Assembly (NCBI RefSeq): GCF_000403395.2
Contig: NZ_KE159678.1
Location: 10,741-42,767 of the forward strand
DNA: 32,027 bases
Origin: Anaerotruncus sp. G3(2012)
GTDB taxonomy: Bacteria > Bacillota > Clostridia > Oscillospirales > Ruminococcaceae
Reading direction: 5' to 3'
Each line of letters begins with the position of its first letter. The first letter of the stretch is position 1. A program made the position numbers and the translations under genes. Shown here one piece after another: positions 1-32,027 of the stretch. A model generated the notes under the pieces. That model was not told the DNA's origin, made no database searches, and saw only the letters and a program-made list of their open reading frames with translations.

Positions 1-127
1 CCGCTTTCAGCCAGGCGTGGATCGTCCCTTTCGGGATGCCCAGCTCCTTCGCCGCTTTGTCTCCGCCGATCTCTCTGGCCAGCTTTACGGCCTGTACCTT
101 GTACTCTTTATCGTAGCTTCGAGCCAT
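1..127 (-). CDS. IS3-type transposase OrfA, N-terminal part (cut by window edge)
   Basis: Only the first 42 codons are present; the gene runs off the left edge. The visible protein starts MARSYDKEYKVQAVKL and contains a helix-turn-helix with KAAKELGIPKGTIHAWLKA, which is the classic N-terminal HTH of IS3/IS911-type OrfA proteins that bind the element's terminal repeats. The ATG (complement of 125-127) has an AGGAGG ribosome site at 135-140. In this family OrfA is normally followed by OrfB made by frameshifting; that part would lie outside the window. The exact IS end upstream cannot be fixed because the partner repeat is missing. An unrelated HTH regulator of similar sequence is possible but less likely. 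Confidence 0.7.
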   Translation of the reverse strand, partial: MARSYDKEYKVQAVKLAREIGGDKAAKELGIPKGTIHAWLKA

Positions 128-468
128 TGCCTTTCCTCCTTCTTCTTCTCTTTTTTCTACTCCCTTGAGGAAAAGGTGTCAACTTTTTTTATACCATATC
201 ATACTGACAAGGCAGATACAACATGTTCCCATCATAGTGACGACACATGTTGAGAGTGTCGTGCTGCTGTCGCGGGTGGAGAAATAAAATAGCAGAAAAA
301 TGCGGAAAACAATAAGAACGGCAGCCAATCTTCGGAAAACCACATATTTACGGGCCGGGCCTTGAACGGATATAAGGGGGATATTTGCGAAAAATGTTAT
401 TTACCTGCGCGATGGGGTTTGCAGACTTTCTTTGCGAAAAGGATTGCTGCATCTTGTGCGGAGGCCGC
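128..468. other. Gene-free stretch between IS fragment and FMN riboswitch promoter
   Basis: I see no convincing gene here. It holds the transposase leader with its putative promoter, an 8-bp inverted repeat (CAACATGT at 219-226 and ACATGTTG at 245-252, 18-nt loop) and AT-rich sequence of unknown role. The left end of the IS element probably lies in this stretch, possibly near the GGTGTCAA at about 176-183, but this is a guess. Confidence 0.4.
193..221 (-). promoter_or_regulatory. Putative promoter of the OrfA gene
   Basis: On the minus strand TTGTAT (216-221) and TATGGT (193-198) are separated by 17 bp, upstream of the OrfA start. Match to SigA consensus is moderate. Confidence 0.4.
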
Positions 469-497
469 TTGACAAACGGGATACACCGCGCTATAAT
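469..497 (+). promoter_or_regulatory. SigA promoter of the riboflavin-transporter unit
   Basis: TTGACA at 469-474 and TATAAT at 492-497 are both perfect consensus hexamers with a 17-bp spacer. Transcription should begin near 504, just before the FMN aptamer. Confidence 0.9.
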
Positions 498-514
498 AAA
501 AACAAATTTAACAG

Positions 515-634
515 GTCTGTTTCAGGGCGGGGTGCAATTCCCCACTGGCGGTAAAGTCCGCGACCCGGCGAAAGTCGGCTGAATGGGTGAAACTCCCATA
601 CCAACGGTATAGTCCGGATGAAAGAAACAGCGTA
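515..634 (+). ncRNA. FMN riboswitch (RFN element)
   Basis: The conserved RFN core is visible: TTCAGGGCGGGGTGCAATTC (521-540), CCCCACTGGCGGTAAAGTCC just after it, and AGTCCGGATGAAAGAAACAG (611-630). The closing P1 helix is CTGTTTC (517-523) with GAAACAG (624-630), a perfect 7-bp pairing. FMN binding to such aptamers normally favours a terminator hairpin, and one follows at 666-691, so this is a transcriptional OFF switch for the transporter gene behind it. Confidence 0.95.
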
Positions 635-665
635 GCTTTCCCGGGTTTTCCCGCGACACGCTGCC

Positions 666-700
666 GCCCTTGCGCTTTTTGCCGCAAGGGCGTTTCGTTT
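666..700 (+). terminator. Riboswitch-controlled terminator before ribU
   Basis: GCCCTTGCG (666-674) pairs with CGCAAGGGC (683-691) around an 8-nt loop and is followed by GTTTCGTTT. Its place between the FMN aptamer and the ribU ribosome site makes it the expression platform. Confidence 0.85.
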
Positions 701-734
701 CCCCGACAGGCTCTATTCTATGGAGGGAACAAGC

Positions 735-1292
735 ATGAAAACATCCACCAAAAAACTCACCACAATGGCGATGCTCGCCGCACTTTCAATCGTCTTGATC
801 TCGATCGTCCATTTTCCGCTTTTCCCGAGTGCACCCTGGATGGAGTATGACCCTGCGGACATCCCCATCTTCATCGGGACGTTTCTGTTTGGTCCGATTT
901 CGGGCCTGTTGTTAACCGTCGCCGTTTCGGTGATCCAGGGGGTAACTGTGAGCGCCGCGTCCGGCCCGATCGGCATTGTGATGCATATTCTGGCGACAGG
1001 CTCGTTTGCGCTGCTGGCCGGAAACATTTATAAGCGGCGGCATACCCGCGGTGGGGCAGTTGCAGCGATTTTGGCAGGTGTTGCTTCGATGACCATTATG
1101 ATGGTATTCTGCAATCTGGTCTTTACCCCGATTTTCATGGGCACCCCGATTGATGCGGTAATTCCGATGCTGCTTCCGGTGATCGTGCCGTTTAACCTTG
1201 CCAAAGCCGGGATCAACGGTCTGGTGACATACATCGTCTACAAACCAATTGGCCAGCTTCTGCGCTATGAGCAGGGGCAGCAGGCAGCCTGA
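735..1292 (+). CDS. ribU: ECF transporter S component, riboflavin-specific (RibU family)
   Basis: A 185-residue hydrophobic protein with about five to six predicted membrane segments, matching the size and pattern of ECF-type substrate-binding (S) subunits. The N-terminal KKLTTMAMLAALSIVL segment, the DPADIPIFIGTFLFGP loop and the later FNLAKAGINGLVTYIVYKP stretch are typical of RibU/FmnP proteins, which bind riboflavin and work with the shared EcfA/EcfA'/EcfT energising module encoded elsewhere. An FMN riboswitch immediately upstream fixes the substrate as riboflavin or FMN. ATG 735 is preferred over the in-frame ATG at 720 because GGAGGG at 722-727 is correctly spaced for 735. No terminator is obvious after the gene; the next promoter begins about 18 bp downstream. 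Confidence 0.92.
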   Translation: MKTSTKKLTTMAMLAALSIVLISIVHFPLFPSAPWMEYDPADIPIFIGTFLFGPISGLLLTVAVSVIQGVTVSAASGPIGIVMHILATGSFALLAGNIYKRRHTRGGAVAAILAGVASMTIMMVFCNLVFTPIFMGTPIDAVIPMLLPVIVPFNLAKAGINGLVTYIVYKPIGQLLRYEQGQQAA

Positions 1293-1309
1293 GCATCTGA
1301 AAAAAGCGC

Positions 1310-1338
1310 TTGACAATCTACCAAAGTTGGTGTAAACT
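1310..1338 (+). promoter_or_regulatory. Promoter of the SAM-riboswitch unit
   Basis: TTGACA (1310-1315) is followed after 17 bp by TAAACT (1333-1338), with a TG directly before the -10 box. An AT-rich stretch (1347-1379) separates it from the aptamer. The -10 match is only four of six. Confidence 0.6.
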
Positions 1339-1378
1339 TTTCTTCAGAAGAAACTTAAATTTTAAATTTCATATTTCT

Positions 1379-1474
1379 ACCTTATAAAGAGTGACGGAGG
1401 GACAGGCCCTATGAAGTCCGGCAACCTGCATCTGCAAGGTGCCAAATCCTGCGGTATGACCGAGAGATGAGGAA
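1379..1474 (+). ncRNA. SAM-I (S-box) riboswitch
   Basis: The S-box core is clear: AGAGTGACGGAGGGACAGGC (from 1388), CCCTATGAAGTCCGGCAACC (from 1407), then GTGCCAAATCCTGCGG (1439-1454) and CCGAGAGATGAGGAAAGATA. P1 is CCTTAT (1380-1385) with ATGAGG (1467-1472), one G-U pair included. S-box RNAs bind S-adenosylmethionine and terminate transcription when it is abundant. The first gene behind it is an amidase, and metK is third, which is an unusual order. Confidence 0.95.
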
Positions 1475-1480
1475 AGATAG

Positions 1481-1508
1481 AACGCTCGGTGTATACCGGG
1501 CGTTTTTT
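1481..1508 (+). terminator. S-box expression-platform terminator
   Basis: ACGCTCGGT (1482-1490) pairs with ACCGGGCGT (1495-1503) around GTAT, followed by a run of T residues. It lies directly after the S-box aptamer and about 95 bp before the amidase start. Confidence 0.85.
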
Positions 1509-1603
1509 ACAGCAGATTTCGACCAGACCCGCGCAGGAATTCCGCGTAAAAACCGCACTTCTATAAAAAAGCCTGGAAAACCAGAGGGCGGGAGGAACCA
1601 AAG

Positions 1604-3400
1604 ATGCAGAAAAAACAGATCAAAAACCGGCTTGTCAGCTTTGTACTTGTGCTAGCGGTTTGTGTGGGAGTTTCGGTCGCACCGGCAGCGGCGCAGGGCG
1701 GATATAACGACCTTGAAGCGATTACTGGCCACGTCAGCCTCACGATTCCACAGGGATTGACGGTTTCACGTCCCAGCGGGCAGATTACGACGACTGATGC
1801 TGCTTATTTTATTGCTGGTACTTCCGACCCTGGCCTGCCGCTGACCCTCAATGGACAGGAGGTCGAGCAGCGGGGCGTGCGGGGCAGCTTTGGGGTTTAT
1901 GTCGCCCTTGACGCGGGAACCAACCGCTTTGTGCTCGAGCAGGGCAGTGCGCGTGAGGAAGTTATCATCGTGCGGGGGAATGCTTCCGCTGAAGCTGCAA
2001 CTACGACAGTGATCTCCCGGATGGCGCCAGCTTACGACTGTGCAACCTTCAGCGGCGAAACGATCACGCTTTCCTGTGTAGCTCCTTCGGGGGCGAGCGT
2101 GACTGCGTCGATCGGGAACAGGCAGGTCACATTGGAGCAGAGCGCCGCAACCGCTAAAGCGGGCGTTCCCGCAACCTTCACCGCCAAGCTCACGGCGGGC
2201 GAGGTCAGCGGCACCAAAGACCTCGGGCAGGTGGTCTACACCCTCAATGGGCAGACCGATTTCGAGTCGGAGGGCAGGGTCTACATAACCGGGTCGGGAA
2301 GCCGGCTGGCAGTACAGGTCAAGAACGACGCTACGGTAGTTTACAGCGATGCACAGCGCAGCAGGTTTATTGATACTGCCAAGCTGGGCGGGATTGACAC
2401 AGTAAAGGACATCAACGGCGACCTTTACGAGTTGTCGACCGGCGGCTGGGTCCCGCGGGAGGCGATGCAGCCGTTGACCGAGGAGGTTCCGCTCCGTCTG
2501 TCGGTAGAACAGGCCCTTTTTGGCGCGACCGACGACGGGAACGGCGAGGTCTACTCCTTCCCCGGCAGTGCACGCCCGATGGTTCGGTCCTATCAGGACA
2601 GTGAAAAGCTGTTTGTGCGGCTGTGCAACACCACCATGAGCAGCGATGCGGTCTCCGAGCTGAAGGCAGCGGTTTCCAACAGCCGGGTGTTCGGCGGGGT
2701 GGCAGTCTCCCAAAAGGATGGGTACGCTGACCTGACCTTCCAACTGTCGGGAAACCGCACGCTGTGGGGCTATGACATCACCTATGGCAGAGAGGGCGGG
2801 ATCAACGTCTTTGCAAAATACAAGCCTTCCCTCCAGCAGGGGAGCCGTCCACTTGCCGGGATTACGATTGCGGTCGATGCAGGGCATGGAGGAAGCGATC
2901 CGGGCGCGGTCGGGGTTCCAGGGACGAAGGCTGCGATGGAAAAGGACATCAACCTCGCGACTGCCATCGCGGTGCAGAAGCGGTTGGAATCGCTGGGCGC
3001 GACCGTCCTGATGACCCGCTCCGAAGACGAGAACCCGCCGATCAATGACCGGATGCAGGGCACAGTGGATGCAGACCTGTTCATCTCGCTCCACTGCAAC
3101 AGCATTTCCTACGACCGCGATACCAACAAGGCTGGCGGTACCGAGGTTTACTATTATGAGGATCAGTCCCAGCGGCTTGCCCAAATCCTCGCGGCCAATG
3201 TTGCGGATTACACCGGCCGCACCAACCGGGGCGCGAAGTTTTCGGCCTTCCGGGTGACCCTCAATACCTATGCGCCAGCGGTACTGGTTGAGATGGGGTT
3301 CCTGACCAACCCCGCCGAGTATGACTCGATGACCAGCCGTTCCGGCATCTTTCGGACTGCCAACGCGGTAGGGGACGGGGTGCTCGCCGTTTTTCGATGA
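1604..3400 (+). CDS. Secreted N-acetylmuramoyl-L-alanine amidase (Amidase_3)
   Basis: A 598-residue exported cell-wall hydrolase that should cleave the bond between muramic acid and the stem peptide. The N-terminus has a signal peptide (basic start, hydrophobic stretch about residues 11-28, then APAAAQ). Residues about 40-315 are Ig-like or beta-rich with no catalytic motif, and about 320-405 resembles an AMIN-type wall-binding domain. Residues about 418-598 form the zinc-dependent Amidase_3 domain: AGHGGSDPG (zinc His428), EKDINL (Glu446), SLHCNS (zinc His497) and VEMGFLTN (catalytic Glu563), all present. A GGAGG site lies about 8 bp before ATG. It sits directly behind the S-box terminator and 27 bp before a DUF4241 gene, so its expression is probably SAM-regulated, which is odd for an amidase. 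Family assignment is firm; biological role is open. Confidence 0.92.
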   Translation: MQKKQIKNRLVSFVLVLAVCVGVSVAPAAAQGGYNDLEAITGHVSLTIPQGLTVSRPSGQITTTDAAYFIAGTSDPGLPLTLNGQEVEQRGVRGSFGVYVALDAGTNRFVLEQGSAREEVIIVRGNASAEAATTTVISRMAPAYDCATFSGETITLSCVAPSGASVTASIGNRQVTLEQSAATAKAGVPATFTAKLTAGEVSGTKDLGQVVYTLNGQTDFESEGRVYITGSGSRLAVQVKNDATVVYSDAQRSRFIDTAKLGGIDTVKDINGDLYELSTGGWVPREAMQPLTEEVPLRLSVEQALFGATDDGNGEVYSFPGSARPMVRSYQDSEKLFVRLCNTTMSSDAVSELKAAVSNSRVFGGVAVSQKDGYADLTFQLSGNRTLWGYDITYGREGGINVFAKYKPSLQQGSRPLAGITIAVDAGHGGSDPGAVGVPGTKAAMEKDINLATAIAVQKRLESLGATVLMTRSEDENPPINDRMQGTVDADLFISLHCNSISYDRDTNKAGGTEVYYYEDQSQRLAQILAANVADYTGRTNRGAKFSAFRVTLNTYAPAVLVEMGFLTNPAEYDSMTSRSGIFRTANAVGDGVLAVFR

Positions 3401-3427
3401 GTTCTGATCCAAAAGGGAGTGTGCAGG

Positions 3428-4060
3428 ATGTATCTGAATGAACCGCTTTTGAAAGCAGTATCCGCAGGGAGTGCCGGCCGGTTTCTCAAGGAGGGCGAAA
3501 GCCTGCGTTCCCAACCGCTGGGGGAGCTTTATCTGCCGACCGGGAAAATCGTTGCAAATGACCCCTGCTGCCTGTTCGAGGGAACCCCATTTACAAGGAC
3601 AGTCCCTCCCGGCAGCTACCCGGTGAACCTCTGGGTCTGGGAGGGCGGCGGCGACAAACGGGTGGCGTTTGCCGGCCTGCGGTTCCGCGAGGGGGCGCCG
3701 GTGCGGTTTGAGATGGCGCTGCTCGCGGGACAGGATACCGCGGAGCTTTCGGAAGATGGCTTTTACGGCTATGGTGTGGACAGTGGGACCGGCGGGTTTA
3801 TGGACGAACAGACCTTCCTCCGGCTGACCGAAGGGTTGGAGGAATGGGAGGGCGGCATTTTTTCGGCGCTGGATGACGCGCTCGAAAAGAGCTATGTGGA
3901 TACCTATTCGGCTGCAAACGTCCGGCTTCCGGACAGCGAATACAACGTTGCGGCGTTTTCAAGCGGCTGGGGGGACGGCGGATACCCTTCCTACTGGGGG
4001 TTCGACGCCGAGGGGCAGCTCTGCTGCCTGATGACCGATTTCTGTATCCTTGACCTGTGA
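3428..4060 (+). CDS. DUF4241-domain protein
   Basis: A 210-residue soluble protein without signal peptide or membrane segment. It shows the recognisable DUF4241 pattern: LPTGKIVANDPC near residue 35, a VPPGSYPVNLWV strand, a central FYGYGVDSGTGGFMD loop, and the C-terminal SSGWGDGGYPSYWGFD followed by LMTDFCI. The function of this family is not known; its members occur scattered in bacteria and some are linked to toxin-immunity gene clusters, which is not the case here. The ATG at 3428 has a GGGAG site with 8-bp spacing; a GTG nine bases earlier is less well placed. It lies 27 bp after the amidase and 108 bp before metK, with no clear terminator or strong promoter on either side, so co-transcription from the S-box promoter is likely. 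Confidence 0.8.
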   Translation: MYLNEPLLKAVSAGSAGRFLKEGESLRSQPLGELYLPTGKIVANDPCCLFEGTPFTRTVPPGSYPVNLWVWEGGGDKRVAFAGLRFREGAPVRFEMALLAGQDTAELSEDGFYGYGVDSGTGGFMDEQTFLRLTEGLEEWEGGIFSALDDALEKSYVDTYSAANVRLPDSEYNVAAFSSGWGDGGYPSYWGFDAEGQLCCLMTDFCILDL

Positions 4061-4168
4061 CCATCAAAACATGAAAAATTTGCCCGGGCTGTGGATTCTG
4101 CAGGCCGCAGACCCGCGTATTTATATAGAAAACCATTCACGATTCAGCAAAAAGGAGTTTGATTTTTT

Positions 4169-5350
4169 ATGGCGAAGTATCTGTTTACATCCGAGTCGGT
4201 CACCGAGGGACATCCGGACAAAATCTGCGACCAGATTTCGGACGCGGTGCTCGATGCGATCATTGCAAATGATCCCGGGGCGCGTGTCGCCTGCGAAACC
4301 GCAGTGACCACCGGCATGGTGATGATTATGGGTGAAATTTCTACCAAATGTTATGTGGATATTCCGGCGATCGCGCGCAAGACGATCGAAGAGATCGGCT
4401 ATGACCGCGCGAAATACGGGTTTGACTGCAAGACCTGTGCGGTGCTGACCAGCATTGACGAGCAGTCGGGGGATATTGCAATGGGCGTGGACGATGCGCT
4501 CGAGTACCGCGACGCCGATACCAGCAAGGAGGACGCGACCGGTGCAGGGGACCAGGGGATGATGTTCGGCTATGCAAGCGATGAAACCCCCGAGCTGATG
4601 CCCATGCCGATTTCGCTGGCACATAAGCTCGCAAAGCAGCTTACCAAAGTACGCAAGGAGGGGGTTCTTCCCTATCTGCGCCCGGACGGCAAAACCCAGG
4701 TTACGATCGAATATGAGGACGATCGCCCGGTCCGCGTGGATGCGGTGGTGATCTCCAACCAGCACGCCCCGGAAGTTTCGCTCGAGCAGATCCGCGCCGA
4801 TGTGATCGAAAAGGTCATCAAGGAGATCGTGCCCGCCAACCTGATGGACGAAAACACCAAGATTTTTGTCAACCCGACCGGACGGTTTGTGATCGGCGGC
4901 CCGCAGGGGGATTCCGGCCTGACCGGGCGCAAGATCATTGTTGACACCTACGGCGGCTCTGGGCGGCATGGCGGCGGCGCATTCTCGGGCAAGGACCCCA
5001 CGAAGGTCGACCGCTCGGCAGCCTATGCGGCGCGCTATGTCGCCAAGAACATCGTTGCGGCGAAGCTCGCCAGGCGTTGTGAAGTCCAGCTCGCCTATGC
5101 GATCGGGGTAGCACATCCGGTTTCGGTCAATGTCAATACCTTTGGTACCGGCACAGTTTCGGACGAAAAGCTCGAGCAGGCAGTGAAAGAGGTGTTCGAT
5201 CTGCGGCCTGCGGTGATCATCCGCACCCTCGATCTGCGCCGCCCGATCTACCGTCAGCTCGCGGCTTACGGGCATATGGGCCGTGAGGACCTCGGGGTCA
5301 TTTGGGAGAAAACCGACAAGGCTGATGCGCTTTTGGCGGCAGTCCGGTAA
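4169..5350 (+). CDS. metK: S-adenosylmethionine synthetase
   Basis: A 393-residue cytoplasmic enzyme making S-adenosylmethionine from methionine and ATP; length is standard. Diagnostic motifs are [19 protein letters not shown] (ATP and methionine binding, near the N-terminus), the [12 protein letters not shown] signature, the [19 protein letters not shown] phosphate-binding loop and the [16 protein letters not shown] helix. AAAGGAG at 4151-4157 is 11 bp before ATG. No good promoter is visible in the 108 bp upstream, so it is most simply read from the S-box-controlled promoter at 1310, which would give normal feedback of SAM on its own synthesis through two intervening unrelated genes. A perfect 12-bp hairpin follows the stop codon. 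Confidence 0.98.
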
Positions 5351-5370
5351 GAATTCGGGAAAACACAGGC

Positions 5371-5413
5371 AAAAAATCACCTTTCTGCATAGGATGCAGG
5401 GAGGTGATTTTTT
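5371..5413 (+). terminator. metK terminator / SD-sequestering hairpin
   Basis: AAAAAATCACCT (5371-5382) and AGGTGATTTTTT (5402-5413) form a perfect 12-bp stem, with an inner CTGCAT/ATGCAG pairing. The 3' arm contains GGAGGTGA, the ribosome site of the next gene, and ends at the base before its ATG, so one structure can act as terminator and as translation block. Confidence 0.85.
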
Positions 5414-5746
5414 ATGGTGGAAATAATCCTTTGGCTGACAGTGGCGGCATTGGCGTGTGTCGGGTTTGTGCAGGTCTGTACCTGGATTTCGATTCGGATG
5501 GGCAGCAGGCGCAGCCGGGTGTACCGGGTATTCCCGATCGGCGGGGAGGGGAGCACCGATGAACAGCTTGCGCAGGTCTACTCCTGTCTGCAATGGGAGG
5601 CGAACCCTTCCCAACAGGTCTATGTCCTCTACGATGTGGGGCTGGATGAGGGCGGCGTGCGGGAATGCAGGGTGCTCACCAGCGGTACCGGGATCCGGTT
5701 TGTGCAGTCGGCCCAAGAGCTGGACGCACTGCTGACCGGGCGATGA
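5414..5746 (+). CDS. Small membrane-anchored protein of unknown function
   Basis: A 110-residue protein with one N-terminal membrane segment (about residues 4-27) and a soluble, mixed alpha/beta tail ending QELDALLTGR. I do not recognise a named family. The start is fixed by GGAGGTGA, which overlaps the 3' arm of the metK terminator hairpin. No promoter is visible between metK and this gene, so it depends on read-through of the hairpin. The gene after it (recD2) has its own promoter that begins just past the stop codon. Confidence 0.7.
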   Translation: MVEIILWLTVAALACVGFVQVCTWISIRMGSRRSRVYRVFPIGGEGSTDEQLAQVYSCLQWEANPSQQVYVLYDVGLDEGGVRECRVLTSGTGIRFVQSAQELDALLTGR

Positions 5747-5751
5747 AAATA

Positions 5752-5780
5752 TTTACATTTTCGCCGATCCGTATTATACT
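5752..5780 (+). promoter_or_regulatory. Promoter of recD2-comF
   Basis: TTTACA (5752-5757) and TATACT (5775-5780), 17-bp spacer, about 65 bp before the recD2 start. Confidence 0.75.
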
Positions 5781-5845
5781 GGTATAGTCAATATCGTTGG
5801 GAATGGTTCGGTTTTTCCGCGTGTTGGCTATCTGGTCACGAAAGG

Positions 5846-8074
5846 ATGGGTGCACAGGTGGAAAGCGGGGAGCTTTACAGATTGGAAGGCAGTGTGGAGA
5901 CCATCGTGTTTCACAATCCGGAAAATGGGTACACTGTGCTCGAGCTGGCAACCGATGAGGAGCTGATGACTGTCGTTGGTGAGTTTGCCGACATCTCGGT
6001 GGGAGAGACGCTGATCGTCACCGGCACCTATTCCAACCATCCCAAATACGGGCTGCAACTGAAAGCACAGATTTATGAACGGCTGATGCCTGCAACCGCG
6101 ACCGCAATCGCAAGCTATCTTGCGTCCGGGGCGATCAAGGGGGTTGGGCCGGCCATCGCCAAAAGGCTGGTGCAGATGTTTGGAGACGAGACCCTCACGA
6201 TCATTGAACAGGACCCGGAACAACTGACAAAAATTCGGGGAATTACGGCAAAAAAAGCAGAACAGATTTCCAATGAGTATAAAAAACTTTTTGGAATCCG
6301 TACCGTTATGCTTTTTCTCGCCAAATTTGGAGTGCCTGCGGCGTTTGCAATCAAGACCTGGAAAAAATTTGGACTCTCTGCGCAGGAAATGGTGTCGCAA
6401 AATCCGTATGTCCTCTGCTGCGAGGAAATCGGCATCGGATTTGAAACTGCGGATGCGATCGCCCGGCAGGGCGGGCTCCAGCAGGACGGGTTCGAGCGGA
6501 TTTCCGCAGGGCTTCAGCATATCCTGCGCCACAACACCAACAACGGGCATGTCTGCCTGCCCGCGCGTAAACTGATCGAGGTCTGTCAGCCGCTGCTTGA
6601 GGTCGACAGCCATCTGATCGGGGATGCGCTGGACCTGCTGGTCGAACAGAATGAGCTGGTGCGGGTCGAGGTGGACGGGGAACCGTTCATCTATCTGCCG
6701 CGGTACTACGAGGCGGAATGCTATATCGCGAGCAAGCTCGCACTGATGCTGGGGAGCCGTCCGGAAGGCATCATAGCGGATATCGGCGGGGTGATCGACG
6801 GCCTCGAACAAAAACAGGGGATCCAATATGCGCGGCTTCAGAGGGAAGCGATCATCACCGCGATCACCCAGCCTTTGATGGTCCTGACAGGGGGCCCCGG
6901 GACCGGAAAAACCACCGCGATTTCGGCGATTATCCGCCTGCTGACCCAGACGGGCGCAAAGGTTGCGCTGGCAGCTCCGACCGGGCGGGCCGCCAAACGG
7001 ATGGCCGATCTCACCGGCGTGGAGGCCAAGACGGTGCACCGGCTGCTCGAGGTCGATTTCGGCGACGGCAGCGGCGTCACCCGGTTCAAGCGCAACGAGA
7101 AAAACCCGCTCCCCTTTGAGGCGGTCATCATCGACGAAACCTCGATGATGGATACGCTGCTTTTTGAATCGCTTCTGCGTGCGCTGCGGTTTTCCTGCCG
7201 CCTGATCCTGGTCGGCGATCCGGACCAGCTCCCGTCGGTGGGGGCGGGCAACATCCTGGGGGATTTGATCGAGAGCGGAGAGGTGCCGGTGGTGCATCTT
7301 ACCGAGATCTTCCGGCAGGCGGCGCAGAGCCTGATTATCACCAATGCCCACGCGATTGTGACCGGGGAATATCCCCGGCTGGATGTGCGGGACAACGACT
7401 TCTTTTTCCTGCCCGACAGTTCCACCGCCCGGATTGCGGCGACTACTGCCGACCTCTGTGCCAGGCGCCTGCCCAACCGCTACGGTTATTCCCCGCTCTG
7501 GGATATTCAGGTGATCGCGCCGACCCGGGTGGGGGCGGTCGGCACCGGCGAGCTGAACCGGGTGTTGCAGGAGACCCTCAACCCACCGGACCCCTCCAAA
7601 AAGGAGTTCAAGGCGGGGACTGCGGTCTTTCGCGAGGGGGACAAGGTCATGCAGATCCGCAACAACTACGACCTGCTTTGGGAAAAGGAGGATGGCGAGG
7701 AAGGGATGGGGATTTTCAACGGGGACATCGGTGTGATCGAGCTGATTAACCGTCCGTCCTCCTCCATTGTGATCCGGTTTGACGATCGTCTCGCTGAATA
7801 TTCGTTTGATATGGCCAACGAACTGGAATTGGCATATGCGATCACAGTGCATAAGAGCCAGGGCAACGAATACGACGCAGTGATCATGCCGCTCATGGAC
7901 GGGCGCAGCCGGATGTACTACCGCAACCTGCTTTATACGGCGGTGACCCGCGCCAAACGGCTGTTGATCCTGCTCGGTTCCCGTCGGACGGTCTATTATA
8001 TGGTGGACAACCATAAAAAATCCCGCCGGTATACCAATCTGGTGCATCTTCTGGGGGAGGTTTGCCATGAGTGA
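5846..8074 (+). CDS. recD2: RecD2-type DNA helicase (RecD/TraA family)
   Basis: A 742-residue SF1B 5'-3' DNA helicase of the RecBC-independent RecD2 type, involved in recombination and repair. The N-terminal OB-like segment (GSVETIVFHNPENGYTVLEL) is followed by helix-hairpin-helix repeats (residues about 85-145), then Walker A GGPGTGKTT (349-357), motif AAPTGRAAKRM, Walker B-type VIIDETSMMD, LVGDPDQLPSVGAGN and, near the C-terminus, the UvrD_C_2-type ITVHKSQGNEYD and LLYTAVTRAK. All motor motifs are intact. ATG 5846 is immediately behind GAAAGG, which is too close; GTG 5858, with AGGATGGG upstream, is an alternative start that loses four residues. The stop overlaps the comF start by 8 bp, so the two are translationally coupled. 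Confidence 0.93.
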   Translation: MGAQVESGELYRLEGSVETIVFHNPENGYTVLELATDEELMTVVGEFADISVGETLIVTGTYSNHPKYGLQLKAQIYERLMPATATAIASYLASGAIKGVGPAIAKRLVQMFGDETLTIIEQDPEQLTKIRGITAKKAEQISNEYKKLFGIRTVMLFLAKFGVPAAFAIKTWKKFGLSAQEMVSQNPYVLCCEEIGIGFETADAIARQGGLQQDGFERISAGLQHILRHNTNNGHVCLPARKLIEVCQPLLEVDSHLIGDALDLLVEQNELVRVEVDGEPFIYLPRYYEAECYIASKLALMLGSRPEGIIADIGGVIDGLEQKQGIQYARLQREAIITAITQPLMVLTGGPGTGKTTAISAIIRLLTQTGAKVALAAPTGRAAKRMADLTGVEAKTVHRLLEVDFGDGSGVTRFKRNEKNPLPFEAVIIDETSMMDTLLFESLLRALRFSCRLILVGDPDQLPSVGAGNILGDLIESGEVPVVHLTEIFRQAAQSLIITNAHAIVTGEYPRLDVRDNDFFFLPDSSTARIAATTADLCARRLPNRYGYSPLWDIQVIAPTRVGAVGTGELNRVLQETLNPPDPSKKEFKAGTAVFREGDKVMQIRNNYDLLWEKEDGEEGMGIFNGDIGVIELINRPSSSIVIRFDDRLAEYSFDMANELELAYAITVHKSQGNEYDAVIMPLMDGRSRMYYRNLLYTAVTRAKRLLILLGSRRTVYYMVDNHKKSRRYTNLVHLLGEVCHE

Positions 8075-8795
8075 TCCGCTGCGGGAAAGGCTGCTCCGCC
8101 TGTTGTTCCCGCATAAATGTTTCTGCTGTACGGCGCTGCTTCCGGACGGCGGATACCTTTGTCCCGCATGTGCCAAAACCCTGCCGCGCATCGAGCCGGG
8201 ACGGTTCCCAAATCTGCCGCCGTTTGTCCGGGTGGCTGCCCCGCTCTATTACAAGGATGGGGTCCGTCAGGGAATTCACCGGTTCAAATACGATGGGCGG
8301 TCGTATTATGCTGCTTTTTTAGCGGGCCTGATGGCGGAACGGCTCTTGGAAATCCCCGGCCTGCCCCGGTTCGACCTGCTGACCTATGTACCGCCCGCCC
8401 CGCATAAACTGCGGCAACGCGGGTTTTGCCCTGCCGGGATGCTCGCCCAACAGCTTTCGAGGCGGTTGAAAATCAGGGTGCGGGATGGCCTGATCGGTCA
8501 TACCGAAAACACGGTCGCGCAGATGACCCTTTCGGATCGTCTGGAACGGGAGGCAAACGCCCGGCAATCATTTGCGGGAGTGCGGGGTGTGCGGCTCCAC
8601 GGGGAACGGATTTTGCTGGTGGACGATGTGCTGACCACCGGCTCTACCGCGCGAAGATGCGCCAGCCTGCTGGCACGTGCAGGCGCTGGGGAAATCTGGA
8701 TGGCGGCTGCCGCAGTGGTGCCGCATCAGGAATGGGAGTCCCCGGACATGCCACGCTTTTCTGAGAAAGATGTTGAAAGGGCCGGGATTTTGTAG
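8067..8795 (+). CDS. comF: ComF family protein (ComFC-like phosphoribosyltransferase)
   Basis: A 242-residue cytoplasmic protein linked to DNA uptake and processing in competent bacteria. The N-terminus has a zinc finger with Cys18, Cys21, Cys32 and Cys35, followed by a type I phosphoribosyltransferase fold with PRPP-loop motif ILLVDDVLTTGST near residue 190 and the ComF-typical RQRGFCPAGMLAQQLSR. It overlaps recD2 by 8 bp with GGGGGAGG inside the recD2 end. No comFA helicase partner is in the window. A strong promoter for the next gene lies inside its last 25 bp, so its C-terminus carries double information. Confidence 0.9.
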   Translation: MSDPLRERLLRLLFPHKCFCCTALLPDGGYLCPACAKTLPRIEPGRFPNLPPFVRVAAPLYYKDGVRQGIHRFKYDGRSYYAAFLAGLMAERLLEIPGLPRFDLLTYVPPAPHKLRQRGFCPAGMLAQQLSRRLKIRVRDGLIGHTENTVAQMTLSDRLEREANARQSFAGVRGVRLHGERILLVDDVLTTGSTARRCASLLARAGAGEIWMAAAAVVPHQEWESPDMPRFSEKDVERAGIL

Positions 8796-8801
8796 TATAA
8801 T
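8773..8801 (+). promoter_or_regulatory. Promoter of the mreB-like gene
   Basis: TTGAAA (8773-8778) and TATAAT (8796-8801) with a 17-bp spacer, overlapping the comF stop codon. The predicted leader is about 165 nt. Confidence 0.85.
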
Positions 8802-8885
8802 GGAGGTGTCTGAAAGGCTGCTGATAGCAAGCCTTGCTTTAGATGGCGATAGGATACACGCTGGGCAAAGCGGGAGAACATCGAC

Positions 8886-8944
8886 ATAGCCAAACGGTAT
8901 CTTTCGCTTGCATGGGATCCGGTTGTTTTCTGTTTTTTGGCTAT
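8886..8944 (+). promoter_or_regulatory. Inverted repeat in the mreB-like leader
   Basis: ATAGCCAAA (8886-8894) and TTTGGCTAT (8936-8944) are perfect 9-bp complements 41 nt apart in the untranslated leader, ending about 20 nt before the AGGAGA site. Could be an RNA stem affecting translation; role unknown. Confidence 0.4.
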
Positions 8945-8976
8945 CAAACATCGAAAAATCGGACAGGAGAATGCTT

Positions 8977-9993
8977 ATGGCATCGGTAGATATTGGGATT
9001 GATCTCGGAACAGCAACTGTTCTGGTATATGTTGGAGACCGGGGGATCGTTCTGCGGGAACCGTCTGTTGTCGCGGTCAACAGCCGCACCGGCGAAGTCT
9101 TGAGCGTCGGACAGGATGCACACGAGATGCTCGGGAAAACCCCTGCACAGATCACAGCGATCCGCCCGCTGGAGGAAGGGGTCATCTCCGACTACAAGAT
9201 GACCGAAGAGATGATCAAGTATTTTCTGCGCAAAGCCTCCCCTGGTACAGTGCTCAAACCCCGGGTTGCGCTCTGTGTGCCTTCGCTGATTACCGCGGTG
9301 GAAGCGCAGGCAGCGGTCGATGCGGCGGTCACAGCCGGGGCACGCAGCGTCTATCTGATCGAAGAGCCGGTTGCGGCGGCGATCGGTGCAGGAATCGAAC
9401 TGACCCGCCCGAAGGGGAATATTATCCTCGACATCGGCGGCGGCACCAGCGATATTGCGGTGCTTTCACTCAGCGGGATTGTCTGTAAGAATTCGATCAG
9501 GGTCGCGGGGGATAAACTGAATGGCGCGATTGTGAAATATGTGCGCAGTGCCTATAACCTGTTGATCGGGGAACGGATGGCGGAGCAGCTCAAGATTGGG
9601 GCTGCAAGCATGGATGAGGATGCGGACAACCAGATCTTTGAGGTCAAGGGCCGGCATCTGGTGAGCGGGCTTCCAGTGCGGCAGATTATCTCACGCAAAG
9701 AGCTTTATCCGGTGGTGCATGACTGTATTGCCGAGATCCGGGACGCAGTACATGCGGTGGTCGAAAGAACGCCGCCCGAGCTGGTGGGAGACCTTTACGA
9801 AAACGGCCTTGTCATGACCGGCGGCGGCGCTCTGCTGCATGGCCTTGGAAAATATCTCAGCAAGCATCTCAAGATGCCGGTTCATCTGGCGGAGAATCCG
9901 GTTGAGTGCGTTGCGATCGGTACTGGGCGGTCGTTCCAGTATATTGATAAGCTGTATGACGGGTTTATCGCGTCGTCGATTCATAAACATTGA
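8977..9993 (+). CDS. mreB: MreB/Mbl-family rod-shape actin
   Basis: A 338-residue bacterial actin that should polymerise under the membrane and guide lateral wall synthesis. Visible actin-fold motifs: IDLGTATVLVYV (phosphate 1), IEEPVAAAIGAG, DIGGGTSDIAVLSLSG (phosphate 2) and MTGGGALLHGLGKYL (adenosine), plus the family end NPVECVAIGTG. Length is normal. ATG 8977 is chosen because AGGAGA at 8965-8970 is at good distance; ATG 8971 is too close and an earlier in-frame ATG at 8908 lacks a ribosome site. mreC and mreD are not adjacent, so this may be a stand-alone Mbl or MreB-like paralogue rather than the gene of the main mre operon. Confidence 0.88.
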   Translation: MASVDIGIDLGTATVLVYVGDRGIVLREPSVVAVNSRTGEVLSVGQDAHEMLGKTPAQITAIRPLEEGVISDYKMTEEMIKYFLRKASPGTVLKPRVALCVPSLITAVEAQAAVDAAVTAGARSVYLIEEPVAAAIGAGIELTRPKGNIILDIGGGTSDIAVLSLSGIVCKNSIRVAGDKLNGAIVKYVRSAYNLLIGERMAEQLKIGAASMDEDADNQIFEVKGRHLVSGLPVRQIISRKELYPVVHDCIAEIRDAVHAVVERTPPELVGDLYENGLVMTGGGALLHGLGKYLSKHLKMPVHLAENPVECVAIGTGRSFQYIDKLYDGFIASSIHKH

Positions 9994-10016
9994 ACCGCCT
10001 CTTGGCAGATGTATAG

Positions 10017-10071
10017 AAACCTCTTTTGTACGGGATACTACTGGAAGTAACCCGTTACAAAGGAGGTTTTT
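10017..10071 (+). terminator. Terminator-like hairpin containing the SD of the next gene
   Basis: AAACCTCTTTTGTA (10017-10030) pairs with the 3' arm TACAAAGGAGGTTT (10056-10069; one G-U), extended past a one-base bulge by CGGG (10031-10034) with CCCG (10051-10054), then TT. AAAGGAGG of the 60-residue gene lies inside the 3' arm, two to three codons before its ATG at 10073. Confidence 0.8.
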
Positions 10072-10072
10072 C

Positions 10073-10255
10073 ATGTCCCTGACAGCAAAACAGCTCGCGA
10101 TCATCGAGGCGCAGCTCGACGAGGAGCAGGTACAGATCAAGAGATACACCCACTATGCACGTCTAGCCAGCGATCCACAGCTGAAGTCCCGGTTCGAGCA
10201 CAATGCCGCCCGCCATCGGTGCCTCTATAACCGCCTGTTGGAACAGTTGAACTGA
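10073..10255 (+). CDS. 60-residue helical protein, spore-coat-like
   Basis: A 60-residue, charged, all-helical protein (MSLTAKQLAIIEAQLDEEQ at the start, HNAARHRCLYNRLLEQLN at the end). The pattern of a two-helix ferritin-like hairpin with KRYTHYARLASDPQLKSRFE resembles small CotF/spore-coat-annotated proteins of Clostridia; that link is by resemblance only. Start is supported by AAAGGAGG, which is sequestered in the preceding hairpin. There is no separate promoter, so transcription would come from the mreB-like gene by read-through. Confidence 0.65.
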   Translation: MSLTAKQLAIIEAQLDEEQVQIKRYTHYARLASDPQLKSRFEHNAARHRCLYNRLLEQLN

Positions 10256-10343
10256 ACGCCTGCACAGGCAATGCACGACGGGGCGCAGCCGCCTGCATCA
10301 AGGCCCTTGCCTGTGGAGGCAGACTTTGCAATCAAAAAAAGAA

Positions 10344-10372
10344 TTGTCAAGTTGCATAAAGTGTGCTATACT
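10344..10372 (+). promoter_or_regulatory. Promoter of the DEAD-box helicase gene
   Basis: TTGTCA (10344-10349), 17-bp spacer, TATACT (10367-10372) with extended -10 TGC. Upstream, CACAGGCAA (about 10263-10271) and TTGCCTGTG (10307-10315) form an inverted repeat that may end the preceding transcript, without a T-run. Confidence 0.85.
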
Positions 10373-10420
10373 GTCAATACAAACGATTGATTTTACAGGC
10401 AAAGGACCGAACAGACATTT

Positions 10421-11722
10421 ATGGAATTTGAAGAACTGGAACTGATTCAGCCCATTCTGCGCGCAGTGCGGGAAGAGGGCTATTTCGAACCGTCACCGAT
10501 TCAGCGGAAGGCGATCCCACCTGCGCTTGATGGGCGGGATCTGCTTGGCTGCGCTCAGACAGGCACCGGAAAAACGGCTGCATTTGCCATCCCGATTTTG
10601 CAGCGTCTCACGCTCGCGGGACCCCAGGGACGCCAGCGGCCGATTCGGGCGCTCGTTCTGACCCCCACCCGGGAACTGGCCTTACAGGTTGCGGAAAATT
10701 TCCGGGCATACGGACGCTATCTGCGGCTGCGTACAGAAGTGATTTTTGGCGGCGTATCCCAGAACCCGCAGGTAGATGCGCTGCGGCGCGGGGTGGACAT
10801 CCTTGTCGCAACACCCGGACGGCTGAACGATCTGATTGGGCAGGGGTATGTTCAGCTGAATCGGGTGGAAACCCTGGTGCTCGATGAGGCGGACCGGATG
10901 CTTGATATGGGGTTTATCCGGGATGTGGAGCGCATCATCCGAAAACTGCCGTCCGCACGCCAAACCCTCTTTTTCTCGGCAACCATGCCGGACAGCATTC
11001 TCAAACTGTGCGAAAAAATCCTCACCAATCCGGTCCGGGTGGCAGTCACACCAGTTTCATCGGCGGTTGATGTGATCGAACAGAAGCTCTATTTTGTGGA
11101 TAAAGCGAATAAAAGGCGGCTGCTGATCCACCTGCTCCAGACCGAGCAGATCCCGTCCGCGCTGGTGTTTACCTTTACAAAACATGGCGCCGATCGGGTG
11201 GTGCGGGAGCTGGCCAAAGCAAAGATCCCCGCGAGGGCGATCCATGGAGATAAAAGCCAGAACTCCCGCCAGACCGCGCTCAACGCCTTTAAAGCGGGGG
11301 AAATCCGGGTATTGGTCGCAACCGACATTGCCGCCCGCGGAATCGACATCGAAGAGCTGCCTTATGTCTTTAACTACGACCTGCCGAACATACCGGAGAC
11401 CTATGTGCACCGGATCGGGCGTACCGGGCGCGCCGGACAGAGGGGAACAGCGGTTTCTTTCTGCTGCTTCGCGGAAAAAGAGAGCCTTGCCGGGATCGAA
11501 AAGCTGACCCGCAAGCCGATCCCAGTGGTGGAAGAACATCCTTATCCGATGCAGGTTTTTGAAATCCCGCCCAAACAGCCGCGCCCGCCCAGAGCAGTGC
11601 AGCAGGACTCTGTGGCTGACAAGCAGAAAAAACAGCCGCAGGCAGAGAAAAAAATGCAGAAAAAACCGCCCTCTGCGCGGGGCCGGACGCAAAACCGCCC
11701 GCGCGGCGGCAGGTCCCGGTAA
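10421..11722 (+). CDS. DEAD-box RNA helicase (RhlE/CshA type)
   Basis: A 433-residue ATP-dependent RNA helicase for ribosome assembly and RNA turnover. Motifs in order: Q motif ([12 protein letters not shown]), motif I AQTGTGKT (45-52), PTRELALQ, motif II DEAD (155-158) in [16 protein letters not shown] (FFSATMP), then the second RecA domain with [17 protein letters not shown] and [15 protein letters not shown]. The last about 50 residues are Lys/Arg/Pro/Gln-rich, the basic RNA-binding tail usual for this class. The AAAGGA site is 14 bp from ATG, longer than normal. After the stop, CTCCTT (11744-11749) and AAGGAG (11770-11775) followed by a short T-run give a weak terminator candidate. Confidence 0.95.
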
Positions 11723-11860
11723 GCGGGAAAAATACAGGTGTGACTCCTTGATCCGCAGAAAAATTTCCAAAGGAGCCGTTTTCTGGTTTAGAAAATCGTA
11801 CAAAGATCGCTTGTCCATGAGAAAAATTTGTGGAGGATCTGGAAAAAATAAGCGGATGCA

Positions 11861-11889
11861 TTGTGTGCAAGTTGGTTTTGTGTTATGAT
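11861..11889 (+). promoter_or_regulatory. Promoter of the AGCS symporter-nitroreductase unit
   Basis: TTGTGT (11861-11866), 17-bp spacer, TATGAT (11884-11889) with an extended -10 TGT. About 90 nt of leader follow. Confidence 0.6.
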
Positions 11890-11903
11890 GATGAAGTTAA
11901 AAA

Positions 11904-11955
11904 TTTGACAGATTAAAATGTCAAAGTGACAAATTCATCTGGCAGGAAAATTTGT
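11904..11955 (+). promoter_or_regulatory. Dyad symmetries in the symporter leader
   Basis: TTTGACA (11904-11910) and TGTCAAA (11919-11925) form a perfect 7-bp dyad around 8 nt; ACAAATT (11929-11935) and AATTTGT (11949-11955) form a second one. They lie between promoter and ribosome site, so could be an operator or leader stems. Purpose unknown. Confidence 0.45.
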
Positions 11956-11981
11956 TGCGAGAAAAAAGAGGAGGCACTACT

Positions 11982-13322
11982 ATGGTTCTGGAACTTGTTA
12001 CAGGGGTAAAAGGCTATCTATGGGACATCATTCTTCCGCTTCTGCTCTGCGGCACCGGAATCTATTTCACCATCCGGTTGAATTTTGTACAGATTCGCAG
12101 GTTCCCCGCTGCGTTTAAGGCAGTATTTGGGAATATTAAACTGTTTGGCACAAAGGCTGACAAGGAGGGGATGAGCTCGTTCCAGTCGCTGGCGACAGCG
12201 GTTGCGGCACAGGTCGGCACCGGGAATATCGCGGGCGCGGCGAGTGCAATCGTTTCGGGCGGACCGGGCGCGATCTTCTGGATGTGGCTTTCGGCATTTT
12301 TTGGAATGGCGACGATCTATGGAGAGGCAACCCTGGCCCAGAAATACAAGACCTACATAGACGGCCATGTCACCGGCGGTCCGGTTTACTATATTAAGGA
12401 AGCCTTTCAGGGGACTTTTGGTAAGGTGCTTGCCGCAGCGTTCTCGGTGTTCATCATCCTTGCGCTTGGATTCATGGGCAACATGGTGCAGTCCAACTCG
12501 ATCAGCGCCGCGTTTGAAACCGCTTTTGGATGGAACAAACTGGTGGTCGGCACAGTGGTTGCAGTGGCGGCGGCGTTTATCTTCCTCGGCGGGGTTAAGC
12601 GGATTGCTTCGGTTACCGAGAAGGTGGTCCCGATCATGGCGATCTTCTATATCATCACCTCGCTCATCATCATCTTTGGAAACATCGGAAATCTTGGCCA
12701 TGCGTTCAAGCTGATCTTTGTCGGCGCATTCAACCCGACCGCTGCGGCCGGCGGGTTGGTCGGTATCACCGTAAAGAAAGCGGTTAGTTATGGTGTGGCA
12801 CGCGGTCTGTTCTCGAATGAGGCTGGTATGGGTTCGACTCCCCATGCACACGCGATGGCAAAGGTGGACCATCCCTGTGAACAGGGGTTGGCAGCGATGA
12901 TGGGTGTGTTCATCGACACGTTCATCGTCCTGACCATGACCGCCCTCACGGTCATTATCACCGGCGTATACGACAACGGCCTGATCGGCGTTGAGCTGGC
13001 GCAGTCGGCGTTCACCCAGTTCTATGGGAATATCGGGAATATGTTTATCGCGTTCAGTATGCTCTTCTTCGCCTTTTCCACCATCGTTGGCTGGTATTTC
13101 TTTGGCGAACAGAATGTCCGCTATCTGTTTGGACCCAAAGCGGTAAAGCTCTATGCCGCACTGGTGGTCGTTTTTGTGATCGTTGGTTCCGCGCTCAAGG
13201 TGAACCTTGTATGGGAGCTGTCCGACCTGTTCAACGGGCTCATGGTCATTCCGAACCTGCTTGGCCTGCTTGCGCTCTCGGGAGTTGTAGTCCTGCTCAA
13301 CCGGGAGTTTGAGAAAAAGTAA
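11982..13322 (+). CDS. Alanine/glycine:sodium symporter (AGCS family)
   Basis: A 446-residue polytopic membrane protein, normal AGCS length, taking up alanine or glycine with Na+ (or H+). The AGCS signature region VAAQVGTGNIAGAASAI is present, together with GGPGAIFWMWLSAFFGM, the TGGPVYYIKEAF loop and RGLFSNEAGMGSTPHAHA, all typical of AlsT/AgcS proteins. The ATG at 11982 has AGAGGAGG 6-8 bp upstream; a TTG 30 bp earlier lacks support. A nitroreductase gene follows after 15 bp and should be co-transcribed. Exact amino-acid preference cannot be told from the sequence. Confidence 0.95.
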   Translation: MVLELVTGVKGYLWDIILPLLLCGTGIYFTIRLNFVQIRRFPAAFKAVFGNIKLFGTKADKEGMSSFQSLATAVAAQVGTGNIAGAASAIVSGGPGAIFWMWLSAFFGMATIYGEATLAQKYKTYIDGHVTGGPVYYIKEAFQGTFGKVLAAAFSVFIILALGFMGNMVQSNSISAAFETAFGWNKLVVGTVVAVAAAFIFLGGVKRIASVTEKVVPIMAIFYIITSLIIIFGNIGNLGHAFKLIFVGAFNPTAAAGGLVGITVKKAVSYGVARGLFSNEAGMGSTPHAHAMAKVDHPCEQGLAAMMGVFIDTFIVLTMTALTVIITGVYDNGLIGVELAQSAFTQFYGNIGNMFIAFSMLFFAFSTIVGWYFFGEQNVRYLFGPKAVKLYAALVVVFVIVGSALKVNLVWELSDLFNGLMVIPNLLGLLALSGVVVLLNREFEKK

Positions 13323-13337
13323 GGGGGAGAGCGCGCT

Positions 13338-13928
13338 GTGCTGCCAGCGATAACCGATAGAAGAAGCATCCGAAAATACAGAGACACTCCGGTAAAACGG
13401 CAGATGGTGGAGGAAATCCTTCGGGCAGGTATGCTCGCGCCTTCCTCTAAAAACCGTCAGCCCTGGAGGTTTATCGTGGCAGAGGGGCGTGCCAAGGCGC
13501 AGTCCCTTGCGGCGATGGAGCGTGGATTGGAGCGGGAGAAAAAGCAGCCGCTCCTCCCCCAGAGTGCGCAGCACCTCGAAGCCGCCAGGCATACACTGCG
13601 GATTATGGAACAGGCTCCGGTCGTCATCTTTGTGGTGAATCCGCTGGGGATCGGGATGAACCGGTCCCTGACAGTGGAAGAGCGGGTCTATGAGCTGTGC
13701 AATGCGCAGTCGATCGGCGCCGCCCTCGAAAATATGTCGCTCACAGCTTTTGACCTGGGATTGGGTAGCCTGTGGATCTGCGACACCTATTTCGCGCAGG
13801 AAGAACTGATGGGCTGGCTGGGCGCCGAGGGGGAGCTGGCTGCGGCGATGGCGGTCGGGTATGCGGCGGAATCGCCCCAGGCCAGACCTCGTAAAAAGTT
13901 GGAAGACGCTGTTGAATGGCGTATCTGA
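13338..13928 (+). CDS. Nitroreductase-family flavoprotein
   Basis: A 196-residue FMN-dependent oxidoreductase of the nitroreductase superfamily. The N-terminal RRSIRKYRDTPV (FMN phosphate binding), LAPSSKNRQPWRFIV and the later LGLGSLWICDTYF plus a C-terminal AVGYAAESPQARPRKKLED are standard. Natural substrate unknown; such proteins reduce quinones, nitro compounds or act as NAD(P)H oxidases. GTG start with GGGGGAG upstream; 15 bp after the symporter, so same operon. A strong hairpin about 110 bp after the stop ends the unit. Confidence 0.88.
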   Translation: MLPAITDRRSIRKYRDTPVKRQMVEEILRAGMLAPSSKNRQPWRFIVAEGRAKAQSLAAMERGLEREKKQPLLPQSAQHLEAARHTLRIMEQAPVVIFVVNPLGIGMNRSLTVEERVYELCNAQSIGAALENMSLTAFDLGLGSLWICDTYFAQEELMGWLGAEGELAAAMAVGYAAESPQARPRKKLEDAVEWRI

Positions 13929-14039
13929 AACAGAACAGGAAGTTTCTGCGGAGGCTTCCGGAAAGAATCGCGCTGTCCTCTGCATAAAGCGGAGGGCGGC
14001 GCGAAACACTAAGAACCTGTTCGGTATTTTATTTATGCA

Positions 14040-14070
14040 AGGGGGCTTTTTCACTTGCAAAAAGCCCCCT
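14040..14070 (+). terminator. Terminator of the symporter-nitroreductase unit
   Basis: AGGGGGCTTTTT (14040-14051) and AAAAAGCCCCCT (14059-14070) are perfect 12-bp arms around CACTTGC. The A/T half of each arm can serve as U-tract in either direction. Confidence 0.75.
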
Positions 14071-14240
14071 CTTGCCGCTTTGCGGCAATTCACCCGAAAA
14101 ATGCGCTTCTCCGGATAAAGCGTTCCGCGCTCATCTCGCGCCAAGAGCCCGCCTTCGGCGGGTTGCGCTCGAAACGCTTCGCTGCGGCTCGCAGTGCGGA
14201 GCGCGTCGGGGGCTCTGCCCCTCGGCCCCGCAATTTTTTG

Positions 14241-14262
14241 AAAAAAATTGAGTAAAACTTTA
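14241..14262 (+). repeat. Direct repeat, copy 1
   Basis: Seven A residues, then TTGAGTAAAACTTTA-type sequence; 21 of 22 positions match the copy at 14513-14534. Confidence 0.75.
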
Positions 14263-14512
14263 AATTGAGAAAAAGAAGAAATCAGCCCGGCTTGCCGGGG
14301 TGGGGCCTGCGGGGAGGGGTCGCTGACCCCTAACACGCAAGACAGCCAGCAGGGGCGTCGCGCTTTGCGCGCTTCGGTGCCGGGGAAGGCGCTTTGCGCC
14401 TGTCGGTTTGGTCTGGAACCAAACTGACGCTGCCTCACTGCCGCCGTACTACGAGCCGCAGCGAGTGTTTCGGAGCGCAGCCGTTGCGAAGAAACGGCTC
14501 TTAGGCCGGAGC

Positions 14513-14534
14513 AAAAAAATCGAGTAAAACTTTA
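14513..14534 (+). repeat. Direct repeat, copy 2
   Basis: Second copy of the 22-nt sequence, with TC instead of TT at one position; start-to-start distance is 272 nt. CTAAGAACC also occurs near each outer border (14009-14017 and 14550-14558). Confidence 0.75.
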
Positions 14535-14611
14535 GATGCAGGACAGGCGCTAAGAACCGGTTTTGCAGGGTTTTTAATCACAGATTCAAACTGGAATGAG
14601 GGAGGAGAAAC

Positions 14612-15565
14612 ATGAAGACAGCGGATAAACGAAAGGTGGTACTGGTTGGGACAGGTTTGGTGGGCATGAGCTTTGCGTATGCACTCATGAACCAGAACAT
14701 CTGCAATGAGCTGGTTCTGGTAGACATCGACCGCCAGCGCGCGGAGGGGGAAGCGATGGACCTGAACCACGGCCTTGCTTTTTCCGGCTCGCACATGAAA
14801 ATCTGGGCAGGAGATTACTCCGACTGTAAAGACGCAGATATTGTAGCGGTCAGCGCGGGGGTGGCACAGAAGCCGGGTGAGTCCCGCACCGACCTGCTCC
14901 AGCGGAATACAGCGGTATTCCAGTCGATCGTGAAGCCGGTGGTGGACTCCGGATTCAAGGGAATCTTCCTGATTGCGACCAATCCGGTGGATATCATGAC
15001 CCATGTCGCTCTGAAGCTGTCCGGGTTTGACCCGCACCGGGTGATTGGCACCGGAACCACCCTCGATACCGCCCGTCTACGGTATATGCTCGGCGGCTAT
15101 TTCTCGATTGACCCGCGCAACATCCATGCCTATGTCATGGGGGAGCATGGGGACAGCGAATTTGTCCCGTGGTCACAGGCACTGATTGCGACCAAACCGG
15201 TCCTTCAGTTCTGCCAGGAGGAGCCGGGGCGTTACCGGATGGCCGATCTTGAACAGATTGCGGAGGATGTGAAAAATGCCGCGCAGAAGATCATTGCCGC
15301 GAAGCAGTCAACCTATTATGGGATCGGTATGTCGATGGTGCGGATCGTACGTGCGATCTTCGGGGATGAAAACAGCGTACTCACCGCATCCAATCTGCTC
15401 AAGACAAAGTATGGACAGAAAGACGTCTATGTGGGGGTACCCTGCATCATCAACCGGGAGGGGGTCCAGCATGTGCTTGCGGTTTCCCTCACCGATCAGG
15501 AGCTGGAAAAGATGAACCATTCCTGTGACGTCATCCGCGGATTTTTCCAGAAGATCAGGCTCTGA
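14612..15565 (+). CDS. ldh: L-lactate dehydrogenase
   Basis: A 317-residue NAD-dependent enzyme reducing pyruvate to L-lactate, the last step of homolactic fermentation. The Rossmann motif GTGLVG (13-18) with Asp38 for the NAD ribose, the substrate loop AQKPGESRTDLL with Gln86 (lactate rather than malate type) and Arg92, LDTARLR with Arg155, and GEHGDSE with catalytic His179 are all visible. GGGAGGAG is 6 bp before ATG. No strong promoter is seen; it is probably within the repeat-rich region just upstream. The next gene has its own promoter. Confidence 0.96.
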   Translation: MKTADKRKVVLVGTGLVGMSFAYALMNQNICNELVLVDIDRQRAEGEAMDLNHGLAFSGSHMKIWAGDYSDCKDADIVAVSAGVAQKPGESRTDLLQRNTAVFQSIVKPVVDSGFKGIFLIATNPVDIMTHVALKLSGFDPHRVIGTGTTLDTARLRYMLGGYFSIDPRNIHAYVMGEHGDSEFVPWSQALIATKPVLQFCQEEPGRYRMADLEQIAEDVKNAAQKIIAAKQSTYYGIGMSMVRIVRAIFGDENSVLTASNLLKTKYGQKDVYVGVPCIINREGVQHVLAVSLTDQELEKMNHSCDVIRGFFQKIRL

Positions 15566-15612
15566 ACCGGGAAAGGTTTTGTACAGATCGTGGATTCTTC
15601 TGTCCCGTCTGG

Positions 15613-15642
15613 TTGTATTTATGGCATAAATTGTGATATACT
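15613..15642 (+). promoter_or_regulatory. Promoter of the siroheme-protein gene
   Basis: TTGTAT (15613-15618), 18-bp spacer, TATACT (15637-15642) with extended -10 TGA. Confidence 0.6.
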
Positions 15643-15686
15643 ATTCAGAGCAGTAAAACGGACTCACAGCAAGGAGGTCCGATCGT

Positions 15687-15710
15687 TTGGATTTCCATGA
15701 AACATCATAG
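15687..15710 (+). other. Possible 7-codon leader ORF
   Basis: AAGGAGG at 15671-15677 is the best ribosome site here but is too far (about 57 nt) from ATG 15734. It is well placed for TTG 15687, which opens a seven-codon frame (MDFHETS) ending with TAG at 15708-15710. ATG 15697, in another frame, is an alternative. No further support. Confidence 0.25.
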
Positions 15711-15733
15711 TAACCAGAAAGTGGGGATTCGCA

Positions 15734-16669
15734 ATGGCAAAACTGACAGGACAGGAGATCACACGGGTCAAGGGGATGGGCTTCCTGCTCAACCGGGGGA
15801 CCGAAAATTTTTCCGGACGCATTGTCCCGGCGGCGGGGGTGTTCACAGCGGACGAGCTGACCGCGATTGCAGAATGTGCGCGGCGTTTTGGCAGCGGCAA
15901 GGTGGTGATGACCAGCCGCCTCACTGCGGAGCTGATCGGTATCCCGTTTGACCAGATCGAGCCGGCGCGGGAATTTGCGGCGCAGGCGGGGCTTTCGTTT
16001 GGCGGTACCGGGGCGAAAATCCGCCCGGTGACGGCCTGTAAGGGGACCACCTGCATCTATGGCAACTTTGACACCCAGGCAATGGCAAAAGAAATCCATG
16101 ACCGGTATTACATCGGCTGGAAGGATGTCAAACTGCCGCACAAGTTTAAAATTGCGGTTGGAGGATGCCCGAACAGCTGTATGAAACCGAGCTTGAACGA
16201 TTTTGGCGTGGAAGGGCACCGCGTCCCACAGTACGACAGGGACAAATGCCGCGGATGCAAGGTCTGCCAGATCGAGAAGCATTGCCCGGTCAAAGCCGCG
16301 AAGCTGGTAGGGGACAAGATGGAGATTGACGAGAAGGTTTGCAAGACCTGCGGCGTTTGCACCGGAAAATGCCCGTTTAAGGCGATTGCGGAGAATGGGC
16401 CGGTCGAATACCAGATTTTTGTCGGCGGGACCTGGGGCAAACATACCCGGATGGGAACCCCGCTTTCCCGGCTGGTAACACAGGACGAAATTTTCCCTCT
16501 GTTGGAAAAAACGATGCTCTGGTTTAAGGAAAACGCCTATCAGAAAGAGCGGCTTGGCGCAGCGATCGACCGAATCGGGGCGGATAAGATGGAGGCTGCC
16601 CTGTTCAGTGATGGCCTGCTGGAACGGAAAGAGGAAATCCTCGCGGCAGAGGTCAAGACAAGACCATAA
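15734..16669 (+). CDS. Siroheme/[4Fe-4S] reductase-like protein with ferredoxin domain
   Basis: A 311-residue cytoplasmic protein of the nitrite/sulfite reductase ferredoxin-half family, similar in layout to anaerobic sulfite reductase subunit AsrC. Residues 1-90 carry the ferredoxin-half beta fold; Cys102, Cys107, Cys145 and Cys149 (ACKGTTC and GGCPNSC) form the siroheme-[4Fe-4S] site; residues about 168-215 hold two inserted ferredoxin clusters with Cys172/175/178/184 and Cys203/206/209/213. The first cluster has five instead of the usual three residues before its last Cys. All metal ligands are present, so it should be redox active with sulfite, nitrite or a related substrate. AsrA and AsrB, or other electron donors, are not adjacent. 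A TGGGGA site lies about 10 bp before the ATG. Confidence 0.85.
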   Translation: MAKLTGQEITRVKGMGFLLNRGTENFSGRIVPAAGVFTADELTAIAECARRFGSGKVVMTSRLTAELIGIPFDQIEPAREFAAQAGLSFGGTGAKIRPVTACKGTTCIYGNFDTQAMAKEIHDRYYIGWKDVKLPHKFKIAVGGCPNSCMKPSLNDFGVEGHRVPQYDRDKCRGCKVCQIEKHCPVKAAKLVGDKMEIDEKVCKTCGVCTGKCPFKAIAENGPVEYQIFVGGTWGKHTRMGTPLSRLVTQDEIFPLLEKTMLWFKENAYQKERLGAAIDRIGADKMEAALFSDGLLERKEEILAAEVKTRP

Positions 16670-16695
16670 AACGGTACGCGGTCCGAACCGGGAAC

Positions 16696-16733
16696 AGGAG
16701 GGGCAGAAGCGGTTACGTTCTTCTGTCCCTCCT
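16696..16733. terminator. Hairpin between convergent genes
   Basis: AGGAGGGGCAGAAG (16696-16709) and CTTCTGTCCCTCCT (16720-16733) form a 14-bp stem with one G-U pair, between the siroheme-protein gene and the convergent GNAT gene. No strong T-run follows, so bidirectional termination is likely but not certain. Confidence 0.6.
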
Positions 16734-16747
16734 GCCCGCGTTTGGAC

Positions 16748-17191
16748 TTATGCATTTTTTTGCCATTCCATCCGATGCTCTAGGTGGGGAGGGAACCCGC
16801 TCGGTTTCGGTTCCCCTGCGGAAAAGCCATGCCGCTCATAAAACCGCTTTGCACGCGGATTTTCGGCAAAGACATCGAGCGAAAGACAGTCGAAGCGTTT
16901 TTGACAGTCGGACAAAAGCAGGCTTCCGATCCCCTGTCCCTGTAGTTTGGGGTCCACAAACAGCCCCGCAATGTAGCTGCCCTGCAGGCCGATGAACCCG
17001 CAGAGCCGCCCTTCGCGCTCGCAGACAAAAACAGTTGCCTGTACAAGCGCATTCCGCAGGTCTGGCAGATGCTCCTGCCAGACCTCTGCCGGTAGGAATG
17101 CATGGGCGCCGGTGTTCGCCGCCAGCCAGATTTCCGCAGCCTGGTCGCGATCCTCCGGCCGGAATGCCCGGACAACGCCTTGTATGTTCAT
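16748..17191 (-). CDS. GNAT-family N-acetyltransferase
   Basis: A 147-residue acetyl-CoA-dependent acyltransferase. The acetyl-CoA loop is FVDPKLQGQGIGSLLL (Q-x-x-G-x-G pattern), followed by LDVFAENPRAKRFYERHGF, the usual C-terminal GNAT helix and strand. Substrate unknown; this close-packed form resembles small-molecule or peptide acetyltransferases. ATG 17191 has AGGAGGT upstream; a TTG one codon earlier is less likely. The gene is divergent from the thioesterase gene, with 95 bp between. Confidence 0.88.
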   Translation of the reverse strand: MNIQGVVRAFRPEDRDQAAEIWLAANTGAHAFLPAEVWQEHLPDLRNALVQATVFVCEREGRLCGFIGLQGSYIAGLFVDPKLQGQGIGSLLLSDCQKRFDCLSLDVFAENPRAKRFYERHGFSAGEPKPSGFPPHLEHRMEWQKNA

Positions 17192-17286
17192 CAAAAGACC
17201 TCCTTATCTGCATCCTTTTGAATGATCCTGTTGATACCGGTTTTCCCGGCGTGGAAAATCCGGGGAAGAATGAAAGGGGAGATTCC

Positions 17287-17763
17287 ATGCAAAAAAGGGA
17301 AAAGCGGGTGTCGGAATCCCGCACCGAACAGATACAGATTGTTATGCCTGCGCACATCAACGGCTATGGGCGGCTGTTTGGCGGACAGCTCATGCAGTGG
17401 ATTGATGTGGTAGCGGCGGTCTGCGCGCGCCGCCATGCAAACAGGACGATTACCACCGTCTCGGTGGACAATCTGCATTTCAAAGCCGCAGCGCACATAG
17501 AGGACCTTGTGGTGCTGATCGGGCAGGTCACCTATGTGGGCAATACCTCGATGGAGGTGCGGGTGGATACCTTTGTCGAACAGATCGACGGTGTGAAAAA
17601 CCTTGTGAATCAGGCGTATTTCGTTATGGTTGCACTCGACGAAAACGAACGCCCCACCACTGTCCCGGGCCTGATTCTTGAGACAGAGGAAGAGCGTGCG
17701 GAGTGGGAGGCGGGACAAAGGCGTTCCAATCTGCGCCGCCAGCGCAGGCGGGAGCAGTTTTGA
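17287..17763 (+). CDS. Hotdog-fold acyl-CoA thioesterase (YciA-like)
   Basis: A 158-residue hotdog-fold enzyme hydrolysing acyl-CoA to free acid and CoA. The family stretch HINGYGRLFGGQLMQWIDV is followed by SVDNLHFKAAAHIEDLVVL and a VGNTSMEVRVDTF strand, and the protein ends with a basic RRSNLRRQRRREQ tail. AAAGGGGA is 6 bp before ATG 17287; the frame is open much further upstream, but that part overlaps the divergent GNAT gene and has no ribosome site. Physiological substrate unknown. Confidence 0.88.
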   Translation: MQKREKRVSESRTEQIQIVMPAHINGYGRLFGGQLMQWIDVVAAVCARRHANRTITTVSVDNLHFKAAAHIEDLVVLIGQVTYVGNTSMEVRVDTFVEQIDGVKNLVNQAYFVMVALDENERPTTVPGLILETEEERAEWEAGQRRSNLRRQRRREQF

Positions 17764-17765
17764 AA

Positions 17766-17792
17766 CCTGCCCGCCGGACCGGCCGGGTCAGG
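17766..17792. terminator. Hairpin between convergent thioesterase and small membrane gene
   Basis: CCTGCCCG (17766-17773) pairs with CGGGTCAGG (17784-17792, one bulged T). No T-run follows on either strand, so only a possible shared terminator. Confidence 0.4.
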
Positions 17793-17794
17793 GC

Positions 17795-17995
17795 TTAGAG
17801 CATGATGTCCGGATGCTCGTGTTCCCGGATTTTGGGCCGCTCGGGCTTGGTATCAACGGTTGCCGTATTGGGGCAGCCGGAGCACATGCTTCCCGGAAGC
17901 TGATGGCCCTGCCTTTTGAGGTACTCTACAAAGATGCAAGCCGCAATTCCGACCAGAAAAATGACTCCCAGAATGATCCATTCCAAAATAGACAT
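17795..17995 (-). CDS. FeoB-associated Cys-rich membrane protein-like
   Basis: A 66-residue protein with one N-terminal membrane helix (SILEWIILGVIFLVGIAACI), a short charged linker and a Cys motif (MCSGCPN), ending in a His/Asp/Glu-rich tail. This is the pattern of the small FeoB-associated Cys-rich membrane proteins found next to ferrous-iron transporters. No feoA or feoB is in the window, so a role in iron handling is inference. AAAGGGGG lies 8-12 bp before ATG 17995 and a good promoter precedes it. Confidence 0.7.
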   Translation of the reverse strand: MSILEWIILGVIFLVGIAACIFVEYLKRQGHQLPGSMCSGCPNTATVDTKPERPKIREHEHPDIML

Positions 17996-18026
17996 GAAAA
18001 ATGCCCCCTTTCTGCTCTCTGGATTT

Positions 18027-18055
18027 ATCATAGCAGATTTCAGGGGCATTTTCAA
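18027..18055 (-). promoter_or_regulatory. Promoter of the FeoB-associated-like gene
   Basis: On the minus strand TTGAAA (18050-18055), 17-bp spacer, TATGAT (18027-18032) with extended -10 TGC. Confidence 0.75.
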
Positions 18056-18091
18056 TCTTTTCCAGAGGCAATTCCGTTGCTGGCGTCCTGC

Positions 18092-18274
18092 TTATTGGCT
18101 GCCCAGCATGGTTTCCGCATATCGTCTCAGCTCGTCCATACTGTGAACGTCGCAGGTGCGCTGCTGGATCATCCCCTGGACATAGTCCGGGAGCGCCATA
18201 AAATAGGTCTTGGCGGATTCGCTCGAGCTTAGAAGGGCGTTCAGGTTTTTCGCATAGTGCCGTTTTTCAGACAT
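18092..18274 (-). CDS. 60-residue helical protein, paralogue A
   Basis: A 60-residue protein beginning MSEKRHYAKNLNALL and containing TYFMALPDYVQGMIQQR and ELRRYAETML. It aligns without gaps over most of its length with the gene at 18724-18906: both have L-x-x-LL, a Y-F-x-x-LP-x-Y core, then E-L-x-x-YA. Similar small proteins are common in Clostridia, but I know no function. AGGTG site before ATG 18274. It is separated from its paralogue by about 450 bp of gene-free sequence. Confidence 0.75.
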   Translation of the reverse strand: MSEKRHYAKNLNALLSSSESAKTYFMALPDYVQGMIQQRTCDVHSMDELRRYAETMLGSQ

Positions 18275-18723
18275 CTCAATCACCTCGTTTTGGACTGTGC
18301 CCAAAAGCTGCACTGGGCAGTTCGGGTGCAGGTTTATAGTCGGCATACTTAAAAATAAGTCTTTGAACCTGTATTCATAATCAGAGGATGTCGGATGGGC
18401 GAGGGATTTTGCTGCCCTGCAAGGCGAAAAAACGCAGACAATACTTTGTGTATTGCAAGATTTTTCAACGCGGCAGGCCGGCAAAAGACCCGCTCAGACG
18501 GTGTCGAATGGTTGTGAATACGGGTTCTTTGTTAAGCGGCGGGCAAAAGCTTGCAAACGCATGGGGCGCGCCTGCTGCCCGCGTTATCCGAAGCAGAGCT
18601 GTTTACAGCAGCTCCCTCGCGGCTGTTTCGCCGCGGGTTTGAAAAGAAACAGGGTGGCTCTTTTCAACTGCTTCGATTCTAGTATCGGCAGAGGAGAGGG
18701 TTCCGATACCGGGGAAATCCAAC
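18275..18723. other. Gene-free, hairpin-rich stretch between the paralogues
   Basis: No credible gene. It holds several stem-loops: CAATAC/GTATTG (18439-18455), AGCTG/CAGCT near 18598-18614, a CGCGGC/GCCGCG hairpin near 18618-18635, TTGAAAAG/CTTTTCAA (18639-18646 and 18660-18667) and GTATCGG/CCGATAC (18682-18688 and 18703-18709). One should end the 18724 transcript on the minus strand; the leader and promoter of the 18092-18274 gene must also be here, but I see no convincing -35/-10 pair. Confidence 0.5.
18427..18455 (-). terminator. Weak terminator candidate on the minus strand
   Basis: Stem CAATAC/GTATTG with a 5-nt loop (18439-18455), followed on the minus strand after six bases by a run of six T (18427-18432). 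Confidence 0.35.
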
Positions 18724-18906
18724 CTATTCGTGCAGGCCGCGCTGGATGTCGTCCGCATACTGATGCAGTTCGGTTTCGGTGCGTATTGTTTCGTGGCTGC
18801 GGCAGACAAGATCCCGCAGATAGGTGGGCAGTGAGTAAAAATAATGGTTGGCTTTGATGTTGTGTTCCAGAAGGGTCTGGAGGCCGTCAGGCTGTTGTAT
18901 TGTCAT
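18724..18906 (-). CDS. 60-residue helical protein, paralogue B
   Basis: A 60-residue protein starting MTIQQPDGLQTLLEHN with the core HYFYSLPTYLRDLVCR and the end ELHQYADDIQRG. It is a diverged copy of the protein at 18092-18274, with identical length and the same LP-x-Y and YA positions. Function unknown. GAGGTG lies 8 bp before ATG 18906, and a promoter with a palindrome over its -10 box lies about 180 bp upstream, giving a long leader. Confidence 0.75.
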   Translation of the reverse strand: MTIQQPDGLQTLLEHNIKANHYFYSLPTYLRDLVCRSHETIRTETELHQYADDIQRGLHE

Positions 18907-19082
18907 ATCGTGTTCACCTCTTGGATAGAATAAGTCTGTTACAGATTTTTTGGGAGGTTGTTTGAAAAGGGAGGAACGAGGCGGATTTTTCACAGCGGAC
19001 ACCGCTTCCTGTTGAAAAAGGCGGGCGTTTCATGTTTCAAGCAGTCCCCCAAGGGTTGGGCGCAGGCAGAAGGACCTGCATT

Positions 19083-19112
19083 GCCTATATAGTATAGGCG
19101 GTGATCTGTCAA
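19083..19112 (-). promoter_or_regulatory. Promoter with overlapping palindrome for paralogue B
   Basis: On the minus strand TTGACA (19107-19112), 17-bp spacer, TATAGG (19084-19089). The -10 box lies within the perfect palindrome GCCTATA-TAG-TATAGGC (19083-19099), a possible repressor site. Confidence 0.5.
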
Positions 19113-19152
19113 AGCATACGGGCGGCAGGAGGATTTTTTTGAGGGATGAAAG

Positions 19153-19177
19153 AAGCCGCCTGACAGGCGGCTTTTTT
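19153..19177. terminator. Bidirectional terminator
   Basis: AAGCCGCCTG and CAGGCGGCTT (19153-19173) are perfect 10-bp arms; TTTTTT follows on the plus strand and TTCTTTC on the minus strand. It lies just after the minus-strand 60-residue gene that ends at 19191. Confidence 0.8.
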
Positions 19178-19190
19178 CCGGAACAGGGGA

Positions 19191-19373
19191 TTACATGATG
19201 TGTTCTTCACAGAAGTTATCCAGCACCCGCATTCCCATCTTTTCGGGAGAACCGACGGTGAATTTTGCGATGGTTACATCATCGAAAGCGGGGCAGACAC
19301 GCTTTTCAGGGTTCAGGCGGAGCGAGTCGCTGATTTCGGGAACATCTGGCTGCTGTCTTTTTTTCTTTTCCAT
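19191..19373 (-). CDS. 60-residue hypothetical protein
   Basis: A 60-residue soluble protein, unrelated by eye to the two paralogues: basic start (MEKKKRQQPDVPEI), a middle NPEKRVCPAFDDVTIAKF segment and an acidic end FCEEHIM, two Cys in all. I do not recognise it. Support as a gene: GAGGTGA ribosome site with good spacing before ATG 19373, and flanking terminators on both sides (19153-19177 and 19412-19467), which make it its own short unit. No convincing promoter is seen in the about 40 bp between hairpin and start. Confidence 0.6.
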   Translation of the reverse strand: MEKKKRQQPDVPEISDSLRLNPEKRVCPAFDDVTIAKFTVGSPEKMGMRVLDNFCEEHIM

Positions 19374-19411
19374 AAAAATCACCTCAGAGTTAGGATGCTC
19401 CCAAAAGCCCA

Positions 19412-19467
19412 TTTTAAAAATAGAAACAACCGGCTGGACAGGATAAAATTTCCTGATCGACCGGTTG
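19412..19467 (-). terminator. Terminator of the NUDIX-mutY unit
   Basis: CAACCGG (19427-19433) pairs with CCGGTTG (19461-19467) and an inner CAGGA (19439-19443) with TCCTG (19451-19455). On the minus strand a T-rich tail (GTTTCTATTTTT) follows. Confidence 0.7.
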
Positions 19468-19595
19468 CATCAGAGGCTGTTTGACAAATTGAAACAAACT
19501 TTAGGAGCTTGCAACATCAACTGAAACGTGCAGATTTTCCGCCGGGATATGCGCGGCAGGTATTGGCAGGGCTTCCTGGATGTGAAACAAACCCC

Positions 19596-20639
19596 CTACG
19601 CTTCCACAGCCGGAAGATAAGCGCGAAAGGCGGAGGGCAGGGGGTATTCCTCCCGGAGCTGATCCGGCCCTGCCCACACCAGTTCCTCACTGGGCGAGGC
19701 TTCTTCGACGGTGATCCTCAGCCCGGTCATCCACCATTCAACATGTGTGAAGATATGCTTGGCTTCCCCGAGCGGCTGGACCCGGAGTGGTTCCAGCCCC
19801 CAGCCGCGCACAGCCGCAACCGCTTCGGCCTGTCCGGCCTCTCCAGATAAGGAAGGAAGTTCCCATAGACCTGCCAACAGCCCTTTGGGAGGCCGCCGCC
19901 GGAGCGCAATCCGATGGTCCCGTACCAGAAGCAAAATCGTGCGATGTTCCAGTTTGCGGGGCTTTTTCGCAGTTTTGACCGGCAGGTCGGGCGCAACCCC
20001 CTGTTTCCTGCCTTCGCACAGCCTGTATACCGGGCAATTTTTACAATCCGGCATCCCGTTCGGGACACAGACGGTTGCGCCCAGTTCCATCAGACTCTGA
20101 TTAAACGTCCCCGGCTCCAGTACAGGCATCACCTTTCGCAGCTCATCTCCAACCAAGATGCGGGTTGCCGGGTCGGAAATGTCCGCATGGCTCGCGGTGA
20201 TCCGAGAGATCACACGCAATACGTTTCCGTCCACCGCCGGCTGTGCGATCCCATAGGAGATGGAGGCGATCGCCCCCGCCGTATAGGGGCCGATTCCCGG
20301 CAGGGAAAGAAGTGCGTCATAATCGGCGGGCAGCTGTCCGCCATACTGCGCAACAAGGACCTGTGCTGCCTTTTGCAGGTTGCGGGCGCGGTTATAATAG
20401 CCAAGCCCTTCCCAGAGCTTTAAAAGCTGCTGCTCGGAGCAGCTGGCCAGCGACTGGACATCCGGCAGGGCTTCGATAAACCGTGTGAAATATCCTTTGA
20501 CGGCCTCCACGCGGGTTTGTTGCAGCATGATTTCGGAAATCCAGACCCGGTAGGGGGTGGCCTCCCGCCGCCATGGAAGATCCCGCTTGTTGGCCTGATA
20601 CCACTCGATCAGAGGGCGGACGATCTCCTGAAGCTCCAT
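19596..20639 (-). CDS. mutY: A/G-specific adenine DNA glycosylase MutY
   Basis: A 347-residue base-excision-repair enzyme removing adenine paired with 8-oxoguanine. Glu36 in WISEIMLQQT, the helix-hairpin-helix LPGIGPYTAGAI (113-124) and catalytic Asp137 in VDGNVLRV are intact. The [4Fe-4S] ligands are Cys191, Cys199, Cys202 and Cys208, with seven residues in the first gap, as in other clostridial copies I recall. The C-terminal about 110 residues form the NUDIX-like 8-oxoG recognition domain. The start is ATG 20639, which overlaps the NUDIX gene's stop by one base (TGATG), so the two genes are translationally coupled; an earlier in-frame start would lie inside that gene. Confidence 0.95.
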   Translation of the reverse strand: MELQEIVRPLIEWYQANKRDLPWRREATPYRVWISEIMLQQTRVEAVKGYFTRFIEALPDVQSLASCSEQQLLKLWEGLGYYNRARNLQKAAQVLVAQYGGQLPADYDALLSLPGIGPYTAGAIASISYGIAQPAVDGNVLRVISRITASHADISDPATRILVGDELRKVMPVLEPGTFNQSLMELGATVCVPNGMPDCKNCPVYRLCEGRKQGVAPDLPVKTAKKPRKLEHRTILLLVRDHRIALRRRPPKGLLAGLWELPSLSGEAGQAEAVAAVRGWGLEPLRVQPLGEAKHIFTHVEWWMTGLRITVEEASPSEELVWAGPDQLREEYPLPSAFRAYLPAVEA

Positions 20640-21199
20640 CAGAGTTCCACCGCCTTTCGAATCAGTTTCTGATAGATCGGGAGCATCGCCGGTTCGCTGC
20701 AAAATTCCTCCAGACGGTCGATCGGGATCCACTGCACGCCGCTGTTCTCTTCGGGCCTGACCGTGGGCGGCTGGCTGTCATCCGCCTCGAGCAGGTAGGA
20801 GACTGAAAGGTGAAGATGCGCAGAAACATACTGCCCGCGTCTATAGTGTCCAGGGACCGACAGCAGGTCAAGCGCTGCAATGCCGGTATCCAGAGCACGG
20901 ATCCCATGAACGCCGGTTTCCTCTTCGGCCTCCCGCAGCGCGACGGAAAGCTGGTCCGGCTCACCATCTGCATGGCCGCCTGTCCAGGACCAGCTTTTAT
21001 AGAGGTTATGATAAACCATCAGAACATGGTCTCGTTTGGGGTTGAAAATCATCCCTGAGCCGGTGATGTGTGCAAGCTCACAGTCCCGGGTCAGGATCAT
21101 TTCTGAAAACCACTTTGCTAGTGAGAGGATACGTTCCCGGTCAATCGTTTCCTGCTCACAGCAGGGTCGGTATTCTTGTATCTGTGTTAAAAAATCCAT
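20639..21199 (-). CDS. NUDIX hydrolase
   Basis: A 186-residue pyrophosphohydrolase. The Nudix box is GGHADGEPDQLSVALREAEE followed by ETGV (residues 74-97); the REAEEETG metal-binding half is perfect, but the first box glutamate is out of register by one (Glu80-Pro81 where relatives have an acidic residue at 81). Substrate unknown; coupling to mutY suggests cleaning of oxidised nucleotides, by analogy with MutT, but this is inference. ATG 21199 follows a GGGGGCG site. Upstream in the same frame is tRNA sequence, so longer starts are excluded. It may be transcribed by read-through from the tRNA promoter, or from a weak promoter I cannot identify. Confidence 0.88.
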   Translation of the reverse strand: MDFLTQIQEYRPCCEQETIDRERILSLAKWFSEMILTRDCELAHITGSGMIFNPKRDHVLMVYHNLYKSWSWTGGHADGEPDQLSVALREAEEETGVHGIRALDTGIAALDLLSVPGHYRRGQYVSAHLHLSVSYLLEADDSQPPTVRPEENSGVQWIPIDRLEEFCSEPAMLPIYQKLIRKAVEL

Positions 21200-21267
21200 C
21201 AAAATCGCCCCCTGCAGTTTCGGCCTATTTGGCGTTATCTGATCGGACCGCAGATGCTTACAGAAAA

Positions 21268-21301
21268 TAAAAAAACTGATATGCAATACATACCAGTTTT
21301 T
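21268..21301 (-). terminator. Terminator of the tRNA unit
   Basis: On the minus strand AAAAACTG-GTATG and CATAT-CAGTTTTT form a stem of about 13 bp with a short loop, followed by a T-rich run (complement of 21264-21275). Confidence 0.8.
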
Positions 21302-21302
21302 C

Positions 21303-21378
21303 TGGAGCGGGTTACGAGGCTCGAACTCGCTACCTCCACCTTGGCAAGGTGGCGCTCTACCAAATGAGCTAAACCCGC
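21303..21378 (-). tRNA. tRNA-Gly: tRNA-Gly (GCC)
   Basis: Acceptor GCGGGTT/AACCCGC, D-arm GCTC/GAGC, anticodon stem CCACC/GGTGG with loop TTGCCAA (anticodon GCC), T-arm GCGAG-TTCGAGC-CTCGT, discriminator T and encoded CCA. 76 nt. Confidence 0.97.
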
Positions 21379-21400
21379 AATACAAAATTCCAACAGAAAG

Positions 21401-21477
21401 TGGCGACCCGGATGGGGCTCGAACCCACGACCTCTAGCGTGACAGGCTAGCGTTCTAACCAACTGAACTACCGGGCC
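21401..21477 (-). tRNA. tRNA-Asp: tRNA-Asp (GTC)
   Basis: Acceptor GGCCCGG/CCGGGTC, anticodon stem CTAGC/GCTAG with loop CTGTCAC (anticodon GTC), T-loop GTGGG-TTCGAGC-CCCAT, discriminator G and encoded CCA. 77 nt; lies 22 nt before tRNA-Gly in the same transcript. Confidence 0.97.
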
Positions 21478-21560
21478 GGATTGAAAGACAAAAGCAATCC
21501 TGCATGTCCACCCACCGGGGAACCATTTGGTCAGAAGCTGCTTTCCTTACAACGTTATTT

Positions 21561-21589
21561 ATCATACAGGATTTTTATGCAAATGTCAA
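21561..21589 (-). promoter_or_regulatory. Promoter of the tRNA-Asp/tRNA-Gly unit
   Basis: On the minus strand TTGACA (21584-21589), 17-bp spacer, TATGAT (21561-21566); about 75 bp before tRNA-Asp. Confidence 0.85.
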
Positions 21590-21636
21590 CAGATTTTTCT
21601 ATATTTTCTTGAGAAGATCGCCTTCGAATTTAGACA

Positions 21637-21665
21637 TGGACTTTCCAGCCTGGCTATGCTATAAT
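21637..21665 (+). promoter_or_regulatory. Promoter of the sensor kinase-binding protein-AEC operon
   Basis: TGGACT (21637-21642), 17-bp spacer, perfect TATAAT (21660-21665) with extended -10 TGC. Confidence 0.75.
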
Positions 21666-21863
21666 TATATGAATAAAAGCAGAGCGTTGTTGTCGTTTTG
21701 CCTTCCTTGAAGGACGCTGTATCGTTTTACAGCATTCTGCATATGTTACATCAGGGCTAAAACCGGCAGAGCGAGTTCAAAGTTGATCTTACTGCGGAAT
21801 CATCAGCCAATGGTCTGGCGGTGGCATGGGAATCCGGATGAATGCAAGGTGGTATGGGCAGCT
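21666..21863 (+). other. Long untranslated leader of the sensor kinase gene
   Basis: About 190 nt between predicted transcription start and ATG. It contains a clear hairpin, GCTGTA-TCGTTT-TACAGC (about 21714-21735), and GC-rich sequence near 21820-21850. I compared it by eye with c-di-GMP, cobalamin and THF riboswitch cores and found no match. Confidence 0.4.
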
Positions 21864-24047
21864 ATGAAGCCGAATTCAAAAGTATCGTTCGTTTTGAAAA
21901 TCGTTGCGGGTCTTTTTATCATCAGCATAACAATGGCGGTCTATATCAGCCAGTTAAACCAGATGGTTACCCATAACATGCTGAATACCATCAGCGAGCT
22001 GTCCCAACACGATAAACGGAGCATCGAAGCATTCATTGAGACAAGCTGGGATGAACTGGAAGGGATGGCGAAACGGTTTGCGTCCTATCGTTGCCAGTCC
22101 ATCCTTGAAGCGGAAACCCGTATGAATCTGGAGTGCTCTACCAGTGATTTTTCTCATATTTATCTGTTGGCGGAGGACGGGAAAGTCTATACAGACAAAT
22201 ATGTGGTCTATGATCCCGCACAGGACACCATGAACCGGCGGGTTGATCTTCTTCCATATTTTTCCAATGGAGAAGAGCGGGTTGTGGCTCGCTGGGATGA
22301 CAAGGCGGAAGAGGCCGGGATGTCAAGGGAATATGTTCTGTACGGGATTGGTCTGGACAACTTTGAGGTCGACGGAATCAAGATGCGCGCTCTGATCGGC
22401 CTGAGCGATATCAATACCATCCAGCGCCATATCATTCTGGACAGCTTTCTGAAAGACGGTGTCCGTCGCGGCTATTGTACGGTGGTCAGCACATCGGGGG
22501 ACTATGTTATTGGCATCCAAAAGACCCTTTATCTGAATGAAGCGGATAATTTTTATAATATACTGTCTGCGGGCACACATGCAGACCTGAGCAATGAACA
22601 GGTTGCCCAAAAGATGCAGAATTCCGAAACGTTCAGTTTCCATTATACGGATGTCAACGGGGTCAGGAAGCTGCTTTATTTCACCCCTTTTGAAGATAAC
22701 ATCGACTGGTATTTCATGATGGTTGTGGAAAACAGGGCCTTTACGGAAAGAAGCCAGGCGTTTGCCATTCTCAGCGTTGTCATGCTGGCGGTTGTCATGC
22801 TGGTGGCAACGCTTTTGCTGCTGGCGCTGACCGCATCCCATTACAGGGCGGTTCAGGCAGTTGCACGAGCAAAATCCCAGAGCGAGTTCCTTTCCAACAT
22901 GAGCCATGAGATCCGTACGCCGCTCAACGGATTGATCGGTCTGAACCATCTGATGATGAGCCGCATCGGCGACCCGATCCAGGAGGAGCAGGTCAAGGAC
23001 TGGCTGCGCAAATCCCACAGCACCGCGAACTATCTGCTTTCGCTGGTCAACGATGTGTTGGACATGTCCAAGCTGCAGGCCGGCAAGGTTGACCTTATCA
23101 ACGAACCGCTCCTGGTGGAAATGCTGGTCGATGCGATCTGGTCGATGCAGCGGGACAATATCGAGAGCCGCGGCGTTCAGTTTATCGTCGAGCAGGAGGT
23201 TCTGGAGCCTTGTGTCATGGGGGACAGCACCCGGATCAAACAGGTCCTGATGAATATTGTGGGGAATGCCGCTAAATTTACTCCAAAGGGCGGCTCCATT
23301 ACGCTTTCGGTCAGCCAGGAAAAAACGGATGAAACGCATGTGACCACAATCTATCGCTGTCAGGACACGGGCCTTGGGATGAGCAGGGAGTTTATCGACA
23401 AGATTTTTGATGCGTTCAGCCAGGAGCGCAACAAGACTTCCGACAGCGTGAAGGGGACCGGGCTTGGCATGGCTATCAGCAAGCTGCTGGTGGATGCAAT
23501 GGGCGGGGATATCCGCGTGGAAAGCGAACTGAATGTAGGGACCGTTTTCACCGTTTCGCTTCCATCCGAGATTGCAGAGTATACAGACCCGCACGTCGAT
23601 GAGGCGGCGGCCGACGAGCACGCCGTATATCCCGGCAAACCGGTAAAAATCCTGATGGCGGAGGATAACGAGCTGAACGCTGAAATCCTGATGGAGATTC
23701 TGTCGGACGAAGGATTCGAAGTGGTTCATGCCGAAAATGGGCAGGAAGCTGTACAGCGGTTTGCAGATTCCGAGACAGGGGAATTTGACATTATTCTGAT
23801 GGATATGCAGATGCCGGTTCTGGACGGTTGTTCAGCCGCCATGGAGATCCGCAGTTTGAACAGGCCGGATGCCAAGACGGTTGTTATATTTGCCTGTACC
23901 GCGAACACCTTTAAGGAGGACCGGGATCGGGCTGTTGAAAGCGGGATGAACGACTTCCTTGCCAAACCCATTGATGTCAGCGTTCTGTTGAAAAAGCTGA
24001 GTGCAGGGAGCGCGGGCATTCCCTCACATGTTGGTTCCAAAATCTGA
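21864..24047 (+). CDS. Hybrid sensor histidine kinase with receiver domain
   Basis: A 727-residue membrane sensor. Membrane helices at about 11-30 and 300-323 enclose an extracellular sensor domain of about 270 residues, probably a Cache-type fold. The cytoplasmic part has HisKA with SEFLSNMSHEIRTPLNGLIG (phospho-accepting His348), an HATPase with QVLMNIVGNAAKFTP, DTGLGM and GTGLGMAIS, and a C-terminal receiver domain with AEDNELNAEILMEIL and Asp647 in ILMDMQMPVLDG. No output domain or partner regulator is next to it, so the phosphate must pass to a regulator elsewhere. AAGGTGG is 11 bp from ATG 21864; upstream in-frame starts lack ribosome sites. A solute-binding lipoprotein gene follows 15 bp later. 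Confidence 0.93.
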   Translation: MKPNSKVSFVLKIVAGLFIISITMAVYISQLNQMVTHNMLNTISELSQHDKRSIEAFIETSWDELEGMAKRFASYRCQSILEAETRMNLECSTSDFSHIYLLAEDGKVYTDKYVVYDPAQDTMNRRVDLLPYFSNGEERVVARWDDKAEEAGMSREYVLYGIGLDNFEVDGIKMRALIGLSDINTIQRHIILDSFLKDGVRRGYCTVVSTSGDYVIGIQKTLYLNEADNFYNILSAGTHADLSNEQVAQKMQNSETFSFHYTDVNGVRKLLYFTPFEDNIDWYFMMVVENRAFTERSQAFAILSVVMLAVVMLVATLLLLALTASHYRAVQAVARAKSQSEFLSNMSHEIRTPLNGLIGLNHLMMSRIGDPIQEEQVKDWLRKSHSTANYLLSLVNDVLDMSKLQAGKVDLINEPLLVEMLVDAIWSMQRDNIESRGVQFIVEQEVLEPCVMGDSTRIKQVLMNIVGNAAKFTPKGGSITLSVSQEKTDETHVTTIYRCQDTGLGMSREFIDKIFDAFSQERNKTSDSVKGTGLGMAISKLLVDAMGGDIRVESELNVGTVFTVSLPSEIAEYTDPHVDEAAADEHAVYPGKPVKILMAEDNELNAEILMEILSDEGFEVVHAENGQEAVQRFADSETGEFDIILMDMQMPVLDGCSAAMEIRSLNRPDAKTVVIFACTANTFKEDRDRAVESGMNDFLAKPIDVSVLLKKLSAGSAGIPSHVGSKI

Positions 24048-24062
24048 TGGGAGGCGTCTGGA

Positions 24063-25409
24063 ATGAGAGAGTTGCGGAGGGTCATCGTCCTTTTTGCGGC
24101 AGCAGTCTGCCTGCTGTCCGGGTGCGGGGCCGGCGTGCGGCCTGAAGGGGCATCTGGACAGGGAAAGCAGGATGTGACCATCATTCTGAAGGCACCCGCT
24201 CAGGAGATGAACTGCGTCAGCAACCCGGAGATTACCAATACACAGGCGTTTCTGGAACGGGTCGGTCAGGCGTTTGCCGCGCAGTATGAGGATGCCAATG
24301 TGACGATCGACGTGAAGATGTTCGCTCTTGCTGATGAGGTTTCAGCGATCACCGAAACCTTCGACACCGAGGACGCGCCGGATATTCTGTATGAAGGTTA
24401 TTTCAATATGGCGGGTTATATCCATACCGGGCGGGTGGTTCCGCTGGATGACATGATTACCGATGCCATCCGGGCCGACATTTACGATTCGGCCTGGACC
24501 ATCAGCATGACCAACGGGAACACCTATATGATGCCGTTTCTGACGATGCAGAACATCCTGATCTACAATAAGGCATATTTTCGTTCCTGCGGATTGGATT
24601 CCTATTGCGGAGAGGGGACGGAAATCCAGAACTGGACGATGGACGAGTGGACCGAGATTCTGGATACGCTCGCCGCGAACCTGCCCGAGGACGTCCACCC
24701 GCTTGCGATGTACGGAAAAAACAACCAGGGGGATACCCATATCATGTCCTATCTCCGCGCATTTGGCAGCGAAATTTTTGATGCCGACGGGAATTTTGAT
24801 CTGGAATCCCCCGAAGCGGTTCAGGCTTTGACATGGCTTCAGAGCGGGGTGGAACGCGGCTGGTATCCTCCGCATCCGGAAAATCTGGAGATGAAGGATT
24901 GCAGCGAGCTGTTTTCGACCAAAAAGCTGGTATTGTATAACTTTAATGGTGCAAACAAAAGCCTCTACGATGATCTGAGCAATTATGGTTTTGTCAACTA
25001 TCCGGGCGATGTGGCCACCTCTTTCCCCAATGGGTTTGAGATATTCGACAATGGTGACGACGCCAAAATCCGGATCGCCAAGGCGTTTCTTCGCTATCTT
25101 TATGAAACACCCGAGTGGTTGGAGCTTTCTGCGGGGAACATTCCCATGAGCAAGACCGTGTCGAAAAAATATGCGGGCCAGATCACCATGCTGAGCGATT
25201 TTGCCGCCAATTCGAGCCATGTGGTGGATTTCATGAACAACAGCCCGAACTGGCAGGGGTCCAGCGATTCGGTCCGCAGCGTGTTCTATCCCCATATTGC
25301 CGACCTGCTGGCCGGCCGGGTAACACCGGAGGAATGTGCAGCCGGGCTGAATGCGGACTGTAATGCAGCTCTTGCGTCGGGGCGGGAACGGAGTGTGCTC
25401 CATCAGTAG
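24063..25409 (+). CDS. Extracellular solute-binding lipoprotein (family 1)
   Basis: A 448-residue exported lipoprotein of the ABC-type family 1 solute-binding fold, normally sugars or oligosaccharides. A signal peptide ends in lipobox LLSGC with lipidated Cys21. Typical positions follow: an early NTQAFLERVGQAFAAQYED helix, EDAPDILYEGYFNMAGYI, MPFLTMQNILIYNKAYF and WTMDEWTEILDTL. It lies 15 bp after the hybrid kinase with GGGAGG site, and no ABC permease or ATPase gene is near. It is therefore more likely an extracytoplasmic co-sensor for that kinase, as ChvE is for VirA, than a transport subunit. The ligand cannot be predicted. Confidence 0.9.
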   Translation: MRELRRVIVLFAAAVCLLSGCGAGVRPEGASGQGKQDVTIILKAPAQEMNCVSNPEITNTQAFLERVGQAFAAQYEDANVTIDVKMFALADEVSAITETFDTEDAPDILYEGYFNMAGYIHTGRVVPLDDMITDAIRADIYDSAWTISMTNGNTYMMPFLTMQNILIYNKAYFRSCGLDSYCGEGTEIQNWTMDEWTEILDTLAANLPEDVHPLAMYGKNNQGDTHIMSYLRAFGSEIFDADGNFDLESPEAVQALTWLQSGVERGWYPPHPENLEMKDCSELFSTKKLVLYNFNGANKSLYDDLSNYGFVNYPGDVATSFPNGFEIFDNGDDAKIRIAKAFLRYLYETPEWLELSAGNIPMSKTVSKKYAGQITMLSDFAANSSHVVDFMNNSPNWQGSSDSVRSVFYPHIADLLAGRVTPEECAAGLNADCNAALASGRERSVLHQ

Positions 25410-25446
25410 AACCAAACCGTTTGAGACAGAGAAGAGGGGGCAGAGT

Positions 25447-26355
25447 ATGGAAAACTTTATTACGATGCTCAATACGCAGATGATCCTGCTGATCTACCTG
25501 CTGGTGGGGGTTTATGCGCGCAAACGGCGGATCATTACCCCGCAGTCGCGGCAGAGCCTTGTCGACCTGATTATCCGGATTGCGCTGCCATGCCTGATCT
25601 TCCAGTCGTTCGGCCAGGACATCACCTTGCAGGAGGCGAAAAACGCATCCCAGATCCTCCTGCTCTCGTTTGGCGTCTGCTTCGGGTCAATGCTGCTTGG
25701 AAAGCTGCTCTACCGCAGGTATCCTTACGAGAAAAGCAGTATTCTCCGGTATGGGACCCTGATTACCAACGCGAGCTTCGCAGGCATGACGATCATCTCC
25801 GGGGCTTATGGACAGAAGGCCCTGTTTTATGCGTCGGTGTTTATCATCCCGAACCGGATTTTCATGTGGTCGGCAGGTATCTCGCTCTTCACCCAAGCCG
25901 ATCTCAAAACCCGGATCAAAAACGTGGTGCTGAGCCCGGGAATTATCGCGATTGCGCTGGGGGTGCTGCGGACGATTACCCAGTTTCACCTGCCGCCGCT
26001 CTTTGACACGGTGATTCAGAATATCGGAAACTGCACCTCCCCGATCTCGATGATCGTGATTGGTGCAATCCTTGCGGACATCGACGTTAAAACGGTGATC
26101 GAGCCGAGTGTCTGCTACCTGGCGGCAGTGCGGCTGCTGCTGATCCCGTTGACAGTCATGTGTATCATGAAAGCGCTCCGGCTCGACCCGATGCTTGTGA
26201 CGGTTGCGACCGTCATGTCGGGGATGCCGGTCGGAACCACCACCGCGCTGCTCGCGGAACAGTACGGCGCGGACTCCTATTTCGGGTCAAAGTGTATCTT
26301 CCTGACCACCGCACTTTCGATGGTTACCGTCCCAATCCTGACGTTGTTTCTCTGA
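25447..26355 (+). CDS. AEC-family (auxin efflux carrier-like) transporter
   Basis: A 302-residue membrane protein with about ten hydrophobic segments, matching AEC/malonate-type permeases. Family-like positions are PCLIFQSFGQDITL near residue 50, NASFAGMTIISGAYG in the middle and SGMPVGTTTALLAEQYG near the C-terminus. Such permeases move organic acids or amino-acid-like solutes in either direction; substrate unknown. ATG 25447 has GAGGGGG upstream. It is 37 bp after the binding-protein gene and likely in the same operon. Its last 32 bp overlap the end of the convergent kinase gene, with no room for a classical terminator. Confidence 0.9.
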   Translation: MENFITMLNTQMILLIYLLVGVYARKRRIITPQSRQSLVDLIIRIALPCLIFQSFGQDITLQEAKNASQILLLSFGVCFGSMLLGKLLYRRYPYEKSSILRYGTLITNASFAGMTIISGAYGQKALFYASVFIIPNRIFMWSAGISLFTQADLKTRIKNVVLSPGIIAIALGVLRTITQFHLPPLFDTVIQNIGNCTSPISMIVIGAILADIDVKTVIEPSVCYLAAVRLLLIPLTVMCIMKALRLDPMLVTVATVMSGMPVGTTTALLAEQYGADSYFGSKCIFLTTALSMVTVPILTLFL

Positions 26356-27613
26356 TTCCGCTCCGCGGGGGATTCTGCGGAAGCTGGACAGTGAAACAGG
26401 TACCGCCCTGCGCGGCGCTGCTTTCGACCGAAATCCTGCCGCAATGGGACTGCACAATCGTCTGCGCGATCGCCAGCCCCAACCCGTAGCCGCCCCGTTC
26501 CCGCGCCCGGGAAGGGTCAGCGCGGTAGAACCGTTCGAACAGGTGGGGCAGCGTATCCGCCGGGATCTGGCTGCCGGTGTTGTGTACCGAAAGCAGAAGC
26601 TGCTCCCCTGTGCGCCGCAGGGTGACGGTAACCGTCCCGCGCTTTCCGGCATATTTGCAGGCATTGTCAATCAGGATGGCGGTAAGCTGGCGGATCTGTC
26701 CCTCGTGTCCGGTGAGCCAGAGGTCTGGTTCGATCTCGCTTTGCAGGTCCACCCCCTGCTCGAACGCCAGTGCTTCAAACGGAAGCAGTGCGCTCCAGAC
26801 CGCATCGCTCAGGCTGAACCGGGAAAAGGCCAGCCTGTTTTTGGCGCCATCCGCCCGGGCCAGGAACAGCAGATCGTCCACCAGTTGTTTCATCCGCCGG
26901 GCTTCGGCCTGTGTATTTTCGACCCATTTGATCTCCGCCGGGCCGATCTGGTCCTGTGCCGAAAGCAGGATTCCCATATTCGCCAGAATCACGGTGAGCG
27001 GGGTTTTCAGTTCATGGGAAGCGTCGGCGACAAACTGCTGCTGCTGTTGCCATGCGCGCTCGGCCGGACGCAGTGCCCATCGTGCCAGATAAACGCTGAT
27101 TGCGAAAAAGGCCCCGAGCGCGCAGATACCCACTACCAGCGAGGTCAGCAGCAGATTGAGCATCGACTGCCGTTCACTGCCAGTGTCTGCGAATGCGATC
27201 TGCGTTCCGTCCGGGGTTTCTGCGATGAGATAGCGCAGCCCATAGGAGGGCAGACGCCCCGATCGCGCACCGTCGGCCTGCGCTGCATCAACCAGTTCGG
27301 CAACCGCATCCGGATCGACGGTGACATTTTTTCCCCGGACCGATGCGGCCGAGCCATCTCCAGCCAGCTCGACGACAAAAACCGGCATCATCGGCATTGG
27401 TTTGCCCTTCGAACGCCGCTCCTTTCTACCGATCTCAAGATGCGGGAACTTCTCGTCAAACGGGTAACTGACAGCCTGCCGCATGGCATTCAGGCTGTCC
27501 TCACGCAGGCGGTGATGGGTGGAAAGGCAGACTGCGCAGAATACCACCAACAGGACAGCCCCTACCAGCATCATATTGATCAAGATGAATTTTTTGCGCA
27601 GTTTATGGATCAT
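26324..27613 (-). CDS. Sensor histidine kinase of an OmpR-type two-component system
   Basis: A 429-residue membrane kinase. Membrane helices at about 9-31 and 151-175 enclose an extracellular domain of about 115 residues with no recognised fold. HisKA has FVADASHELKTPLTVILAN with His200; the HATPase shows LIDNACKYAG (N box) and GGYGLGLAIAQTI (G2). The G1 box reads HNTGSQIP, with Asn where Asp is usual, as in other kinases of this subfamily. The start codon overlaps the regulator's stop (ATGA), so both are translated together. The 3' end overlaps the convergent AEC gene by 32 bp. The signal is unknown. Confidence 0.93.
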   Translation of the reverse strand: MIHKLRKKFILINMMLVGAVLLVVFCAVCLSTHHRLREDSLNAMRQAVSYPFDEKFPHLEIGRKERRSKGKPMPMMPVFVVELAGDGSAASVRGKNVTVDPDAVAELVDAAQADGARSGRLPSYGLRYLIAETPDGTQIAFADTGSERQSMLNLLLTSLVVGICALGAFFAISVYLARWALRPAERAWQQQQQFVADASHELKTPLTVILANMGILLSAQDQIGPAEIKWVENTQAEARRMKQLVDDLLFLARADGAKNRLAFSRFSLSDAVWSALLPFEALAFEQGVDLQSEIEPDLWLTGHEGQIRQLTAILIDNACKYAGKRGTVTVTLRRTGEQLLLSVHNTGSQIPADTLPHLFERFYRADPSRARERGGYGLGLAIAQTIVQSHCGRISVESSAAQGGTCFTVQLPQNPPRSGIRETTSGLGR

Positions 27614-28287
27614 AGCTGTGCGATCTCCAGTCGATACCCTACCTTGCGTACTGTGCCGATACCGACACGGGAGCCGAGGTAGGCTAATTTTTTGCGCAGA
27701 AACGAGATGTAGGCTTCCACGTTGTTGTCCTCAGCATCCGAATCGGTGCCCCAGACCCTGGTCAGCAGGTCCTCCTTCGGGACGATCCGCTTCGGGTTGG
27801 AGAGCAGGATCCGCAGGACCTCGAACTCTTTAAAGCCGAGGGTTACCGCTTTTTCCCGGCGGGAGAGGGAACGGGTCGAAAGGCCCAGGCAGAGGTCGTC
27901 AAACCGCAGCTCCTCCAACTGCACCTCGCCCTGCCGCCGGGAGAGTGCACGCACCCGGGCGAGCAGCTCTTCGGGGGAGAATGGTTTGGTCATGTAGTCG
28001 TCCGCACCGCAGTCGAGGCCGGTCACCTTGTCGGCAATCTCCTCCCGGGCGGTGAGCAGGAGCACCGGGATCGGGTTGTTTTGTGCACGCAGCGCCCGGA
28101 CCACCTCGAACCCGTTTTTGCGGGGGAGCATTACGTCGAGCACCACGACATCGTATTGACCGCTCATGGCATAGTCAAACCCATCCTGCCCATCATAAAC
28201 CGCGTCTACCCCGTATTTCTGTCCCTTCATGATCTGGCAGAGCGCATCCGCCAGCCTGCGTTCGTCCTCCACGATCAAAACCCGCAT
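27610..28287 (-). CDS. OmpR/PhoB-type response regulator
   Basis: A 225-residue transcription regulator with receiver domain (acidic Glu7/Asp8, phospho-accepting Asp51 in VVVLDVMLP, LLLTAREE and the invariant Lys in YMTKPFSPEELLARV) and C-terminal winged-helix DNA-binding domain (ending GSRVGIGTVRKVGYRLE). ATG 28287 has AGGAGGGG upstream; an in-frame codon 24 bp earlier is not supported. Head of the regulator-kinase operon, with its promoter in the 210-bp region shared with the divergent VTC gene. Regulators of this type usually bind direct repeats near their own promoter, and CTGAAAAT-like repeats lie there. Confidence 0.95.
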   Translation of the reverse strand: MRVLIVEDERRLADALCQIMKGQKYGVDAVYDGQDGFDYAMSGQYDVVVLDVMLPRKNGFEVVRALRAQNNPIPVLLLTAREEIADKVTGLDCGADDYMTKPFSPEELLARVRALSRRQGEVQLEELRFDDLCLGLSTRSLSRREKAVTLGFKEFEVLRILLSNPKRIVPKEDLLTRVWGTDSDAEDNNVEAYISFLRKKLAYLGSRVGIGTVRKVGYRLEIAQL

Positions 28288-28348
28288 GTTACCCCTCCTG
28301 CCACCTTTCAAATTTTTTTAGATGCGAAAAGCGCCTGAAAATAAGAAC

Positions 28349-28377
28349 AGTATAGCATAGAAACAGGGACGGGACAA
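28349..28377 (-). promoter_or_regulatory. Promoter of the two-component operon
   Basis: On the minus strand TTGTCC (28372-28377), 17-bp spacer, TATACT (28349-28354) with extended -10 TGC. Confidence 0.75.
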
Positions 28378-28412
28378 CCATCCTTTCCCCATGAAAAGGA
28401 TAGGACGGGAAC

Positions 28413-28452
28413 CTGAAAATAGTCTGAAACAGTTTTTTTAGACTATTTTCAG
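28413..28452. promoter_or_regulatory. Perfect 13-bp inverted repeat between divergent operons
   Basis: CTGAAAATAGTCT (28413-28425) and AGACTATTTTCAG (28440-28452) are perfect complements with a 14-nt loop. It could be an operator for a regulator or a terminator-like stem. CCTGAAAATA is repeated at 28334-28343, and ATCCTTT/AAAGGAT (about 28379-28401) forms a smaller dyad. Confidence 0.6.
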
Positions 28453-28468
28453 AAACAGACGTTAGGAT
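28439..28468 (+). promoter_or_regulatory. Weak candidate promoter of the VTC operon
   Basis: TAGACT (28439-28444), 18-bp spacer, TAGGAT (28463-28468). Each hexamer matches four of six. The -35 box lies in the 3' arm of the 13-bp inverted repeat, as expected for a regulator-dependent promoter. Confidence 0.35.
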
Positions 28469-28498
28469 AATGGCAACCACAAAAACGGAGGTGAGCGT

Positions 28499-29218
28499 AT
28501 GGCGCAGACAGTTTTTCAGCGCTATGAGAAAAAATATCTGCTTGACCGGGAACAGTATACCGCCCTGCGGGACCAGCTTTCCGGCCGGATGCGGGAGGAC
28601 CGCTATGGCAGATACACGATCTGCAACATCTACTATGATACACCCGACTATCAACTGATACGTGCTTCCCTTGAGAAGCCGGTCTATAAAGAGAAGCTGC
28701 GGCTGCGCAGCTATAGGGTGCCGGATTCCCAAAGCCCGGTCTTTCTTGAACTCAAGAAAAAGTTCGATGGGGTGGTCTATAAACGCCGGGCGGTTCTGAC
28801 ACAGGGAGAGGCGCAGAGGTTCCTTTGGAATGGGGAACGTCCGGACGGCCAGGAACAGATTCTGAATGAGATCGGCTGGGCGATGCAGTTCTATCGTCCC
28901 GAGCCGAAGGTATTCATCGGATACGATCGGACCGCCCTCTTCTCAGAGGAAGAGCCAGACCTGCGGGTCACATTCGATACCAGGCTGCGGTGGCGGAATA
29001 CTGCGCTTGACCTTTCCAAAGGGGATTGGGGGGCGCCAATCCGACGGGATGGGAAAATTCTGATGGAACTCAAGCTGCCGGGGGCAATGCCGCTTTGGAT
29101 GGCACATCTGCTGGGGGACCTGAGAATCTATCCGACCTCTTTTTCCAAATATGGCGCCTGCTATCAGCAGTACCTCTATAGGCAGCAGAGGTTGAGAGGG
29201 GGCGCTGTCTGTGCCTGA
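28499..29218 (+). CDS. VTC-domain polyphosphate polymerase-like protein
   Basis: A 239-residue soluble protein of the VTC/CYTH tunnel-fold family, whose eukaryotic member Vtc4 makes polyphosphate from ATP. The basic tunnel lining is visible: RYEKKYLL (8-15), KEKLRLRSY (64-72), ELKKKFDGVVYKRR (84-97), YDRTAL (142-147), TFDTRLRWR (158-166), metal-binding Glu190 in MELKLPGAMP and FSKYGACY (215-222). Bacterial VTC proteins often pair with a DUF4956 membrane protein, as here, but their product is little studied. GGAGGTGA precedes ATG 28499. The stop overlaps the DUF4956 start by 8 bp. A CYTH-type triphosphatase is the main alternative reading. Confidence 0.88.
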   Translation: MAQTVFQRYEKKYLLDREQYTALRDQLSGRMREDRYGRYTICNIYYDTPDYQLIRASLEKPVYKEKLRLRSYRVPDSQSPVFLELKKKFDGVVYKRRAVLTQGEAQRFLWNGERPDGQEQILNEIGWAMQFYRPEPKVFIGYDRTALFSEEEPDLRVTFDTRLRWRNTALDLSKGDWGAPIRRDGKILMELKLPGAMPLWMAHLLGDLRIYPTSFSKYGACYQQYLYRQQRLRGGAVCA

Positions 29219-29888
29219 TTTGCTCTTCCAGCCTGTTTTGCAGGCGGGGGTTACCCTTCCGGGAGTGCTGCTCTGCACATCCGCTTCCCTCCTGTTTGGG
29301 TATGCAATCGCCAGGCTGCATCTTCGGCAGGGAACCTGCTCCCGGAGCTTTGCGGTGACGCTCGCGTTCCTGCCAGCGATTGTGCAGATTGTCATTATGC
29401 TGGTCAACGGCAACATCGGCGCAGGGGTCGCGGTAGCAGGCTCGTTCAGCCTTGTGCGGTTCCGGTCGGTGCCGGGCACTGCCCGCGAGATCGGCAGCCT
29501 GTTTTTCGCAATGGCGATTGGGCTCGCCTGTGGGATGGGGTATCCCGGTTACGCGGCGCTGTTTCTGATCCTGGTGGGGTCGATGATGCTTTTGCTCAAC
29601 GCGGTTCGGTTTGGGGTGCCCTCCCATATCCGGCGGGAACTCAAAATCACGATTCCCGAGGGGTTGGATTACGAGGGCATATTTGACGACCTGTTTCAGG
29701 AATATACAGTCTATACCGAACTGGAACGGGTGCGCACCACCAATATGGGCAGTCTTTATGAGCTGTGCTATCTGGTGGAACTTCCCGGAAGCGGGATCAG
29801 CAAAGCATTTCTTGATGAACTGCGCTGCCGCAATGGAAATCTGAATATCAGCTGTGGACGGGTTTCTTCCGTTCAGGATGAATTGTAG
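29211..29888 (+). CDS. DUF4956 membrane protein
   Basis: A 225-residue protein with about four membrane segments (about 16-36, 45-66, 95-110, 113-132) and a cytosolic C-terminal domain of about 90 residues. The conserved SFSLVRFRSVPGTAREI between the second and third segments is the DUF4956 hallmark. This family co-occurs with VTC-domain proteins in many bacteria and may be a channel or anchor for the polymer; that role is inferred. GTG start at 29211, overlapping the VTC stop by 8 bp, with a GAGGGGG site. Confidence 0.9.
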   Translation: MPDLLFQPVLQAGVTLPGVLLCTSASLLFGYAIARLHLRQGTCSRSFAVTLAFLPAIVQIVIMLVNGNIGAGVAVAGSFSLVRFRSVPGTAREIGSLFFAMAIGLACGMGYPGYAALFLILVGSMMLLLNAVRFGVPSHIRRELKITIPEGLDYEGIFDDLFQEYTVYTELERVRTTNMGSLYELCYLVELPGSGISKAFLDELRCRNGNLNISCGRVSSVQDEL

Positions 29889-29904
29889 TCAGGGGGACAG
29901 TGGA

Positions 29905-31806
29905 ATGAATCAACAGAAGAAAATGGTTATTACAGCGATGCTGGCGGCGCTTGGAATGCTTGCGGGATGCAGCCAGAGTGCATCATCTGCCGCCGCTTCG
30001 GCGGGAACATCCGATGGAGTGGTGCAGATTACCCTGAATGGGGGAACGGCTTCAGTCGCCGGGACAGGCGCGTCGGTAAATGGCGCGGATGTCACGATTA
30101 CCAAAGCGGGAACCTACCGGATCGCCGGTGCACTCGATGATGGGCAGATTCTGGTTGACGCAGGCAAACAGGATGCGGTGACGCTGGTGCTGGACGGGGT
30201 AACGATCTCCTGTTCGGACAGCGCAGGCATCTACGCGAAACAGGCGGGAAACACGACCCTTCTGCTGGCGGATGGCAGCTCCAACGTTATCTCGGATGGC
30301 GCGGAATATCAATTCCCGGATGGCGGGGACGAACCTGATGCGGCAGTATTTGCCAAAGATGATCTGACAATTACCGGGACGGGAACACTGACTGTTACAG
30401 GAAACTATCACAATGGGATCGGCAGCAAGGACAACCTGTTGGTTGAGAGCGGAACCTTAACCGTCACCGCGGCGAACGATGGCCTGCGAGGGCGGGACTC
30501 GGTGACCATCTCAGATGGAACATTCGCGATTGACGCAGAGGGGGACGGGATCAAATCGAACAACGATGAGGACACACAGAAAGGATGGATTCTTCTGTCG
30601 GGAGGGAGCTACCAGATCTCCGCAGGCAATGACGGAATACAGGCAGAAACCGTACTGACCGTTACGGGGGGATCCTATGAGATTGTTACCGGGGGCGGCA
30701 GTGAGAATGCACCGGAACGTGTGGAGCAGGGATTTGGCGGCGGGTTCGGAGGGAAGCAGCCCAAACGTGAAGCGGGCGCGACACCACCCGATGGCCAGAC
30801 GCCAGGAGAAGCTCGGCCAGGCAGTGTGCCGCCTAACCGACAGGATGCTGAAGCCGTACAGACAGCTTCTGTCCAGTTTGCAGCGGATACAGAAGCGGCA
30901 CAGCCGACCAGTTCCACGACTGATTCTGAGAGCCAGAAGGGAATGAAGGCGGGAACCCTGCTCACAGTGAGCGGCGGGACATTTTCAATCGACAGTGTGG
31001 ACGATGCACTCCACTCCAACGGCAATCTGACCATATCAGGAGGGGACTTTTGTATCTCAACCGGTGACGATGGAGCCCATGCGGACGGTGCATTGGCAAT
31101 CGAAGCGGGAGACATCCGGATCGAGCGTTCCTATGAGGGATTGGAGGGAACAACGGTCGAAATCAGTGGAGGAGAGATCGTCTTAACCGCATCGGACGAC
31201 GGAGTTAACGCGGCGGGAGGCAGTGACGAAAACCTTGGTCCGGACCGCTTGACCAGCCAGAACAACTACTTTATCCGGGTGACCGGCGGGATGTTGACTG
31301 TAGACGCGGATGGAGATGGGCTAGACTCCAACGGTGGCCTCTATCTGGAAGGAGGGACGGTCCTCGTGAATGGTCCAACCAGCGGCGGGGACAGTGCGCT
31401 TGACTACGATGGAAGCTGCGAGATCAGTGGGGGACTCTTGATGGCTGCGGGCAGCGCAGGGATGATGCAGGTGCCATCCGACGGGATACAGCCGCGGTTG
31501 GCAGTCTGGTTTGACGGGGTACAGCCCGCCGGAACCCAGATTGAGCTGGCTGACGATGTAAACCAGACCGTCCTGGATGTAACGCTTGAAAAGCCGTTCG
31601 AGGTGGTGATCCTGAGTGCTCCCGGTTTGGAGGTGGGGCAAACCTGCGCGCTTCTGGTCAATGGGGAAAAAGCCACTGATCTGACGCTGACAGAGACAGT
31701 GACCTCGATTTCGAGTGATGGTTCTGCTGCTCCTACCCAGATGAGGTTTGGCAGAATGGGTATGGGAGAGGACCGTGTAGAAGGCCGAGGGAAAGCCATG
31801 CAGTAG
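29905..31806 (+). CDS. Cthe_2159-like beta-helix lipoprotein
   Basis: A 633-residue surface lipoprotein with lipobox LAGC (Cys22) and a right-handed beta-helix of many short Gly/Asp-rich turns, matching the carbohydrate-binding domain-containing Cthe_2159 family (pfam14262). Repeating acidic turns include AANDGLRG, AEGDGIKSNN, AGNDGIQAE, TGDDGAHADG and ADGDGLDSNGG, which in the known structure bind calcium. Residues about 264-345 are a Pro/Gln/Ala-rich low-complexity insert splitting the helix into two parts, and the last about 30 residues are Met/Gly/Arg-rich. ATG 29905 has AGGGGGA upstream, 16 bp after the DUF4956 stop. It is the third gene of the VTC operon; role in binding a surface polymer is inference. 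Confidence 0.88.
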   Translation: MNQQKKMVITAMLAALGMLAGCSQSASSAAASAGTSDGVVQITLNGGTASVAGTGASVNGADVTITKAGTYRIAGALDDGQILVDAGKQDAVTLVLDGVTISCSDSAGIYAKQAGNTTLLLADGSSNVISDGAEYQFPDGGDEPDAAVFAKDDLTITGTGTLTVTGNYHNGIGSKDNLLVESGTLTVTAANDGLRGRDSVTISDGTFAIDAEGDGIKSNNDEDTQKGWILLSGGSYQISAGNDGIQAETVLTVTGGSYEIVTGGGSENAPERVEQGFGGGFGGKQPKREAGATPPDGQTPGEARPGSVPPNRQDAEAVQTASVQFAADTEAAQPTSSTTDSESQKGMKAGTLLTVSGGTFSIDSVDDALHSNGNLTISGGDFCISTGDDGAHADGALAIEAGDIRIERSYEGLEGTTVEISGGEIVLTASDDGVNAAGGSDENLGPDRLTSQNNYFIRVTGGMLTVDADGDGLDSNGGLYLEGGTVLVNGPTSGGDSALDYDGSCEISGGLLMAAGSAGMMQVPSDGIQPRLAVWFDGVQPAGTQIELADDVNQTVLDVTLEKPFEVVILSAPGLEVGQTCALLVNGEKATDLTLTETVTSISSDGSAAPTQMRFGRMGMGEDRVEGRGKAMQ

Positions 31807-31877
31807 TAGCTGGATTTCAATCTGCGTACTCCGTGAGAAGCACGACAAAACCAGATTTACAGATTTAAAAGCTGTAT
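31807..31877. other. Spacer between lipoprotein gene and IS5-type element
   Basis: No gene, and no strong terminator is seen for the VTC operon. The right-hand IS end should lie in this stretch, but without the partner repeat its border cannot be set. Confidence 0.4.
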
Positions 31878-32027
31878 TCATAAGCGTTTAAGCAAGGTAT
31901 GGAAATGAGAAATTTTGACGATAGTCTCAGCAGATGAGACGGATATCTCATAATCTTTACTGAGACGTCTGGAATGATTGAGCCAGGAGAGGGTGCGTTC
32001 AACTATCCAGCGCCAAGGGAGTCTTTC
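31878..32027 (-). CDS. IS5-type transposase, C-terminal part (cut by window edge)
   Basis: The last 49 codons of a transposase that continues beyond the right edge. [20 protein letters not shown] is the C-terminal DDE-region motif of IS5-family (Transposase_11/DDE_Tnp_1) proteins; the Glu in VERT is probably the third catalytic acid. The rest ends in [15 protein letters not shown] and a TGA at 31878-31880. It is convergent with the VTC operon. Whether the gene is intact cannot be told. Confidence 0.8.

Follow-up and report, generated by a model that had tools for sequence, protein, structure and literature searches.

CiaR-like boxes in the divergent promoter region of a VTC-DUF4956 gene module in Clostridia

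A pair of CiaR-like boxes lies back to back in the divergent promoter region between a two-component regulator gene and a VTC-domain gene of Anaerotruncus sp. G3(2012), and such boxes recur in the promoters of many relatives. This box pair is what is new here; CotH-polymerase-DUF4956 genes next to Pel operons have been published before, and we found no mention of CiaR-like control of such genes in the open-licence literature searched. The adjacency of VTC and DUF4956 genes, and the presence of a regulator nearby, are more than chance. The window, the whole stretch of DNA analyzed, comprises 32,027 nucleotides.

Results

Gene layout and recurrence of the module

The initial annotation described tightly packed VTC, DUF4956 and beta-helix lipoprotein genes, divergent from a regulator and kinase, and this layout is borne out by the gene coordinates and Pfam domains (Table 1). 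The VTC and DUF4956 genes overlap by 8 bp, and 16 bp separate the DUF4956 and Cthe_2159 genes.

Table 1 Genes and promoter elements of the module in the window
Feature	Position	Strand	Details
Sensor histidine kinase gene	26324-27613	-	HisKA 1.8e-14, HATPase_c 2e-27; 429 aa
OmpR-type response regulator gene	27610-28287	-	Response_reg, Trans_reg_C
-10-like TATCCT	28397-28402	-	10 nt past regulator-facing box
CiaR-like box TTTCAG-ACTAT-TTTCAG	28413-28429	-	faces regulator gene
CiaR-like box TTTTAG-ACTAT-TTTCAG	28436-28452	+	faces VTC; 1 mismatch to TTTMAG-N5-TTTMAG
-10-like TAGGAT	28463-28468	+	10 nt past VTC-facing box
VTC gene	28499-29218	+	PF09359, E 1.2e-41; 239 aa
DUF4956 gene	29211-29888	+	GTG start; PF16316, E 3.8e-13; 225 aa
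Cthe_2159 lipoprotein gene	29905-31806	+	PF14262, E 4.5e-97; 633 aa

VTC-domain genes were found in 97 of 196 sampled genomes of the same class. The 132 VTC loci surveyed comprise 113 places from this search, 18 from another search and the window, with four partial VTC matches (G104:C61, G101:C10, G029:C36 and G154:C34) left out. Genes were called by a longest-ORF script, so some gene starts are placed too far upstream, and because the loci are related, locus counts are not independent events. DUF4956 adjoins VTC in 125 of the 132 loci, and in 75 of 80 named loci that are the best 80 of the listed matches to an 18-sequence VTC profile and are thus biased to the VTC clade of the window. The possibility, raised in the initial annotation, that these genes rarely occur together does not apply to VTC-DUF4956 plus an exported third gene, which form a recurrent unit.

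The identity of the third gene varies. As called by profiles built in this analysis, which may miss distant members, CotH stands beside VTC/DUF4956 in 55 of 132 loci, Cthe_2159 in 39 and neither in 38; 22 loci with adequate flanks on both sides have VTC with neither called beside it. Cthe_2159 had been taken as the partner of the pair; these counts do not support it as a fixed one. A quick VTC tree, with 47 of its 126 forks drawn open, also led to the rejection of a single fixed partner: its 93 labelled loci require at least nine Cthe_2159/CotH changes. In 200 label shuffles the fewest changes needed were 22 and the mean was 30, so the partners have been swapped while following descent.

The Cthe_2159 protein of the window scores 324.9 bits to PF14262 (cut-off 25.8) and has Cys22 in a lipobox, LAGC, which is encoded at 29959-29970. 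Lipobox-like N-termini are found in 27 of 38 Cthe_2159 proteins, 10 of 56 CotH proteins and 120 of 1173 other ORFs longer than 250 aa. Support from a permissive pattern for a hydrophobic N-terminus is weak, since it is matched by 36 of 38 Cthe_2159 and 55 of 56 CotH proteins but also by 628 of the 1173 other ORFs.

A box pair with CiaR promoter geometry

Between the regulator and VTC genes, a 17-nt inverted repeat at 28413-28452, unmentioned in the initial annotation, resolves into two divergent, back-to-back CiaR-like boxes. Both are direct repeats with an 11-bp period and N5 spacing, and both lie 10 nt before a -10-like hexamer. This matches the geometry of streptococcal CiaR promoters, for which a distance of ten is used in the available text of PMC3091779. 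The window half-sites TTTTAG and TTTCAG each differ by one change from TTTAAG, the half-site of many relatives' boxes, and the change is at the fourth position, which is described as slightly variable in CiaR half-sites (NTTAAG/TTTAAG) in the same portion of that paper. The regulator may bind the two boxes.

The box pattern was defined on 16 divergent loci, themselves counted within the first-set totals that follow; 11 of the 16, not 12, have a credible box, since the one at L143 overlaps a called gene start and is probably due to chance. With at most one mismatch, 28 of 80 VTC promoters have the box, whereas among other genes it precedes 4 of 496 (nominal p 2e-22); the exact form occurs in 17 of 80 and 0 of 496. 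It also precedes other module genes, such as that of the regulator (12 of 80, 7 of them exact). The 80 best-matching named loci were fetched after the pattern had been set and may share species with the first set; 25 have the box upstream of VTC at no more than one mismatch, 17 exactly, and the count of 25 is the same whether the better of two upstream regions or the VTC upstream region alone is used.

The spacing is specific. N5 boxes were found at 29 of 131 loci, compared with at most 4 for spacings of 1-4 and 6-11, and at 25 of the best 80 named loci, compared with at most 6 at other spacings. Exactly 10 nt past the box, a TAnnnT hexamer is present in 23 of 30 boxed promoters, compared with 6 at the next most frequent offset, and in 17 of 25 among the best 80 named loci, compared with 8. 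Two results count against the functional reading that we favor below: 52 of the 80 tested VTC promoters have no box at up to one mismatch, and a search of the window's own genome, limited to TTTYAG half-sites, found the box 7 times and its reversed control 7 times, with no excess.

The linked two-component system

The kinase, which was aligned with 9 other divergently linked kinases, seems by eye to have two membrane helices flanking an extracytoplasmic part in its N-terminal region (approximately residues 1-180). The recognition-helix region of the regulator reads NVEAYISFLRKKL here and NHVEVYISFLRKKL in several relatives; the comparison with CiaR covers the box and this helix, NVEAYISFLRKKL compared with VVEVYVSKVRKKL in streptococcal CiaR (available part of PMC3091779). 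Among cultured relatives, Mobilisporobacter senegalensis DSM 26537 (L201) combines a box with genes for a regulator of the second helix type, a kinase, VTC, DUF4956 and Cthe_2159. In an NCBIfam scan of the regulator, all 25 listed matches fall below their own cut-offs.

The first 1 kb upstream of VTC contains a regulator in 17 of 124 testable loci compared with 10 of 376 locus-bins at 5-9 kb upstream (Fisher p 1.7e-5, nominal because the loci are related). Linked two-component systems recur upstream of VTC, in divergent or co-directional orientation, and also downstream of it, in agreement with the proposed link between such a system and the module, and the linked system probably controls the VTC operon. 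The description of the system as dedicated did not hold up. Systems of different types are found near VTC, and several of their regulators carry other recognition helices. When the window regulator was searched in the 196 genomes, high matches in four (G097, G126, G071 and G098) lay on contigs other than that of VTC, and three further genomes with matches (G167, G185 and G039) have no VTC match. The window-type regulator was thus rejected as an exclusive marker of VTC loci, and "dedicated" is at best true of its own genome.

A Vtc4-like protein and its membrane partner

PF09359 is the only domain in the VTC protein; an SPX domain is absent. Its profile matches Vtc4 at 2.2e-21, and the predicted model (pLDDT 92.7) has PDB 3g3r as its best Foldseek match. 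Yeast VTC subunits, Vtc4 best, occupy ranks 1-13, ahead of all hydrolases. Residues R8, K12, R68, R70, E84, K86, K95, R144, R156, D160, E190 and K192 are conserved in 126-129 of 129 proteins. The accessible parts of two papers name the Vtc4 residues R264, R266 and E426 (PMC9911596) and K458 (PMC4641920); E190 and K217 are the putative equivalents of E426 and K458, which lie past the end of the HMMER alignment. The predicted fold and tunnel residues agree with the earlier view that the protein is nearest to polyphosphate polymerases, and its product may be polyphosphate. No paper on the product of any bacterial VTC-domain protein was found in the open-licence literature searched.

PPK1 is encoded in the same genome, so polyphosphate as such does not require VTC, and the idea that this genome has no other polyphosphate maker was rejected. 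Of the 196 genomes, 37 carry both VTC and PPK1 (31.7 expected), indicating that neither replaces the other.

The DUF4956 protein scores 50 bits to PF16316 (cut-off 30.6) and is predicted to have five long helices followed by a ferredoxin-like C-terminal domain. Two arginines in or near the membrane part are near-invariant (R83, 120 of 122; R85, 122 of 122). A profile search matched the protein neither to the VTC channel nor to any solved structure, and a fold search yielded nothing at E 0.001, its top hits mostly covering the ferredoxin-like part. The case for export therefore rests on analogy, by which DUF4956 would be the polymer exporter.

Discussion

A promoter box resembling the CiaR site, with which streptococci control the envelope, provides a plausible regulator for an unexplained bacterial polymer machine. 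Our leading reading, held with a little less than even confidence, is that the five genes form one unit for CiaRH-like-controlled polyphosphate synthesis with probable export and a surface partner. The two-component system would sense a signal at the cell envelope, and the phosphorylated regulator would bind the two direct-repeat boxes and activate, from promoters of CiaR geometry, both the VTC-DUF4956-lipoprotein operon and the regulator gene itself. On the inner side of the membrane, the VTC protein would build polyphosphate from nucleoside triphosphate, and DUF4956 may dock the enzyme there and guide the anionic polymer past the two conserved arginines, into or across the membrane. Outside the cell, the lipidated Cthe_2159 protein would act as partner of the polymer, holding or using it, and CotH would fill this place in many relatives. 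Speaking against this reading, the available text of PMC12345266 reports that a Streptococcus intermedius mutant of SIR_1593, the polymerase homolog, still aggregated and made Pel, with no change reported, while the DUF4956 and CotH mutants changed. The acidic residue E10 of the VTC proteins (discussed below), the PPK1 gene of the same genome, the VTC-linked regulators with other recognition helices and the relatives of this regulator located away from VTC also weigh against it.

Those mutants bear on an unlikely reading that still carries appreciable weight, in which VTC-DUF4956 tunes polysaccharide secretion or retention for adhesion or exopolysaccharide display, Cthe_2159 or CotH serves as anchor, and a phosphate polymer is a minor regulator or stays unexported. 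According to the same text, deletion of SIR_1592 (DUF4956) gave more Pel and less aggregation, and deletion of SIR_1594 (CotH) less of both (PMC12345266). In streptococci and clostridia, Pel operons are flanked by CotH-polymerase-DUF4956 genes, which in bifidobacteria accompany a DGC/PDE gene (accessible part of PMC7112168), and cellulose and polygalacturonic acid are given as ligands of the type protein Cthe_2159 in the portion of PMC6712302 available. Among our loci, 11 of 132, all of the CotH type, share a recurrent downstream gene cluster; in nine it includes a gene family represented by a family-2 glycosyltransferase, and in six a family represented by a protein with GGDEF and EAL domains. 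However, when neighbors are compared by clustering, any one polysaccharide-type gene family is shared by 11 of 132 loci at most, no polysaccharide genes were found among those scanned upstream of the window operon, whose downstream flank is truncated by the window end, and 22 well-flanked loci have VTC with neither proposed anchor called beside it.

It is improbable that VTC is instead a triphosphatase or short-chain polyphosphatase signaling at the membrane, with DUF4956 as a sensor or regulator bearing an ACT-like ligand-binding domain. E10 (127 of 129) aligns with Glu-4 of the tripolyphosphatase acidic patch, a glutamate absent from Vtc4, so that one of the four patch positions of hydrolytic tunnel enzymes is retained, and the C-terminal domain of the streptococcal DUF4956 homolog, ferredoxin-like in ours, is called an ACT domain in the available text of PMC12345266. 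Against this, the nearest folds are VTC subunits, and two other patch positions hold R8 (aligned) and K192 (placed by inference), basic as in Vtc4; the fourth is likely K95. That the two-component system controls something else and merely adjoins the operon is very hard to credit: at 90 of the 132 VTC loci none of the positions counted contains a regulator, and related regulators sit elsewhere, but the linkage recurs in three arrangements and the box is conserved before VTC even where no regulator adjoins (with one mismatch at most, in 13 of 83, compared with 0.72 expected from shuffles).

VTC-domain genes are common in the class, and the conserved predicted operator offers a means to learn when the module is expressed and makes it testable in culturable anaerobes. 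A more specific and quite doubtful proposal is that VTC-DUF4956 is a polyphosphate synthase-exporter under CiaR-type envelope control, and that CotH is an extracytoplasmic kinase which, in a place lacking ATP, draws phosphate from the exported polymer, or that the Cthe_2159 beta-helix holds polyphosphate at the surface via cations. Calcium binding is ascribed to the Cthe_2159 type. If polyphosphate is exported, the module would be a bacterial equivalent of the vacuolar machine of yeast and could account for the phosphate supply of exported CotH-type kinases; if this reading is true, the interchangeable third gene would show what the exported polymer is for.

Like the yeast VTC complex, the window module has the tunnel fold, conserved tunnel residues and a VTC gene paired with a membrane-protein gene. 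Unlike in yeast, its proteins are separate and short, have no SPX domain and include a membrane partner with no detectable similarity. The Gram-positive Pel accessory genes CotH-PPP-DUF4956 (available parts of PMC7112168 and PMC12345266) share the VTC-DUF4956 pair and an exported third protein, whereas the window has Cthe_2159 in the place of CotH, plus the CiaR-like system. In contrast to the absence of the three-gene CotH-polymerase-DUF4956 synteny outside the Pel locus reported in the accessible text of PMC12345266, 44 of our 55 loci with CotH adjoining VTC lack the recurrent downstream cluster described above, a count based on that cluster and not on Pel genes themselves. The lipoprotein belongs to the same family as Clostridium thermocellum Cthe_2159 (PDB 4peu and 4phb; E 5.4e-50 over residues 5-266) and differs in its length, in a low-complexity insert at approximately residues 270-345 and in a second matching stretch. 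Finally, the module shares with streptococcal CiaRH the N5 direct repeat, the 10 nt to the -10, a box before the regulator gene and perhaps a similar recognition helix, and is distinguished by its TTTCAG/TTTTAG half-sites in place of TTTAAG and by its linkage to VTC.

The VTC cassette and its recurrence

The window encodes a protein with the polyphosphate-polymerase tunnel fold (VTC), a DUF4956 membrane protein and a Cthe_2159 lipoprotein, which aligns to the C. thermocellum protein of known structure (4peu/4phb; E-value 5.4e-50). The coordinates of these genes and of the two-component genes were rechecked, and the gene list and spacings of the initial annotation were correct. Genome-wide searches of the source genome found one match each for VTC, DUF4956 and PPK1, and a single Cthe_2159 gene, matching as two stretches of one frame; CotH, the alternative third-gene family, had no match anywhere in this genome. 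On its 3' side, near where the window ends, the operon may border on a mobile element. Elsewhere, the hybrid kinase and the SBP_bac_1 protein may form a sensing pair.

Features of the window, with coordinates counted from its first base
Feature	Position	Strand	Remarks
FMN riboswitch	514-633		left end of window
SAM riboswitch	1379-1473		left end of window
Hybrid sensor kinase, SBP_bac_1, Mem_trans transporter	21783-25409	+	in this order; kinase with receiver, without output domain; SBP_bac_1 an extracellular solute-binding protein; transporter of Mem_trans family
Histidine kinase	26324-27613		divergent from VTC operon
OmpR-type regulator	27610-28287		divergent from VTC operon
Box towards regulator	within 28413-28452		TTTCAG-ACTAT-TTTCAG; -10-like TATCCT
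Box towards VTC	within 28413-28452		TTTTAG-ACTAT-TTTCAG; -10-like TAGGAT
VTC	28499-29218	+	
DUF4956	29211-29888	+	
Cthe_2159 lipoprotein	29905-31806	+	lipobox LAGC, Cys22, at start
IS5-type transposase	31891-32027	-	C-terminal part, by eye

The class surveyed is presumably Clostridia, as almost every named relative is a clostridial record. Across 196 of its genomes, VTC was matched in 97, DUF4956 in 94, Cthe_2159 in 74 and CotH in 70. We examined 132 VTC loci (18 from relatives, 113 from the class and the window). DUF4956 adjoins VTC in 125; truncated genes and contig ends account for some of the other seven. CotH serves as the third gene in 55 loci and Cthe_2159 in 39, and 38 loci have neither. 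Several of these 38 are cut short by contig ends, and 22 have a two-sided flank adequate for calling none. At least nine changes between Cthe_2159 and CotH were counted on the VTC tree. Clustering of neighbouring genes placed the regulator (46 loci, some distant), the kinase (38) and Cthe_2159 (38) next after VTC and DUF4956, and CotH, split over several clusters, was also among the commonest families. In a second, named set, the best 80 of at least 543 VTC loci, DUF4956 is present in 75, a divergent regulator in 14, and Cthe_2159 in 47 (three of these also with CotH), with neither partner in 33. A metallo-beta-lactamase-fold protein lies directly upstream of VTC on the same strand in five surveyed loci (L087, L088, L105, L107, L109), and two same-genus relatives (L065 and L066) have a split or short frame for VTC.

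Association with a two-component system

Within 1 kb upstream of VTC, 17/124 loci have a regulator, compared to 4/104, 1/102, 3/100 and 2/70 for bins at a distance of 5-9 kb. This enrichment and the 132-locus survey show that the cassette with a two-component system, as initially annotated, is real and recurrent. The regulator is divergent from VTC in 16 loci, with recognition helices of the window type (VE[AV]Y..FLRKK) in ten, a second type (..WVYISYLRKKL and alike) in five and another in one. In L085, L086, L090 and L093 the partner gene is upstream of VTC, and a regulator that has the first type of helix follows farther out, again in divergent orientation. VTC-linked regulators that are co-directional, upstream or downstream, mostly carry other helices, e.g. 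DRTLDTHxKLLRKSL, pointing to linkage of VTC with two-component systems of at least two kinds. The second regulator type, with helices like INVVWVYISYLRKKL, was seen in L052, L062, L070, L075 and L081, and in named loci such as L201, L246 and L253; in part of these loci the boxes resemble TTTAAAGTNCATTTTAAG, likewise with an 11-bp period. Across the class, the window's regulator family is not everywhere tied to VTC.

A putative CiaR-like operator before VTC

The inverted repeat between regulator and VTC, at 28413-28452, is a direct repeat on each strand, with an 11-bp period, and recurs in three same-genus loci (L051, L053, L065). More distant loci have the form TTTAAG-N5-TTTAAG. This is the site described for CiaR, a streptococcal envelope regulator, later given as NTTAAG-N5-TTTAAG with the -10 ten bases away; the CiaR recognition helix is VVEVYVSKVRKKL (PMC3091779, available portions). 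Both window boxes are followed by a TAnnnT-type hexamer, which lies exactly 10 nt past the box in 23/30 class-set and 17/25 named promoters (next best offsets, 6/30 and 8/25).

Allowing up to one mismatch to TTTMAG-N5-TTTMAG, and with expectations from shuffles, a box precedes VTC in 12/16 divergent-regulator loci (0.14 expected; one, L143, is probably spurious), in 2/11 with an upstream co-directional regulator (0.06), in 4/14 with a downstream regulator (0.13) and in 13/83 without an adjacent one (0.72). For genes in these loci whose upstream gap is 80 bases or longer, the box precedes 28/80 VTC genes, 12/80 other module genes and 4/496 genes outside the module (VTC versus outside, nominal p 2e-22); exact boxes precede 17/80, 7/80 and 0/496, respectively (5e-16). 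A half-site spacing of 5 occurs in 29/131 loci and any other in at most 4/131. In the named set, limited to the 80 top matches, 25 loci carry a box, 17 of them an exact one, and other spacings reach no more than 6.

In genomes G215 (locus L098) and G126 (L089), a box precedes VTC and the best-matching regulator is on another contig, which fits control in trans. In the source genome, TTTYAG-N5-TTTYAG occurs seven times, equal to the reversed control, and one of the five matches elsewhere than the window has a plausible -10. In this genome the regulator may thus act chiefly at this locus, although the count is low-powered and covers the TTTYAG form only.

Predicted structures of VTC and DUF4956

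The VTC model (42-sequence alignment, pLDDT 92.7) has yeast VTC subunits at fold ranks 1-13, with a TM-score to Vtc4 of about 0.67 by query length, and its tunnel residues are almost invariant across 129 VTC proteins. Four basic residues guide the chain out of Vtc4; these are glutamates in a plant tripolyphosphatase and acidic in several other tunnel enzymes (PMC4641920, in the part available). At three of the four positions the window VTC has basic R8, acidic E10 and, by tentative placement, basic K192; K95 is a candidate for the fourth. Fold and tunnel residues favor, without proving, a polymerase.

The DUF4956 model (62-sequence alignment, pLDDT 89.9) contains five long helices followed by a ferredoxin-like domain, residues 61-90 being less certain, and matched none of the solved membrane folds at E 0.001. 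R83 (kept in 120/122 proteins) and R85 (122/122) lie where the third helix ends and in the subsequent loop. The streptococcal homolog is described as having four membrane segments, with a membrane part of the MgtC type, plus an ACT domain (PMC12345266, available text). We infer that DUF4956 would move an anionic polymer.

Relation to known systems

Literature searches for the VTC domain jointly with DUF4956, and for bacterial VTC, returned nothing. The accessible portions of two CiaR papers (PMC8317062, PMC3091779) and a Cthe_2159 paper (PMC6712302) lack the words polyphosphate, VTC and DUF4956; the queries for CiaR were separate from those for VTC and DUF4956, and those for Cthe_2159 separate from those for VTC. 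Among the papers examined, as far as their available text goes, the module is treated only in two Pel papers. CotH-polymerase-DUF4956 genes adjoin Pel operons (PMC7112168, in part). According to the portions available of PMC12345266, the DUF4956 mutant makes more Pel and the CotH mutant less, with aggregation reduced in both, while aggregation and Pel production persist in the polymerase mutant. The last result argues against a central role for the polymer in that setting.

We consider CiaRH-like control of polyphosphate synthesis, and probably export, by VTC-DUF4956 with a surface partner to be the best explanation; the unaffected polymerase mutant moves it from evenly balanced to slightly short of that. 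It similarly trims the already low probability of a second reading, an unlikely one, in which a VTC-DUF4956 synthase-exporter under CiaR-type control supplies polymer that an interchangeable CotH or Cthe_2159 protein uses or holds. The regulatory half of the finding is the firmer and newer part, and the operator makes the module's function testable.

We regard the module, whose product is putative, as a variant form of an already known gene cluster. A downstream gene cluster is common to 9-11 loci, every one of CotH type (L054, L055, L121, L124, L130, L133, L140, L144, L148, L153, L171); its representatives include a weak glycosidase-like match, a HEAT-repeat protein and a family-2 glycosyltransferase, with GGDEF-EAL in some. 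In these 11 loci the cluster resembles the published Pel-linked arrangement. The three-gene synteny was reported as not found outside the Pel locus (PMC12345266, as available), whereas here CotH lies by VTC in 55/132 loci, and in 44 of these the recurrent downstream cluster, scored rather than Pel genes, is missing.
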